From Acidobacteriota bacterium (lineage in GTDB: Bacteria; Acidobacteriota; Vicinamibacteria; Vicinamibacterales; Fen-181): a stretch of 64,000 bases of DNA. Position 1 is the stretch's first letter; each line of letters begins with the position of its first letter. Under the pieces are notes generated by a model. The model had not been told where the DNA came from and searched no databases. It saw only the letters and a list, made by a program, of their open reading frames with translations. Positions 1 to 64,000 of this stretch are shown piece by piece. The position numbers and the translations under genes were made by a program. Location of the stretch: NCBI GenBank assembly GCA_003170135.1, contig PMZR01000068.1:1-64000 (forward strand). The letters are read 5' to 3'.

Positions 1-264
<264 letters not shown>

Positions 265-460
265 AAAGTGTCGCCTCCGGACCGCCTGCCCGCCCCGGCC
301 CGATAGCCGGAACCTGCAAGCGCCCTTCGACCAACTTTCAACGCAAAAGCTCTTTGGCTCTGCGCTGTTCAGAACTTCGTCTTGTCAGTGTCCGCCTCCG
401 CCCGCTTGCGCGAGCGACGGCGAGACTTGGCTGATTCTCGACGGGCTGTCTTTGCACGCT

Positions 461-483
461 CTATCTAGTTTTCAAAGAACCGA
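461..483 (-). promoter_or_regulatory. boxA-like antitermination element in the rRNA leader
   Basis: The minus strand reads GGTTCTTTGAAAACTAGAT about 200 nt before the 16S start. TTCTTTGAAAACT resembles boxA elements of rRNA operon leaders, where NusB/NusE load the antitermination complex. It sits between the tandem promoters and the mature 16S, as expected. Confidence 0.7.
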
Positions 484-520
484 CGAGCCCCCCGCGATCG
501 TCTGCAAGGGGAACCTTTTT

Positions 521-549
521 ACGCTACTACCAGCGGCGGTTGCTGTCAA
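521..549 (-). promoter_or_regulatory. rRNA promoter P3 (closest to 16S)
   Basis: The minus strand has a consensus -35 TTGACA (549-544), a 17-nt spacer and a weak -10 TAGCGT (526-521). It is the nearest of three promoters that share an identical TTGACA and an identical 17-nt spacing. The expected transcript start is near 514, about 250 nt before mature 16S. Confidence 0.55.
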
Positions 550-635
550 CCCCTTTTCGGGGCGGCCAACCGCGGCCACCGGCAGTGGCCAAGGCCGTCC
601 AAGCCGACTCGACTGTCTACTTGGGCAACCTTGCG

Positions 636-664
636 ATGTTACCCGACCGGTCGGCGGCTGTCAA
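636..664 (-). promoter_or_regulatory. rRNA promoter P2
   Basis: The minus strand has -35 TTGACA (664-659), a 17-nt spacer and -10 TAACAT (641-636), four of six matches to TATAAT. It is the best of the tandem series and lies downstream of the terminator at 695-726, so its transcript can enter the rRNA operon. Confidence 0.7.
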
Positions 665-694
665 CTACTTCCCGCTCAGCTTCACGCCAGGGAC

Positions 695-726
695 AAAAAA
701 ATTGCTCCCGAAAGTGCTGGAGCAAT
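695..726 (-). terminator. Rho-independent terminator between tyrS and the rRNA operon
   Basis: On the minus strand an 8-bp stem ATTGCTCC / GGAGCAAT with a 10-nt loop is followed directly by seven T residues. It would end read-through from tyrS before the rRNA promoters P2 and P3. Promoter-like element P1 lies upstream of it, so any P1 transcript would be only about 65 nt unless the terminator is bypassed. Confidence 0.8.
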
Positions 727-766
727 CGTCCGCCACCGCAGCGGGTATCGCCAGACCGGATTTACG

Positions 767-795
767 ACTGTATAGAAGCTCGCCGTTCCTGTCAA
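767..795 (-). promoter_or_regulatory. rRNA-type promoter P1, upstream of the terminator
   Basis: The minus strand has -35 TTGACA (795-790), a 17-nt spacer and -10 TACAGT (772-767). It has the same -35 and spacing as P2 and P3, but its predicted start (near 760) lies before the terminator at 726-695. It could feed the rRNA operon by antitermination or make a short terminated RNA. Confidence 0.55.
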
Positions 796-883
796 CTCGG
801 CGCGTTTTTCAGCCGTTTTTCTGCGTTGTTCTTGATCCGCGCGGCACGCTCAATCTCATCCCGGGCCCGGTGCCCGGGGTTCG

Positions 884-2170
884 TCAGGGCACCCGCAACT
901 TGACGAGGTGGTTCTGGCGCTGGCCCTTCCTCAGCAGAAACAACTGGCCGGCGATGGCCTGCGCGCGGACGAGCCGGTCGCGCTCGCCACCGACGCGGCG
1001 GTTGTTTACGTAAACCCCGCCGTTACGGATGAGCCTGACCGCCTCACTCCGGGAGCTGGCCAGACCCGAGGTCGCCAGCAGCTCGCTCACCGCGATGCCG
1101 TCCCCGTCGAAGCGCCCCGCCTCCACCTCGCTCGACGGCACATCGTCGAACACGGCCAGCACCTCGTCCGCGTTCAGCTCCGTGATGGCTTCGCCAAAGA
1201 GCAGCGTCGACGCCCGCTCCGCGCGGGCGACGGCCTCCCCGCCGTGCACAGCCGTCGTCACCTCGCGCGCCAGCACGCGCTGCGCCTGGCGCCCCTGCGG
1301 CTCGTCGGCCACGGCGCGCTCGAGGGCCGCGATATCGGGCTGGTCGAGAAACGTGAAGTATTTCAGGTACGACGCGGCGTCGCGATCGTCGGTGTTCAGC
1401 CAGAACTGATAGAAGCGGAATGGCGACGTGCGCGCGGGATCCAGCCAGATCGTGCCGGCCTCCGTCTTCCCGAACTTGACGCCCGAGGATGTCGTGACCA
1501 GGGGCAGGACCAGCCCGTGCGCCTGCGCGCCGCGGAGCTTCCTGATGAGATCGCAGCCCGCGGTGATGTTGCCCCACTGGTCGCTGCCGCCCATCTGCAG
1601 ATGGCAGCCGAACCGATCGTAAAGCGTCAGGAAGTCGTACGCCTGCAGGATCAGGTACGTGAATTCCGTGAACGAAATGCCGTCTTCCTGCTCGAGCCGC
1701 CGCTTCACCGACTCCTTCGCCAGCATGTAGTTCACGGTGAAGTTCTTCCCGACGTCGCGCAAGAACTCCATCAGGTTGAGCCTGGTGAGCCAGTCGGCGT
1801 TGTTGACGATGCGCGCGGGGTTGGTCGCGGACTCGAAGTCGAGAAAATGCGCGAGCTGCGCCTTGATGCCGCGCAGGTTCTCCTCGATCCGATCGAGGCT
1901 CAGAAGCGTTCGTTCCTGGCTCTTCCCGCTGGGATCGCCGATCATGCCCGTGCCGCCGCCCGCGATCGCGATGGCGTGGTGCCCGAAGCGCTGGAGCCGC
2001 GCGAGCGCCATGATCGGCAGAAGCGATCCGACGTGCAGGCTCGACGCGGTCGGATCGAACCCGATGTAGGCGGTGACCGTTTCGCGTGCGAGCACGTCGC
2101 GCACGCCCTCGGTCGCCTCGTACACCATCCCCCGCCACTGGAGTTCCGAGAACAAGTCTGCGGCTGCCAT
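884..2170 (-). CDS. tyrS: tyrosyl-tRNA synthetase
   Basis: Class Ic aminoacyl-tRNA synthetase of 428 aa that charges tRNA-Tyr in the cytoplasm. The Rossmann catalytic domain carries the HIGH-type motif HVGS (residues 46-49) and the KMSKS-type motif KFGKT (about 232-236). The tyrosine-pocket stretch QMGGSDQWGNI is near 192-202. A C-terminal S4-like RNA-binding domain (SEAVRLIRNGGVYVN) completes the bacterial architecture. The length is normal. A -10-like TATAGT ends 8 nt before the ATG, so the transcript may be leaderless; this element overlaps the promoter of the divergent glycosyltransferase. A GC-rich hairpin (about 860-880) lies just after the stop, and the true terminator is at 695-726. 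Confidence 0.97.
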   Translation of the reverse strand: MAAADLFSELQWRGMVYEATEGVRDVLARETVTAYIGFDPTASSLHVGSLLPIMALARLQRFGHHAIAIAGGGTGMIGDPSGKSQERTLLSLDRIEENLRGIKAQLAHFLDFESATNPARIVNNADWLTRLNLMEFLRDVGKNFTVNYMLAKESVKRRLEQEDGISFTEFTYLILQAYDFLTLYDRFGCHLQMGGSDQWGNITAGCDLIRKLRGAQAHGLVLPLVTTSSGVKFGKTEAGTIWLDPARTSPFRFYQFWLNTDDRDAASYLKYFTFLDQPDIAALERAVADEPQGRQAQRVLAREVTTAVHGGEAVARAERASTLLFGEAITELNADEVLAVFDDVPSSEVEAGRFDGDGIAVSELLATSGLASSRSEAVRLIRNGGVYVNNRRVGGERDRLVRAQAIAGQLFLLRKGQRQNHLVKLRVP

Positions 2171-2178
2171 AACCTGTT

Positions 2179-2186
2179 ACTATAAC
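2179..2186. promoter_or_regulatory. overlapping divergent -10 elements (tyrS / GT87)
   Basis: The 8-nt core ACTATAAC supplies TATAAC (2181-2186) on the plus strand and TATAGT (2184-2179) on the minus strand. The plus element ends 7 nt before the GT87 ATG, and the minus element ends 8 nt before the tyrS ATG. The intergenic space is only 23 bp, so both starts would be served by one symmetric core with essentially no leader. Confidence 0.6.
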
Positions 2187-2193
2187 CCGGTCC

Positions 2194-3486
2194 ATGCTTC
2201 ACGTTGGGATCCTCAGGGACTGGCGCGCGTGGCTCACCGCGCTGCTCATCGTCGCCGCCCTCGTGTCGTTCCACGTCCGCATCGGCCGCCGGATGCCGGA
2301 CTTCCAGGTGTACCGCACGGCGGCCGCTCGAGTGCTCGCGGGCGAGCCGCTCTACCGCGAGACGGACGGCCACTGGCAGTACAAGTACCTTCCTGCCTTC
2401 GCGGTAATCCTGTCGCCGTTGGCGCTCATGCCCGCGCCCGCCGAAGCGCAGACGACCGACCCCCGCGGACGCAGCTACGACCCGTGGGCCGACACGGCCC
2501 GCGTCGCGTGGTTCACAGTCTCGGTGGCATTGCTGGTCGCGCTGCTGACCCTGTCGCTGCGCCTGTTGCCGGAACCCGGAGCCGGCGGTCTCGGAGTCCG
2601 CGGCGCGGTTGCCGCGCCGGGGACCCCGCTGAAGACCGGCGTGTCCACTGTCGATGGCGGGCAGGCCTGGAAGGTGACCGGCCCCGCGATCGTGGGCGTG
2701 ACGATCCTCGCCATGGGCAAGTTCTACGCGCACGAGCTCGAGCTCGGCCAGACCAACATCCTGCTCGCGGTCGTCGTCCTGCTCGCGCTCGCGCAGTGGA
2801 AGGCCGGGCGGCCGTCGTGGGCCGGCGCACTGCTCGCCGCCGCGACGGTCGTGAAACCGTATGCGATCGTCTTCCTCCCGTATCTCGTCGCCCGGAGACG
2901 ATGGCGCGCATGCGCCGGGTTCGCCGTGGTGCTGCTTGCTGCCCTGCTGCTCCCCGTGCTGCGCTACGGCTTCCGTGAGAACGCGGCGCTGCTCGCCGGC
3001 TGGTGGTCCACGGTCACGACCTCGACGCCGCCGAACCTTGCCGTCTCCGACAACATCTCGATTGCGGCGATGTACGCGAAATGGTTCGGCGTCGGGTCGC
3101 CGGCCAACTGGCTGGCGCTGGCCACGGCCGGACTGCTGGTGGCGGTGTGCGCGCGCGTCCTGCTCATCGCGCCGGCCGCCGCGTTCCCCGAGTATCTCGA
3201 CTCGGCCCTGCTGCTGACCCTCATCCCGCTGCTCTCGCCGCAAGGCTGGGACTACGTGCTGCTGCTCGCGACGCCGGCGGTGATGCTGCTGGTCGACCAC
3301 CTCGGCAGTTTCAGCCGTCCGGTCCGTTGGCTCGCGATCGCCTGCCTGCTGGTCGCAGGACTGACCGTCTGGGACGTGGTCGGCCGGCGCGTCTACACGC
3401 TGTTCATGGTGTGGTCGGTCGTCACCTTCTGCTACCTGTTCGAGATCGGCCTGCTGCTGCGCCTGCGGCGGACGCAGGCAGCCTAG
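2194..3486 (+). CDS. GT87 family membrane glycosyltransferase (DUF2029)
   Basis: Integral membrane protein of 430 aa with about ten hydrophobic helices. The N-terminal stretch has the GT87/DUF2029 signature: an acidic DFQVYRTAAARVLAGEPLY loop after the first helix, followed by YKYLPAFAVILSP. Known members of the family (actinobacterial mannosyl- and arabinosyltransferases) use polyprenyl-phosphate sugars and act on the outer face of the cytoplasmic membrane. The acceptor cannot be read from sequence. It is divergent from tyrS and precedes a Tat-exported phosphoesterase, which could suit envelope work, but no operon partner proves this. Confidence 0.85.
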   Translation: MLHVGILRDWRAWLTALLIVAALVSFHVRIGRRMPDFQVYRTAAARVLAGEPLYRETDGHWQYKYLPAFAVILSPLALMPAPAEAQTTDPRGRSYDPWADTARVAWFTVSVALLVALLTLSLRLLPEPGAGGLGVRGAVAAPGTPLKTGVSTVDGGQAWKVTGPAIVGVTILAMGKFYAHELELGQTNILLAVVVLLALAQWKAGRPSWAGALLAAATVVKPYAIVFLPYLVARRRWRACAGFAVVLLAALLLPVLRYGFRENAALLAGWWSTVTTSTPPNLAVSDNISIAAMYAKWFGVGSPANWLALATAGLLVAVCARVLLIAPAAAFPEYLDSALLLTLIPLLSPQGWDYVLLLATPAVMLLVDHLGSFSRPVRWLAIACLLVAGLTVWDVVGRRVYTLFMVWSVVTFCYLFEIGLLLRLRRTQAA

Positions 3487-3501
3487 GACGGGCGGCGAAC
3501 C

Positions 3502-3510
3502 TGCTACCAT
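3502..3510 (+). promoter_or_regulatory. extended -10 promoter before the phosphoesterase
   Basis: TGCTACCAT fits the extended -10 form TGnTAnnnT. It ends 9 nt before the ATG at 3520, leaving a predicted leader of only a few nucleotides. Confidence 0.5.
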
Positions 3511-3519
3511 AGCGTCTCG

Positions 3520-4362
3520 ATGGCCATCACGCGACGCGCGTTTCTCCGCACCGGCCTGGCGGGAGGCATCGGCCTCGCGGGCGCCGGCGTGTACGGCTTC
3601 GCGTACGAGCGGCACCGAATCACGGTGACTCGCACGACGGTCGAGGTGGGCGCCCTGCCCGCCGCGCTCGACGGCCTGCGCATCGGCATCCTCACCGATC
3701 TTCATCACAGCGCGTTCGTCCCGCAGCAGGACATCGAGGATGCCACGCGCCTGCTGATGGCGGAGCACCCGGACCTGGTCGCGCTGCTTGGCGACTACGT
3801 CACGTGGGGCGACCGGCGCTACGTCAACGGCTGCGCGGAAGCGCTCGCACCGCTGTCGGCTCCCCACGGCGTCTTCGCGATCCTGGGCAACAACGACGAC
3901 GAGCGCGCGATGCCGCGCGCACTGGCGGCGCGCGGATTCGAAGTGCTGCTCGATGAACGCGCCGACATCCGCGTGCGCGGCGAGTCGGTCGCGATCGCCG
4001 GCATCCGCTACTGGACCAAGAAGCCGAGCGACATCCACCGACTGCTCGTCGGCACGCCGCGCCCGACCATCCTGCTGGCGCACGACCCGCGGCGGCTCAC
4101 CGAGGCCGCCGATCTCGGGGTGCCGTTGCTGCTCTCCGGTCACACGCACGGCGGCCAGATCGTGTTGCCGCTCATCGGCGCGCTGGCCGCCCGCAAGTAC
4201 CCAATCGCCGCCGGCACGGTCCGCCGCGCGAACACGACCCTGTTCGTCAGCCGCGGCGTCGGAACGGTCTTCGTGCCGGTGCGGTTGAACTGCCCGCCCG
4301 AAGCCGCCGTCATCACGCTGCGCGCGCGTCAGGCGCCAGGGTCGTCTGTGGCTGGCTCGTGA
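3520..4362 (+). CDS. Tat-exported calcineurin-like metallophosphoesterase
   Basis: Protein of 280 aa. The N-terminus has a twin-arginine signal ([12 protein letters not shown] followed by a hydrophobic glycine/alanine stretch), so export in folded form is likely. The metallophosphoesterase motifs follow in order: ILTDLHH (replacing DxH), LLGDYV (GDxx), GNNDD (replacing GNHD/E), LAHDP, and SGHTHGGQ. This set matches the YkuE/YaeI group; some relatives cleave UDP-diacylglucosamine in lipid A synthesis, others have no known substrate. The substrate here is unknown. The stop overlaps an alternative upstream GTG of purL. Confidence 0.85.
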
Positions 4363-4377
4363 ATCACACGTCCCGTG

Positions 4378-4383
4378 TACAAT
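4378..4383 (+). promoter_or_regulatory. -10 element of purL
   Basis: TACAAT ends 5 nt before the preferred purL ATG (4389), inside the end of the upstream gene's intergenic space. The expected start of transcription falls on or next to the ATG. No good -35 is visible. Confidence 0.5.
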
Positions 4384-4388
4384 CGGTC

Positions 4389-7300
4389 ATGCCCGTCCTG
4401 AAGCTCAGTGGCGGCTCCGCCCTCAGCCCCTTTCGACTCGACAAACTGAATCGCCTCATCCACGACCTCGGCAGCCGCCTGGTCGTGTCGTCGGCGACCT
4501 TCTGGCACTTCGTCGAAGCCGGGCGCGAACCCGACGCGAACGAGCGTGCCACGCTCGACCTCCTGCTCACCTACGGTCCGGCGGCGGCGCCGGCGCCGGC
4601 CGGCGGGCAGGTGGTGCTGGTCACGCCGCGCCTGGGCACCATCTCGCCCTGGTCCTCGAAGGCGACCGACATCGCCAGGCTGTGCGGTCTCGAATTTGTG
4701 CGCCGCATCGAGCGCGGAACCGCCTTTCACCTGGCTGGAGCCGACGATGTGGCGGCGGTCCTGCCGGCGCTGCACGACCGCATGACGGAGACCGTCCTCG
4801 CATCAACGGACCAGGCCGGCGATCTCTTCCGGCACGTGTCGCCGAAGCCGCTGACCGAGATCGACGTGCTGGGCCGTGGGCCAGGCGCGATCGCGGATGC
4901 GAACGCCCGCTTCGGCCTCGCGCTGGCGCCGGACGAGATCGAGTACCTCGTGGCGTACTTCGAACGGGCGCGACGCAACCCGACCGATGTCGAGTTGACG
5001 ATGTTCGCGCAGGCGAATTCAGAGCACTGCCGCCACAAGATCTTCAACGCGTCGTGGATCATCGACGGCGAGCCGCAGGCGGATTCGCTCTTCGCCATGA
5101 TCCGGCGCACGCACGCGGCGAACCCGCAGGGCACCGTGTCGGCGTACTCGGACAACGCCGCCGTCATCGAAGGCCGCAGGGTCGCACGCTTCTTCGCCGA
5201 CCCCCGGACGGCGCGGTACGTCTCTGAAGACCACCTCACGCACACTCTGGTGAAGGTGGAAACGCACAATCATCCGACGGCCATCTCGCCGTTCCCTGGC
5301 GCCGCGACCGGGTCCGGCGGTGAGATCCGCGACGAGGGTGCGACCGGACGCGGATCGAAACCCAAGGCCGGGTTGTGCGGCTTCTCCGTGTCGAATCTCC
5401 GCATCCCGGGGTTCGAACGGCCCTGGGAGGGCCCCGAGTCGCGGCCGGATCGGATCGCTTCGCCGCTCTCCATCATGCTCGAAGGGCCGATCGGCGCCGC
5501 CTCGTTCAACAACGAGTTCGGGCGTCCGAACCTGGCCGGCTACTTTCGCACCTACGAGCAGGCCGTGGCCGGCGTCGTGCGCGGGTACCACAAGCCGATC
5601 ATGCTGGCGGGCGGCGTCGGCAACGTGCTGGCCGAACATGCGCACAAGGCAGACGTGCCGTCCGGCGCGCTGCTCATCCAGCTCGGCGGCCCGGGCCTGC
5701 TCATCGGCATGGGCGGCGGCTCGGCGTCGTCGATGACCACGGGCTCGAACACGGCCGACCTCGACTTCGACTCGGTGCAGCGCGGGAACGCCGAGATCCA
5801 GCGGCGCGCGCAGGAAGTCATCGATCGCTGCTGGGCGCTGGGCGAGCGGAACCCGATCCTGTCGATCCACGACGTGGGCGCGGGGGGACTGTCGAACGCC
5901 CTGCCGGAGATCGCGCACGGCGCCGGGCGGGGCGCGCGCATCGACTTGCGCGCGGCACCGAACGAGGAGCCCGGGATGACGCCGCGCGAGGTCTGGTGCA
6001 ACGAATCGCAGGAGCGATACGTCCTGGCCATCGCGCCGGACGGGCTGGCGATGTTCCGCTCGATCTGCGAACGCGAGCGCTGTCCGTTCGCGGTGGTTGG
6101 CGAGGTGACCGCCGACCGGCACCTGGAGGTGCGCGACGGCCTGTTCGGCAACAAGCCCGTCGACATGGACCTGCCGGCCCTGCTGGGGAAGCCGCCGCGC
6201 ATGACGCGGGACGTCGCTCGACGCTCGCCGGACCTGCCGCCGTTCTCGACCGATGGCATCACGCTGGCGCAGGCGGTAGCCCGTGTCCTTCGCGCGCCGG
6301 CGGTGGCCGACAAGACGTTCCTCGTGACGATTGGGGATCGCACGGTTGGCGGCCTCTGCGCGCGAGATCAGATGGTTGGACCGTGGCAGGTGCCGGTGGC
6401 CGACTGCGCCACGACGCTGCTCTCCTTCGAGAGCTACGCCGGCGAGGCGTTCGCGGTGGGCGAGCGTACGCCACTGGCCGTGATCAACGCGCCAGCCGCC
6501 GGACGCATGGCGGTCGCGGAGGCGCTGACGAACCTGGCCGCGGCGCCGGTGACCGACCTGTCCCGCGTCAAGCTCTCCGCCAACTGGATGGCGGCGGCCG
6601 GTTCTCCGGGCGAAGACGCCGCGCTGTTCGACACCGTGAAATCGGTGGCGCTCGACCTCTGCCCGCAGCTGGGCGTCAGCATCCCGGTCGGCAAGGACTC
6701 GATGTCGATGCGCACCGCCTGGACCGACGGCGGCGAGCCGCGGCAGGTCGTCTCGCCCCTTTCGCTCGTCGTGTCGGCCTTCGGACCCTGCGACGATGTG
6801 CGCGGCACGCTGACGCCGCAGCTTCGCACCGATCGCGGACCGACGGCGCTCGTGCTGGTTGACCTGTCGCACGGCCGAACGCGGCTCGGCGGTTCGATCC
6901 TCGCGCAGGTCTTCTGCCAGACGGGGAACGAGACGCCCGACGTGGACGACGCGCCGGCCATCCGCGGCCTCTATGCCGCGCTCTCCGAGCTGCGGCGGCA
7001 GGGCCTCGTCCTCGCCTACCACGACCGGTCGGATGGGGGTCTCTTCGTCACGCTGTGCGAGATGGCCTTTGCCGGCCATGTCGGGATCACCGTCGACGCC
7101 GGCGCCGTCGCGCAACGCGAGGCACCCGACGCCCACCTCCTGGCCGCGCTCTTCTGCGAGGAACTGGGAGCCGTCCTCCAGGTGCCCCACGCGGAAGTCC
7201 CGGTCGTTCTCGCGACGCTCGAGCGGCACCATCTCGATGCCCGCGTGGTTGGACAGCCGAACGACGCCGATGCCATCTGTATCACGCGCGACGGCGCCGA

Positions 7301-8261
7301 GATCTACCGGGAGACGCGGGTGTCGCTCCAGCGTGCGTGGAGCGAGACGACGTGGCAGATGCAGTCGCTGCGTGACAATCCGGTGTGCGCGACCCAGGAG
7401 TACGACCGGATCCTCGATGTCGCGGACCCGGGGCTGTCGCCGCTCGTCACCTTCGATCCGGCCGACGACGTGGCCGCGCCGCTCCTCGCACGCGGCGCCC
7501 GGCCGCGCGTGGCCATCCTTCGCGAGCAAGGCGTGAACGGCGAGATCGAGATGGCTGCGGCGTTCCACCGCGCCGGCTTCGAATCTCACGACGTGCACAT
7601 GAGCGACATCATCGACGGCCGGGTGACGCTCGACCGGTTCTCCGCCCTCGCGGCGTGCGGCGGCTTCTCGTTCGGCGACGTCCTGGGCGGCGGCGAGGGT
7701 TGGGCGAAGGCGGTCCTCTACAACAGCCGCGCCCGCGATCAGTTCTCCGCGTTCTTCGCCCGGCCGGACACGATTGCGCTGGGCGTCTGCAACGGCTGCC
7801 AGATGATAGCCGCGCTCAAGGCCCTGGTGCCCGGCGCCGCCCTGTGGCCTCGCTTCGTCAAGAACGCCTCCGAGCAGTTCGAGGCGCGCGTCGTCACGGT
7901 GGAGATCCTGCGCAGCCCGTCGATCTTCTTCACGGGAATGGAGGGCAGCCGGCTTCCGGTCGTCACCGCGCACGGCGAGGGACGGGCGGTGTTCGACGCG
8001 CCAGACGGCGCGGAGCGCGTCATCGTGGCGGCGCGCTTTGTCGACAATCGCGGCGGTCCGACGGAGGCCTACCCGCTGAATCCGAACGGGTCGCCTGGCG
8101 GGGTGACGGGGGTGACCACCGCGGACGGCCGGTTCACGATCATCATGCCGCATCCCGAGCGCGTGTTTCGCAGCGTGCAGCTGTCGTGGCACCCGGACGG
8201 ATGGACCGAGGACAGTCCCTGGATCCGCGTGTTCCGCAATGCGCGGGTATTCCTCGGCTAG
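4389..8261 (+). CDS. purL: phosphoribosylformylglycinamidine synthase (large single-chain form)
   Basis: Single-polypeptide FGAM synthase of 1290 aa, which converts FGAR to FGAM using glutamine and ATP in purine synthesis. The length matches the long form of Proteobacteria (about 1295 aa), so separate purS and purQ genes are not needed. A central tandem AIRS-type ATPase region includes [23 protein letters not shown]-type sequence and a second copy with GKDSMSM. The C-terminal glutaminase has the nucleophile in GVCNGCQM and the His/Glu pair in IMPHPERVF. The GTG at 4359 would give ten extra residues, but the ATG at 4389 starts the conserved [13 protein letters not shown] and follows a -10 element, so it is preferred. 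Confidence 0.97.
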
Positions 8262-8321
8262 ACCGGCAGCGCCTCTTGCGGCGCCCACCTGCCTGCCCTG
8301 GCGCGGACCGTGTCGCGCGGG

Positions 8322-8939
8322 TCAGACTGCGGCGCGCCGGACGAAACGCCGGCCCACGATCTCCCATCCGCCGTCGAGCACCAGGCGAATCGCTTCGGGA
8401 TAGAGACGGTGTTCCTCGACGAGGATTCGCGCCGCCAGCGTGTCCGGTGTGTCGGTGTTCAACACCGGCACGGCCGCCTGCAGGATGATCGGGCCGGCAT
8501 CGAGATCGCAGTTGACCAGGTGAACGGTCGCGCCGCTCACCTTCACGCCGTGCTGCCACGCCTGGTGCTGGGCGTCGAGGCCGGGGAAGGCCGGGAGCAG
8601 GGACGGATGGATGTTGAGGATCGCGTTGGGAAAGGCCTCGATGAAGGTCGGACCGAGCAGGCGCATGAAGCCGGCCAGGCAGACCAGGCCAATGTCGCGC
8701 GCGCGCAGCGCCTCGACGAGACGACCGTCGTACTCCTCCCGCGTCGCACAACTCCGGTGACTCAGGCACAACGTCTCGATGCCCGCCTCGCGGGCACGCT
8801 GCAGCCCGGCCGCCTCGGCACGGTTCGAGATCACGACGGCGATCCGCGCGTCGAGACGGCCATCCGCGATGGCGCGCATGATGGCCTGGAGGTTGCTGCC
8901 CCGGCCGGAGATGAGGACGCCAAGGTTGCGGTTCATCAC
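8322..8939 (-). CDS. purN: phosphoribosylglycinamide formyltransferase
   Basis: GAR transformylase of 205 aa; it transfers formyl from 10-formyl-THF to GAR, the third purine step. The N-terminal LISGRGSNLQA binds the phosphoribosyl group. Catalytic residues are N109, H111 (NIHPSLLPAF) and D148 (DLDAGPII), matching N106, H108 and D144 of E. coli. The gene lies 7 nt after the purM stop on the same strand, the usual purM-purN pair, and converges with purL. Confidence 0.97.
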   Translation of the reverse strand: MMNRNLGVLISGRGSNLQAIMRAIADGRLDARIAVVISNRAEAAGLQRAREAGIETLCLSHRSCATREEYDGRLVEALRARDIGLVCLAGFMRLLGPTFIEAFPNAILNIHPSLLPAFPGLDAQHQAWQHGVKVSGATVHLVNCDLDAGPIILQAAVPVLNTDTPDTLAARILVEEHRLYPEAIRLVLDGGWEIVGRRFVRRAAV

Positions 8940-8946
8940 GAAGGGT

Positions 8947-10032
8947 TCACGCCTTGTTCACGTAGTTCACCGCCCGGCTTCCCGGAATCAACTCCCCGAC
9001 GAGCCAACTCGCCTCACCGGCCTCTGACAGCGTCGCGCGCACCCGATCGACATCGCCCGGCGCACACGCCACGATCATCCCGATGCCCATGTTGAACGTG
9101 CGGTACATGTCAGCGTCCGGCACCTCGCCGGCGCGCGCGAGATACGAGAAGAGCGGCGGCACGGGCCAGGACCCGCGCACAATCGCGGCTGACAGCCCCT
9201 CGGGGAGAATCCTGGGCAGGTTGTCGGTGATGCCGCCGCCGGTGATGTGGGCGAGGCCTTTCACGAGTCCGGAGTCCGGAGTCCGGAGTCCGGAGTCTGG
9301 AGTTCGGGGTCCGGAGTCCGACGTCCCGGCCAGCAACGGCTCGATCACCTTCAGATACGACCGGTGCGGCCGCAGGAGGGCCTCGCCGACCGTCTCCTGC
9401 AAGTCCGGCACGTACGCATCCACGCCCAGCGCACACTGCTCGAGCACGATGTGCCGGGCGAGCGAGTAGCCGTTGGTGTGCAGCCCCGCCGAGGCGAGAC
9501 CGATCAGGCGATCGCCCTCGCGCAGCGAACGGCCGTCGATGAGGCGATCGCGGTCAACGACGCCGACGATGAAGCCCGCCAGATCGTATTCGCCGGCCGC
9601 GTAGAAACCCGGCATCTCGGCGGTCTCGCCGCCGAGCAGCGCGCAGCCGTTCTCCCGGCAGCCGCGGGCGATCCCCGTGACGACCTGCTCGGCCACGTCC
9701 GGTGACAGGCGCCCGGTCGCCAGGTAGTCGAGGAAGAACAGCGGTCGCGCGCCCTGGACGAGAATGTCGTTGACGCAGTGGTTCACGAGATCGGCGCCGA
9801 CCGTGTCGTGCCGGCCGGCCAGGAAGGCGATCTTCAGCTTCGTGCCGACGCCATCGGCGCTCGCGACCAGCACCGGTTCGCGATACGCGTGATGGTCGAA
9901 GCGGAACAGGCCGCCGAAGAGCCCGATCTCGGAGAGCACGGCGGGCGTGAACGTCGCGCGGGCGAGTCCCTTGATGCGCCGGACCGTTTCGTTGCCCGCG
10001 TCGATGTCGACGCCGGACGTCTTGTAGTCCAT
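8947..10032 (-). CDS. purM: AIR synthase with an in-frame heptanucleotide-repeat insertion
   Basis: Phosphoribosylformylglycinamidine cyclo-ligase of 361 aa. The N-terminal YKTSGVDIDAGN, the SADGVGTKLKIAF loop, FFLDYLATG and GGETAEMPGFY are all conserved. Between EPLLAG and VKGLAHITGGG, where E. coli PurM has only a few residues, there are about 19 extra residues of the form (RTPDSGL)n (about 238-256). They are encoded by an array of 7-nt units at 9264-9326 and probably form a surface loop before the conserved HITGGG. A second heptamer array starts one nucleotide before the ATG, so no normal ribosome-binding site exists. The catalytic core looks intact, so the enzyme is probably active. Confidence 0.95.
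   Translation of the reverse strand: MDYKTSGVDIDAGNETVRRIKGLARATFTPAVLSEIGLFGGLFRFDHHAYREPVLVASADGVGTKLKIAFLAGRHDTVGADLVNHCVNDILVQGARPLFFLDYLATGRLSPDVAEQVVTGIARGCRENGCALLGGETAEMPGFYAAGEYDLAGFIVGVVDRDRLIDGRSLREGDRLIGLASAGLHTNGYSLARHIVLEQCALGVDAYVPDLQETVGEALLRPHRSYLKVIEPLLAGTSDSGPRTPDSGLRTPDSGLVKGLAHITGGGITDNLPRILPEGLSAAIVRGSWPVPPLFSYLARAGEVPDADMYRTFNMGIGMIVACAPGDVDRVRATLSEAGEASWLVGELIPGSRAVNYVNKA
9264..9326. repeat. heptanucleotide array inside purM (GGAGTCC units)
   Basis: Nine consecutive 7-nt units can be laid out without a gap, with consensus GGAGTCC and variants CGAGTCC, GGAGTCT, GGAGTTC, GGGGTCC and GACGTCC. Because three units equal 21 nt, the purM frame is kept and the translation repeats every seven residues. 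Confidence 0.9.
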
Positions 10033-10033
10033 G

Positions 10034-10075
10034 TCAGGAATCAGGAATCAGGAATCGGGAATGACTCCTGAATCC
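10034..10075. repeat. heptanucleotide array abutting the purM start codon
   Basis: Units TCAGGAA (three copies), TCGGGAA, TGACTCC and TGAATCC follow one another with a period of 7. The last two are partly the reverse complement of the first ones, so a hairpin can form. On the purM transcript the array ends one nucleotide before the ATG and would cover the ribosome-binding region. It lies between the HEAT-repeat gene stop and purM. Confidence 0.85.
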
Positions 10076-10079
10076 TAGC

Positions 10080-11276
10080 TCAGAACTCCAGCTTCTCGAT
10101 CAACGCTTCCGCCACCTTGCGCGGCTCGCTGCCCTCGGCGGCCTGCCAGTAGGCGCGCCGGACCGCCACGAAGAACCGTTCCTTCTCGTAGGGCTCCTCG
10201 AGCATGTCGAAGGCGTCGCGCAAGAGCAGGATGGCCCGCTCGCGATCCCCGCGTTTCTCGAGCGCCGACAGCACGAGCGGCGTGTTGCGCAGCGCCACGG
10301 CGCCCAGCGCGAGCGCCACGGGCGCGCGTACCGGGTCTTCCGACGGCACGCCGACGTCGAACAGCAGGTTCACGCCGTCCAGGTTGCCGCTCTGCCCGAG
10401 GGCCTCGGCGGCGGCGGCGGCACTGCGCAGCAGCGGCTGAAACCCGGAATTTTTCGCGGCGAACCGGAGGGTCTTGTCGATGTAGCCGACGTGCGCCGGG
10501 CAGTTCAGGCCCAGCAGGCAGATGCCGGCCGCGATCTGCGGCTGCACCTCCTGCGGCGCGGCATGCTGGGCGGCGACGAGCGCGTTCAGCGCACGCTTGT
10601 CGCCGATCTTGCCGAGCGCGATTGCCGCATCGACTTGCAGCGGTCCGTCCATCTGCGCGGTCTCGATGAGCGCGTCCACCGCGTAGCCCGCGTGGTAATC
10701 GCCCAGCGCCTCGATGAGCGCGCTGCGGAACATCGTCTCGCCGCGCGCGATCTCGGGCAGCAGCGCGGCGCGCACCTTCGGGTCGCTGCCGTGCGCGGCC
10801 AGGGCACGCAGCAGGGCCGGACGGACGAACTCCGCGCCCTCCCGGCCGAGCGCGCCCAGCAGCACGGGCACGAGCTTCGGGTCCGGATGGTGCTCGACGT
10901 ACTCGTAGCTGATCTCACGCAACCGCTCGTTCGCGTCCGCCATCGTGACGAGGACCTGGTCGGCGGTCCGAGGGTCGTTGAAGCCGGTAAGGAGCACCAG
11001 CGCGCGATATCGGACGTAACCGTCCTTGTGATCCTTGACCGCCTGCAGCAACGCGGGGACCGCCTGCGCCGCCGCGACACGCCGGATCCTGCGCGCGGCG
11101 TTCATGCGCACCGGGTAATCGACAGCGCTCAACTGGTCGATGGCGGTCGTGAGGTCGAGCGGCGAGAGCGTCTCGGTCCGAGCGCGTTCCTGTGGTGCCG
11201 GGACCACGCCGGCGACGACCTCGACAGCCGGGGCCGCGACGGCCAGGACACACGCGATGAGCAGGCGGCCGGTCAT
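10080..11276 (-). CDS. secreted or periplasmic HEAT-repeat protein
   Basis: Protein of 398 aa with an N-terminal signal peptide (LLIACVLAVAAPAVEVVAG). The rest is made of HEAT/PBS-lyase-type helical repeats, for example VPALLQAVKDHKDGYVRYRALVLL, VDALIETAQMDGPLQVDAAIALGKIGDKRAL and a C-terminal helical segment. Such solenoids mediate protein-protein contacts; no catalytic motif is visible. It starts 12 nt after the purF stop, so it is probably co-transcribed with purF, although no purine role follows from its sequence. Function unknown. Confidence 0.75.
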   Translation of the reverse strand: MTGRLLIACVLAVAAPAVEVVAGVVPAPQERARTETLSPLDLTTAIDQLSAVDYPVRMNAARRIRRVAAAQAVPALLQAVKDHKDGYVRYRALVLLTGFNDPRTADQVLVTMADANERLREISYEYVEHHPDPKLVPVLLGALGREGAEFVRPALLRALAAHGSDPKVRAALLPEIARGETMFRSALIEALGDYHAGYAVDALIETAQMDGPLQVDAAIALGKIGDKRALNALVAAQHAAPQEVQPQIAAGICLLGLNCPAHVGYIDKTLRFAAKNSGFQPLLRSAAAAAEALGQSGNLDGVNLLFDVGVPSEDPVRAPVALALGAVALRNTPLVLSALEKRGDRERAILLLRDAFDMLEEPYEKERFFVAVRRAYWQAAEGSEPRKVAEALIEKLEF

Positions 11277-11288
11277 GCGCTTGAAGAA

Positions 11289-12701
11289 TCAGACCTGCTT
11301 GACGAGCTTGAGCGGAAGTTGCAGGTGCGAGGCGTCGTCGCGGGGGAACGGGATCGGGTAGCGACCGGTGTAGCACGAGGTGCAGTAGTTGCTGCGCTGG
11401 CCGTTCACCGAGCTCAACAGGCCGTCCAGGCTCAGGTACTTCAGGCTGTCCGCGCCCAGGAACTTCTCGATTTCCCTGATCGTGTGCGTCGCGGCAATCA
11501 GTTCCGACCGGCGGGGCGTGTCCACGCCGTAGAAGCACGGCGAAATGGTCGGCGGGCAACTGATGCGCACGTGCACCTCGCGCGCGCCGGCCGCCTTGAT
11601 CATCTTCACGATCTTCCGGCTCGTGGTGCCGCGCACGATCGAGTCGTCGACGAGCACGACGCGCTTGCCGGCCAGGATGCTGCGCACGGGGTTCAGCTTC
11701 ACCTTGACGCCGAAGTGTCGAATCGACTGCTGCGGCTCGATGAAGGTGCGCCCGATGTAGTGGTTCCTGATCAGGCCCATCTTGAGCGGGATGTGGGACT
11801 GCTCGCTGTACCCGATCGCCGCGCACACCCCCGAATCCGGCACGGGCACGACGACGTCGGCGTCGGCCGGCGATTCCTCGGCGAGGCGCATGCCCAGGTT
11901 GGTCCGCACCTCGTTCACGCTGTCCCCGAACACGTAGCTGTCGGGCCGCGCGAAGTAGACGTGTTCGAAGATGCAGTGCTGCAGCGGCTGCGCGCGGAAC
12001 GGCTTGATCGACCGCAGGCCGCCGGCGTTGATGACCAGGACCTCGCCCGGTTCCACGTCCCGCACGTAGGTCGCGCCGATCAAATCGAGCGCGCACGTCT
12101 CCGAGCAGACGATGAAGGCATCGCCCAGTCGGCCGAGTGCGAGCGGACGGAAGCCGTGTGGATCGCGCACCGCGATCAGCCGGTCGTTGGTCAGGATGGC
12201 CAGCGAATAGGCGCCGCGGGTCTGGCCAATCGATTCGATCAGCGCGCTCTCGACCGAGTCGGCCTTGGACCGCGCGTACAGGTGCAGGAAGACCTCCGTG
12301 TCGCTGGTGGACTGGAAGATCGATCCCTCGCGGACGAGGTCGTCGCGCAACTCGCGCGCGTTGACGAGGTTGCCGTTGTGGCAGATGGCAATCTGGCCGT
12401 GCACGCAATCGCTGACCAGCGGCTGGGCGTTGACGAGCCGGCTCTCGCCGGCGGTCGAGTAGCGGACGTGCCCGATCGCGTTGGTGCCGGGCAGCTGGGC
12501 GAGCGCCGCTTCGTTGAACGCGTCGGCCACCTGCCCCATGACCTTCAGGACGTTGATCGTGTGGCCCGTGGAGGCCGCGATGCCGGCGCTCTCCTGTCCG
12601 CGGTGCTGGAGCGCGTACAGGCCGAGGTACACGAGGTTGGCGGCCTCACGATGTCCGAAGATACCGAAGACTCCGCACTCGTCCTTGAATTTATCGAGCA
12701 T
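11289..12701 (-). CDS. purF: amidophosphoribosyltransferase
   Basis: First committed enzyme of purine synthesis, 470 aa: it makes phosphoribosylamine from PRPP and glutamine. A short propeptide (MLDKFKDE) precedes the N-terminal nucleophile Cys9 of CGVFGIFGH, which is exposed by self-cleavage. The glutaminase loop LQHRGQESAGI is intact. The PRPP site is VLVDDSIVRGTTSRKI. Cysteines in SCPPTISPCFYGVDTP and NYCTSCYTG are typical of the Fe-S-containing Bacillus-type enzyme. It ends 12 nt before the HEAT-repeat gene. Confidence 0.97.
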   Translation of the reverse strand: MLDKFKDECGVFGIFGHREAANLVYLGLYALQHRGQESAGIAASTGHTINVLKVMGQVADAFNEAALAQLPGTNAIGHVRYSTAGESRLVNAQPLVSDCVHGQIAICHNGNLVNARELRDDLVREGSIFQSTSDTEVFLHLYARSKADSVESALIESIGQTRGAYSLAILTNDRLIAVRDPHGFRPLALGRLGDAFIVCSETCALDLIGATYVRDVEPGEVLVINAGGLRSIKPFRAQPLQHCIFEHVYFARPDSYVFGDSVNEVRTNLGMRLAEESPADADVVVPVPDSGVCAAIGYSEQSHIPLKMGLIRNHYIGRTFIEPQQSIRHFGVKVKLNPVRSILAGKRVVLVDDSIVRGTTSRKIVKMIKAAGAREVHVRISCPPTISPCFYGVDTPRRSELIAATHTIREIEKFLGADSLKYLSLDGLLSSVNGQRSNYCTSCYTGRYPIPFPRDDASHLQLPLKLVKQV

Positions 12702-12764
12702 GATTCACCGGCGGGTCGCGGGGCCCGCCCGAGTTGGACATGTCGCCTGTCTGGGTGAACCCCT

Positions 12765-12770
12765 ATTCTA
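12765..12770 (-). promoter_or_regulatory. possible -10 element of purF
   Basis: TAGAAT on the minus strand lies in the 165-bp purB-purF gap, 63 nt before the purF ATG. The predicted leader contains a hairpin (GGCGGG…CCCGCC, about 12709-12728). No convincing -35 is seen, so support is modest. Confidence 0.4.
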
Positions 12771-12866
12771 TCGCGCCTGCGGCCAACACGGCGTCCTCGC
12801 GGCGTGAGATCGCCGGTTTCGCCGGGCGCCATCTCAACAGGAACACGGATCGCGCGTCAGCGCGCA

Positions 12867-14171
<1,305 letters not shown>

Positions 14172-14225
14172 GCAGGGATCGATGCAGGGGCGACGCGCGG
14201 TCGCCCGCAACCAACGCGGGCGGGA

Positions 14226-15485
14226 TTACTTCAACGCCAGCCGATCGCTCGACAACTGCCAGCCGTCGAGCTGCCCGAGGGCCGTCACCGCGACCCCGCC
14301 GTCAAAGAACATCAGGTTCGCCACGTCGCGGATCCCGTCCGGCGTCACCCGTTCGATGCCTTCGAGCGTTTCGTCGAGACTGAACTGCCGGTCGAAGTAT
14401 ATCTCCTGGCGGGCGAGATGCGACATGCGGCTCGCCGTGTTTTCGAGACTGAGCATCAGGCTGCCCTTCAGGTGGTCCTTCGCGCGGCGCAACTCGGTAT
14501 CCGGCGCCGATGACTGCTTCACTCCGCGCAGCTCCTCGACGACCAGGTCGATCACCTCGCCGACCGCCTCCTTCGCGCAGCCCGCGTAGACGGTGAAGGT
14601 GCCCGCATCGCGGTACGCGCTCAGGCCGCTGAACACGGCGTAGGCCAGGCCGCGCTTCTCGCGCACGTTCTGGAACAGGCGCGAGCTCATCGATCCGCCG
14701 ATGAGCGTGTTCATCACGTAGCTGGTGTAGCGATCCGCGTGATTCTGCGGAAAGCTGCTGGTGCCCAGGCACAGGTGGCTCTGCTCGAGATCCTTGCTCC
14801 GGATGGTCACTCGCGGCACCACCGTCGGCGGCACGTCGGCGACGACCGGCCCGACCCGGCGAATGCCGGCGAAGGCGGTCGCGATCAGGTCGCGGACCCG
14901 CTCGTGCTGGATGTTGCCGGCCGCCGCGATGATCATGTTGTTGGCGGTGTAGGCCTGCTCGAAGTACTCGCGCAGCGAGTCGCGCTTGAGCCCTTCCACG
15001 GTGTCCGGCGTGCCGAGAATCGGCCGGCCCAGCGGGTGATCCTCCCAGAAGGTCTGGGTGAAGATCTCGTGGACGAGGTCGTCGGGCGTGTCCTCGACCA
15101 TCTTGATCTCTTCGAGCACAACCTTCTTCTCGCGCTCGATGTCGTCTTCCGCCAGCGCCGGGTTCAGGACGATGTCCGACAGGATGTCGACGGCGAGCGG
15201 CAGGTTCTCGTCGAGGACCTTGATGTAGTAGCTCGCGTATTCCTTGGCCGTGAACGCGTCGAGCTGCCCGCCGATCGAGTCGATGTCCTGCGCGATGCTC
15301 TCGGCCGATCGGTTGGTCGTGCCCTTGAAGAGCATGTGCTCGACAAAGTGCGCGATGCCGCCGTGGACCGCCGGCTCGTGACGGGACCCGCGTGTCAGCC
15401 AGACACCGATGCTGACCGACCGCACGTGGGGAATCTGCTCGGTGAGGAGGCGCAGGCCGTTGTCGAGAACTTCACGAACAATCAT
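14226..15485 (-). CDS. M16 family zinc peptidase (pitrilysin / processing-peptidase-like)
   Basis: Protein of 419 aa with the inverted zinc motif HFVEH (residues 46-50) and the downstream glutamate region EREKKVVLEEIKMVEDTPDD that supplies the third ligand. Both M16 halves are present in one chain; the second half has the R/Y region RLFQNVREKRGLAYAVFSGLSAY. This is the size and order of bacterial PqqL/YmxG-like cytoplasmic peptidases. No signal peptide is visible. The substrate is unknown. It is upstream of purB in the same direction and divergent from rlmN. Confidence 0.92.
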   Translation of the reverse strand: MIVREVLDNGLRLLTEQIPHVRSVSIGVWLTRGSRHEPAVHGGIAHFVEHMLFKGTTNRSAESIAQDIDSIGGQLDAFTAKEYASYYIKVLDENLPLAVDILSDIVLNPALAEDDIEREKKVVLEEIKMVEDTPDDLVHEIFTQTFWEDHPLGRPILGTPDTVEGLKRDSLREYFEQAYTANNMIIAAAGNIQHERVRDLIATAFAGIRRVGPVVADVPPTVVPRVTIRSKDLEQSHLCLGTSSFPQNHADRYTSYVMNTLIGGSMSSRLFQNVREKRGLAYAVFSGLSAYRDAGTFTVYAGCAKEAVGEVIDLVVEELRGVKQSSAPDTELRRAKDHLKGSLMLSLENTASRMSHLARQEIYFDRQFSLDETLEGIERVTPDGIRDVANLMFFDGGVAVTALGQLDGWQLSSDRLALK

Positions 15486-15801
15486 GACTGTGGGTCGCCT
15501 TCATTCAATGGGCCCGTCATTGGTCGCCGAGAAGACCGCCACGTCCCGGAGCACAGTACTTTCAGAATTGGAATCCGCACAGGACGCGCGGCGACGTAAA
15601 CGCCGCAAATCCTTGCGATAGAAGGGATTACCTGACTACACTTGGCATCATAGCACCCTGGTGCGGTTCACTTCAACGTCGAAACAGCAGAGTTTTCGAC
15701 GGCAAAATGAGACTGGCGTGAGAAAAGGTGCCTGACCCCATTACGAAACTGTAAGTGACGGGCGGATGGTACAATCACCGAGACGCCGCAGGGCATCCGC
15801 C
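15486..15801. other. 316-bp divergent intergenic region (M16 peptidase / rlmN)
   Basis: No open reading frame of note. It contains the rlmN extended -10 (15767-15775) and the phrase AAAAGGTGCCTGACCCCAT (15723-15741), which resembles dispersed GGTGCCTGAC-type intergenic motifs I recall from other bacteria. It also has two unusually AT-rich patches around 15610-15655. The promoter of the M16 gene could not be fixed. Confidence 0.5.
15767..15775 (+). promoter_or_regulatory. extended -10 promoter of rlmN
   Basis: TGGTACAAT matches the extended -10 TGnTAnAAT. It overlaps the first possible ATG of the reading frame (15766), so translation should begin further on, at the in-frame GTG 15802. Confidence 0.6.
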
Positions 15802-16935
15802 GTGATCAACACAGCCGCTCGAGCCGCTCTCCCCGATCTCGCCGAGATGGAACTTGCCGACCTGGAGCAGTTCCTCGCCGGCCTGGGCGAGGGCCGCTTC
15901 CACGCACGCCAGATCTATCGGTGGGCATACAAACGCGGCGTGACCGACTTCCACCTGATGAGCGACCTGTCGAAGACGCTGCGCGCCTCACTCGACACCG
16001 GGCTCGTCCTTTCGACGCCCCGCATCGTCGGCCGCGACCGGTCGTCGGACGGCACCGAGAAGTTCGTACTGGAGGTGGGTCCGGACGGCGGCACGGCGCG
16101 CCGCATCGAATCCGTGTTCATCCCCGAAACACCCGCGATGACCTTCTGCGTCTCCACGCAGGTCGGCTGCGCGATGGGCTGCGCCTTCTGCCTGACCGGC
16201 AAGATGGGCCTGGTGCGCAACCTCACCGCCGGAGAAATCGTCGGCCAGGTGCGCGTCCTTGCCGAGACCCTCGCCCTGCGCGACACGCGCTTCAACATCG
16301 TCCTGATGGGCATGGGCGAGCCACTGCACAACTACGACGAGACGATGAAGGCGCTCCGCATCCTCGCGAACGCCTCGGGCCTGGCCATCTCCCCGCGACG
16401 CGTCACGCTGTCGACGGTGGGCGTGGTACCCGGGCTCGATCGCCTGACCACTGAACCGATGATGCCCAACCTGGCGATTTCGCTGCACGCCACGACCGAG
16501 GAACAGCGCAGCCGCCTCGTGCCGCTGAACCGCAAGTACCGCATCGAGGACGTGCTCGCCGCGTGCCGGCGCCTGCCGGTCAAGCGCCGCGACCGCATCA
16601 CCTTCGAATACGTGCTCCTGGACGGCGTGAACGACGCGCCCGACGACGCGCGCCGCCTGGTTCGCCTGCTGCAGGGAATCCGCGCGAAGGTCAACCTCAT
16701 CCCGCTCAACGAGGCCGCCGGCATCCCCTTCGGACGCCCGGCGGACCATCGCGTCGATGCGTTCGCGCAGATCCTCGCGGATCACCGCGTGACCGTGTCG
16801 GTCAGGAAGAGCCGCGGCCGCGACATTCGCGCCGCGTGCGGGCAGTTGATCGTGGAAGGCCAGCAGCGTTCGCCGGGACAGCGACTGGCAAGCGCGATGT
16901 CGTCGGCGCTGTCGCCGGCGGGCGCGGACGCGTAG
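15802..16935 (+). CDS. rlmN: 23S rRNA / tRNA adenine-C2 methyltransferase (radical SAM)
   Basis: Dual-specificity RlmN that methylates A2503 of 23S rRNA and A37 of some tRNAs, about 377 aa from the GTG at 15802. The radical-SAM cluster motif is CAMGCAFC preceded by STQVG. The methyl-carrying cysteine is in the C-terminal RDIRAACGQL, and the internal cysteine of the motif region is present. The N-terminal helix bundle (LEQFLAGLGEGRFHARQIYRWAYKRG) is typical. An ATG at 15766 is open, but it overlaps the -10 element, so the downstream GTG is preferred. The adaptor-like C-terminus is slightly long. Confidence 0.95.
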   Translation: MINTAARAALPDLAEMELADLEQFLAGLGEGRFHARQIYRWAYKRGVTDFHLMSDLSKTLRASLDTGLVLSTPRIVGRDRSSDGTEKFVLEVGPDGGTARRIESVFIPETPAMTFCVSTQVGCAMGCAFCLTGKMGLVRNLTAGEIVGQVRVLAETLALRDTRFNIVLMGMGEPLHNYDETMKALRILANASGLAISPRRVTLSTVGVVPGLDRLTTEPMMPNLAISLHATTEEQRSRLVPLNRKYRIEDVLAACRRLPVKRRDRITFEYVLLDGVNDAPDDARRLVRLLQGIRAKVNLIPLNEAAGIPFGRPADHRVDAFAQILADHRVTVSVRKSRGRDIRAACGQLIVEGQQRSPGQRLASAMSSALSPAGADA

Positions 16936-17047
16936 CTAGCTCGTGGCCCGTATCAGCTGATTCGGTGGCACCGCGCCGGCCGTGCGAACCCGCAGCCGCG
17001 GACGCGACAGCGGAGCGCGCCGCTGCGGATTCAGGCGATACAGTCCA

Positions 17048-18313
17048 CTACCGGACCGGCTCGCCCTTCATCGGATCGCCGTCTTCGAGGATCCGCACCC
17101 TCACCCATTCGTTCCGCCGGTGGCCGGCCGCAATCCTCACGCGCAGGTAGTTGTCGGTCAGCACCAGCAAGCCGTCTTCGATCGTCAACCCGTCCCTGAC
17201 GGCGCCGACAAACCGCTGGCGAAACCTGCGGCTGAGATCCGCGCCGATGCCCCGCAGACTCCGCACCCTGCGGCGCACGTCCTCGCCACGCGGTCGCCCG
17301 CCCAGTCGCGCAGCGCGCGTGCCCGGCCGCGCCGAGAACGGAAAAACGTGCAGGTAAGCCAGCGGCGACGCCGCGAGATACTGCGCGCACCTGTCGAAGT
17401 CGACCTCGGTTTCGCCCGGAAAGCCGACGATGAGGTCCGCGCCTATCGCCGCCGCCGGAAAGAGGTCGCACAACGCGTCGAGGATCGCGGTGTAGCGGCT
17501 GACCGTGTAAGGCCGCGTCATGGCCGCCAGGATCTGGTCGCTGGCGTGCTGCAGCGGCAAGTGAAAGTGATGCACGAACCGCGTGGAGGCGGCGAGCGCT
17601 CGGATGACGCCGTCGCCGAAATCCATCGGCTCCACCGCGCTCAGGCGGAAGCGAAGATCGGCCGGATGCGCGGACAGCGCCCGAACCAGATCCGCGAGGC
17701 TCGACCGAGGATCAAGATCGCGGCCGTAGGAGCCAAGGTGCACGCCGGTGATCACCACCTCTTTGAAGCCGGCCCGAGCCGCGTCGGAGACCTCACCGAC
17801 GACGGCGTCGAGCGGAAGACTGCGCGACCGTCCCCTGGTCGTCGGAACGATGCAGTATGCGCAGGCCTCGTTGCAGCCGGTCTGGACGCAAAGGAAACGG
17901 ACCGTGCGACCGCGCGTGCCCGGGCCCACGGGCATCGGCACGGAATCCACGATCTCCTGACCGACGTCGGACAGCCCGTCCACCGCCTCGTGAGATCCGT
18001 GTGGAGTCGAAGGCGAGGCAGGTCCGGCAGGACTTGCAATCGGCACGCCCAGCGCGGCAAAGTCGGCCGGCTGGCGGACCGCGTAGCAGCCGGTCGCCAG
18101 GATGCGGGCGCGGGGATTGACACGTGCCACACGACGAATCGCCTGGCGGGCCGCCTGTTCGGCGGTCGCCGTCACGGCGCACGTATTGACGATGACCAGG
18201 TCTGCGACTTCGACGGGCGCTGCCCGACCGCCCCGTGCGAGCAGGTCGCGCTCGAGGTCGAACGAGTCCGCCTGGTTGGTCCGGCAGCCGAATGTCAGGA
18301 TTGCGTACTTCAC
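17048..18313 (-). CDS. mtaB: tRNA t6A37 methylthiotransferase, MtaB type
   Basis: Methylthiotransferase of 421 aa. The N-terminal UPF0004 domain has three cysteines in FGCRTNQ, VNTCAV and ATGCY. The radical-SAM motif is CNEACAYC, followed by IVPTTRGRSRS and GVHLGSYG. The short form with HFHLPLQHASDQILAAM matches the MtaB/YqeV branch, which converts t6A to ms2t6A at position 37, rather than MiaB or RimO. The start is GTG at 18313; a heptanucleotide array ends about 9 nt upstream of it and replaces a Shine-Dalgarno sequence. It converges with rlmN. Confidence 0.9.
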   Translation of the reverse strand: MKYAILTFGCRTNQADSFDLERDLLARGGRAAPVEVADLVIVNTCAVTATAEQAARQAIRRVARVNPRARILATGCYAVRQPADFAALGVPIASPAGPASPSTPHGSHEAVDGLSDVGQEIVDSVPMPVGPGTRGRTVRFLCVQTGCNEACAYCIVPTTRGRSRSLPLDAVVGEVSDAARAGFKEVVITGVHLGSYGRDLDPRSSLADLVRALSAHPADLRFRLSAVEPMDFGDGVIRALAASTRFVHHFHLPLQHASDQILAAMTRPYTVSRYTAILDALCDLFPAAAIGADLIVGFPGETEVDFDRCAQYLAASPLAYLHVFPFSARPGTRAARLGGRPRGEDVRRRVRSLRGIGADLSRRFRQRFVGAVRDGLTIEDGLLVLTDNYLRVRIAAGHRRNEWVRVRILEDGDPMKGEPVR

Positions 18314-18322
18314 AGGGGGATA

Positions 18323-18357
18323 GTCGACAGTCGACAGTTGACAGTTAACCGTTGACC
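18323..18357. repeat. heptanucleotide array in the mtaB leader
   Basis: Five exact-period units: GTCGACA, GTCGACA, GTTGACA, GTTAACC, GTTGACC. A degenerate complementary arm with TCAAC/TCGAC words spaced about 7 nt lies at about 18447-18474 near the purE stop. On the mtaB transcript the array sits immediately before the GTG start. Confidence 0.85.
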
Positions 18358-18462
18358 TGGGGAGGCGCGCACGGTCACCGGAAGGCGCCGCCGCGAAGTT
18401 CGATGCGTCGCAGTTTGACGTCGCTCGACGCTCAGCGACAACGAACCATCAACGATCGACTC

Positions 18463-18975
18463 TCAGCGATCGGTCGTTGTCTCGAGCCGGGCCGCGGCCT
18501 GCTCGACCTTGTCGGCAAGGCCCTTCTTGTATTCGTGCAGGCGTCTGTCGAGATCGCCGTCGGAGAGCGCCAGCACCTGCGCGGCGAGCACCGCCGCATT
18601 GATCGCGCCACTCTTGCCGACCGAGACGGTGGCCACGGGAACGCCCGGCGGCATCTGGACGGTGGACAGGAGTGCGTCGAATCCGCTCAACGGCGAGGAA
18701 TCAATCGGCACTCCGATTACCGGTCGCGTGGTCCGGCCCGCAATCATACCGGCAAGGTGCGCGGCCGCGCCCGCGCCCACGATGAACACCTTGACGCCGC
18801 GCCGGGGCGACTCGTCCACCAACCGCTCCACGCGGGAAGGCGAACGGTGCGCGGATGCCACGGTCATCTCCCACGACACGCGCAACTCGTCCAACGTCTC
18901 GCCGGCGCCCTTCATCGTGGCCAGATCGGAGTCCGACCCCATCAGGATGAGCACGTCCACATTCTTCTGCGTCAC
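18463..18975 (-). CDS. purE: N5-carboxyaminoimidazole ribonucleotide mutase
   Basis: PurE of 170 aa that moves the carboxylate of N5-CAIR to C4, giving CAIR. The class I signature is complete: MGSDSDLATM at the N-terminus, ASAHRSP in the active-site loop, and GAGAAAHLAGM…PVIGVPI. No purK is in the window, although class I PurE normally needs it. The ATG overlaps the purD stop by 4 nt, so purD and purE are translationally coupled. Confidence 0.97.
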   Translation of the reverse strand: MTQKNVDVLILMGSDSDLATMKGAGETLDELRVSWEMTVASAHRSPSRVERLVDESPRRGVKVFIVGAGAAAHLAGMIAGRTTRPVIGVPIDSSPLSGFDALLSTVQMPPGVPVATVSVGKSGAINAAVLAAQVLALSDGDLDRRLHEYKKGLADKVEQAAARLETTTDR

Positions 18976-20297
18976 GGCTGTTCTCCCGCCGCTTGAGAAT
19001 CTCGCGGCGCACCCTGGCGTGCGCCGCCAGGCGCCTTGGCGCCGATGTCCCGGCGCCAGTGCATGCCCTCGAACGCGATCCGCCCGACCGCCTCATAGGC
19101 GCGCGCAATCGCCGAGCCATAATCCGGTCCCCGGCCGACGATGGTCAGCACGCGACCGCCCGATGTCACCACCTGGTCGCCTTGTATCGCGGTGCCGGCA
19201 TGGAACACCAGGACCCCAGGTGCGGCCGCAGCCTCGTCGAGGCCGGCAATCGGCTTTCGCGTCTCGTAGCGATCCGGATAACCACCCGACGCGAGTACGA
19301 CGCCGACCGTCGCGCCCGACGCGAAGACCGCCGACGAACGGCTGAGCGTGCCCGCGGCCGCGTCGTGCAGCAGCGGCATCAGATCCTCGGCGAGCAAGGG
19401 CAGCAGGACCTGCGCCTCGGGGTCGCCCAGCCGCGCGTTGAACTCGAGGACTTTCGGACCGCCAGATGTCAGCATCAATCCCACGTAGAGGAACCCGCGG
19501 AACGGCCGTCCCTCGGCCCGCATCCCGTCGATCGTCGGCGTGACGACCTCATCGATAATGCGCGCGGCCAGCGCCGCGTCAACCAGGGGGCTGGGTGCGA
19601 ACGCGCCCATGCCGCCCGTGTTGGGGCCGCGGTCGTCGTCATACGCGCGCTTGTGGTCCTGGGCCGAGCAGAACGACAGCCCACGCACACCGTCCGACAC
19701 GACGAAGAAGGACACTTCGGGCCCTGCGAGACACTCTTCGATGAGCACGCGCTCGCCGGCCTCGCCGAACTGCCGCCCGACCATGATCGCGTCGATCGCG
19801 CCGAACGCGACGGTCCGATCCTCGGCGATGATCACGCCCTTGCCCGCCGCCAGGCCATCCGCCTTCACGACCAGTGGAAAGCCGAACCGGCCCGAGGCAA
19901 CGACACGGCGCGCAGCGTCGGCGCTCGAGCAGACTTCGCAATCGGCCGTCGGCACGCGGTGCCGGACCATGAACTCTTTCGCGAACACCTTGCTCGACTC
20001 GATCTCGGCGGCGGCCCGCGTCGGACCGAACGCCAGTCGGCCGCGCGCGCTGAGCAGGTCGACGACGCCGCGGGTCAGCGGCAGCTCGGGACCGACCACG
20101 GTCAGCGCAATGTCGTGTTCTTCAACAAAGGCGAGCACATCGGCGGGATTGGCGGGATCGAGCGGAACGGTGACGGCGACCTGCGCGATGCCCGCGTTTC
20201 CCGGGGCGCAGAAGATCCGCGAGACGCCGGCGTCGCACGCGAGCCGCCAGGTCAGGGCGTGCTCGCGGCCTCCGCCCCCCAGGACCAGTATGTTCAT
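18972..20297 (-). CDS. purD: phosphoribosylamine--glycine ligase
   Basis: GAR synthetase of 441 aa, the second purine step. The N-domain GGGGREHALTWRL, the ATP-grasp core (VVKADGLAAGKGVIIAED) and the metal-binding region EFNARLGDPEAQVLLP are all conserved. The ATG is preceded by GGGGG 4-8 nt upstream, a usable ribosome-binding site, in contrast to many genes here. It overlaps purE by 4 nt and diverges from rpsU. Confidence 0.97.
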   Translation of the reverse strand: MNILVLGGGGREHALTWRLACDAGVSRIFCAPGNAGIAQVAVTVPLDPANPADVLAFVEEHDIALTVVGPELPLTRGVVDLLSARGRLAFGPTRAAAEIESSKVFAKEFMVRHRVPTADCEVCSSADAARRVVASGRFGFPLVVKADGLAAGKGVIIAEDRTVAFGAIDAIMVGRQFGEAGERVLIEECLAGPEVSFFVVSDGVRGLSFCSAQDHKRAYDDDRGPNTGGMGAFAPSPLVDAALAARIIDEVVTPTIDGMRAEGRPFRGFLYVGLMLTSGGPKVLEFNARLGDPEAQVLLPLLAEDLMPLLHDAAAGTLSRSSAVFASGATVGVVLASGGYPDRYETRKPIAGLDEAAAAPGVLVFHAGTAIQGDQVVTSGGRVLTIVGRGPDYGSAIARAYEAVGRIAFEGMHWRRDIGAKAPGGARQGAPRDSQAAGEQP

Positions 20298-20362
20298 CGA
20301 ACCCCCAAGGGATAGACTAACTCGCTGAATCTGTGAGGCTTACGTGACAGGACGACGCCTGC

Positions 20363-20383
20363 GCGCGACGGCCGGCGTCGCGC
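20363..20383. repeat. perfect 8-bp inverted repeat between purD and rpsU
   Basis: GCGCGACG and CGTCGCGC flank a 5-nt loop in the divergent purD/rpsU intergenic space. It could be an operator or an RNA hairpin in either leader. There is no T-run, so it is not a terminator. Confidence 0.5.
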
Positions 20384-20526
20384 ACAATTAGTGATTTCGA
20401 CCTCTACTTTACGCCTGGAATGACCGTTTACCTGTGGTAGCCTAGCATATTCCGTTCGTGGAGACGGACGTCCGTCTCCGAACGCCGCAGGTGCCAGCCG
20501 GGCCGGTAAAGGGGGTGTTCAAGGGC

Positions 20527-20724
20527 GTGGCTGAAGTCAAAATACAGGAAGGCGAGTCGATCGAAAGCGCCCTTCGCCGCTTCAAGCGGAAGGTCCAGCA
20601 GGAAGATATCATCAAAGATATCAAGAAACACTCGTTTTACCTGAAGCCAGGGGACAAGCGCCGAGCGAAACAGGCGCTGGCGCGCAAGCGCAGCCGGAAG
20701 AAACTCCGGCGCGAGATGGAATAG
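20527..20724 (+). CDS. rpsU: 30S ribosomal protein S21
   Basis: Small basic ribosomal protein of 65 aa from the GTG at 20527 (V-AEVKIQEGESIESALRRFKRKVQQ). It has the usual S21 core and a C-terminal lysine/arginine tail ending KRSRKKLRREME. An ATG at 20458 would add 23 residues absent from the family. An AAAGGGGG run about 10 nt upstream of the GTG serves as ribosome-binding site. It is followed after 30 nt by the zinc-ribbon gene and probably shares its transcript. Confidence 0.93.
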   Translation: MAEVKIQEGESIESALRRFKRKVQQEDIIKDIKKHSFYLKPGDKRRAKQALARKRSRKKLRREME

Positions 20725-20754
20725 GGACACGGGTAACGCAAGGGGTAACGACCG

Positions 20755-21063
20755 ATGGAGTTCCAAGACAAGGCCCTGCACTGCGTGGACTGTGGTGCCG
20801 AGTTCGTGTGGACCGCCGGGGAGCAGCTGTTCTTCGCGGACAAGAACTTCAAGAACGAGCCCAAGCGCTGCAAGGCCTGCAAGTCAAAGCGGGCCAATCG
20901 TCCGATGACGGCATCGCCCGTTCGTGAACGGGTGGAAACGCAGACCGCGTGTTCGGCCTGCGGCAAAGTCACCACCGTTCCTTTCAAGCCGACCCAGGGG
21001 CGCCCGGTGTTCTGCCGGGAATGCTTCCAGCAGCGCAAGTTCGCGGGAGCCGGTGGGGTCTAG
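20755..21063 (+). CDS. small double zinc-ribbon protein
   Basis: Protein of 102 aa with two Cys4 knuckle pairs: CVDCGAEF…CKACKSKR in the N-terminal half (the zinc-ribbon often annotated zf-trcl) and CSACGK…CRECF in the C-terminal half. Relatives are widespread small proteins of unknown function found near translation and stress genes. The arrangement rpsU, zinc ribbon and then a strong terminator suggests a two-gene unit. RNA binding is possible but not shown by sequence. Confidence 0.85.
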   Translation: MEFQDKALHCVDCGAEFVWTAGEQLFFADKNFKNEPKRCKACKSKRANRPMTASPVRERVETQTACSACGKVTTVPFKPTQGRPVFCRECFQQRKFAGAGGV

Positions 21064-21089
21064 TCTTCAACTCGCATGCAGAATTGAGA

Positions 21090-21117
21090 GGGGCCGCCCG
21101 TGCGGCCCCTTTTTTTT
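21090..21117 (+). terminator. Rho-independent terminator after the rpsU-zinc ribbon unit
   Basis: GGGGCCGC and GCGGCCCC pair as an 8-bp stem with a 4-nt loop, followed by eight T residues. It is placed 27 nt after the zinc-ribbon stop. Confidence 0.92.
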
Positions 21118-21162
21118 GGCCGTGTCCGGGGTTGTGCCGCGCCGCCGCGGTGTCGGTCCACG

Positions 21163-21192
21163 TTGACGCATTTTCGAGCCCTACGCTAATAT
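21163..21192 (+). promoter_or_regulatory. promoter of the STAS-protein gene
   Basis: -35 TTGACG (21163-21168), an 18-nt spacer and -10 TAATAT (21187-21192). The predicted transcript starts near 21199 and has a leader of about 65 nt with a good ribosome-binding site. It directly follows the terminator at 21090-21117. Confidence 0.75.
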
Positions 21193-21265
21193 GAAGGTCC
21201 CTGTACGGGCATCCGCGCGCCGGAGTGCGCGTGGTCAGCCGATTAAGGCGGGAGGAGAACGGGCG

Positions 21266-21613
21266 ATGCAGATCCACGAGCGTGAAGTCAACGATGTTAC
21301 GATCCTCGACATTCACGGCAAGCTGACGCTCGGCGAGGGCGACGAGCTGCTGCGTGACAAGGTGAACAGCCTGGTTCACCAGGGGCGGAAGAAGATCATC
21401 CTGAACCTCGCGGAAGTGCCCTATATCGACAGCGCGGGCCTGGGCGAGATCGTCCGCACGTATACGACGGTGAGCCGCCAGGGCGGAAGCCTGAAGCTGC
21501 TCAACCTGACCAAGCGGATTCAGGATCTGCTGTCGATCACGAAACTGCTGACGGTGTTCGAGACCTTCGAAAATGAGAAGGATGCCGTCAAGAGTTTCCC
21601 GGCCAACGTCTGA
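21266..21613 (+). CDS. STAS-domain anti-sigma factor antagonist
   Basis: Protein of 115 aa with the full SpoIIAA/RsbV fold: VTILDIHGKLTLGEGD, KIILNLAEVPYIDSAGLGEIV and a C-terminal helix. The phosphorylatable serine is in YIDSAGLG. Such proteins release a sigma factor from its anti-sigma kinase when unphosphorylated. No kinase or phosphatase partner is nearby. The start is the ATG at 21266, preceded by GGGAGGAG; an ATG at 21191 lies within the -10 element and is excluded. Confidence 0.92.
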   Translation: MQIHEREVNDVTILDIHGKLTLGEGDELLRDKVNSLVHQGRKKIILNLAEVPYIDSAGLGEIVRTYTTVSRQGGSLKLLNLTKRIQDLLSITKLLTVFETFENEKDAVKSFPANV

Positions 21614-21638
21614 CGCGCCTTCCCCCTCATCGCGCTAC

Positions 21639-22613
21639 ATGGCGCGCCCGCCTGCCCCAGCAGTCGTGATGCCGGTCGCCCCCCAGCCGGGGGGCGCGTC
21701 CGGCCGTTCTCTGCCCGCCGCCCTGCTGGCCTCGTTGCGGCCCGAGCAATGGACGAAGAATGGCGTCGTCTTCGCCGGCCTGCTGTTCGGCGCGGGCGAG
21801 TCGGCGCGGCGCGCGCAATTGCTGACGGCCGGGGCGATCGGGCGCGTCGTGCTGGCGTTCGTGGTGTTCTGCGGGCTGTCCGGGGTCGTCTACCTCGTCA
21901 ACGACGTCCTGGATCGCGAAGGCGACCGGCGTCACCCGTTGAAGGCGCGGCGGCCGATCGCGTGCGGCGATCTCTCGCCGGCAGCCGCGCTGGCCGCCGC
22001 TGCCGTGATCACCAGCGCCTCGCTCGGCCTCGCGTTCGCGCTCGGCACCCGGTTCGGCATCGTGGCCGCGGTGTACGTCGCGTTGCTCGGCGCGTATTCG
22101 ATGCGACTGAAGCACGTCGTCATTCTCGACGTCATCACGCTCGCCGTCGGCTTCGTCCTGCGCGCGGCTGCAGGGGCGATCGTCATCGACGTGCCGATCA
22201 GCCACTGGCTGCTCGTGTGCACGATCCTGGGCGCCCTGTTCCTGGCGCTCAGCAAGCGCCGCCACGAACTCGTGCTGCTGGCCGACGGCGCGGCCGAGCA
22301 TCGCCGCATCCTGGGCGAATACAGTCCGTACCTGCTCGATCAGATGATCGGCGTGGTCACCGCGTCCACCTTGATTGCCTACATCTTCTATACGATCAGC
22401 CCCGAGACGCAGGTGAAGTTCCACACGGAATGGCTCGGCCTCACCATCCCGTTCCCGCTGTACGGGATCTTCCGGTATCTCTACCTCGTGCATCGCAAGG
22501 AAGGCGGCGGGAGCCCCACCACGATGCTCATGAACGACCGGCCGCTGCTCGTGTGCGTGGCGCTGTGGGCGATCGCGGTCATCGTGATCGTCTATCGGCC
22601 GTTCGGGATGTGA
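21639..22613 (+). CDS. UbiA-family prenyltransferase (decaprenyl-phosphate phosphoribosyltransferase-like)
   Basis: Polytopic membrane protein of about 324 aa with eight to nine helices. The first aspartate motif NDVLDREGDRRHPLKARRPIA and the N-terminal LRPEQWTKNGVVFAGLLFG match the group containing decaprenyl-phosphate 5-phosphoribosyltransferase, which starts arabinan donor synthesis in mycobacteria. Here the acceptor lipid may differ. The start is uncertain: ATG 21639 avoids overlap with the STAS gene; ATG 21669 is an alternative. It leads a cluster of glycosyltransferases, so a polyprenyl-linked sugar donor for an envelope glycan is a reasonable inference. Confidence 0.82.
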   Translation: MARPPAPAVVMPVAPQPGGASGRSLPAALLASLRPEQWTKNGVVFAGLLFGAGESARRAQLLTAGAIGRVVLAFVVFCGLSGVVYLVNDVLDREGDRRHPLKARRPIACGDLSPAAALAAAAVITSASLGLAFALGTRFGIVAAVYVALLGAYSMRLKHVVILDVITLAVGFVLRAAAGAIVIDVPISHWLLVCTILGALFLALSKRRHELVLLADGAAEHRRILGEYSPYLLDQMIGVVTASTLIAYIFYTISPETQVKFHTEWLGLTIPFPLYGIFRYLYLVHRKEGGGSPTTMLMNDRPLLVCVALWAIAVIVIVYRPFGM

Positions 22614-22622
22614 TGGCTCGCC

Positions 22623-23528
22623 ATGTCAGATTTCAGCATTCGATCCGACTCGGTGAACGTCGAAGAGATCATGGGACAGATCCGCGCCCGCATCCGCGAC
22701 AAGCGCGGCGTGGACTACACCGAGCAGGAGATCCGGGAACTGGCCGACGCGAAGCTGGAGAAGTTCCTCGATCCCACCAAGGTGCGCTCCGATCTGCTCG
22801 ACGAGTACCGGCAGCTGCAGCGGCAGCAGATGAGCTCGAACATCGAACTCGACGAGGAGACGCTGTTCGGCTCGCCACGACCGTTCGTCCGGCGCATCCG
22901 ACGGTGGCTGCGGCCGGTGCTGAAGCTGTTCCTGAATCCCCTGCCCCTGATGCGCGTGTCGCGCGTGAACGACACGATGGTGCGGCACGGCGAGCTCTTC
23001 TACGAACTCGTCCACAACCTCGTCATCGAGACCACGCGACTGGGCATCGAGGTGAAGACGCTCAAGATGCGCGTCGAATCGCTGTCGAGCCGGCTGGACT
23101 TCGATGAGCGGCGCGGCCGGGCGCTGGAGGGCGTGGTGCAGTACCGCCCGCCGGCGCCGGTCCAGGAGGCTGCGCCGGCCGCCGACGAAGAGAGCGAAAC
23201 CGAGTCGAGCGCGGCCAGGAGCCGGCGACGGCGACGGCGGCGCGGCCGCCGCGGTGGCGGACCGCACGGCGGCGCCGAAGGAGTCTCGGTGACCGGCGAT
23301 CCAGGGCAGGCTGCGGGTGAGGACCAGTCCGAACCTCTGCCGGCACCGGAGGGTCAGCCACGCGATCGATCCGATGAGCAGCGGTCACCCGTCGGACACG
23401 CGCCGGATGTCACAACGGCCGGGACGCCCGCGCTGGCCGAACCGCGTCCGGGCGACGCCGGGCGCGCGCCAGAAGCGCCGCAGCGGGATGGGGACTCCGG
23501 CGATCCGAAGCCGGGCAGCTCGTCGTGA
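22623..23528 (+). CDS. coiled-coil protein with basic disordered tail, glycan-cluster associated
   Basis: Protein of 301 aa. The first ~60 residues (NVEEIMGQIRARIRDKRGVDYTEQEI) resemble a short helical module seen next to glycosyltransferases and methyltransferases in polysaccharide clusters. A middle region has a membrane-adjacent basic patch (RRIRRWLRPVLKLFLNPLP) and a helical stretch near residues 120-165. The last 110 residues are low complexity with an arginine run (RRRRRRRGRRGGG) and many Pro/Glu. No catalytic motif is visible. Its stop overlaps the next gene's GTG, so it is translationally coupled to the GT4 that follows. Function unknown. Confidence 0.7.
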   Translation: MSDFSIRSDSVNVEEIMGQIRARIRDKRGVDYTEQEIRELADAKLEKFLDPTKVRSDLLDEYRQLQRQQMSSNIELDEETLFGSPRPFVRRIRRWLRPVLKLFLNPLPLMRVSRVNDTMVRHGELFYELVHNLVIETTRLGIEVKTLKMRVESLSSRLDFDERRGRALEGVVQYRPPAPVQEAAPAADEESETESSAARSRRRRRRRGRRGGGPHGGAEGVSVTGDPGQAAGEDQSEPLPAPEGQPRDRSDEQRSPVGHAPDVTTAGTPALAEPRPGDAGRAPEAPQRDGDSGDPKPGSSS

Positions 23529-24904
23529 AGCTGGCCGTCGTCGTCCAGCGCTACGGGGCTGACATCAACGGCGGCGCCGAGTTGCACGCGCGTTACGTCG
23601 CGGAGCACCTGTCGCGGCACGCCGAGGTCGAGGTCCTCACCACCTGCGCCCGCGACTACGTCACCTGGCGCAACGAGATCCCGGCCGGCGTGGAGCGCGT
23701 CAACGGCCTCACCGTCCGCCGCTTCAGGGTGGATCACGAACGCAGCCCGCGCGCGTTCGGCCGCCACTCCGAGCGCGTGTTCGAGCACCGACATTCGCTG
23801 GCCGACGAGCTGGCGTGGCTCGATGCCGAAGGACCGACGAGCCGGGCGCTCGTGCGGCACGTGAGCGCGGCCCGGGCCGCCCACGACTACTTCATCTTCT
23901 TCAGCTATCGCTATTACCACGCGTACCACGGCGTGCGTGCGGTCCGGTCCCAGGCACTCCTCGTGCCGACGGCGGAGCGGGATCCGGCCATCGGGATGGG
24001 CCTCTTTCCACCGGTCTTCCGAAGCGCGCGCGCCGTCATGTACAACTCCCACGAAGAACGCGCGATGATCCACGCGGTCGCCGGCAACGCCGACGTGCCG
24101 GGCGTCATCGTCGGCGTCGGGTCCGACGTACCCGACAGCACGCAGCCGGAACGCTTCAGGCGGAAGTTCAACGTGCGGGGCCGCTTCGCGATCTACGTCG
24201 GCCGGATCGACGAGAACAAGGGGTGCAAGGAGCTGTTCGATTTCTTCCAGCGGTACTCGGCCAGGACGGAGGGCGACCTCACGCTGGCGCTCATCGGGAC
24301 CGCGCTCCTGCCGGTGCCCGGCCACCCGCGCATCCGGCACCTCGGCTTCCTGCCGGACGAAGACAAGTTCGACGCCATCGCTGCCGCGGACCTGCTCATC
24401 ATGCCCTCGTACTACGAAAGCCTGTCGATGGTGGCGCTCGAGGCGTGGGGCCTGGGCCGGCCGGTGCTCGCCAACGCGCGCTGCGACGTCCTGCGCGGGC
24501 AGTGCCTGCGGAGCAACGCCGGCTTGTACTACCAGAACTACGACGAGTTTGCCGCGGCGCTGTTGCGAATCGAGCGCGATCGCGGCCTGGCCGCCGCGCT
24601 GGGCCGCAACGGGCGCGAGTTCTTCTGCCGCCACTACCGCTGGCCCGTCATCGAAACCAAGTACCTGGACATGCTCCAGCGGCTGCGGGATGAGGACGCG
24701 GGCCGGGCGAAAGGCGGAGGCAAGAGGCGCGAGGCGAAAGGCGGGGGGCGGGAGGCGGCCATGGAGCCGCTGCCCGCCTGGTTCGCGCGACGACGGGAAA
24801 CGCTTCGGCCGGCCCGCCAGGTGATGAACGAACTGCCGCTTGGACCGACGGTCGGTCGCGATCGCGAGAGCCACGAGCCCGCGGCATCGAGGCTCACACC
24901 TTGA
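23525..24904 (+). CDS. GT4 glycosyltransferase, copy A
   Basis: Retaining GT-B glycosyltransferase of 459 aa. The N-domain starts KLAVVVQRYGADINGGAELHARYVAEHL; the C-domain has the donor-binding YVGRIDENKGCKELFDFF and the GT4 motif SYYESLSMVALEAWGLGRPVLAN with the E-x7-E glutamates. It begins with GTG overlapping the previous stop. Closest in the window is copy A' (27208-28494): both share QRYG..I.GGAE, CARDY.TW.NE and EG-rich motifs. The C-terminal tail after about residue 395 is basic and low complexity because a heptanucleotide array (24713-24758) is translated through. Sugar and acceptor are unknown. Confidence 0.88.
   Translation: MKLAVVVQRYGADINGGAELHARYVAEHLSRHAEVEVLTTCARDYVTWRNEIPAGVERVNGLTVRRFRVDHERSPRAFGRHSERVFEHRHSLADELAWLDAEGPTSRALVRHVSAARAAHDYFIFFSYRYYHAYHGVRAVRSQALLVPTAERDPAIGMGLFPPVFRSARAVMYNSHEERAMIHAVAGNADVPGVIVGVGSDVPDSTQPERFRRKFNVRGRFAIYVGRIDENKGCKELFDFFQRYSARTEGDLTLALIGTALLPVPGHPRIRHLGFLPDEDKFDAIAAADLLIMPSYYESLSMVALEAWGLGRPVLANARCDVLRGQCLRSNAGLYYQNYDEFAAALLRIERDRGLAAALGRNGREFFCRHYRWPVIETKYLDMLQRLRDEDAGRAKGGGKRREAKGGGREAAMEPLPAWFARRRETLRPARQVMNELPLGPTVGRDRESHEPAASRLTP
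24713..24758. repeat. heptanucleotide array in the 3' end of GT4 copy A
   Basis: GGC triplets recur at 24713, 24719, 24726, 24733, 24740, 24747 and 24754, that is six then five times seven nt apart, with unit AGGCGNN. It is translated as a Lys/Gly/Arg-rich tail (AKGGGKRREAKGGG) between the GT fold and the last 40 residues. Confidence 0.75.
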
Positions 24905-26124
24905 AGATGTCATCGACGGGCGAGCGCGCGGCGCCAGCCGGCGTCCACCAGGTGCTGGCGACGCTCGGCTACGGCGACGCGATCGGACACGAGGTGCTCG
25001 GCATCCAGCGGGTGCTGCGCGCGGCCGGGTTCAAGTCCGACATCTTCGTCGAAACGGCCGATCCACGGGTGGAAGACCTGACGCGCGATTACCGGGAGAT
25101 GCCCGGCTGCAGCACGCCGGACGACATCCTCATCCATCATTTTTCGATCAAGTCCCGGGCCTCGCGCGTCGCGTTCGCGCTGCCGGGCCGGATGATCCTC
25201 ATCTACCACAACATCACGCCACCCGAGTACTTCGTGGACGTGCACGACGACCTGGTGGAGTTGTGCTACCTGGGGCGCCGCGAGCTGTCGGCCTACGCGC
25301 CGCGCGTGCAGCTCGCGCTCGGCGACTCCGAGTTCAACCGCCGGGAACTGGAGACCGCGGGGTTCACGCCGACGGGCGTGCTCCCGGTCGTCCCCGATTT
25401 CAGCCACCTGGATGTCGCGCCGAACCGGCTGACGGCCGGGAGCTTCGACGACGAATACGTGAACGTGCTGTTCGTGGGCCGGGTGGTCCCGAACAAGAAG
25501 ATCGAGGACGTGATCCGGTTGTTCGACGCGTACCAGCGTCATCACAACCGACGCTCGCGCCTGCTCATCGTCGGTTCCTTTGGCGGATTCGAGCATTACT
25601 ACGCCATGTTGCAGGAGTTCGTCGCGCGCCGCGGCGTCCGGAACGTGCATTTCACCGGGCACATCTCGAACGAGGAGCTGGCCGCCTGCTACGACGTCGC
25701 CGACGTGTTTCTGTGCGCGAGCGAGCACGAGGGGTTCTGCGTGCCACTGGTCGAGGCGTTCTACAAGCAGATTCCGGTGCTGGCGTTCGCCGCCTCGGCG
25801 GTGCCGGCCACGATGGACGGGGCGGGCATCCTGTACGACCGCAAGGACGAGATCCAGGTGGCCGCCCTGATCGACGCCATCGTCGATGGGGAGGCGCTGA
25901 GGACGCGAATCATCGACGGCCAGAACGCCGCGCTCGATCGGCTGCGGCAGAAGGACTTCGCCGGCTCCCTGCTCCACTTCGTCGCGCAGGTGCGCAGCGC
26001 GCCGCCTGCGGCGGCGGCCGTGACCGCGGATTTCTGGCGGCAGTTCGACCAGGCGGAACGCCTCGAGCAGCTCCGGCTGTGCCGGCCGTCGATTTACCGA
26101 GCGCTGCCGGAGGAGAAGGGTTAG
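24901..26124 (+). CDS. GT4 glycosyltransferase, copy B
   Basis: GT-B glycosyltransferase of about 407 aa. The N-domain has LATLGYGDAIGHEVLGIQRVLRAAG and a central YHNITPPEYF; the C-domain has VLFVGRVVPNKKIEDVIRLF and the donor motif SEHEGFCVPLVEAFYKQIPVLAF. The start is either TTG 24901 (overlapping the previous stop) or ATG 24907. The final ~50 residues are an extension (VRSAPPAAAAVTADFWRQFDQAERLEQL) absent from copy B'. It forms a paralogous pair with the next gene. The product is unknown. Confidence 0.87.
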   Translation: MKMSSTGERAAPAGVHQVLATLGYGDAIGHEVLGIQRVLRAAGFKSDIFVETADPRVEDLTRDYREMPGCSTPDDILIHHFSIKSRASRVAFALPGRMILIYHNITPPEYFVDVHDDLVELCYLGRRELSAYAPRVQLALGDSEFNRRELETAGFTPTGVLPVVPDFSHLDVAPNRLTAGSFDDEYVNVLFVGRVVPNKKIEDVIRLFDAYQRHHNRRSRLLIVGSFGGFEHYYAMLQEFVARRGVRNVHFTGHISNEELAACYDVADVFLCASEHEGFCVPLVEAFYKQIPVLAFAASAVPATMDGAGILYDRKDEIQVAALIDAIVDGEALRTRIIDGQNAALDRLRQKDFAGSLLHFVAQVRSAPPAAAAVTADFWRQFDQAERLEQLRLCRPSIYRALPEEKG

Positions 26125-26129
26125 GGCCC

Positions 26130-27194
26130 ATGGTGATCAACCAGTGGGTTCCGGCCGCGCATCGTGGGGATGCGATCGGCGACAGCGCGCGGCGCGTCCG
26201 GACGCTGCTGCGTCGCATGGGCCATGCCTCCGATCTCTTCGCGATCACGATCGACGATGACCTGGCGGGCGACGTCCGGCCGTTCGCGGACCCGGACGCA
26301 CGGCGCGGCGACCTGACCATCTTCCACTTCGCCCTGCCGTCGCCGATGACCGAGGCGTTCGCCACGCTGCCGGCCGGCCGCATCCTGCAGTACCACAACA
26401 TCACGCCGGCGTATTTCTTCGCGCCCTACGAGCCGGCGCTCTTCCGTCTGGCCGCGCTCGGCCGGCGGGAACTCGGCACGCTGGCAGGCCGGGTGGATCT
26501 GGCACTTGGCGATTCCGAGTACAACCGGCAGGAGCTCGAGCGCATGGGCTTTCGGCGCACGGGCGTGATGCCGATTGCGATCGACTTCGACCGGCTGACG
26601 AGCGCGCCGCCGTGTCCGGCGCTCGAGAAGATCCTCGACGACGGCCTGACCAACATCCTGTTCGTCGGCCGTCTCGCGCCGAACAAGCGGATCGAAGACC
26701 ACATCCGGCTGGCCGAGCACTACAAGCGCTACGTCGACAGCTTCTACCGCTTCATTTTTGTCGGCCGGTACGACGGCGTCCCGCGCTACTATTCCATGGT
26801 GCGCGCGCTCGTCGCGCAGTACAAGATGCTCCCCGACAGGTTCCTGTTCGTCGGGGCCGTGCCCGATTGCGAGCTGGCCGCCTACTATCGCGCCGCGTCC
26901 GCGTACGTGTCACTGAGCGAGCACGAGGGGTTCTGCGTCCCGCTCGTCGAAGCCATGGCGATGGACGTGCCGGTCCTCGCGTTCTCGGCCGGCGCCGTGC
27001 CGGAAACACTGGGCGGAGCAGGCGTCCTGTTCGCGCCCAAGGACCTGGAGCACGCGGCCGAGCTGCTGGGCATGCTCGTCTACGAAGATCGGGTCCGGGC
27101 GCCAATCCTCGAGGGCCAGCGGCGCCGCGTCAACGACTTCGGCGACGTGGCGATCGCGCACGCTCTCGCGAAAACACTCCACGAGCTACCCTGA
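26130..27194 (+). CDS. GT4 glycosyltransferase, copy B'
   Basis: GT-B glycosyltransferase of 354 aa. MVINQWVPAAHRGDAIGDSARRVR aligns with the start of copy B. It shares YHNITPAYFFAPY, ALGDSEYNRQELERMGF, ILFVGRLAPNKRIEDHIRL and SEHEGFCVPLVEAMAMDVPVLAF with it. The start is ATG 26130, 5 nt after the copy B stop, preceded by GGAGGAGAAGGG. Upstream open frame before this ATG is only a shadow of copy B in another frame. It was probably produced by tandem duplication. Confidence 0.87.
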   Translation: MVINQWVPAAHRGDAIGDSARRVRTLLRRMGHASDLFAITIDDDLAGDVRPFADPDARRGDLTIFHFALPSPMTEAFATLPAGRILQYHNITPAYFFAPYEPALFRLAALGRRELGTLAGRVDLALGDSEYNRQELERMGFRRTGVMPIAIDFDRLTSAPPCPALEKILDDGLTNILFVGRLAPNKRIEDHIRLAEHYKRYVDSFYRFIFVGRYDGVPRYYSMVRALVAQYKMLPDRFLFVGAVPDCELAAYYRAASAYVSLSEHEGFCVPLVEAMAMDVPVLAFSAGAVPETLGGAGVLFAPKDLEHAAELLGMLVYEDRVRAPILEGQRRRVNDFGDVAIAHALAKTLHELP

Positions 27195-27207
27195 ACTGGC
27201 TACTGCC

Positions 27208-28494
27208 TTGAAACTCGCCTTCATCGTCCAACGCTACGGCACGGAGATCCTCGGGGGCGCCGAGTACCTGTGCCGGCTGATCGCCGAGCGACAGTCCTCG
27301 CACCACCAGGTGGACGTCCTGACCACGTGTGCGCGCGACTACATCACGTGGAAGAACGAATACCCGGAGGGCACCGACCGGGTACGCGGCGTGACCGTCC
27401 GCCGTTTCGCGAACGCGCAGCCGCGCAATATCGCGTCGTTCAACCAGTACTCCGACTGGATCTACCATCATCCGCACGACGCGGCCGACGAGATGGAGTG
27501 GCTGAAGCAGCAGGGCCCGTGGTGTCCCTCGCTCATCGATCACCTCGAGCGCCACCACGGCGACTACGACGCGTTGATTTTCTTTACGTACCTGTACGCG
27601 CCGACCGTGCTCGGTCTTCGCATCGCTCCGGCACGCAGCATCCTGGTGCCCACGGCCCACGACGAGCCGCCCATCCGTCTCGGCATCTTCAAGGACGTGT
27701 TCCGCCTCCCGGCCGGACTCGCCTACAACACCGACGCCGAGCGCCGTTTCGTCAAGGCGACCTTCGAAACGGGAGCCGTCGTCGAGGAGACCATCGGCTG
27801 CGGCGTCGATCTGCCGCAGCACCATGCCTACCCGCGCGACCAGCGGCCCGACACCGACGGAGACCGGCGGGCGCCCGGCGATGACGAGGAGGCGGGAACT
27901 GACGGGCCGGCCGAGACGGGGCGGTACCGGTCGCCGCTGACGGAGCGGGGCGCGATCTTCCGGCGACGGCACCGGCTCCACGGTCCGTTCGTGCTCTACG
28001 GCGGCCGCATCGACAAGGGCAAGGGCTGCGAGGAGCTGATCGAGTACTTCAGCACCTACGTCCAGGAAGGCGGCGAGGCGTCGCTGGCCCTGATGGGCGT
28101 GAAGCTGATGCCGCTGCCCGAGGAGCCGTTCATCAACTTCGCCGGCATGTTGTCGGAGCGGGAGCGGCTGCAGGCGCTCGAGGCCGCCACGGTGGTCGCG
28201 GTCCCCTCGCCCTACGAAAGCCTGTCGCTGCTGGCGCTCGAATCGTTCGCCGTCGGCACGCCCATCCTCGCCAACGCGCGCAGCGAGGTGCTCGTGGATC
28301 ACTGCGTGCGCAGCAACGCCGGCCTCTATTACGCGGACCGCGACGAATTCGTCGAGTGCCTGAAGTTGCTGCTCATCGACGAGCGGCTGCGCGTCGCCAT
28401 GGGACGCAACGGCCGCGACTACGTCCGCCGGAACTATCGCTGGGACGTGGTGCTCGCGAAATACGAGCGGATGCTCGGAAGGCTGAGGAAATGA
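27208..28494 (+). CDS. GT4 glycosyltransferase, copy A'
   Basis: GT-B glycosyltransferase of 428 aa starting at TTG 27208, 13 nt after copy B'. The N-domain KLAFIVQRYGTEILGGAEYLCRL and TTCARDYITWKNE parallel copy A. The C-domain has LYGGRIDKGKGCEELIEYF and SPYESLSLLALESFAVGTPILAN. Between the two Rossmann domains, about residues 208-250, lies a charged linker (RPDTDGDRRAPGDDEEAGT) that copy A lacks. It is the last gene of the glycan cluster; the next gene converges. Donor and acceptor are unknown. Confidence 0.87.
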   Translation: MKLAFIVQRYGTEILGGAEYLCRLIAERQSSHHQVDVLTTCARDYITWKNEYPEGTDRVRGVTVRRFANAQPRNIASFNQYSDWIYHHPHDAADEMEWLKQQGPWCPSLIDHLERHHGDYDALIFFTYLYAPTVLGLRIAPARSILVPTAHDEPPIRLGIFKDVFRLPAGLAYNTDAERRFVKATFETGAVVEETIGCGVDLPQHHAYPRDQRPDTDGDRRAPGDDEEAGTDGPAETGRYRSPLTERGAIFRRRHRLHGPFVLYGGRIDKGKGCEELIEYFSTYVQEGGEASLALMGVKLMPLPEEPFINFAGMLSERERLQALEAATVVAVPSPYESLSLLALESFAVGTPILANARSEVLVDHCVRSNAGLYYADRDEFVECLKLLLIDERLRVAMGRNGRDYVRRNYRWDVVLAKYERMLGRLRK

Positions 28495-28676
28495 ATCGCC
28501 GTCGGCGGTGAGTCGCGGGCAGTGGAAACAAACGAGCGGAGGACGCGGAACGTCTGACGCGGACCTCGGAACAGAAGACCCCATCCTCCCCGGCTTCCAT
28601 TCCTTGCTCGACGTCCTCGGTTACCGTCCTCCGCTCAGGGCTCTCGGCCAGGGCCAGAGCCGAAACGTACCATCCG

Positions 28677-30194
28677 TCAGAACGCCTCCCCCGTGTCCTC
28701 CTGGTCGAACTCCTCGACGGTCGGCGGGCCCGCGACGGCACCGAAACTGCTGCCGTTGGCGCCCGCGCGGGCGGTCTCGCGCGGCGCCGCGCTGCCGTTC
28801 GCCGCTTTCTTGCGCCGCGGCCTGATGTCGTAGCGCTTGATCATCTCGTTCAGCGTCGTCGGCTTGATGTGCAGCAGCTCGGCCGCCTTCTTCTGAACGC
28901 CGCCCGCGCTCTCGAGCGTCGATTCGATGAGCCGCTTCTCGAAATCGGTGATGACCTGCTTGAACGACACCCCCTCGGGCGGCAGCACCAGCTGGGGGAT
29001 GTGGAAGCTGCGGCTCGATCGCACCTGCTCGGGGATCAGGTCCGGGCCGATGCGCTGGTTGGCGCTCAGCACCACCGCGCGCTCGATGACGTTCTCGAGC
29101 TCGCGCACGTTGCCGGGCCAGTCGTAGTCCACCAGCAGGTCGAGCGCGTCGGGCGCCAGCTCGAGTTCCGCCTTCTGGTTCTCCTCGCCGTACTTGCGCA
29201 GGAAGTGCTGGACGAGCGGCGGCACGTCCTCCTTGCGATCGCGCAGCGGCGGCAGCTGGATCGTGATGACGTGGAGCCGGTAGTAGAGGTCCTCGCGGAA
29301 CCGGCCCTCGTCCATCATGCGGTGCAGGTCCACGTTGGTCGCCGCCACGATGCGGACGTCCACCTTGATGTTCTCGACGCCCCCCAGGCGCATGAACTCG
29401 CGTTCCTGCATCACGCGCAACAGCTTCGGCTGCGTCTCGAGGGGGATGTTGCCGATCTCGTCGAAGAAGATGCTGCCCTTGTCGGCCAGCTCGAACAGCC
29501 CCTTCTTCGGGTAGACGGCGCCGGTGAAGGCGCCCTTCACGTGGCCGAAGAGGTTCGACTCGAGCAGGTCGGGCGGCAGGTTGCCGGAATTGACCGTGAT
29601 GAAACCCCGGTCGGCCCGCGGCGAGTTGATGTGAATCGCGCGCGCGACGAGTTCCTTGCCGGTGCCGCTCTCGCCCTGGATCAGGATCGTGGACCGGCTC
29701 GGCGCCGCCTGGATGATGAGGTCGAACACCTGGCGCATGCTCGGGCTGCGCCCGATGATGTTGCCGAACTTGCTGTAGCGTTCCTGCAGGTTCTGCTTGA
29801 GGACGCGGTTCTCGTTGACGAGCCGCCCGCGCTCGATCGCGTTGCGCAGCACGACCAGGACTTCGTCGTTCTTGAACGGCTTGGTGATGTAGTCGAACGC
29901 GCCGCGCTTCATCGCGGCGATCGCCGTCTCGACCGAGGCGAACGCCGTGATCATGATGACGGCCAGGTCGTCGTCCAGCTTCCTCAGCTCGTCGAGCGCC
30001 GTCAGGCCGTCCATCTCGGGCATCATCACGTCGACGATGGCCGCGTCGAACGACGCGTTGCGCGCCAGCGCGAGTCCCTCCGCACCGCTCGAGGCGAGGC
30101 GCACGTCGTAGCCCTCGCGCGAGAGGAGCGTTTCGAGGATCTCCCGCATGATGTCTTCGTCGTCGATGACGAGGATCGTTCCGTTATGAGGCAT
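28677..30194 (-). CDS. sigma-54-dependent response regulator (NtrC family)
   Basis: Protein of 505 aa: receiver domain (TILVIDDEDIMREIL, phosphorylatable D55 in IVDVMMP, conserved TAF and KPF), AAA+ domain with Walker A GESGTGKE, the sigma-54-contacting GAFTGA loop, and Walker B GSIFFDEIG. A C-terminal Fis-type helix-turn-helix (VQKKAAELLHIKPTTLNEMIKRY) is followed by a Ser/Ala/Gly-rich tail. It should activate sigma-54 promoters when phosphorylated. The start is ATG 30194, 5 nt after the stop of the sensor kinase gene, its likely partner. The promoter of the pair looks sigma-54 dependent, so autoregulation is possible. Confidence 0.93.
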   Translation of the reverse strand: MPHNGTILVIDDEDIMREILETLLSREGYDVRLASSGAEGLALARNASFDAAIVDVMMPEMDGLTALDELRKLDDDLAVIMITAFASVETAIAAMKRGAFDYITKPFKNDEVLVVLRNAIERGRLVNENRVLKQNLQERYSKFGNIIGRSPSMRQVFDLIIQAAPSRSTILIQGESGTGKELVARAIHINSPRADRGFITVNSGNLPPDLLESNLFGHVKGAFTGAVYPKKGLFELADKGSIFFDEIGNIPLETQPKLLRVMQEREFMRLGGVENIKVDVRIVAATNVDLHRMMDEGRFREDLYYRLHVITIQLPPLRDRKEDVPPLVQHFLRKYGEENQKAELELAPDALDLLVDYDWPGNVRELENVIERAVVLSANQRIGPDLIPEQVRSSRSFHIPQLVLPPEGVSFKQVITDFEKRLIESTLESAGGVQKKAAELLHIKPTTLNEMIKRYDIRPRRKKAANGSAAPRETARAGANGSSFGAVAGPPTVEEFDQEDTGEAF

Positions 30195-30199
30195 ACGTT

Positions 30200-33109
30200 T
30201 CAGTTCGCCACCCGGCTCGCACGTTCGGCAACGGAGGCGACCACCGGGAACGACAGCAGGAAGCGGGTGCCTTCGCCGGTCGTGCTGTCGCACGCAATGG
30301 CCCCGTCGTGCTCGCGCACGATCCCATAGGTGATCGACAGGCCCAGCCCGGTGCCCTGCCCGATGGCTTTCGTCGTGAAGAACGGGTCGTAGATCCGCGA
30401 GAGGTGCTCCCGGGGGATCCCGGTCCCGGTGTCGCCCACTTCCGCGACGACCAGGTCCTGGTCCACGCGCGTCGTGATCGACAACCAGCCGCCCTTCGGC
30501 ATGGCGTCGCGGGCGTTGAGGAACAGGTTCAGGAAGACCTGCTGCAGCTTGAACTCGAACCCCATGATGATCGGCGCGGGCGACGCCAGGTCCCGGCGCA
30601 CCTGGATCTTGGCCACGCGGAACTGGTGCTCGAGCAGCGAGAGCACGTCGCTGATCACGGCGTTCAGATCGACGGGCGCCCGCTCGCCCGTCGGGCTGCC
30701 CGGCCGCGCCAGATTCAGCAGCCCGTTGACGATCTTCGCCGCGCGGAAGGTCTGCCGCTCGATCTTCTCGAGCATCTTCGTCTTCGGGTCCTCGGGGTCC
30801 GAGCCCTCGAGCAGCATCTGCGTGAAGCTGGAAATGCCGGTCAGCGGCGTGTTCACCTCGTGCGCCACGCCGGCCGCCAGGATCCCGATCGACGCCATCT
30901 TCTCGGAAATCTGCAGCTGCTCTTCCAGGTGCACGCGCGAGGTGACGTCGTCGATGATGACAATCGTGCCGACGATGGACGAGGTGGTGCCCTCCCAGCT
31001 GCGCAGCGGCACCACGGTGACGTTGACGAGCAGGCGCGCGTCATCCCGCGTCTGCAGCGAGAGGCGATAGACGCCCGCGCTGCCCGGTTCGTCCGATCGC
31101 GCCGCCTCCAGCTGCCGGAGGAAGCTGCCGTCGAAGAGTTCCGACAGCGGGCGGCCGACGGCGTTCGCGCGGCTGACGCCGTAAAGCCGCTCGAGCGCCC
31201 GGTTCCATCGCACCACGCGCGAGCTCGCATCGGCGACGAGCAACCCGGCTTCGAGCGACTCGACGATGCTCTCGCTGAACTCGCGCATCCGATCGACTTC
31301 TTCCGCCTGTCCGCGCAGCTGCCGGTAGAGCCGGCCGTTCTCGAGCGCGGTCGCCACGTGTCCCGCCACCGCGATCAGCAGCGACAGGTCTTCGCTGTTC
31401 AGCGGCTCGCCGTCGGAACGCCGGCCGAGCGCGAGCACCGCGTTGCAGCCGCCCTTGGACACGCACGGCACGAAGTAGTGGATGTCGCGGTCGCGCCACC
31501 GGTCCACGTCCTCCGGCTTGAGCGTCCGGGCGGTCGCCGGTTCGTCGAGCGCGACGGGCTGGCCCGAGACCAGGCGCGCGCCCAGCGTGCTCGTCCGCGA
31601 CAGGCGCGGCGCCGGCCCTTCGAGGCCCGCGCTCCGGACCGCCACGAACGCCTCCGACTCGCCCTCGGCCAGCAGCAACGCGATCCGATCGACGACGAAC
31701 GTCTCCATGATGCGCGCGACCAGGCGCTCCCCGAGCCGGTTCAGATCGAGATCGCTGTTCAGGTCGCGGGCAAACCCGACCAGGGCGCGGCGGTAGTCGT
31801 ACCGATCGCGGTAGAACGCCCGGTCGAACGTGTTCTGGATGGCGCTCTTCACCGGCCGCGCGAGCAGCACGACGACCAGCGTCGCGAGCATCGCGATGAT
31901 CGTGTAGTGCTGGCGCGGGTCCGCGATCGCCGCGCCGGCCAGCTTCAGCAGCGCGGCGTAGATGCCGCCGATCGCCAGCACGGCGGCGGCATAGACGAGC
32001 GTCCGCTTGATGAACACCTCGACGTCCATCAGGCGATAGCGCACCACGGCCGACGCGAACGCGAGCGGCAGCAGCCCCAGCGGAATCGCGAGCAGCTGCG
32101 CGGTCAGCCCCGGCTGCGCGCCGAGCGACCACGGCACGGCGTAGGCGATGACAAACGGACCGCCGCCGAACAGGACGCCAGACACGATCCACCGCAGCTG
32201 GCGACGGCCCGTGACGGTGCGCACGCGGCTGAGCGCCCAGACCCAGACCAGGAACCCCGCCACCAGGCAGGCGGCCAGGTACGCGTACTCCAGGCGGTCG
32301 AGGCCAACCGCCCATTGCGCGATGTAGTAGCGCGGATCCTGGCGCGCGCGGGCGAAGACGACGACATCCGCGATGGCGAGCGCGGCGGCGGGCAGATACA
32401 GCAGCGGCCAGATGCGGGCGCCAATGGTACCTTCGTGCCGCGGCCGTTCCGGAAACGCGAGCGTGAAGTGCAGGAACAACGGCGCCAGCAGCACCATCGA
32501 GGCTTCGTTCGCCCAGTAGAAAATCCAGTCGAGCGTGTCGAGCCGGCCGCTGAACGAGAACGTGAAGACCCCGAAGAAGGCAATCGACAGCAGGTAGAAG
32601 TGCAGCGTCGCCGGATCGCGACGCCGCCGCAACCGCACCGACGTGCCGACCAGCAGGCTGAAGATGCCGATGGGAGCCAGGATGAAGTAGAGCGCCAGGT
32701 TGCCCACCGGGATCGGCGTCAAGGTGACGTCGATGAGGTGCGTGGCATTGAGCCGCACGAGCTTGTAACTGAGCGCCGCGCCACGGGGCGCGCGGTCGAG
32801 GCTCCGCTGCACGTCGTCGAGCGTGTCGATCGGCGTGCCGTCGATCTCCTGCAGGATGTCGCCCGGCTTGATCCTGGTTGCGGCAGCCGTGGCCGCGGCG
32901 ACCTCCTTGACGACGATCCCCTCGGGTCGCGCCTCCCACAGGATCCCATCTTCGACGCGGTGCCACGTGGCCCGCAGCGCGATGTTGGCGACGCCCAGCA
33001 CGAGCAGCGTCCCGACGAGCCCGAACCCCACCAGCGATCGCACCGATCGCAGTGAACCCCGCCAGGTCAGGAGGGCGGGTCGCCGAACGCTCGTCTCGTG
33101 GTCGTCCAT
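30200..33109 (-). CDS. sensor histidine kinase with PDZ, multi-helix membrane, GAF and PAS domains
   Basis: Large sensor kinase of 969 aa from ATG 33109. One membrane helix (about 27-45) precedes a PDZ-like domain (about 64-125; RIKPGDILQEIDGTPIDTLDDVQ) expected outside the membrane. Seven to eight further helices follow (about 137-420), then a GAF-like domain (LGERLVARIMETFVVDRIALLL onward), a PAS domain (ESIVESLEAGLLVADASSRVVRWN), HisKA with H750 in GVAHEVNTP, and HATPase (NARDAMPKGG, GDTGTGIP, GTGLGLSI). A PDZ sensor in front of a polytopic membrane domain suggests sensing of envelope or lipid-linked signals. It is coupled to the sigma-54 regulator. Confidence 0.9.
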   Translation of the reverse strand: MDDHETSVRRPALLTWRGSLRSVRSLVGFGLVGTLLVLGVANIALRATWHRVEDGILWEARPEGIVVKEVAAATAAATRIKPGDILQEIDGTPIDTLDDVQRSLDRAPRGAALSYKLVRLNATHLIDVTLTPIPVGNLALYFILAPIGIFSLLVGTSVRLRRRRDPATLHFYLLSIAFFGVFTFSFSGRLDTLDWIFYWANEASMVLLAPLFLHFTLAFPERPRHEGTIGARIWPLLYLPAAALAIADVVVFARARQDPRYYIAQWAVGLDRLEYAYLAACLVAGFLVWVWALSRVRTVTGRRQLRWIVSGVLFGGGPFVIAYAVPWSLGAQPGLTAQLLAIPLGLLPLAFASAVVRYRLMDVEVFIKRTLVYAAAVLAIGGIYAALLKLAGAAIADPRQHYTIIAMLATLVVVLLARPVKSAIQNTFDRAFYRDRYDYRRALVGFARDLNSDLDLNRLGERLVARIMETFVVDRIALLLAEGESEAFVAVRSAGLEGPAPRLSRTSTLGARLVSGQPVALDEPATARTLKPEDVDRWRDRDIHYFVPCVSKGGCNAVLALGRRSDGEPLNSEDLSLLIAVAGHVATALENGRLYRQLRGQAEEVDRMREFSESIVESLEAGLLVADASSRVVRWNRALERLYGVSRANAVGRPLSELFDGSFLRQLEAARSDEPGSAGVYRLSLQTRDDARLLVNVTVVPLRSWEGTTSSIVGTIVIIDDVTSRVHLEEQLQISEKMASIGILAAGVAHEVNTPLTGISSFTQMLLEGSDPEDPKTKMLEKIERQTFRAAKIVNGLLNLARPGSPTGERAPVDLNAVISDVLSLLEHQFRVAKIQVRRDLASPAPIIMGFEFKLQQVFLNLFLNARDAMPKGGWLSITTRVDQDLVVAEVGDTGTGIPREHLSRIYDPFFTTKAIGQGTGLGLSITYGIVREHDGAIACDSTTGEGTRFLLSFPVVASVAERASRVAN

Positions 33110-33148
33110 TGTCTCTTCGACGGAGGGAGGGCTACCCCCCCAAGAGGC

Positions 33149-33164
33149 AGCAATCGGCATACCA
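33149..33164 (-). promoter_or_regulatory. sigma-54 promoter candidate for the kinase-regulator operon
   Basis: The minus strand reads TGGTATG-CCGA-TTGCT, against the consensus TGGCAYG-N4-TTGCW: one mismatch, and the GG-N10-GC spacing is exact. It predicts a start near 33138, about 28 nt before the kinase ATG. The operon it heads encodes a sigma-54 activator. Confidence 0.6.
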
Positions 33165-33296
33165 CAGCCGCAGTCGGCGAGACGCGGTGAAACGTGTTGA
33201 TAATCAGCCACTTGGCTCTGTTCGTCCGTCCACCAGGGGCAACGACTTCAATCGCCCGAATCGAGCGTCCAAATAACCGGATCGCGAAAAACGGCC

Positions 33297-33321
33297 AAAA
33301 AAAGAAGCGCAACCGCGCTTC
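33297..33321 (-). terminator. Rho-independent terminator after the outer-membrane protein gene
   Basis: On the minus strand GAAGCGC and GCGCTTC form a 7-bp stem with loop GGTT, followed by seven T residues. It lies about 58 nt after the stop at 33380 and ends that two-gene unit before the kinase promoter. Confidence 0.88.
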
Positions 33322-33379
33322 AGGATTTGCTCCAGAACTGTCGGGCGCGCCGCTGTCGAAACAGCGGCTCTCGCCGGGG

Positions 33380-35245
33380 CTAGAACCGCACGACCAGCCC
33401 GCCGACCAGGCGCTTGGGCGGACGCACCACGAGCAACTCGTCGAAGACCGACGCGCCTGGCGTCGTCTCGCGGAACAGGTTGCGCACGGCGAACACGAAC
33501 TGCCACTGCGCCGAGGTGAAGTCGAGCAGCGGCAGCGGTTGTGACACCTGCACGTCGAAGCGGCCGTCGAGCCCGGGCGTCGCGTCGGTGGCGCTGCGCT
33601 TGGCAAACGCGGTGTCGATCCGGTAGAGCACGAACACGCGCGTCGCGGTGCCGGGGAGTTCCGTCTCGACCGAGGTCGTCACGTCGTGGAACCGCGCGGT
33701 CTGCCAGCGGAGCGCCGAGGGACCGGAGATGCCGAGGATGTCACCGTCGAACGGCATCCATCTCGCGGTCGTCATCTGGTAGGCCACCGACCCGTGGACG
33801 TGGGCCGTGGCAGCGTTGGCCACCGCCACGCTCCATCCCTGCGCGTCCACGTTGCCGACCGTACCGACGTGGTAGCGCGACCCGGACAGCATCGACGAGC
33901 CGTCTGCCAAGCCGAACAACGCGACCAGTTGATTGCTCACTTCCTGGTAGAACGTGCGCGCCGTCACCGCGCAACCGGAGCCGAGATCGCGTTCGACCAG
34001 CAACTCGTAGTTGCTGGCGCGCTCGGCCGTGAGCGGCCGGTCCGAGAGCCAGTCGAACGTGCGTTCGGACGGCACCCACAACCCCTGCGCGAGCGGCGGG
34101 AGGAATTCCTCGGCGCCTGGCGCGAGCGTGTGGCGCGAGACCGAGGTCCGAATCTGCCAGCCGATGGTCGGCTTCAACACGAGTTCGGCGCGGGGACTGA
34201 GCAGGCCGGCGCCGGGCAGATAGTCGTAGCGCGAGTAGCGCGCGCCGTAGACCAGCGCCACCTGCGGCGACATCTGCCAGCGATCGACCGCGTAGACGGA
34301 CCCGACGGTGCGGGTGTCATCGCTCGCCGTGCCCGGGAACTCGATCGCCGCCGGCGAGCTGAAGCGCTGCGTGCTGTAGGCGATGTTGATGTCGTAGACG
34401 TGCGCACCGGGGGCGCGCGACCTCAACGCGCCCGACAGGAACCAAGTGCCGAGGTCGCCCTGCGACGTGATGCCCTGGATCGACCAGTCGCCCCAGCCGC
34501 CCATCGGCCCGCCAAGCGAGAGCGACGCCACGCTGCGCGACAGCGCGTCGGACGAGAACAGGCGGTCGATGCCGTCGAAGGAACTCGCGGTCAGCAGGTT
34601 CACCTGGCCGGTGAAGGGCAGTTGGTCGAACAAGGTCGACGCGAACCGCATGGGCGAGCCGGCCGCGCGGGCCAGCGCCCCTGACGTGTCGTGGCCCGCC
34701 GACCTGGTGTCGCCCGCGGCAATCGCATCACCGTCGGTCACGTCCTTCAGCACGCTGCGCGGGATGTGCCGCAGGTACCACGCGACATCACCGTGATCGT
34801 CGGTCACCTCGGTGTCGCCACCGGCGGTCGAGCCGAGACCAGCGGCCAGCACACGCGCGCGATCCGTGCGTCGCAGCGACACGGCAATCGCCGTGCGGGC
34901 GCTCGGTCGAACCTCGACGAACTGGCGGCGCGACGCGATGTACCCGGTGTAGTGGGCGCGAACCAGGTAGGACCCGGCGGGAAGGCCATAGAGGTGGAAC
35001 CGGCCCGTCGTGTCGCTGATGGCCAGCGCGCTCGTCGCGCCCAGGGCCGACACCGTCGCGCCCGCCACGGGCGCGCCCAGATCGTCCACCACCACGCCAT
35101 CGACCGACCCGTGAAGGGCCGCGGCGATCGGCCGCAGATCCCCGCGCGCGACCACGCTTCGGACCTGCGCCAAGGCAGAGTCCGCTGGGACGCTCATGAG
35201 AGCAGCGACGACGGTCGACGTGACGAGCGTGCCGAACCGGGTCAT
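33380..35245 (-). CDS. TonB-dependent-receptor-like outer membrane protein with carboxypeptidase-regulatory domain
   Basis: Protein of 621 aa. A signal peptide (TSTVVAALMSVPADSALAQ) is followed by a CarboxypepD_reg-like beta-sandwich (VDGVVVDDLGAPVAGATVSALG…YGLPAGSYLVRAHYTGY), typical of acidobacterial and Bacteroidetes TonB-dependent receptors. The rest alternates polar and hydrophobic residues as expected for a beta-barrel, and ends with a terminal strand (LVGGLVVRF) with C-terminal Phe. A clear TonB plug is not recognisable and the barrel is short, so it may be a reduced or divergent member. The start is ATG 35245, with GAGG upstream. Substrate unknown. It follows the secreted-protein gene by 91 nt. 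Confidence 0.72.
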   Translation of the reverse strand: MTRFGTLVTSTVVAALMSVPADSALAQVRSVVARGDLRPIAAALHGSVDGVVVDDLGAPVAGATVSALGATSALAISDTTGRFHLYGLPAGSYLVRAHYTGYIASRRQFVEVRPSARTAIAVSLRRTDRARVLAAGLGSTAGGDTEVTDDHGDVAWYLRHIPRSVLKDVTDGDAIAAGDTRSAGHDTSGALARAAGSPMRFASTLFDQLPFTGQVNLLTASSFDGIDRLFSSDALSRSVASLSLGGPMGGWGDWSIQGITSQGDLGTWFLSGALRSRAPGAHVYDINIAYSTQRFSSPAAIEFPGTASDDTRTVGSVYAVDRWQMSPQVALVYGARYSRYDYLPGAGLLSPRAELVLKPTIGWQIRTSVSRHTLAPGAEEFLPPLAQGLWVPSERTFDWLSDRPLTAERASNYELLVERDLGSGCAVTARTFYQEVSNQLVALFGLADGSSMLSGSRYHVGTVGNVDAQGWSVAVANAATAHVHGSVAYQMTTARWMPFDGDILGISGPSALRWQTARFHDVTTSVETELPGTATRVFVLYRIDTAFAKRSATDATPGLDGRFDVQVSQPLPLLDFTSAQWQFVFAVRNLFRETTPGASVFDELLVVRPPKRLVGGLVVRF

Positions 35246-35336
35246 TGATGCTGCCTCGTTACCGTGGCTCGCGCAAAACCGATCTGCCGATCGCGGCGAG
35301 CGGTCGGGCCAGGGCATCGCCCCGCCCGACAGGAGA

Positions 35337-36488
35337 TCACGAAACCGCGAAGTCCGCGCTCCTCACCAGAATTTTACCCGATACCTTGTCGGTAATCTTG
35401 ATGTCCACGCGAAAAGTTCCGGTCTTGAACTTTTCGAGCGGCCAAGCTGAACCGCCAACCAGCTGGTGCTTGGTGATGTCGAACTGGGGCGGCAACGTGT
35501 TGCCATTCAGGATCTGCGGTTCGCTGTTGGCGATCTTCTTCTCGGTACCGTCCGGCTGCTTCTGCACGAAGGTAAACTCAACCAGGACATCCGGCTTCTT
35601 CGCGGCGTCCAGACCCGGATTGTAAATCTGGAAGAAGACGTTCAACTCCTGAGTCTTTGCGAATTCGGTGCCGACCTTGGGCACGATCTCCAGTTGCCCG
35701 ATGGTGTAGGGGTTCTCCCGCTGCTGCTGAGGCGTCAGCGGTTTCGCCAGCGGCCCGATCTTGTCCGACACCACCACGCTGCTCGTCGCCATGTCCGGTC
35801 CGTTGAAGTCCGGCACCGTGATCGTCTGCTTGCAGATCGCGACCTTCGGCTTCTTCTTGTCGGAGGGGTTTCGTTCCTTCAGAGCGAGATAAACGTCATA
35901 TTCGCCGCCGTTCACCTGGAATGCCCGACTCATCCGCACGACCGGGGCGGCCTGGGTCGTCCCGGCTGGCGGCGTCGTCCCGGCCGGCGCCGGGGCCTCG
36001 GCTGGCTTCAGCGCGGTGAACTCCAGATCGTCATAGGCCGAGGGCGCCACGGCCCCCTTCTTCGCCGCGTCCAGCTTGGCCCGCGCGTCGCCCGTTTCAT
36101 CGCGCAACCCGCTGAGATCACCCGCCGGCTTGGCGTTCCTGCTGACGACGCGAAACATCAGCGCCACCGACGGGTCGGTCAGGGCCTTGCCGTCCACGGT
36201 GAGCGTGAATGGAACGTAGGTCTGGCCGGCAGCCGTCCTGAAAAAGCTGTAACTTTCGATGGCCACGGCGAAATCCGACGGCGCCGCCTGACCCGACTGG
36301 ACCGCGTCCAACACGGCTTTGAGCGCCTGGGCATTCTGCAGCTGATCCTTGTCGAGCTTGGGTGCCGCCGGCGGTTTCTGTTGAGTTGCCGGCGACGCGG
36401 ATACAAGCGCGATCGATACGCACACGATGGCGACGGCGATAATCACTCCGAGGGCGTGCGAGGCGCACGCCCGGCGACGGGTACTCAT
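35337..36488 (-). CDS. secreted protein of unknown function
   Basis: Protein of 383 aa with a signal peptide (GVIIAVAIVCVSIALVSASPA) after a basic N-terminus. A helical segment (residues ~35-65) is followed by a mostly beta-rich body. A Pro/Ala/Thr-rich linker near residues 165-185 (PAPAGTTPPAGTTQAAP) splits two halves; the second half (VRMSRAFQVNGGEYDVYLALKE … FRVDIKITDKVSGKILVRSADFAVS) looks like tandem immunoglobulin-like sheets. No catalytic motif is seen. The start is ATG 36488; an upstream ATG would place extra residues before the signal. It probably heads the transcript with the outer-membrane protein gene. Confidence 0.7.
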   Translation of the reverse strand: MSTRRRACASHALGVIIAVAIVCVSIALVSASPATQQKPPAAPKLDKDQLQNAQALKAVLDAVQSGQAAPSDFAVAIESYSFFRTAAGQTYVPFTLTVDGKALTDPSVALMFRVVSRNAKPAGDLSGLRDETGDARAKLDAAKKGAVAPSAYDDLEFTALKPAEAPAPAGTTPPAGTTQAAPVVRMSRAFQVNGGEYDVYLALKERNPSDKKKPKVAICKQTITVPDFNGPDMATSSVVVSDKIGPLAKPLTPQQQRENPYTIGQLEIVPKVGTEFAKTQELNVFFQIYNPGLDAAKKPDVLVEFTFVQKQPDGTEKKIANSEPQILNGNTLPPQFDITKHQLVGGSAWPLEKFKTGTFRVDIKITDKVSGKILVRSADFAVS

Positions 36489-36609
36489 GATGACGATTCT
36501 CCAGTTGCGCGACGCGATGAAAACGATCGCCAAATCATAGGCGCGCGGCCCGGAGAAGTCAAAACCCTGACGCTCCCGGATCCGGCCGTCGGGCTTGGGC
36601 GGAACCGCG

Positions 36610-36618
36610 TGCTATATT
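36610..36618 (+). promoter_or_regulatory. extended -10 promoter of the cyclase gene
   Basis: TGCTATATT fits TGnTATAAT with one mismatch. It predicts a start near 36625 and a short leader that includes GGAG (36628-36631) before the ATG 36643. Confidence 0.6.
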
Positions 36619-36642
36619 GGACGTTTCGGAGCGGTTCCGACC

Positions 36643-37275
36643 ATGAGACTGTTCGACGTCAGCGTGCGGCTGTCCGAGACGACGCCGACCTTCCCGGGCA
36701 ACCCGCCGTTCAGGTGCGAGCCCGTCAAGCGAACGGCGCGAGGCGACAGCGCGAACGTGACGGCGCTCCACCTGGGCACGCACACGGGTACCCACGTGGA
36801 CGCGCCGCGGCATTTCTTCGACGCGGGGCCAGGCGTCGACGCGCTGTCGCTGGACGTGCTGGTCGGCCCGGCGCGAGTCGTCGAGATTCCCGGTCCCCGC
36901 CGCGGCATCGGAGCGCAGGACTTCGCCGCGGTGGATCTGAGCGGCGACACGCGCGTGCTGCTCAAGACCGGCAACTCCGCCTTGTGGACATCTGGGGAGT
37001 TCCAGCCGGACTTCGCCTTCCTCGACGAGAGCGGCGCGCGGGCGCTCCTCGCGTACGGCGTCCGGCTGGTTGGCATCGACTACCTGTCGATCGAGCAGTT
37101 CAGGAAACCGGGCGCGCCCGTGCACCATCTGCTGCTCGAGCGCGGGGTGGTCATCGTCGAGGGACTGAACCTCGGCGCGGTGCCGGCCGGCACCTACGAC
37201 ATGTACTGTCTCCCGCTCGACATCGCAGGCGCCGACGGCGCCCCGGCACGCGTCGTGCTGCGGGAGTTGAGCTAA
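36643..37275 (+). CDS. cyclase-family hydrolase (kynurenine formamidase-like)
   Basis: Metal-dependent hydrolase of 210 aa. The family motif HxGTHxDxPxHF appears as LGTHTGTHVDAPRHFF (about residues 46-61), giving the metal ligands, with a further VGIDYLSIE and a C-terminal VIVEGLNL. It is the size of bacterial kynurenine formamidase (KynB), which opens N-formylkynurenine, but other members act on unrelated cyclic amides or esters, and no tryptophan-catabolic gene lies nearby. The chosen start follows the -10 and ribosome-binding site; the upstream ATG at 36595 precedes the -10. It lies 10 nt before glgC. Confidence 0.82.
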   Translation: MRLFDVSVRLSETTPTFPGNPPFRCEPVKRTARGDSANVTALHLGTHTGTHVDAPRHFFDAGPGVDALSLDVLVGPARVVEIPGPRRGIGAQDFAAVDLSGDTRVLLKTGNSALWTSGEFQPDFAFLDESGARALLAYGVRLVGIDYLSIEQFRKPGAPVHHLLLERGVVIVEGLNLGAVPAGTYDMYCLPLDIAGADGAPARVVLRELS

Positions 37276-37285
37276 TGCACGCCTT

Positions 37286-38584
37286 ATGAGCCTCGTCGAC
37301 GATGCCCTCGTGATCGTGCTCGCCGGGGGCGCCGGCGAGCGCCTCTATCCGCTGACGAAGGAGCGCGCCAAGCCGGCCGTGTACTTCGGCGGCCCGTACC
37401 GCATCATCGACTTCGTCCTCAGCAACTGCATCAACTCCGGCCTCCGGCGTGTGTTCATCGCGACGCAGTACAAGTCGCTCTCGCTCAACCGTCACATCCG
37501 CATGGGCTGGAGCGTCGTCTCCGAGGAGATGGGCGAGTTCATCGAGATCCTGCCGCCGCAGAAACGCGTCGGCGAGCACTGGTATCTCGGCACCGCCGAC
37601 GCGGTCTACCAGAACCTGTACTCGATCGTGCGGGAGAACCCGCGGCACGTGATCGTGCTGGCCGGCGACCACGTGTACAAGATGGACTACGCCAAGATGC
37701 TGCGGGCGCACGAAGACCGCCAGGCGGCGGTCACCATCGCGACGATCGAGATGCCGAAAGGCGAATCGCGGCGCTTCGGCATCATGCAGGTGGACGAGAG
37801 CGAGCGGGTCATCGGCTTCCAGGAGAAGCCCGAGAGCCCGATCACGGTGCCCGGGTCGCCGGACCTGGTGCTCGCGTCGATGGGGATCTACATCTTCGAC
37901 ATCGAGGTGCTCGTCCGCGCGCTCGAGGCCGACGCCGCGCGCCCGACCACCCACGATTTCGGCAAGGACATCATCCCGTCGGTGATCCGGGACACGGCCG
38001 TCTATTCCTACCGGTTCTACGACGAGAACAAGAAGGCCTCGAAGTACTGGCGCGACATCGGGACGCTGGACGCCTACTTCGACGCGAACATGGACCTGGT
38101 GCAGGTCAACCCCGAGTTCAACCTGTACGACCCGGAGTGGCTCCTGCGCACGTACCAGATGCAGGCGCCGCCGGCCAAGTTCGTCTTCGCCGAGCAGGAC
38201 CGGCGCTGCGGCCAGGCCCTCGATTCGATCATTTCCGCCGGCTGCATCGTCTCGGGCAGCACCATCTCGGGCAGCGTGCTGTGCCCCAACGTGCGGGTGC
38301 ACAGCTTCTGCCACATCGAGCAGAGCATCCTGATGCCCGGGGTCCGCGTCGGCCGCCACGCGCGGATCCGGCGCGCCATCATCGACCGCGACGTGTTCAT
38401 CCCGCGCGGCGCGCTGATCGGCTACAACCCGGAGGAAGACGTCCGCCGGCACACCGTTTCGGATCAGGGCGTGACGGTGGTGACGGTCGACGACCAGCCG
38501 CTCATCGGTCCGATCGACGAGGAGGCGCTGCGGCTCGAGGCCGAGGCGGATCGTCGTGGGGCCGACGTCGCCACGCTCGACTGA
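37286..38584 (+). CDS. glgC: glucose-1-phosphate adenylyltransferase
   Basis: ADP-glucose pyrophosphorylase of 432 aa, which makes the glucosyl donor for glycogen. The N-terminal nucleotidyltransferase core has LAGGAGERLYPLTKERAKPAVYFGG and RIIDFVLSNCINSG. The catalytic region includes ILAGDHVYKMDY-like sequence and FQEKPESP. The C-terminal left-handed beta-helix (SAGCIVSGSTISGSVL) is complete. It is placed between the cyclase gene and enolase; co-transcription with both is likely from the spacings of 10 and 33 nt. Confidence 0.96.
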   Translation: MSLVDDALVIVLAGGAGERLYPLTKERAKPAVYFGGPYRIIDFVLSNCINSGLRRVFIATQYKSLSLNRHIRMGWSVVSEEMGEFIEILPPQKRVGEHWYLGTADAVYQNLYSIVRENPRHVIVLAGDHVYKMDYAKMLRAHEDRQAAVTIATIEMPKGESRRFGIMQVDESERVIGFQEKPESPITVPGSPDLVLASMGIYIFDIEVLVRALEADAARPTTHDFGKDIIPSVIRDTAVYSYRFYDENKKASKYWRDIGTLDAYFDANMDLVQVNPEFNLYDPEWLLRTYQMQAPPAKFVFAEQDRRCGQALDSIISAGCIVSGSTISGSVLCPNVRVHSFCHIEQSILMPGVRVGRHARIRRAIIDRDVFIPRGALIGYNPEEDVRRHTVSDQGVTVVTVDDQPLIGPIDEEALRLEAEADRRGADVATLD

Positions 38585-40040
<1,456 letters not shown>

Positions 40041-40046
40041 CTCGCG

Positions 40047-40328
40047 CTACACCTCTTCTTTTGTTTCGTCGGCCGCAATCCGGAGCGACCGCAGGAAGCG
40101 GCGGTCGCTCGCGCTGACCTCGAACAGCGGCGCCACCGCCGCCAGCGCTTCCGCCTGCTCGGCGGCCGGCCGGTTGATGAACCCGACCACGGCATCGAGC
40201 GACACCTTCATTTCGAAGCCTGCCGCGCGCGCCCTGGACCGACAGGCGGCAACCCGCGGGTCCGTGGCAGCAGCGGCCGCAATGGCCTCGGCGAGCTCGC
40301 GCGCAAATCGCTTGGTGATGTCGTCCAT
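40047..40328 (-). CDS. small hypothetical helical protein
   Basis: Protein of 93 aa. It is predicted to be mostly helical (ITKRFARELAEAIAAAAATDPRVAACRSRARAAGF … AAEQAEALAAVAPLFEVSASDRRFLRSLRIA). It has no signal peptide and no metal or catalytic motif. A GGGGAGG ribosome-binding site precedes the ATG. Its leader contains two stable hairpins (40354-40408). I do not recognise the family. Reading-frame quality and codon use match neighbours, so it is likely a real gene. Confidence 0.65.
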   Translation of the reverse strand: MDDITKRFARELAEAIAAAAATDPRVAACRSRARAAGFEMKVSLDAVVGFINRPAAEQAEALAAVAPLFEVSASDRRFLRSLRIAADETKEEV

Positions 40329-40353
40329 ACTGCTCGCCTCCCCCGAAAGGCCA

Positions 40354-40408
40354 CCCGGTCGAACCGGGCCGCATTTAGGGCCCCGCCACAGCCTGGCCGC
40401 CGGGGCCC
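40354..40408 (-). other. two-hairpin structured leader of the 93-aa gene
   Basis: CCCGGT-CGA-ACCGGG (40354-40368) is a 6-bp hairpin. GGGCCCCG (40378-40385) pairs with CGGGGCCC (40401-40408) as an 8-bp stem. Both lie 26-80 nt before the ATG of the small minus-strand gene. There is no T-run. Confidence 0.45.
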
Positions 40409-40571
40409 GCTCGTTGAAGTTCGCACCCGCCTACACGACCGGCTGCAACGACTTCAGACGTCAAGTTGTAAAACTGGAGAAAGGAAGGATCAGGGGCTGA
40501 CGAATTCTACGTGCCTGAACAATCGGATGTCAAGACGCGCCGGCGCGGGCGGAAGACGCCGACGCGTGCGA

Positions 40572-40577
40572 TAGAAT
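40572..40577 (+). promoter_or_regulatory. -10 element of the mutase gene
   Basis: TAGAAT ends 10 nt before ATG 40588 and overlaps an earlier in-frame ATG (40576). The later ATG is therefore the likely start, with a leader of about 3 nt. Confidence 0.5.
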
Positions 40578-40587
40578 GGGCTGCATC

Positions 40588-42198
<1,611 letters not shown>

Positions 42199-42209
42199 CG
42201 GACCTCACC

Positions 42210-43283
42210 ATGCCGGACCAGCCGATGCCGCCCGCGATGGAGCCCGGCCAATCGTCACCCGACGTGCTGCTCGAGGTGCGGCGGCTGAGCACCGTGTTCG
42301 CGGTCGCCCACCGCACGGTGCGCGCGGTGGACGACGTCAGTTTCACGGTGCACCGCGGCGAAACGCTGGCGCTGGTCGGCGAGTCGGGCAGCGGCAAGTC
42401 GGTCACCGCGCTCTCGATCATGCGGCTCGTCGCGCCGCCGGGCCGCATCGTCTCGGGCAGCATCGCCTTCGAGGGGTGCGACCTGCTGGCGCTCCCGGAG
42501 CGCCGGATGCAGGCGGTGCGCGGTGCGCGCATCGCGCTCGTCTTCCAGGAGCCGCTGTCCGCGCTGAACCCGGTCTTTACGGTCGGGGATCAGATCGCCG
42601 AAGCGGTGCTCGTGCACAAACAGGCCTCCCGGCGCGAGGCCCGGACGCGGGCCGTCGCCCTGCTCGACGCCGTTCGCATTCCCGATCCCGCCGGAACCGC
42701 GCGCGCCTACCCGCACCAGCTGTCGGGCGGCATGCGACAGCGCGTCCTCATCGCGATGGCGCTCTGCTGCCGCCCGGCGCTCGTCATCGCGGACGAACCG
42801 ACCACGGCGCTCGACGTCACCATCCAGGCGGAGATCCTCGACCTGTTGCGCGAGATGAAAGCCGCCTACCAGCTGTCACTTCTGCTCATCACGCACGATC
42901 TCGGCGTCGTGGCGGAGATGGCAGACCGCGTGCTGGTGATGTACGCGGGACGGATCGTCGAGGAGGCGCCGATCCACACCGTGTTCGCCGCGCCGGCGCA
43001 CCCCTACACGCAGGGGCTGCTGGCGTCGGTGCGCGGCCACACCGAGGGTCGGCACCTTCCCGGGATCGACGGCACCGTGCCCGACCTGGCGGCGCTTCCG
43101 CCCGGGTGCGCGTTCAGTCCGCGATGCCCGAGCCGCATCCCGCGCTGCGAACGCGAGGCGCCGGAAGAATCGCGGCTCGGAGCCGGCCAGGCCGTGCGCT
43201 GCCACCTGTATCCGCCCGGCGGTTCCTCGCCGACCTCGACCATTCTCCAGCGGCCATCGGATTCCGGACCGGAGGATCGATGA
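42210..43283 (+). CDS. oligopeptide/dipeptide ABC transporter ATPase, DppD/OppD type
   Basis: ABC ATPase of 357 aa. Walker [10 protein letters not shown]-loop [12 protein letters not shown], signature [15 protein letters not shown], Walker [15 protein letters not shown], switch [25 protein letters not shown]. The C-terminal oligopeptide-type tail holds the Cys-rich [15 protein letters not shown] and two further cysteines, the usual Fe-S/metal region. The ATG at 42210 is 11 nt after the mutase stop. The earlier open frame is only a shadow of the mutase gene. Permeases and a binding protein are absent nearby, so they must be elsewhere. Confidence 0.93.
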
Positions 43284-44161
43284 GCCCGCTCGTCGACGTG
43301 CGCAACCTGGTGAAGGAGTTCCCGGCGCGCGGCGCCCGCTGGCCTAGCGACGCGCGAATCCGCGCCGTCGATGACGTGAGCTTCGCCATCGAGGAAGGCG
43401 AAACGTTTGGCCTGGTCGGCGAATCGGGATCCGGCAAGACGACGACGGGACGCTGCATCCTGCGGCTGGTGACGCCAACATCCGGCGACGTGCGTTTCCG
43501 CGGGGAAGACGTGCTGGCCGCCTCGCCGTCGCGACTGCGCGAGCTGCGGCGCCAGATGCAGATCGTCTTCCAGGATCCGTATTCGTCGCTGAACCCGCGC
43601 ATGCGGGTGGGCGCGATCGTCGAAGAGCCGCTCGTGATTCACGGCGTGGGCAACCGCGCGGCGAGGCGCGCGCGCGTCGAGGACCTGTTCCGCCTGGTCG
43701 GCCTCGATCGCGGATCGATGCGGCAGTATCCGCACGAGTTCAGCGGCGGCCAGCGGCAACGCATCGGCCTGGCGCGCGCCCTGGCCCTGAACCCCTCGTT
43801 CATCGTCGCCGACGAGCCGGTATCGGCGCTCGACGTCTCCGTGCAGGCGCAGGTCGTCAACCTGCTGATGGACCTGCAGCGGGAACTCGGCCTCACCTAC
43901 CTGTTCATCGCGCACGATTTGCGGTTGGTCGAGAAGATCTGTGATCGCGTGGCCGTGATGTATCGCGGCCGGATCGTCGAGTTGGGCGCGACCGGTGCGA
44001 TCTTTGCCGCGCCGTCCCACCCCTACACGCAGGCGCTTCTGTCTGCGGTCCCGGTGCCCGACCCGGATCGGCGCCGCGCCAGGCTCATCCTCGCATCCAC
44101 CGGCGTCAACTCGCACGCGCCACTGCGTGAAATCGCAAGCGGCCACTGGGCAGCGATCTAA
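43280..44161 (+). CDS. oligopeptide/dipeptide ABC transporter ATPase, DppF/OppF type
   Basis: Second ATPase of the pair, 293 aa. Walker [25 protein letters not shown], signature [15 protein letters not shown], Walker [40 protein letters not shown]. The C-terminus is truncated relative to many OppF proteins and ends [12 protein letters not shown]. Its ATG overlaps the stop of the DppD gene (ATGA), showing coupling. Together with DppD it would energise peptide uptake. Confidence 0.93.
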
Positions 44162-44182
44162 AGGAAGGACGGGACTCCCGGA

Positions 44183-44869
44183 TTACGCGGCGCGGCGCAC
44201 GTCGTCCGAGATCTGGCCGTCGCGGATATGGACGACGCGGTGTGCATGCGCCGCGATGTCCGCTTCATGCGTCACGAGGACGATGGTGTTGCCCGTCTCG
44301 TGCAGCCGGGCGAACAGCGCCATGATCTCGTTGCCGGTCTTGCTGTCGAGGTTTCCGGTCGGCTCGTCGGCGAGGAGAATCGACGGATTGTTGACCAGCG
44401 CGCGCGCGACCGCGACACGCTGCCGCTGGCCGCCCGACAACTGGTTGGGACGATGGGACATGCGGTCGGCCAGCTCGACGCGGCCGAGCGCCTGCTGGGC
44501 GCGGTTCAACCGCTCCTTGGCGGGCACGCCGGCGTAGACCAGCGGCAACTCCACGTTGTGCAGCGCCGTGGCGCGCGGCAGCAGGTTGAACGTCTGGAAG
44601 ACGAACCCGATTTCCTGGTTCCGGATGCGGGCCAGTTCGTCGTCGTTCATCTGGCTCACCTGCTTGTCGTTGAGCAGGTACCCGCCCTTGGACGGCGTGT
44701 CCAGGCAGCCGATCAGGTTCATGAGCGTCGATTTGCCGGACCCGGACGGTCCCATGATCGCCACGTATTCGCCCCGTTCGATCTTGAGCGACACGCCGCG
44801 AAGCGCGTGGATCTCCTCCGATCCCATCACGTAGGTCTTCCACAGGTCCTGGGTCTCAATCAGCGCCAT
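44183..44869 (-). CDS. MacB/LolD-type ABC transporter ATPase
   Basis: ATPase of 228 aa for a MacB/LolCDE-like (type VII) transporter. It has Walker A GPSGSGKS, the family-specific [36 protein letters not shown], signature [15 protein letters not shown], Walker [14 protein letters not shown], and [13 protein letters not shown]. These transporters act on lipoproteins or export of peptides and antibiotics, using a periplasmic domain in the permease. The permease is not next to it: upstream is a J-domain gene and downstream a convergent ATPase gene. A TTGACC-N17-CATCAT promoter-like element lies in its leader. Confidence 0.9.
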
Positions 44870-44916
44870 GTTGTCACTCGGTTTCCTGGGTCCCGGGCAC
44901 GAGAGCTCGGGGCTCG

Positions 44917-44945
44917 ATGATGGGGCGCGTGCAGCCCACGGTCAA
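44917..44945 (-). promoter_or_regulatory. weak promoter-like element before the MacB/LolD-type ATPase
   Basis: The minus strand shows TTGACC (44945-44940), a 17-nt spacer and CATCAT (44922-44917). The -10 is poor, but the -35 and spacing are good. The predicted leader is about 40 nt. Confidence 0.35.
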
Positions 44946-45085
44946 TACATACGAAGACAGCCCGGCGGCGGTTCCGGCGGAGCCCCTGCTATTCAGACGA
45001 TAACCGCGGATGTCCGGCCGGTCGGCAGCGGGGCCCGATCCGGGACGTGCCTGCGCCATTCTACGGGATCTGCACGGCCGGCGCC

Positions 45086-45874
45086 TCACGCCTCCTGCAA
45101 ACGCCTGGCAATCGTCCGGACCGCCGGGTGCGCATTGGTCGGAATCCACACGCGCCAGTCGCGGACGTCGATCGGAACGATGGTGATGCGGCGGCCCGGG
45201 TCGGCCAGTTGCCGGTTGGATGCGACGGCCGCGGCGATTTCGCTCTGCGCGGCGACGTCGGCGGCGAGCACGAACACCGACACGTCCGCCTTCCGGACCG
45301 CGTTGGCGCGTACCGCCTGCGCCCAGACTTCGTGGACCGCCTCGCGATCGAGCCGCGAGACGAACTTGGCCAGCAGCCACGGCCGCGATCCCGCCCGGCC
45401 GAACCGGTGCGACTTCGCCAGGCAGCCGAGATCGAAGTCGGATGTCGCCATGCGCTCGCTCGCCGGAAACGCCTGGTCGAAGAGCTGCGCCATGCGACAA
45501 AGTGCCGCGCGCTTGACCAGCGCATCGCGCCCGTCGCGAACCGATTCAAACGAGGCCTCGCTTCTCTCGGCGGGCGGCGGCGTGGACGGAGGCGGCGCAG
45601 CGGGCTCGCTCGGAGCCGGCCGGTTTGGCCGGTCCGACTCGGGGTGTTCGGCGAGCAGCGATTGGTCGTACTCGGCGCGGCTGGCGGGATCGACCAGCGT
45701 CTTGTAGGCGGTGGTGAGATCGGCCGAACGGACCTGGGCCAGTTCCTGGAATTCGGCGCCGAGGTGCTGCACCTTGTCCGGGTGATAGCGCGCGATGATC
45801 TGGCGGAACGCCTGCCGGATCTCGGCAGCCGACGCGTCGGGCGCCACCTCGAGCAGCTCGTAGTGCGTCTTCAC
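45086..45874 (-). CDS. J-domain (DnaJ-like) protein linked to the pilus cluster
   Basis: Protein of 262 aa starting at GTG 45874, with GAGGGATC before it. The N-terminal J-domain (THYELLEVAPDASAAEIRQAFRQIIARYHPDKV) has the HPD triad at residues 31-33 that stimulates Hsp70. A Pro/Ser/Glu linker (about 85-115) leads to a C-terminal domain of about 150 aa with no recognised family (LCRMAQLFDQAFPASERMATSDFDLG…). It is the last gene of the pilus operon, 16 nt after the MshE-like ATPase gene, so it may help assemble or recycle that machine. The pairing with Hsp70 is inferred. Confidence 0.8.
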   Translation of the reverse strand: MKTHYELLEVAPDASAAEIRQAFRQIIARYHPDKVQHLGAEFQELAQVRSADLTTAYKTLVDPASRAEYDQSLLAEHPESDRPNRPAPSEPAAPPPSTPPPAERSEASFESVRDGRDALVKRAALCRMAQLFDQAFPASERMATSDFDLGCLAKSHRFGRAGSRPWLLAKFVSRLDREAVHEVWAQAVRANAVRKADVSVFVLAADVAAQSEIAAAVASNRQLADPGRRITIVPIDVRDWRVWIPTNAHPAVRTIARRLQEA

Positions 45875-45890
45875 GATCCCTCGATGGGCA

Positions 45891-47879
45891 TCAGGGGTTG
45901 GACTTCTTGAACTCGGCGATCTTGCCCGAGGGGAGCTGGTGCCTCCCGAGCTCGCGCTGCCTGCCCTTGCGCCTACCCGGTTGAGCATGCGACGCGCAGT
46001 AGGGGCAGTAGTTCCAGCCGGGCTGCAGTCCCCGGCCGCAGGTCGCGCACCCGCCGCCCAGCCGGCGGCCGCACTGCGGGCAGGCGATGAACTCCATGCC
46101 CACCGCGGCGCCGCACCCGGGACACAGCGTGCGTATCTCGCGCACCTCGGTAATGACCCGCAGGAGTTCGTCGGGCGTGGTCACGCCGGTCTTGACCTTC
46201 GCCAGGCCGTCCTCGCCGAGACTGATCATGCCGCCCTGTATCGCCGCATCCCGCACGGCGTCCTCGGGCGCCCGCTGGGCGATGAGCCGCCGCAGCTTCG
46301 ATCCGACGCGCATCACCTCGTAGAGCCCGACGCGGCCGCGATAGCCAGTGTAGTTGCACTGCTCGCAGCCGGCGGCGTGGTAGAAGGGGATGGCGGAAGC
46401 GTCGGCTTCGCTCATGTTCAGCGCGCGCAAGGTGTCGGCCGACGGCGTATACAGCTGCCGGCAGGCCGGGCAGAGCCGGCGCACCAGCCGCTGCGCGACA
46501 ATGCCGATCATGGCCGACGCGATCACGTACGGCTCGATCCCGATGTCCACCAGCCGCGTCACCGCCGATGGCGCGTCGTCGGTGTGCAGCGTCGAGAGGA
46601 CCAGGTGGCCCGTCTGCGACGCCTGCATCGCGATGCGGGCCGTCTCCTGGTCGCGGATCTCGCCGATGAGGATGACGTCGGGGTCCTGCCGCAGGATCGA
46701 GCGCAGCGAGCTCGCGAAGTTCAGGCGGATCTTCTCGTTGACCTGCGTCTGGTTGATGCCGGGCATCTGGTACTCGATCGGATCCTCGATCGTGACGATG
46801 TTGCTGCGTTCCGACTGGACGGTCTTCAGCGCCGCGGCGAGCGTCGTCGTCTTGCCGCTGCCGGTCGGCCCCACCACGAGGATCATGCCGTGCTGGTGCT
46901 TCAGGAAACGCCGCAGGTCCTCGAGCGACGCGGACGACAGGCCGAGTTCGTCGAGCGCCGGCACGCCCTTGCGGTGATCGAGGACGCGCAGGACGATCTT
47001 CTCGCCGAACAGCGTGCGCAACGTCGAGGCGCGGAAATCGACCTGGGTGTCCTCGTCGGTCGTCACGCGAATACGGCCGTCCTGCGGCAGCCGCTTCTCC
47101 GCGATGTCCATGCCCGACATGATCTTCAGCCGCGCGATCAGCCCTTCGTGGACCCACTTGGGCAGGTCCATCACTTCCTTGAGCAGGCCGTCCAGGCGCT
47201 GGCGCACCACCACGGTCTTCTCGAGCGGCTCGACGTGCACGTCGCTCGCCCGGCTGCGGATGGCGCTCTTCACGATCAGATCCACCAGGTCGACGATGGG
47301 CGCTGCTTCCCCGCCTTCCTTGGGCGCTTCCGCCGTGTCGAAGGCCGGCTCCTGCCGCATGAGGCCCGCAACCGGGCCATCCACTGCCTGGGCCGGACCA
47401 GCCGCCGCCGCGCGCGTCGACGCCGGGACCGACGAGGTGGAACGCACGATCGCGTTGTCGGGATAGTGCCGGTTGATCGCCTCGACGATCTCGGTCTGCG
47501 TCGCGATGACCTGCTTGATGCGGTACCCGGTCTTGAATTCGAGGTCCTGCACGAGGCTGAACAGCAGCGGGTCCGCCATCGCCAGCGTCAGCACGTTCTT
47601 CTCGAGCCCCACGGCGATGCAGACGCGCTTGAGCGCGATGTCCTTCGGGACGAGGACGACCGCCGCCTGGTCCGGCGGGTTGTCCGCGAGGTTCAGGTGC
47701 GGGAATCCAAGCTGGTAGGCCAGCGCCTTGGCGATCTGCTTCTCGGTGGTCAGCTTCATCCGGACGAGCACGGCGCCCAGGCGTTCGCCCGTGCGCTTGT
47801 GTTCGGCCAGCGCTTCCTGCAGTTCGTCTTCGGTGATCAGCCCCGCCTGGATCAGGCACTCGCCCAGTTTTTTCCGCAT
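45891..47879 (-). CDS. PilB/MshE-type assembly ATPase with c-di-GMP motif and C-terminal zinc ribbons
   Basis: Type IV pilus/type II secretion extension ATPase of 662 aa. Residues 4-27 and 33-56 are two copies of the 24-residue MshEN motif (KLGxxLIQAGLIT… and RLGAVLVRMKLTT…) with the canonical 5-residue spacer; in MshE this pair binds c-di-GMP. Deviations: Lys for Arg1 and His for Gln24 in copy 1, Lys for Gly10 in copy 2. The ATPase core has Walker A GPTGSGKTTT, Asp box, Walker B ILIGEIRDQETA and the His box. A zinc-binding CPACRQL…CEQCNYTG pair is within the core. Unusually, the C-terminus adds two more Cys4 ribbons (CPGCG…CPQCG, CATCG…CPYCAS). Confidence 0.92.
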   Translation of the reverse strand: MRKKLGECLIQAGLITEDELQEALAEHKRTGERLGAVLVRMKLTTEKQIAKALAYQLGFPHLNLADNPPDQAAVVLVPKDIALKRVCIAVGLEKNVLTLAMADPLLFSLVQDLEFKTGYRIKQVIATQTEIVEAINRHYPDNAIVRSTSSVPASTRAAAAGPAQAVDGPVAGLMRQEPAFDTAEAPKEGGEAAPIVDLVDLIVKSAIRSRASDVHVEPLEKTVVVRQRLDGLLKEVMDLPKWVHEGLIARLKIMSGMDIAEKRLPQDGRIRVTTDEDTQVDFRASTLRTLFGEKIVLRVLDHRKGVPALDELGLSSASLEDLRRFLKHQHGMILVVGPTGSGKTTTLAAALKTVQSERSNIVTIEDPIEYQMPGINQTQVNEKIRLNFASSLRSILRQDPDVILIGEIRDQETARIAMQASQTGHLVLSTLHTDDAPSAVTRLVDIGIEPYVIASAMIGIVAQRLVRRLCPACRQLYTPSADTLRALNMSEADASAIPFYHAAGCEQCNYTGYRGRVGLYEVMRVGSKLRRLIAQRAPEDAVRDAAIQGGMISLGEDGLAKVKTGVTTPDELLRVITEVREIRTLCPGCGAAVGMEFIACPQCGRRLGGGCATCGRGLQPGWNYCPYCASHAQPGRRKGRQRELGRHQLPSGKIAEFKKSNP

Positions 47880-47942
47880 CGTCGAACACCTTCCCGCCCG
47901 CGAGTTTCGTCCGGCGCGTCGCGCCCGCGATCGCACCGTCGC

Positions 47943-49352
<1,410 letters not shown>

Positions 49353-49370
49353 GCGTTCCGTTCTCGTACC

Positions 49371-50861
49371 TCAGTGCCTGCCAACCAACGTGGCGACGCC
49401 GTCCGCCGCCCACTCCGCCCGCAATGCGGCCCCGGAGGATTCCGCCGGCACCGGGTCCGCCGCGAGCGGCAGCCGGATCGTGAACGTCGTGCCGGCCTCC
49501 CGGTCGCTTTCGACGTCGATGCGGCCCCCGTGCGCGGTCACGATCTGCCGCGCGATGGCCAGGCCCAGACCCGTGCCCGCCGCCTTCGTCGTGTAGAAGG
49601 GCACGAAGAGTTCCTGCATCTGCTCCGGCCGAATGAAGGACCCCGTGTTGTGCACCCGCACCGTGGCGTCGGGGCCCGAGACCGTCGTCGAGACCGTCAC
49701 CGCGCCGCCTTGCGGCGTCGCCTGCACCGCGTTGGCCAGGACGTTGGTCAACGCCTGGCCGAGGCGGGCCGCGCTGCCCAGCGCGATCGGCGGCAGCGGC
49801 GAGTCCATCGTGGAGATCGTCACCGCCCGTCCGCCCAGGCCCAGGCGCGCGAACGTGACGGCGTCGCCGGCCACGCGGTTCAGATCGATCCGCTCCGACG
49901 AGGGGGCGCCTGGCGACGAATAGAGCAGCAGATCCTCGACGAGGCGGTCCAGCCGGCCGATCGCCTCGAGCATCGTCTGCACGTAGCGACGCCGCGGGTC
50001 GTCGTCCTGGAAGTCACGCCCGAGCAGTTCCGCGAGCCCCTGCAGCGAGGCCAGCGGATTGCGCAACTCGTGCGCGACGCCCGCCGTCAGCGTGCCGAGC
50101 GAGACCAGGTGGTCCGCCTGCTGCAGCCGCGCGCGCAGCCGCCGGATCTCGGTCAGGTCCTTGAACGCGATCATGACCCCGATCGTCGCCGTGTCGTCAA
50201 ACGCCCGGGGCCGCAGGTACGACACGGTGACGTCGATGCGCATCGGGCGCCCGTCTTTCGCCGCGACCACCACGTCGTCCATCGCGACGGGTTCGCGCCG
50301 GGCGATGGCGGCTTCCATCGCCGCCAGCGCGTGGCGGCTCGCGGCGGCCGGCGCGAAGATCGCGCTGAACCGCCGGCCCACCAGTTCGTCTTCGCGGTAC
50401 CCGAGCACGACTTCGGCGGCCGGACTCGACCCGATGATGACCCCGTCGGCGTTCACCGTGATGACGGCGCCCGTCATGGCCTGGAAGATGTACCGGCTCA
50501 CCGCTTCGACGGCGTCGTTGAACGCGCCCGCCACGCGGTCCACCTCGGAGGTCGACCTCAGATCGAGCGCGCCCCGCAGGTCACCCGACGCCATCGCCTC
50601 GAGCCGATCGAAGACCTGGCCCAACGGCGCCGCCACGCCCAGCGCAAGCGCGAACCCGAGCACGCCGGCGATCGCGGCGACCACCGCGATCTCGATGGCG
50701 AGGCCGCCGAGCGCCTGGTGCACCGCCGGACCGGTCAGGCCATACAGCAGGTAGGCGCGCGCCGTCATCTTCTGCACGAAGAAGCCGGTGGCCGCGACCA
50801 GCACACCCATGGTCGCGGGCAGCAGCACCAGCAGCTTCAGGCGTGTGACCCGGACATCCAC
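49371..50861 (-). CDS. membrane sensor histidine kinase of the pilus cluster
   Basis: Kinase of 496 aa. Two membrane helices (LLVLLPATMGVLVAATGFF and AIEIAVVAAIAGVLGFALALG) enclose a short external loop of about 30 residues. A HAMP-like linker (LGQVFDRLEAMASGDLRGALDLRSTSEVDRVAGAFNDAVEAV) follows, then a PAS domain (ITVNADGVIIGSSPAAEVVLG), HisKA (GVAHELRNPLASL) and HATPase (NVLANAVQATPQGG, GTGLGLAIARQI). The small external loop suggests sensing within the membrane or by a partner, as with PilS. It is paired with the next gene. Confidence 0.92.
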   Translation of the reverse strand: MDVRVTRLKLLVLLPATMGVLVAATGFFVQKMTARAYLLYGLTGPAVHQALGGLAIEIAVVAAIAGVLGFALALGVAAPLGQVFDRLEAMASGDLRGALDLRSTSEVDRVAGAFNDAVEAVSRYIFQAMTGAVITVNADGVIIGSSPAAEVVLGYREDELVGRRFSAIFAPAAASRHALAAMEAAIARREPVAMDDVVVAAKDGRPMRIDVTVSYLRPRAFDDTATIGVMIAFKDLTEIRRLRARLQQADHLVSLGTLTAGVAHELRNPLASLQGLAELLGRDFQDDDPRRRYVQTMLEAIGRLDRLVEDLLLYSSPGAPSSERIDLNRVAGDAVTFARLGLGGRAVTISTMDSPLPPIALGSAARLGQALTNVLANAVQATPQGGAVTVSTTVSGPDATVRVHNTGSFIRPEQMQELFVPFYTTKAAGTGLGLAIARQIVTAHGGRIDVESDREAGTTFTIRLPLAADPVPAESSGAALRAEWAADGVATLVGRH

Positions 50862-50862
50862 G

Positions 50863-51888
50863 TCACTTGCTCCTCGACTCGCCGCGGGCGCCTCCGCGCG
50901 CGCCGATCAGCGTCCGGCCGAGTTCCACGCGCCGCAGCAGGCCGGACGGCAAACGGATCACGACGGCACCCGGCTCGATGTCGGCGACCACACCCGACGC
51001 GACAAAATCCCCGACGCGCACGGTCCGGCGATCGACAACCGCGAGGCGCCGGTCCGCCGCGTACAGGATCGACGTGACGACCGGTTCGGGACCGGGAGCG
51101 GCCCGACCCCTGGCGACGGCCTGCACCGCCGCCTCGCGGCGTTCGCCCGCGACGAACGGATCGTGCGACCAGACCGGGACGTGGTCGAGGTCGATTGCCG
51201 GCGACGCGGTCGTGGAATCGGCCGCCATCCGCGAAGCAGCCGGGGACTCCGACAGAGACGACGAGGGCGCCGTGCGCGCGCGCGCCGGTTCCGGTGCCGC
51301 GCGGCGCCGCGCGTATACCAGCGTGAGCGTCGACGCCAAAAGCGAACGTGAGCGCGCGATCTCGAGCGAGCGCACTTCGACCGGCGCCGGCAGATCCCGC
51401 AATCTCCACAGAAACAGGCCGAGCCGATCGTAGGTGGTCTCGAACCGCACCACGATCGGCGTCGATGCCCCCGCCGCCTGCGACCCTTGCGTGTCGCGCG
51501 CGGCGGGCCCGCGAGCTGCGCCGGTGGCGCCGGACCCTGTGTCCGGGATCGTCGTGATCTGCAGGCCGCGCACCTGCGCCGGACCGCCGAGACTGGCGGC
51601 CAGCCGCGCCAGGTGCTCGATCACGACGGAGACATCGGCCTGGCTCGATTCGACCCGCTCGGACTGCGCGACCGCGCGGCCGTTCGCCGATCCGGTGGCC
51701 ACCGAGCGCAGCTGGCGGCGCATGCTTACGACCCGCTCCTCGAGCGAAGCGGCCGCCCGCCGCGCCTCGAGCGTCCGCGCCACGTGCGGCCACACGAATA
51801 CCAGCGAGCCCGTGACGAACACGGCCGCCGCCAGCGCGAGCGGCAGACCACGCCTGGCACCTTCCGGCACACGCCCCGCCCAAGTCAT
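50863..51888 (-). CDS. PilO-PilP (MshJ-MshK-like) fusion protein
   Basis: Inner-membrane protein of 341 aa. One N-terminal helix (ALAAAVFVTGSLVFVWP), a coiled coil (ARTLEARRAAASLEERVVSMRRQLRS) and a ferredoxin-like PilO half (IVVRFETTYDRLGLFLWRLRDLPAPVEVRSLEI). After a Ser/Ala/Pro linker (about 220-265) comes a PilP/MshK-like beta domain (VTSILYAADRRLAVVDRRTVRVGDFVASGVVADIEPGAVVIRLPSGLLRRVEL), the part that contacts the secretin. In known systems these are two genes. The ATG overlaps the stop of the PilM-PilN gene. Confidence 0.7.
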   Translation of the reverse strand: MTWAGRVPEGARRGLPLALAAAVFVTGSLVFVWPHVARTLEARRAAASLEERVVSMRRQLRSVATGSANGRAVAQSERVESSQADVSVVIEHLARLAASLGGPAQVRGLQITTIPDTGSGATGAARGPAARDTQGSQAAGASTPIVVRFETTYDRLGLFLWRLRDLPAPVEVRSLEIARSRSLLASTLTLVYARRRAAPEPARARTAPSSSLSESPAASRMAADSTTASPAIDLDHVPVWSHDPFVAGERREAAVQAVARGRAAPGPEPVVTSILYAADRRLAVVDRRTVRVGDFVASGVVADIEPGAVVIRLPSGLLRRVELGRTLIGARGGARGESRSK

Positions 51889-53273
51889 CGCCGCACCTCG
51901 TAGACGACGCCGAAGTGCAGCAGCGCCGAGCGGGACTCGGCAGCGGCCGAGGCAATCGAGATTGACGGGCCGTCGAGCGGCGGGCCGATGAGCGGCGAGG
52001 CCGCGACGAGCCGCAGGAAGTCGTTGAACGTCGTCTGCGCATCGGCAGGCGTCGAGGCGCTGGCCTTGCCCGCGATCGCCAGTCGCCACCGGTCACCCTG
52101 TGAGACGAAGCGCGCCGATTCCAGCTCGACGCCACGAGGCGCGCTGCGGCCGAACACTTCGAGAACCCGCGCGAGGCGCGGGCCGTGCACCGCCGCCGAC
52201 GCCAGCGCCGACGCGCGCGCCGCATCGATCGATCGTCCCAGGCCCGCCCGTTCCGCGTCGCGGACCTGCGGCTCGAGAACGGCGATCTCGTGTCGAAGCG
52301 GGGCCATCCCGGCGTCGACGCGACTCTCCCACCCGCGCGCCAGCCCGTACGCACCGGCCACCAGCACGCACCCGGCGGCCATGGCGGCGATCGATCGCCG
52401 TGCGAGATGGGTCGCGGCACGGCGGGCCACCAGGTCGAGTGGCAGCACGTTCGCGGCGGACGCGTGATCGGTCCCAGCCGCCCACGCGACGCGCAACTCG
52501 CTGGCGCGGCCGAGCACGGTGGCATCGGGCACGGTCGCCGCGCGTGGTGCCAGGCCTTCCACTGAATCGAGCGTCTCGACCTCGACGTCCAGGATGTGGA
52601 CGAGCGGCGAGGTGAGCGCGCGCGGGGACGGGAACTCGCCGCAGACATACACGCGCTCGACCCGTTCCGAGGTCTGCTGCGTGAACTGCAGGAACGCGCG
52701 CTTCAACTCGGCGCCGAGGCGGATGGCGAACTCGCCGCGACTGGACCGGGCGGCGGGCTCGCCGGCGGCCGGATCGAGAACGGCGCTGCCGGCGACGATC
52801 GGGAACTCCCGCGCGGCGAGCAACACGCCATCGCGCACGATGGCCAGGGCCGTCGCGTCGGCGTTGACCGCCAGGTAGGCCTGGACCCCGTCACCGGCAT
52901 GCGGGTGCAACAGGCGCGACATCGCGGCGAGCGCATCCGGCACCGTCATGGCCCGCTCGATCGCAAACCCGGCGGCGATGAGCGGCGCCAGCCGCAACCG
53001 CACCTCCCCGTCCGCCTCGTGGCCCGGCGTCCGGGTGAGCACGTGGCTCGCGCCCGCCACGCCCCAGAGGGCGACGGCCGCACTGGTGGACACGACCCTC
53101 GACGTCCGGAGGATGCGCAGCGTCGCGACGAACGCCGCGGTGTTCTCCAGACTCCACGGGATGGTCCGGAACCCCCGGATGCGCGCGCCACGGCGCGAGC
53201 GGTCCGCTGGCACGTCGAGATCGACGATTGCGCACCGGAACGGCGACAGCTCGATTCCCACCCGGACGGCCAT
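51885..53273 (-). CDS. PilM-PilN-like fusion protein
   Basis: Protein of 462 aa from ATG 53273. The first ~270 residues resemble a divergent actin-like PilM/MshI domain (VGIELSPFRCAIVDLDV; later EFAIRLGAELKRAFLQF and VERVYVCGEF), with a weak nucleotide-binding signature. After NVLPLDLVARR, the typical PilN start, a membrane helix (SIAAMAAGCVLVAGAYGLA) and a coiled coil (ESRVDAGMAPLRHEIAVLEPQVRDAE) lead into a ferredoxin-like PilN domain. In most species PilM and PilN are separate proteins that bind each other, so the fusion fits their contact. Its leader of 172 nt holds three hairpins. Confidence 0.68.
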   Translation of the reverse strand: MAVRVGIELSPFRCAIVDLDVPADRSRRGARIRGFRTIPWSLENTAAFVATLRILRTSRVVSTSAAVALWGVAGASHVLTRTPGHEADGEVRLRLAPLIAAGFAIERAMTVPDALAAMSRLLHPHAGDGVQAYLAVNADATALAIVRDGVLLAAREFPIVAGSAVLDPAAGEPAARSSRGEFAIRLGAELKRAFLQFTQQTSERVERVYVCGEFPSPRALTSPLVHILDVEVETLDSVEGLAPRAATVPDATVLGRASELRVAWAAGTDHASAANVLPLDLVARRAATHLARRSIAAMAAGCVLVAGAYGLARGWESRVDAGMAPLRHEIAVLEPQVRDAERAGLGRSIDAARASALASAAVHGPRLARVLEVFGRSAPRGVELESARFVSQGDRWRLAIAGKASASTPADAQTTFNDFLRLVAASPLIGPPLDGPSISIASAAAESRSALLHFGVVYEVRR

Positions 53274-53289
53274 GCGAGTCCTTGATTGA

Positions 53290-53364
53290 CCGGCGAGCCG
53301 GCTCCTGCCAGAAAGGGGCACACTGCGCCCCACAGTCCTCTACGGGATTTCGGCTCGAAACCCC
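53290..53364 (-). other. structured leader of the PilM-PilN gene
   Basis: Three hairpins are visible: GGGGTTTCG/CGAAATCCC with loop AGC (53364-53344, 9 bp including one G-T pair), GGGGC/GCCCC with a 7-nt loop (53331-53315), and CCGG/CCGG with a CTCG loop (53301-53290). They lie 17-91 nt before the PilM-PilN ATG. No known riboswitch class was matched. Confidence 0.4.
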
Positions 53365-53445
53365 ATTTGCGGTAGGTCGGGCGTACGGCTGGCGCACGCG
53401 GACGTCTCAGGCGCAGACGCGCGGAACTGGTTGGATTGAAAGCGT

Positions 53446-54084
53446 TTAGCGGATTCGACAGCCGATATCGTCGCCGCCCGGACGGGCGGACGCGACAGGT
53501 TGTGTGAAGGGCGTCTCTATCGTCCCGTTTGGCCCGGCCGAGATGACAAAGAGCGCCTCCTCGCCGTCTCCGGGCCCCGCGGCGCCGATATTGACCATAT
53601 AGCGGTTGTTCCACGGATCGGTGGCGACCACCGATGCCAGATACGGCCCGTTCCAGCCGGCCGCCGCGGTCGATTCCCGGCGCGGATAGCCGGGCGCGTT
53701 GGTGACCAGGTGATCGGCCAGCGGGCTGGTGGACGCCTCGCCCGACAAAATCAGCCATCCCTGCAGAGCGCCATCGCTGGTATCGCCTGCGGGGGTTCTG
53801 CCGGGACCGACGAGCAGCGTCAGGTGTTCCGGTGTCGGGCTGCTGGTGGCCGGGTGGATGGGCGCCCTCCGGGGAAAGACGCCGGTGTCGTGGTGGAAGC
53901 GGACGATTGCGCGGGCGATGGCGGCGCAGTCGCTATGCGCCCTGGCGATCCGGGAGTCGTTGACGACGTCCGCGATCGAGGGCGTGAGGACGAGCATGAG
54001 CGTCACGGCGGCGGCACAGGCGACGGTCACCTCGATGAGGGTGACGCGCCGGGACCGGGCCGGGACTCCTGACCTCGGGCGCAT
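53446..54084 (-). CDS. type IV pilin-like (GspG/H-like) pseudopilin
   Basis: Protein of 212 aa. A basic N-terminus (MRPRSGVPARSRR) is followed by VTLIEVTVACAAAVTLMLVLTPS, the N-methylation helix with Glu at the fifth position. The residue before the expected cleavage site is Arg13, not the nearly invariant Gly. A C-terminal globular part has WNGPYLASVVATDPWNNRYMVNIG, typical of major pseudopilin GspG, where the Asp-rich loop binds calcium. It starts the pilus operon. The ATG at 54084 sits 13 nt after a sigma-54-type -12 element, so either a leaderless transcript or a different start is implied. Confidence 0.82.
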   Translation of the reverse strand: MRPRSGVPARSRRVTLIEVTVACAAAVTLMLVLTPSIADVVNDSRIARAHSDCAAIARAIVRFHHDTGVFPRRAPIHPATSSPTPEHLTLLVGPGRTPAGDTSDGALQGWLILSGEASTSPLADHLVTNAPGYPRRESTAAAGWNGPYLASVVATDPWNNRYMVNIGAAGPGDGEEALFVISAGPNGTIETPFTQPVASARPGGDDIGCRIR

Positions 54085-54096
54085 GGTACCCTTTCC

Positions 54097-54112
54097 AGCA
54101 ACCGGAGTGCCG
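54097..54112 (-). promoter_or_regulatory. sigma-54 promoter candidate of the pilus operon
   Basis: The minus strand reads CGGCACT-CCGG-TTGCT, close to TGGCACG-N4-TTGCW: GGCAC and TTGCT are exact and GG-N10-GC spacing holds. It predicts transcription start at about 54086, two nucleotides before the pseudopilin ATG. Confidence 0.55.
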
Positions 54113-54268
54113 CGCGGGCGCGTGGCGTCGAATGCGTGGAAATGCGCAATTTTTCGCGCGCGTGCCGGGCGGCGGGCTGGAGGAGGGCGACCGCCATCGT
54201 CGCCTGGCGCGAACGGCGCAACAAACCGTGTTGGGCGGAAGCGGCCGGGCGCCGGGTGGAATCGGTCC

Positions 54269-54297
54269 TTGCGAAAACGCGAGCCGGCCTGTAGTCT
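54269..54297 (+). promoter_or_regulatory. promoter of the GGDEF-HTH gene
   Basis: -35 TTGCGA (54269-54274), a 17-nt spacer and -10 TAGTCT (54292-54297). It predicts a leader of about 54 nt. It diverges from the sigma-54 element of the pseudopilin gene in the same 273-bp gap. Confidence 0.55.
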
Positions 54298-54357
54298 GCC
54301 GCGAGTCTTGCCGACACCCGTTAGTGAGTTCGTCGTGAATCGTCTCGCGTCCGCCCC

Positions 54358-55503
54358 ATGAACCATCAACGCTGGTTTGCGGAAGACCTCCGACAACGCG
54401 CCGCCAGCGCGATCCGCGACCGGCGAGACACGCTGGCCGCGGACCTGGACGTGCTGGTCGCCGCCGCGCTGCCCGAGCCGCCGGCCGGCGATCTGCGCGC
54501 GCGCCTGGTCACACGTGTGCTCGAACTGCTGGCTGTGGCGATTGCCGACGGCGGCGTCGTCGAAACGCCGCGGCTGCTGGAGGTGGCGGCGTTCGAAGAG
54601 ACCGGCGCGAGGCTGCCCGATCTGTTCGCGGCGGTGCGGCTGGCCGAGCGCGCGACGTTGCAGGAACTGTCCTCCGATGGGCAGGTCGGGGCACCGACCG
54701 AGCACTGGCCGGCCGTCACGGAGCTGGTCCGCAAGGCGTCGTTCGACTTGCTGGCGGCCGTTTGCACGCGCCGCGCGATGGACGCCTCGCGCGGCGTCAT
54801 CGATCCGATCACCACGCTGACCTCGCGCGCCGTGTTCGACATGGCGGTCGCCAAGGAACTGCAGCGGACCATTCGGTATCGTCATCCGCTCGCGCTCATC
54901 CTCTTCGACGTCGACAACCTGGCGGCCATCAACGACAGGCACGGGTACGGCGTCGGCGACCTGGTCCTCGAGCGGCTGGGCGTCTTCATGCGCCAGTTCT
55001 TCCGGCAGCCGGACTGGGTGGGCCGGTACGGCGGCGATTCGATGGCCGTGCTGCTGCCCGAAACGACCTCGCGCGACGCGCAGACGCTGGCCGAGGGTGC
55101 GCGGCGGGCAGTCGAAGAGCGCCTGGTGTTCCCCGACAAGCAGGAGCGGCCGGTGGGCGTCACCGTCAGCGCGGCGGTGGTGGCCGTCACGCTGCGCGGC
55201 CGGTCGGGCGAAGGGCGCGAGGCGATCGACACGGTCCGGGTGATGACCGAGGCCGAGGCCGGCGTGAAGCGCGCCCATGCGCGTGGCGGCAACACGATCG
55301 AGCGCATCGAGGTCGCGCGCGAGTCGCTGTCGGTCGGCGAAGCGGCGGCTTATCTGCGCTGCTCCGCCGGGACAATCCGCAAGCTCATCGCCACCGGAAC
55401 GCTCCCCGCACTCGATGCGAGCGGGCACACGCGCCTCGATCGCGGGGCGCTCGAGGCGTATGGGCGCCGGCATCCCAGACCCGCCAGAAAGGCCGCCCGC
55501 TAG
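54358..55503 (+). CDS. degenerate GGDEF domain fused to an excisionase-type helix-turn-helix domain
   Basis: Protein of 381 aa with three parts. Residues 1-140 are helical and unrecognised. Residues ~145-315 are a GGDEF domain: the first metal region FDVDNLAAIND (D184) is intact, but the active-site loop is GGDSM (225-229), so the catalytic Glu is replaced. The inhibitory c-di-GMP site RQPD (216-219) is present five residues before the loop, as in PleD. Residues ~322-371 are an HTH_17 domain (LSVGEAAAYLRCSAGTIRKLIATGTLPALD). I infer a c-di-GMP-binding transcription regulator that has lost synthase activity. It is divergent from the pilus operon. Confidence 0.85.
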   Translation: MNHQRWFAEDLRQRAASAIRDRRDTLAADLDVLVAAALPEPPAGDLRARLVTRVLELLAVAIADGGVVETPRLLEVAAFEETGARLPDLFAAVRLAERATLQELSSDGQVGAPTEHWPAVTELVRKASFDLLAAVCTRRAMDASRGVIDPITTLTSRAVFDMAVAKELQRTIRYRHPLALILFDVDNLAAINDRHGYGVGDLVLERLGVFMRQFFRQPDWVGRYGGDSMAVLLPETTSRDAQTLAEGARRAVEERLVFPDKQERPVGVTVSAAVVAVTLRGRSGEGREAIDTVRVMTEAEAGVKRAHARGGNTIERIEVARESLSVGEAAAYLRCSAGTIRKLIATGTLPALDASGHTRLDRGALEAYGRRHPRPARKAAR

Positions 55504-55610
55504 CACGATCGCCCCGGACGACGACCGCCTCGCGCGCGGTCGAGCGGCAGGCACTCGAGCAAGAGCGAGCCAGCCACGGCTCGTCGGACAGCTTCCGTCG
55601 GATCGAAATT

Positions 55611-55749
55611 CAGCCGCGGATTTTCGCCGATTCCCACGGATTCAGACACCAGGACTTCGACTCGCGGCCTATGTACGTGCGGAAGCTGCGACGCCGCGCC
55701 GCCCGAGCGAACCAGCATCTGCGTGCATCTCGCGTGAATCTGCGGATGG
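55611..55749. repeat. imperfect inverted repeat with ~11-nt periodicity
   Basis: The left arm (about 55611-55646; CGCGGATTTTCGCCGATTCCC) and the right arm (about 55714-55749; GCATCTCGCGTGAATCTGCGG) are imperfect reverse complements. Both have GGATTC/GAATC words recurring at about 10-11 nt. It lies between the convergent GGDEF-HTH and TPR genes. It resembles dispersed intergenic hairpin repeats of environmental bacteria; no coding potential is seen here. Confidence 0.5.
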
Positions 55750-55786
55750 TTGCCCCGTGGACGCGGGAGCAGGGCGAGCGGTGGGA

Positions 55787-56863
55787 TTACTGTTGGATGA
55801 TGCGCTGGCGGAGAATGTCGCAGCGGCGCCGGACCTCGGCGATTCGCGTCGCTTCATCGGCGCCGGCGAGGGTCAGGTACCGCTGGTAGTAGTCGAGCGC
55901 GCGGGCCGATTCGCCCGCCGCCTCGTAGAGCGACGCGAGGTTGTAATCGGCGGCGGCGCTGCGCGGATCGATCGAGATGGCCCTGATCAGCGTTTCCTGT
56001 GCCTGTGACGGGCGTCCGGCCGCGCGTTGCGCAATCGCGAGGTTCACCAGGGCGCCGCCGTTGCGCGCGTCTGCGGCAACCACCGCCTCGAAGTCGGCAA
56101 TCGCTCCGCTCACGTTGCCTGCCTGCAGCAGGGCCACGCCGCGATTGTTGCGCGCCCGGGCATAGCCAGGATCGAGCCGGATCGCCTCGCTGAACTCCTG
56201 GATCGCCTCGTCCACAGATCCCCGGCCCTGATAGAGCAGCCCCAGGTTGTTGTGCACCTCCACCGGCATCTGGTTCTCTTTGAGCACCAGCCGGTACTGC
56301 GCGAGGGCGTTGTCGAAATCCCCGCTGCGCTGGTAGCGCAGCGCGCGTTGGAAGTGCTCCTCGGAGGTCGCCGGGTCCGTGCCGTCCGGCGTCTGCGACG
56401 GTCGCGCCCCGGTGACGATGGTCGGACCGGCCGCTTCAGGCGGGACGGCCGCGCCGATGACGGTGCGTGGTCGGGGCGTCGGCCTCGATTCGCTTGAAGG
56501 GTCGGGCACGGGCGCACGCGGACTCGGTTCGAGCGAGCCACCCTGCTCACTTCCCGGTGCCACCGCGGAGTTGTCCTTCGCCCGCGGTTGCGACGCGAGG
56601 GCCGCGTCCTGGCGCGGTAGCTGCAAAGCGCTCGCCTGCGTCACTTCGCGGCCAGGTCCGCGTGACGCGGGCGCGACATGCCGGTCGTACAGGATGCCGA
56701 TGCCGGCAAGGATGACCAGCCCCGTGAAGAGCAGCGGCTGCCACGTCCGCTTGCGCGCGCGCCCGGACAACGTTTCGAGCACGACGGTCGCATCGCCCGT
56801 CTCGGTCGGGACCCGGGGCGCGTCGCGCCGCTCGGGGCGCAGCCTCTCGAGGATCCGGCTCAC
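55787..56863 (-). CDS. membrane-anchored TPR protein, MshN-like
   Basis: Protein of 358 aa. A basic cytoplasmic N-terminus, one membrane helix (WQPLLFTGLVILAGIGILY), a disordered Pro/Arg/Ser linker to about residue 170, then five TPR units (EEHFQRALRYQRSGDFDNALAQYRLVLKEN; VEVHNNLGLLYQGRGSVDEAIQEFSEAIRLDP; and three more). In MSHA clusters the TPR protein MshN follows the ExeA-like MshM, as here. TPR domains would bind partner proteins outside the cytoplasmic membrane. The gene begins 3 nt after the ExeA-like stop. Confidence 0.8.
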   Translation of the reverse strand: MSRILERLRPERRDAPRVPTETGDATVVLETLSGRARKRTWQPLLFTGLVILAGIGILYDRHVAPASRGPGREVTQASALQLPRQDAALASQPRAKDNSAVAPGSEQGGSLEPSPRAPVPDPSSESRPTPRPRTVIGAAVPPEAAGPTIVTGARPSQTPDGTDPATSEEHFQRALRYQRSGDFDNALAQYRLVLKENQMPVEVHNNLGLLYQGRGSVDEAIQEFSEAIRLDPGYARARNNRGVALLQAGNVSGAIADFEAVVAADARNGGALVNLAIAQRAAGRPSQAQETLIRAISIDPRSAAADYNLASLYEAAGESARALDYYQRYLTLAGADEATRIAEVRRRCDILRQRIIQQ

Positions 56864-56866
56864 GGG

Positions 56867-57763
56867 TCATCCCCCCAGCCGCGGCAGGGTCAGCCGGCGG
56901 CGCAACCATCCGAGCGCCGAGGTGCCGGACGGCTGCAGATCGAGCGTCTCGACCGCCTTCGACACCATGGCCCGATTGACCTGGCCGGAATGCGCGGCGA
57001 AGGCGCCGAACAGCGACCTGTCGCAAATCAGGTTCACGAGGCGGGGGATGCCGCCCGAGTACTTGTGGATCTGGTCGATCGCGTTCGGCAGAAAGGTGAT
57101 CGAGCTGGAGGCGCCCGCCACGCTCAGCCGGTGGCCGATGTAGGCGCCCGTCTCGGGGCGCGAGAGCGGCTTGAGCTCGTAGCGAATCGAGATGCGCTGA
57201 TCCAGTTGCCGCAACTCGGGTGTCCGCAGCAGGGCCTGCAGCTCCAGCTGCCCCACCAGCAGGATCTGCAGCAGCTTCTCCTTGTCCGTTTCGAGGTTCG
57301 AGAGGATCCGCAATTGTTCGAGGACCTTGAGCGGCAGGTTCTGCGCCTCGTCGATGATGAGCACCGCGCTGCTGCCGAGCGGCAGCAGGCTCAGCAGGAA
57401 GTCGTAGAGCGTGTCGATCAGTTCCTGCTTGCTGACGCCGTTGAGTCGTCCCCCTTTCATCTGGTCGCGCGACACGATGCCGAAGTCCTGCAGGACGAGC
57501 TTCAGCAGGTCCTCTTCCGAGAGGAACGGGTTGAGCACGAGCGCCGTGAACGTGTTGCGGTCGATCGTCTCCAGCAGCGCGCGGCACAACGTCGTCTTGC
57601 CGGTGCCGATGTCGCCCGTGATCGCGATGAAGCCTTCGCGCCGCCGGATCGCGTACTGAAGCAGCTCGAACGCGCTGGCGTGCGACTGGCTCCGAAAGAG
57701 ATACTTCGGGTCCGGCGTCAGGCTGAAGGGTTTTTCGACCAGTCCAAAATAATCTTCGTACAT
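56867..57763 (-). CDS. ExeA/MshM-type AAA ATPase
   Basis: AAA ATPase of 298 aa beginning MYEDYFGLVEKPFSLTPDPKYLFRS, the hallmark N-terminus of ExeA/MshM proteins. Walker A GDIGTGKTT, Walker B VLIIDEAQNL, sensor GQLELQ and arginine finger region QRISIRYELKPLSR are intact. ExeA helps place its secretin by acting with a peptidoglycan-binding partner; MshM is its pilus relative. It lacks the peptidoglycan-binding extension. It lies 25 nt after the secretin gene and 3 nt before the TPR gene. Confidence 0.9.
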   Translation of the reverse strand: MYEDYFGLVEKPFSLTPDPKYLFRSQSHASAFELLQYAIRRREGFIAITGDIGTGKTTLCRALLETIDRNTFTALVLNPFLSEEDLLKLVLQDFGIVSRDQMKGGRLNGVSKQELIDTLYDFLLSLLPLGSSAVLIIDEAQNLPLKVLEQLRILSNLETDKEKLLQILLVGQLELQALLRTPELRQLDQRISIRYELKPLSRPETGAYIGHRLSVAGASSSITFLPNAIDQIHKYSGGIPRLVNLICDRSLFGAFAAHSGQVNRAMVSKAVETLDLQPSGTSALGWLRRRLTLPRLGG

Positions 57764-57788
57764 GGCTGCTTCGGTGATGCTCGCCCTT

Positions 57789-59339
57789 CTACCATGCCGC
57801 CGGCGGCGGCGTCTCACGCGGGCGTGCCGGCTCGCGCGCCGCGTCTGCGGCGATCGCGGCCGGCGCGACGATGGTCGGCGTCAGCAGGATCACGAGCTCC
57901 GTCCTGCGCGTCGATCGCGACTCCCGGCGAAACAGCCCGCCGACGACCGGCAGGTGGCCGAGGACCGGGGCCTTCGACGTCTCGCGCGTGACCCGCTCCT
58001 GCAGCAGGCCGCCGATGAGAACCGTCTCGCCCTCGCGCACGCGCACCAGCGTGTCGGTTTCCCGCGCCGAGAGAATCGGCACGGTGTCGCCCAGACGCGA
58101 CCTCGCCTGGCCCGTTCGTTCGGTGACGCGCGGCGAGATGCTCATGGTGATGATGCCGTCGCCGCCAACCTGCGGCGTCACGCTCAGCACCATGCCTTCC
58201 TCGATCGGATGGGGCGACACACTCGTCTGCAGCACGCGCCCGGTCGCCGCCTCGTGCTGCGACGTCGTGACGAAGTACACGTCCTGGGTGCCGACGCGCA
58301 CGATCATCGGCTCGTTGTTCATCGCCGCCACGCGCGGGCTCGACAGCACGTGCACGTCCCCTTCGGTCGCCAGGGCCTCGAGCAGCGCGGTGAAATCGCG
58401 GATGGTCACGCCCGCCGCAAAGGGCTGGGCGGGCGAGGCCGGCGACTGGGGCAGCGACACGCCATCGCCTGCGCGGCGCAGCACGGCGCTCCAGTCGACG
58501 CCCGCCGCGGCGCCCTCGTTCAGATCGATCTCGAGCACCTTCGCCTGGATCTGGATCTGGCGGTTCACCCGCAGCTGCACGAGATCGAGATAGAGTCCGA
58601 TCCTGTCCAGCCGATCGGGATAATCACTCACCTGGACGAGCCCCGCCTTCCGATCGAGGTTGTACCTCGCGTCGGGCGACACGAGCGTCTGGATGCCCTT
58701 CTCGACCTCGCCGAACAGGTCCGTCGAGTCGAACGACGTGACCGACACCCCGCTTCCGGTCGAGGCCAGGCCGCCGCCCGGGAACCCTTCGCCGGCCGCC
58801 GCGGGGGTCGCCCCTGCGGGCGCGCTGCCCGAACCGGCACTGCCGACCGCCGTCGACACGCCGATCGTCCGGGTCGCTTGTCGCCTCGTGGCCACGTAAT
58901 TGAGGTTGAACACGCGGGTGGCCATCTTGCGCCGCGACACGTGAAGGATGTTGTTCTCGACCGCGTAGTCGATATTGAGCGGTTGGAGCGCGGCGTCGAG
59001 CGCCTGCGCCAGGGTGACGTTCTTCAGGTCTCCGGTGAACGTGCCCTCCACGTCCGGATCGAGCACGAGGCTGAGACTGGTGTCCTGGACCACGAGCAGC
59101 AGCAGGTCCTTGATGGAGACGGGTTCCGAGGAGCTGAAGGAAAAGACCTGCCCCAGCCTGTCGCCCTTCAGGCGCTCCTCGAGTTGCATCACGGGAAGCG
59201 GCGGCAGTGGCGGTGGAGCCTGCGTCCGAGGCGGCACCGGCGGGGCCTGCTGCCGGCGGTCGGCCTGCGCCGGCACCGGTGTCACGCCGAGCACCGCGAT
59301 GAGGAGCGCAGCGCCGATCGTGCCCCGCCACGTCGTCAT
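57789..59339 (-). CDS. MshL/PilQ-type outer-membrane secretin
   Basis: Protein of 516 aa from ATG 59339, with a signal peptide (GAALLIAVLGVTPVPAQA). The STN/secretin N0 domain is SIKDLLLLVVQDTSLSLVLDPDVEGTFTGDLKNVTLAQALDAAL. A Gly/Ser/Ala-rich segment (about 180-215) precedes the N1-like domain. The C-terminal secretin domain includes VLSSPRVAAMNNEPMIVRVGT, VLSVTPQV and the closing GLLQERVTRETSKAPVLGHLPVVGGLFRR…ELVILLTPTIV. It forms the outer-membrane ring through which the fibre or substrate passes. It leads the secretin, ExeA-like and TPR trio. Confidence 0.92.
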   Translation of the reverse strand: MTTWRGTIGAALLIAVLGVTPVPAQADRRQQAPPVPPRTQAPPPLPPLPVMQLEERLKGDRLGQVFSFSSSEPVSIKDLLLLVVQDTSLSLVLDPDVEGTFTGDLKNVTLAQALDAALQPLNIDYAVENNILHVSRRKMATRVFNLNYVATRRQATRTIGVSTAVGSAGSGSAPAGATPAAAGEGFPGGGLASTGSGVSVTSFDSTDLFGEVEKGIQTLVSPDARYNLDRKAGLVQVSDYPDRLDRIGLYLDLVQLRVNRQIQIQAKVLEIDLNEGAAAGVDWSAVLRRAGDGVSLPQSPASPAQPFAAGVTIRDFTALLEALATEGDVHVLSSPRVAAMNNEPMIVRVGTQDVYFVTTSQHEAATGRVLQTSVSPHPIEEGMVLSVTPQVGGDGIITMSISPRVTERTGQARSRLGDTVPILSARETDTLVRVREGETVLIGGLLQERVTRETSKAPVLGHLPVVGGLFRRESRSTRRTELVILLTPTIVAPAAIAADAAREPARPRETPPPAAW

Positions 59340-59432
59340 CGATTGGCCTCGTCCGGGCGCACCTGTGGACACGGGTCCGTCCCTCTGGTGGGTTTTCGGT
59401 GGATGGCGGCGGGAACGATAGGGCCGGGGGCC

Positions 59433-59494
59433 TTGGTCGTTGGTCAGTTTGTCGTTCGTCGCTGGTGTGGGGTCCGCCGGGGGACCAGCGACGG
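59433..59494. repeat. heptanucleotide array with inverted arm after the small membrane-protein gene
   Basis: Left units TTGGTCG, TTGGTCA, (one-nt insert) TTTGTCG, TTCGTCG, CTGGTGT lie at 59433-59468. The arm GACCAGCGACGG (59483-59494) is the reverse complement of CGTCGCTGGTG. It ends next to the stop of the membrane-protein gene. Confidence 0.65.
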
Positions 59495-59496
59495 AC

Positions 59497-59991
59497 TCAG
59501 TTCTGAGGCGGCGGCGGCGCGACCGCCGGCTTGCCGCGGCTGAAGATCGCGGCGCCGAGCATGCCGCCGATCGTCGCAAAGATGGCGCCGATGACGAGCA
59601 TGAGGATGAAGCCGGCAATCATGCCGATGAGCAGGCCGCCGTTCATGCCGCCCTGCTCCATCAGACCGCGCAACGAGTCGGGCATGTCGCGCGCGTTTTC
59701 CGCAAACCGCTGCCAGAGCCGCATCTGCAGCGGCCCGGTCATCAGCCGGATCGGGACGCTCACGATCGCATCGACGACCGCGCCGATGAGGCCGGCCATG
59801 AGCCCGCCGAGGGCGCCGTCACCGACGGTGATCGCCAGCGGCGACGCGTTCTGCATCAGGTAGGCGGCGATGACCCCGCCGCCGATCACCCAGAGGCAGC
59901 AGCAGTTGCCGAACCAGACGATCGGCAGCGCCGAGAGGACCCCGATAAACAACCCGCCGACCAGCGCGGGCTGCAGGTGCTTGGACGGCAT
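59497..59991 (-). CDS. small glycine-rich membrane protein
   Basis: Protein of 164 aa with four hydrophobic segments: LVGGLFIGVLSALPIVWFG, CCCLWVIGGGVIAAYLM, LGGLMAGLIGAVVDAIV, and MIAGFILMLVIGAIFATIGGMLGAAIF. The CCCLW run and many Gly pairs suit tight helix packing. The C-terminus is Pro-rich. No family is recognised. The start is ATG 59991; an upstream ATG at 60096 lies within a heptamer array. Both ends of this gene are bordered by heptamer arrays. Confidence 0.75.
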   Translation of the reverse strand: MPSKHLQPALVGGLFIGVLSALPIVWFGNCCCLWVIGGGVIAAYLMQNASPLAITVGDGALGGLMAGLIGAVVDAIVSVPIRLMTGPLQMRLWQRFAENARDMPDSLRGLMEQGGMNGGLLIGMIAGFILMLVIGAIFATIGGMLGAAIFSRGKPAVAPPPPQN

Positions 59992-60006
59992 CGGACCTCC
60001 CGCGAT

Positions 60007-60098
60007 GAGAGTCGGAGAGCAGTCGGTAGCCAATAGTCGATAGTCGATAGATAAACGTTGCGATCGGGATCTCAACGATTGACTATCGACTATCAACT
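60007..60098. repeat. heptanucleotide array with inverted arm in the leader of the membrane-protein gene
   Basis: Left: GAGAGTC, GGAGAGC, AGTCGGT, a 5-nt spacer, ATAGTCG, ATAGTCG, ATAGATA (60007-60053). Right: GACTATC, GACTATC (60081-60094), the reverse complement of the left units. A hairpin of about 20 bp with a 25-nt loop is possible. It begins about 16 nt before the ATG 59991. Confidence 0.85.
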
Positions 60099-60114
60099 CG
60101 TCGGGCAGATCCGC

Positions 60115-61428
<1,314 letters not shown>

Positions 61429-61436
61429 GGCCGAGA

Positions 61437-61444
61437 ACTATATC
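61437..61444. promoter_or_regulatory. overlapping divergent -10 elements (inositol synthase / methyltransferase)
   Basis: ACTATATC provides TATAGT on the minus strand (61442-61437), 8 nt before the inositol synthase GTG, and TATATC on the plus strand (61439-61444). It parallels the shared core at 2179-2186. Confidence 0.5.
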
Positions 61445-61465
61445 ATGGGGCAAGCACGCATCATC

Positions 61466-62011
61466 ATGCCGCTCTTCAGACCCGGACCGGGACCGTATGC
61501 GCTGGTGGTCGCCATGACCGGCGTCCGCATGGGCGAGCGCCTGCTCGAGATCGGCAGTGGCACGCCGGCCATGTTCGGCGCGCTCTCCGCAAAGGTCGGC
61601 CTTTCCGGCCACGCCGCCGCCGTCGCCGGCGATTCCCGGGCCGCCGACGCGCTGACCCGGGCGGGCGCCCAGGAGGGCGCCCTGGTCGACGTCCAGGTTG
61701 CCCCCCCTGCCTGCCTGCCGCACGCACGCGAGGCCTTCGACCTCATCGTCCTCGACTGCACCGTCACCCCAATCGGCCAGGCGGCCGAGTGGCTGCCCGA
61801 GGCGTTTCGCGTGCTCCGCGCCGGCGGCCGCCTGATTGTCGCCGAGCGCGCGGGCATGTCAGGCCTGTGGGGCATGCTCCGGGTTCGCCCCGCACGCGGC
61901 GAGACGGCGACGACGACGGGCGCGCTCGAACTGAGCGGCTTTCGACCGGTTCGCAGAATCGCGGAACGAGACGGCTGGCGGTTCACCGAGGGGCTGAAGC
62001 CGGGTCAGTAG
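61466..62011 (+). CDS. class I SAM-dependent methyltransferase-like protein
   Basis: Protein of about 181 aa with a methyltransferase Rossmann fold: motif I region RLLEIGSGTPAMFGALSAKVG, FDLIVLDCTVTP as motif IV and the helix AFRVLRAGGRLIVAERAGM. The motif I glycines are slightly degenerate, so activity is uncertain. The N-terminus PLFRPGPGPYALVVAMTGVRMGERLL is shared by a small family of unknown function. ATG 61445 overlaps the -10 element, so ATG 61466 is preferred. Acceptor unknown. Confidence 0.75.
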   Translation: MPLFRPGPGPYALVVAMTGVRMGERLLEIGSGTPAMFGALSAKVGLSGHAAAVAGDSRAADALTRAGAQEGALVDVQVAPPACLPHAREAFDLIVLDCTVTPIGQAAEWLPEAFRVLRAGGRLIVAERAGMSGLWGMLRVRPARGETATTTGALELSGFRPVRRIAERDGWRFTEGLKPGQ

Positions 62012-62017
62012 ACAATC

Positions 62018-62770
62018 TCACCTCGCGCACGTGAGATGCCGCCCCCCGTCGATCGCGATCGTCTCGCCGGTGATCCACCCCGCGCGCTCGGAGGCGAGAA
62101 ACAGGACGAGCTGCGCGATCTCCTCCGGCTGTCCGGCGCGCCCCAACGGGTGCGTTTCCTTCGACCGCTCGAGGAACTTCGCGTACTGATCCTCCGCCAT
62201 TCCCGATCGCCGGTGCAGGTTGGTCACCACCACGCCCGGGTTGACGGCGTTGACCCGGACGCCCTTCCCCGCCAGATCGAGCGCGGCACAGCGCGTGAGC
62301 TGATCGACGGCCGCCTTGCTCGCGCAGTAGGCCGCCAGGCCGGGAAACGCGCGCAGGCCGGTCACGCTCGACACGTTGACGATGGCGCCGCGGCGCGCGA
62401 CCAGGTGCGGAGCCGCCTCACGCATCAGGCGGAAGGGCGCACGCACGTTGATGGCGAACATCCTGTCCCACAACTCATCGCCGGTCGTCTCGACGCCACC
62501 CGACCCGATGACGCCGGCCGCGTTCACGAGCACGTCGATCCCGCCGAAGCCGTCCACGGCCGCCTTGACGATGCGCGCGGCGGCCTCCTCCAGCGTGACA
62601 TCGACGCGCACGATCTGACACTCGGAGATGCCCGCCGCGACCTGGCCGAGCGCCTCGGCATCGCGGCCCACCGTCACGACGCGCGCGTGTTCGCGACCGA
62701 ACGCCAACGCGGCCGCGCGCCCGATGCCGCTCGACGCGCCCGTCACGACCACCACCTTGTTTGAGAACAT
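62018..62770 (-). CDS. short-chain dehydrogenase/reductase
   Basis: Classical SDR of 250 aa. NAD(P)-binding TGASSGIG, NAAG motif (VLVNAAGVIG), catalytic Ser in IVNVSSVTG, and Tyr-Lys in YCASKAA, then NPGVVVT and the C-terminal GETIAIDGG. It is closest in style to glucose/3-oxoacyl-type reductases; the substrate cannot be read. GAGG lies 5 nt before the ATG. Its upstream region is a heptanucleotide array (62801-62873). It converges with the methyltransferase gene. Confidence 0.92.
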   Translation of the reverse strand: MFSNKVVVVTGASSGIGRAAALAFGREHARVVTVGRDAEALGQVAAGISECQIVRVDVTLEEAAARIVKAAVDGFGGIDVLVNAAGVIGSGGVETTGDELWDRMFAINVRAPFRLMREAAPHLVARRGAIVNVSSVTGLRAFPGLAAYCASKAAVDQLTRCAALDLAGKGVRVNAVNPGVVVTNLHRRSGMAEDQYAKFLERSKETHPLGRAGQPEEIAQLVLFLASERAGWITGETIAIDGGRHLTCAR

Positions 62771-62800
62771 GATTCCTCAAATGTGTTAATAGAAATGTGG

Positions 62801-62873
62801 GACGTGCGACGTGCGATGTGCACGTGCTGCGTGCGACGTGCGTGCTGCGTGCGACGTGCTGCACGCAATGCGC
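62801..62873. repeat. heptanucleotide array upstream of the SDR gene
   Basis: Units GACGTGC, GACGTGC, GATGTGC, a 6-nt unit, TGCGTGC, GACGTGC, a 4-nt unit, TGCGTGC, GACGTGC, TGCACGC, AATGCGC. Much of it alternates purine and pyrimidine. It lies 30 nt before the SDR start and 100 nt before the frameshifted gene. Confidence 0.8.
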
Positions 62874-62962
62874 GGATATGTTATGGCACATCGGGCGCCC
62901 AAAATTCCAGCGTCCAACTTCCATCTCGAGTTTTGTGCGGCCTCGCGGGCGAGGCGCGGCGA

Positions 62963-62968
62963 TAAAAT
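62963..62968 (+). promoter_or_regulatory. -10 element of the frameshifted membrane-protein gene
   Basis: TAAAAT ends 10 nt before ATG 62979, the same layout as at the mutase gene. Confidence 0.45.
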
Positions 62969-62978
62969 TGCGGGAGTC

Positions 62979-63463
62979 ATGGCCAACGACACCGAGATGG
63001 CCGCGCTCGAAACCATGCGGCGGCTCGCATCGAGGCGGCCACGGGACACTCGCCCGACGCGTCGGCCATCCGGGCGTCGCTCTCGTGGCTGCAGCGCCTC
63101 GGCGACCCGAAGGTCGTCTTCCTCCGCCTCGAACAGGAGGAGAACGCAGCCGAGTCCGATTATCAGCGCCAACTCGGACTCTCGGAGGAGAGCTTCCCCC
63201 ACCCGCTGCGCTCGACGATTTCCGCCAGCGTCTCGACGGCCATCGGCGGCTTCATCCCTATCATCCCGTTCTTCTTCGCGGTCGGCATGCCGGCGGTCGT
63301 CGCCTCGTTCATCATCAGCGCGATCGCGCATTTCCTCGTCGGCGCGTCCAAATCGCTCGTCACGACGCGACCGTGGTGGGCCAGCGGCGCCGAAATGACC
63401 GTCGTCGGGGTGGCCGAAGCGGCGATCACCTACGGTCTGGGCCGGGCCTTTGCGGGCCACTGA
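62979..63463 (+). pseudogene. frameshifted VIT/CCC1-like membrane protein gene
   Basis: The frame from ATG 62979 starts MANDTEMAALETMRRLA, then degenerates. A conserved-looking frame one position back continues from about 63030: IEAATGHSPDASAIRASLSWLQRLGDPKVVF, a helix-rich middle, then STISASVSTAIGGFIPIIPFFFAVGMPAVVASFIISAIAHFLVG and EMTVVGVAEAAITYGLGRAFAG to the TGA at 63461. The last 80 residues resemble the C-terminal helices of VIT1/CCC1 iron-manganese transporter relatives. This second frame has no ATG, GTG or TTG before its middle. A one-base deletion near 63030-63045 explains it; sequencing error or programmed shift are alternatives. Confidence 0.6.
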
Positions 63464-63588
63464 ACCGGCAAAGCTCATCAATTAGGTCGTTTGCCTGTGG
63501 TTCGGCTCTGTCCGATGCGCTAGACTCCTGCCTCCCCCGCGCTCAAAAAAACTGGTGCACGACCGCCACCTCTGGTGTATGCTTGTGT

Positions 63589-63643
63589 CCGTTATTGTCA
63601 TATAGATAACCACAACGGGCCAAGTCTATGGCGTAAATAACGG
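63589..63643. promoter_or_regulatory. operator-like inverted repeat before the small HTH gene
   Basis: CCGTTATT (63589-63596) and AATAACGG (63636-63643) are exact reverse complements, separated by 39 nt. The second copy ends one nucleotide before the ATG at 63645. Two half-sites around the presumed promoter fit loop-type autoregulation. Confidence 0.5.
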
Positions 63644-63644
63644 T

Positions 63645-63866
63645 ATGAATAGGACATCAGAACGGCGCGGCGACACTTTCCTGACCGCCGAAGATGTGCT
63701 CAGCTACCTGCGCGTCAACGCGCGAACGGTCTACCGGCTGATCCGGGACGGCGAGCTGCCGGCCGTACGGGTGGGTCGCCAGTGGCGGTTCAAGCAGCGC
63801 GATCTCGACCGGTGGGTCGAGGCCCAGGGCATCGCGGTCGAATGGCCGGCGGCGGTGAACGAGTAG
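63645..63866 (+). CDS. small excisionase-type helix-turn-helix DNA-binding protein
   Basis: Protein of 73 aa consisting almost wholly of an HTH_17 (MerR-like winged helix) domain: FLTAEDVLSYLRVNARTVYRLIRDGELPAVRVGRQWRFKQRDLDRWVEAQG. The family includes excisionases and small regulators; no integrase is nearby, so a regulatory role is more likely. It resembles the C-terminal domain of the GGDEF-HTH protein. It lies 4 nt before the partial gene below and may be co-transcribed. Confidence 0.88.
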   Translation: MNRTSERRGDTFLTAEDVLSYLRVNARTVYRLIRDGELPAVRVGRQWRFKQRDLDRWVEAQGIAVEWPAAVNE

Positions 63867-63870
63867 GGCG

Positions 63871-64000
63871 ATGCGAAGGTCATCGAAGATCCGCATCGTC
63901 GCGGTTGGCGCAGCGGTCGGCGCGGTGATGGCGTGCGGGATCGCGGTGCGCGGCACGGATGCCGCTAGCGTGTCGGCAAACCTCTCGGTGACGGTCAGCG
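63871..64000 (+). CDS. secreted protein, N-terminal fragment (runs off the window)
   Basis: Forty-three codons: a basic N-terminus (MRRSSKIR), a hydrophobic signal core (IVAVGAAVGAVMACGIAV) and a likely mature start near DAASVSANLSVTVS. The last stretch resembles the first beta-strand of spore-coat-U or chaperone-usher pilin-like proteins, but too little is present to decide. It follows the HTH gene by 4 nt. Confidence 0.55.
   Translation, partial: MRRSSKIRIVAVGAAVGAVMACGIAVRGTDAASVSANLSVTVS

Follow-up and report, generated by a model that had tools for sequence, protein, structure and literature searches.

The window (the whole stretch of DNA analyzed here, 64,000 nucleotides long) contains a gene for a degenerate GGDEF protein with a C-terminal helix-turn-helix (HTH), lying back to back with a pilus gene cluster (Table 1). 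In agreement with the original prediction, the gene is divergent from a pilus operon, here a pilin-like gene at the head of a run comprising pilN, pilO, histidine kinase, ntrC, and pilB genes.

Table 1 Features of the degenerate GGDEF gene and its surroundings in the window.
Feature	Positions	Strand	Remarks
Degenerate GGDEF-HTH_17 gene, 381 aa	54358..55503	+	ATG at 54358, stop at 55503; homologues in 45/162 genomes of the order
N-terminal region, residues 1-145, predicted all-helical, no known family	54358..54792	+	Low-confidence model for the helices
Degenerate GGDEF domain, residues 148-314	54799..55299	+	PF00990, E 1.2e-27
RQPD, PleD-type I-site motif RxxD, residues 216-219	55003..55014	+	R and D invariant, 40/40
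GGDSM, degenerate active-site motif, residues 225-229	55030..55044	+	Letter 4 never E in 40 homologues
HTH_17/excisionase-type helix-turn-helix, residues 324-368	55327..55461	+	PF12728, E 7.4e-9; in 14/40 homologues
Promoter-like element CTACCG-N16-CCGAAA, upstream of pilN	53348..53375	-	Sole exact match in the 5.8-Mb genome
Divergent intergenic region, proposed target	54085..54357	.	No sigma-70 site
Pilin-like gene (T2SSG), divergent from the GGDEF gene	53446..54084	-	Start codon at 54084
pilM/pilN-like gene	51885..53333	-	No Pfam match; sequence reading and synteny with relatives
pilB-type ATPase gene (MshEN, T2SSE, double zinc ribbon), conserved partner of the GGDEF gene	45891..47936	-	
DnaJ-domain gene downstream of pilB, in the conserved block	45086..45988	-	
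TPR protein, ExeA/MshM-type AAA ATPase, and secretin genes, other flank of the GGDEF gene	55787..59618	-	In part of the relatives

Pfam assigns the window protein two domains, GGDEF (at residues 148-282) and HTH_17, and these are more than chance matches. The HTH_17 match reaches 36.2 bits against a curated cut-off of 27, and the same segment matches the excise family TIGR01764 (E 2.8e-9), bearing out the excisionase-type C-terminus that had been proposed. An EAL domain of the kind found in the FimX family is absent from the window protein, nor did GGDEF_2 (PF17853) or a PucR-type HTH (PF13556) appear there at E<=10, with a weak GGDEF_2 match present in 4/40 homologues. Residues 1-145 of the window protein gave no Pfam match and no PDB relative by profile, and their predicted helices come from a structure model of this single protein that is unusable at a pLDDT of 42. 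Across the family, this N-terminal region includes a conserved stretch, DELxLDxxxGATxEPWP. A single-sequence query of the genome contigs returned only generic GGDEF and HTH matches.

Most homologues within the order are near full-length, with 36-48% identity. We also ran profile searches against 193 genomes of the class and a 396-genome sample of the phylum, scoring the best few candidates in each genome. No additional member carrying the N-terminal region or the HTH turned up; since only those best few were scored, rare members outside the order could be missed. Of seven genomes in the window's own taxonomic family, one has the gene, and the remaining six are also without a pilB of this type. 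The window copy forms the longest branch of the family tree.

An alignment of 40 members, on which all family counts of residues and of the HTH are based, indicates that the catalytic site has degenerated throughout. The original prediction was that GGDSM in place of GGDEF makes synthase activity doubtful, and this holds well beyond the window protein: the GG(D/E)EF of active cyclases is found in none of the 40, the glycines are mostly replaced (the position of G226 is E in 30/40), and the equivalent of PleD K332 is never K, being A in the window protein and S, A, T, E, G, or N in the family. The third letter of the motif is D in 39/40. RQPD and GGDSM are exactly five residues apart, as had been noted, and R216 and D219 are the invariant residues of RxxD. 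Also kept in 40/40 are D184, D186, N192, and D201, which align with PleD D327, D329, N335, and D344; D327, N335, and D344 belong to what we take to be the guanine pocket. The equivalent of PleD R390 (the Arg of the secondary I-site) is R in 32/40 and G247 in the window protein. Among the seven other GGDEF sites that could be read in this genome, five have RxxD, so its presence in one protein is weak evidence; the evidence for an I-site lies instead in the 40/40 conservation of RxxD across a family with a dead active site. The family is, judging by these residues, a dead cyclase that keeps a c-di-GMP I-site. With the R390 equivalent missing and the longest branch in the tree, the window copy may bind c-di-GMP more weakly than its relatives.

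The link between this gene and the pilus is real and extremely conserved. The GGDEF gene is divergent from a pilB-dnaJ-ABC block in 40/40 homologue loci with context (a few short contigs show just part of the block), and the same holds in later-fetched loci carrying both genes. In genomes of the f12 group pilB directly adjoins the GGDEF gene, and elsewhere pilN and other genes lie between them; pilN and the TPR, ExeA, and secretin genes are found in just some homologue loci. Across the 162 genomes of the order, both pilB and the GGDEF gene are present in 43, pilB alone in 7, the GGDEF gene alone in 2, and neither in 110 (Fisher p 2e-29, for genomes that are not phylogenetically independent). 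Most exceptions involve contig edges or broken genes: in five of the seven pilB-only genomes the contig stops shortly after pilB, one GGDEF-only genome has a contig that begins at the gene, and pilB is frame-split in the other, so that G098 and G103 are the only real-looking losses of the GGDEF gene. In these two genomes, an acetyl-CoA synthetase gene occupies the place of the GGDEF gene beside the pilB block (L125 6103-8067 in G098, L123 5686-7464 in G103). Taken at the level of alignment and gene order, our data show a synthase site that appears dead family-wide, an invariant RxxD, and a gene locked to pilB in divergent orientation.

The pilus motor itself had been credited with a c-di-GMP motif, a claim that the sequences weaken. 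The window PilB has an MshEN domain (E 7e-19) in addition to T2SSE. Work on MshE implicated Arg9 and Gln32 in c-di-GMP binding (PMC5013675), and this pair of motif I residues is absent from the neighboring PilB. Among PilB sequences of the order, the Arg9 position is K in 38, M in 7, and R in 1 (45/46 K or M, with K in the window), the Gln32 position is H in 46/47, and the Gly47 position is mostly N. The replacement of Arg9 and Gln32 makes c-di-GMP binding by this motif doubtful, though His may still serve for Gln32. It is tempting to infer that sensing passed from MshEN to the GGDEF protein.

In contrast to RxxD and the pilB linkage, the HTH_17 tail varies across relatives. The 26/40 homologues without it occupy the same divergent position and stop just after GGDEF. 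We considered whether the HTH persists as a separate downstream gene in these genomes and rejected this, having found no HTH ORF or fragment in the next 1.5 kb downstream. On the family tree, whose root is not fixed, HTH presence and absence need at least four changes; if the root is placed between the group of f2, f4, and f8 and all other members, the simplest history is an HTH present in the ancestor and lost four times, and gain may also account for the pattern. The HTH is basic in f2, f4, f8, and the window (12 K/R vs 5 D/E) and charge-neutral in genus g47, and a GRHxRxDR wing is conserved in most HTH-bearing members. Mean pairwise identity among diverse members is 42% for the HTH, between the 33% of the N-terminal region and the 51% of GGDEF. 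Since the HTH is found in only 14/40 members and is neutral in g47, DNA binding through it cannot be a family-wide function: the putative DNA-binding tail is an optional extra, absent from most relatives.

The intergenic region between the divergent genes had been put forward as an obvious target, and here the data point elsewhere. Within 54085-54357 we found no sigma-70 site, palindromes of just 9 nt, and no block common with HTH-bearing relatives. The conserved DNA lies instead upstream of pilN in the window, and in relatives the pil-operon strand carries CTACCG-N16-CCG(A/C)A-type DNA before the operon, in many cases with GG or GGG 7-8 nt further on. This element scores 11-12 of 12 letters within ~330 nt of the GGDEF start in 19/40 loci (vs 0.04% of shuffled windows) and in no locus on the opposite strand. 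At 10 or more of 12 letters it is present in 7/14 HTH-bearing and 21/26 HTH-less loci; because loci of both kinds have it, it is not the site bound by the HTH, and no HTH-specific DNA site was found at the loci. With its spacing of 16, the element looks like a promoter. A genome-wide regulon was considered and rejected, and the element looks locus-specific, since it has no apparent excess over a reversed control pattern across the 162 genomes. Its form (CTACCG-N16-CCGAAA-N7-GGG, with CCGATA in two loci) resembles sigma-28-type promoters, a reading we offer only as a suggestion. Searches of six homologue loci for known RNA elements and families found none. Candidate repeats rich in TGCGCA/TGCAC lie at 54127-54160, including the palindrome AAATGCGCAATTT, and recur in several relatives, both HTH-bearing and HTH-less.

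Several characterized systems share parts of this arrangement. CdgA (Bd3125) of Bdellovibrio bacteriovorus carries GVNEF at its degenerate site, preceded by RxxD at a distance of five residues; it lacks cyclase activity, binds c-di-GMP with an affinity of ~2 uM (PMC3271064), and serves at the invasive pole as a receptor for c-di-GMP (PMC3271064, PMC3983030). By sequence the window family is alike in its seemingly inactive site and in an RxxD at the same distance; CdgA differs in its degenerate letters and in having no HTH, and adjacency to pilB is established for the window family. PopA of Caulobacter has the same combination of a dead active site and RxxD as receptor site (PMC12564702), but is a response-regulator protein with a cell-cycle output and no HTH. 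FimX, whose GGDEF is also dead, acts on PilB (PMC5595344); its site has degenerated to GDSIF, and it is stimulated by GTP (PMC8846402), but it binds c-di-GMP via EAL and has PAS and receiver domains. MabR, of the PucR/CdaR family, resembles the window protein in layout, with a helical N-terminus, an inactive GGDEF fold, and a C-terminal HTH (PMC11617747), yet these are GGDEF_2 and PucR-type HTH domains, and MabR has neither A-site nor I-site left (HGTWL, RHGR), whereas RxxD is invariant here. Coupling of a c-di-GMP protein to HTH transcription output is known from PdeL (HTH-EAL) and DgcM-MlrA (PMC12564702), which differ in having EAL instead of GGDEF or in being two separate proteins. No description of a protein joining GGDEF to an excisionase-type HTH was found in the searched literature (which misses many subscription journals), in line with the original prediction, whose reader knew of no characterized protein with this architecture.

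The family-level finding is real and well supported, and its best reading is a CdgA/PopA-type c-di-GMP receptor dedicated to the pilus; some lineages, that of the window among them, would add DNA binding as an optional output. We assign a probability of roughly 0.58 to the reading that the family is an I-site c-di-GMP receptor, with a catalytically dead GGDEF, that passes its signal to the adjoining PilB-driven pilus. Because the likely signal-binding motif is kept in the order and a pilus motor gene lies beside the gene, a protein of the window type probably reads c-di-GMP for the pilus. As in CdgA and PopA, c-di-GMP binding at RxxD would shift the conformation or the oligomeric state of the protein, which, so altered, would change pilus extension, most simply via PilB or its assembly, standing in for an MshEN domain that appears to have lost key binding residues. 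In the window lineage and several others, the HTH probably binds DNA and would add a transcriptional output, at its own promoter or at the pil genes; this arm would be dispensable, whether ancestral with several losses or gained several times.

Several observations weigh against the receptor reading: the window copy has G at the Arg390 position and forms the longest branch, a regulator and the operon it targets also typically show conserved divergent orientation, the invariant guanine pocket residues fit a GTP sensor, and the His at the Gln32 position of MshEN may still serve. The second of these bears on the c-di-GMP-responsive transcription factor originally predicted, in which the HTH would bind the intergenic region and control the pilus operon, itself, or both. 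The dead synthase with a kept I-site and the pilus link survive from that prediction; transcription as the defining function is not supported. An HTH above its curated cut-off, its basic charge in the window, f2, f4, and f8, its intermediate conservation, and a gene order that is always kept speak for such a role, but the 26 HTH-less homologues with no separate HTH ORF nearby, the repeated changes on the tree, the neutral HTH of g47, and a pil element that does not track the HTH argue otherwise. Transcriptional control is possible for the window member, though rather unlikely as its main function, and it is not the role that the family conserves. We regard as doubtful a scenario merging the two, in which a c-di-GMP transcription factor of the one-component kind, built from a helical domain, a dead GGDEF whose I-site is live, and HTH_17, would have taken over c-di-GMP sensing from MshEN within this order and repeatedly shed its HTH to become a purely protein-level motor regulator. 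That HTH_17 is a protein-interaction or vestigial module that does not bind DNA in any member would fit its absence from most members and its neutral charge in g47, but is unlikely given the good HTH_17 and excise scores of the window protein and the wing conserved in most HTH-bearing members.

The nature of the input invites other proposals. The degenerate site could bind GTP without turnover, so that GTP rather than c-di-GMP would be the input, as in FimX. The 40/40 conservation of the D327, N335, and D344 equivalents, the D at letter 3, and the closeness of FimX GDSIF to the family's (E/G)DS(I/M) are consistent with this idea; we nonetheless consider it quite improbable, as it leaves the invariant R216 of RxxD unexplained and the fold itself may require the pocket residues. 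Another proposal is a cyclase that is still active but unusual, making c-di-GMP or some other product; unusual GGDEF chemistries have been reported (PMC10667535), and a GGDQF domain is reported to convert 2',3'-cGMP. Loss of letter 4 and of the K332 equivalent in 40/40 members, together with the mostly replaced glycines, makes such an activity hardly credible here. The receptor reading makes the family a test case for how a dead enzyme may become a dedicated receptor, with its catalytic letters gone, RxxD in every homologue, and the motor's c-di-GMP site apparently eroded. Because the family has natural versions with and without the HTH, protein-level and transcription outputs are separable by comparing relatives.

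The pilus cluster has further features of its own. In the PilB-type ATPase, T2SSE is followed by a double zinc ribbon at the C-terminus. The gene immediately after pilB encodes a DnaJ-domain protein in almost every homologue locus. The window's cluster also includes a histidine kinase and an NtrC-type regulator (47943-50861, minus strand), a pair that recurs among the fetched loci only in G026 (L046 2854-5727), where it lies beside a second, 38%-identical PilB.
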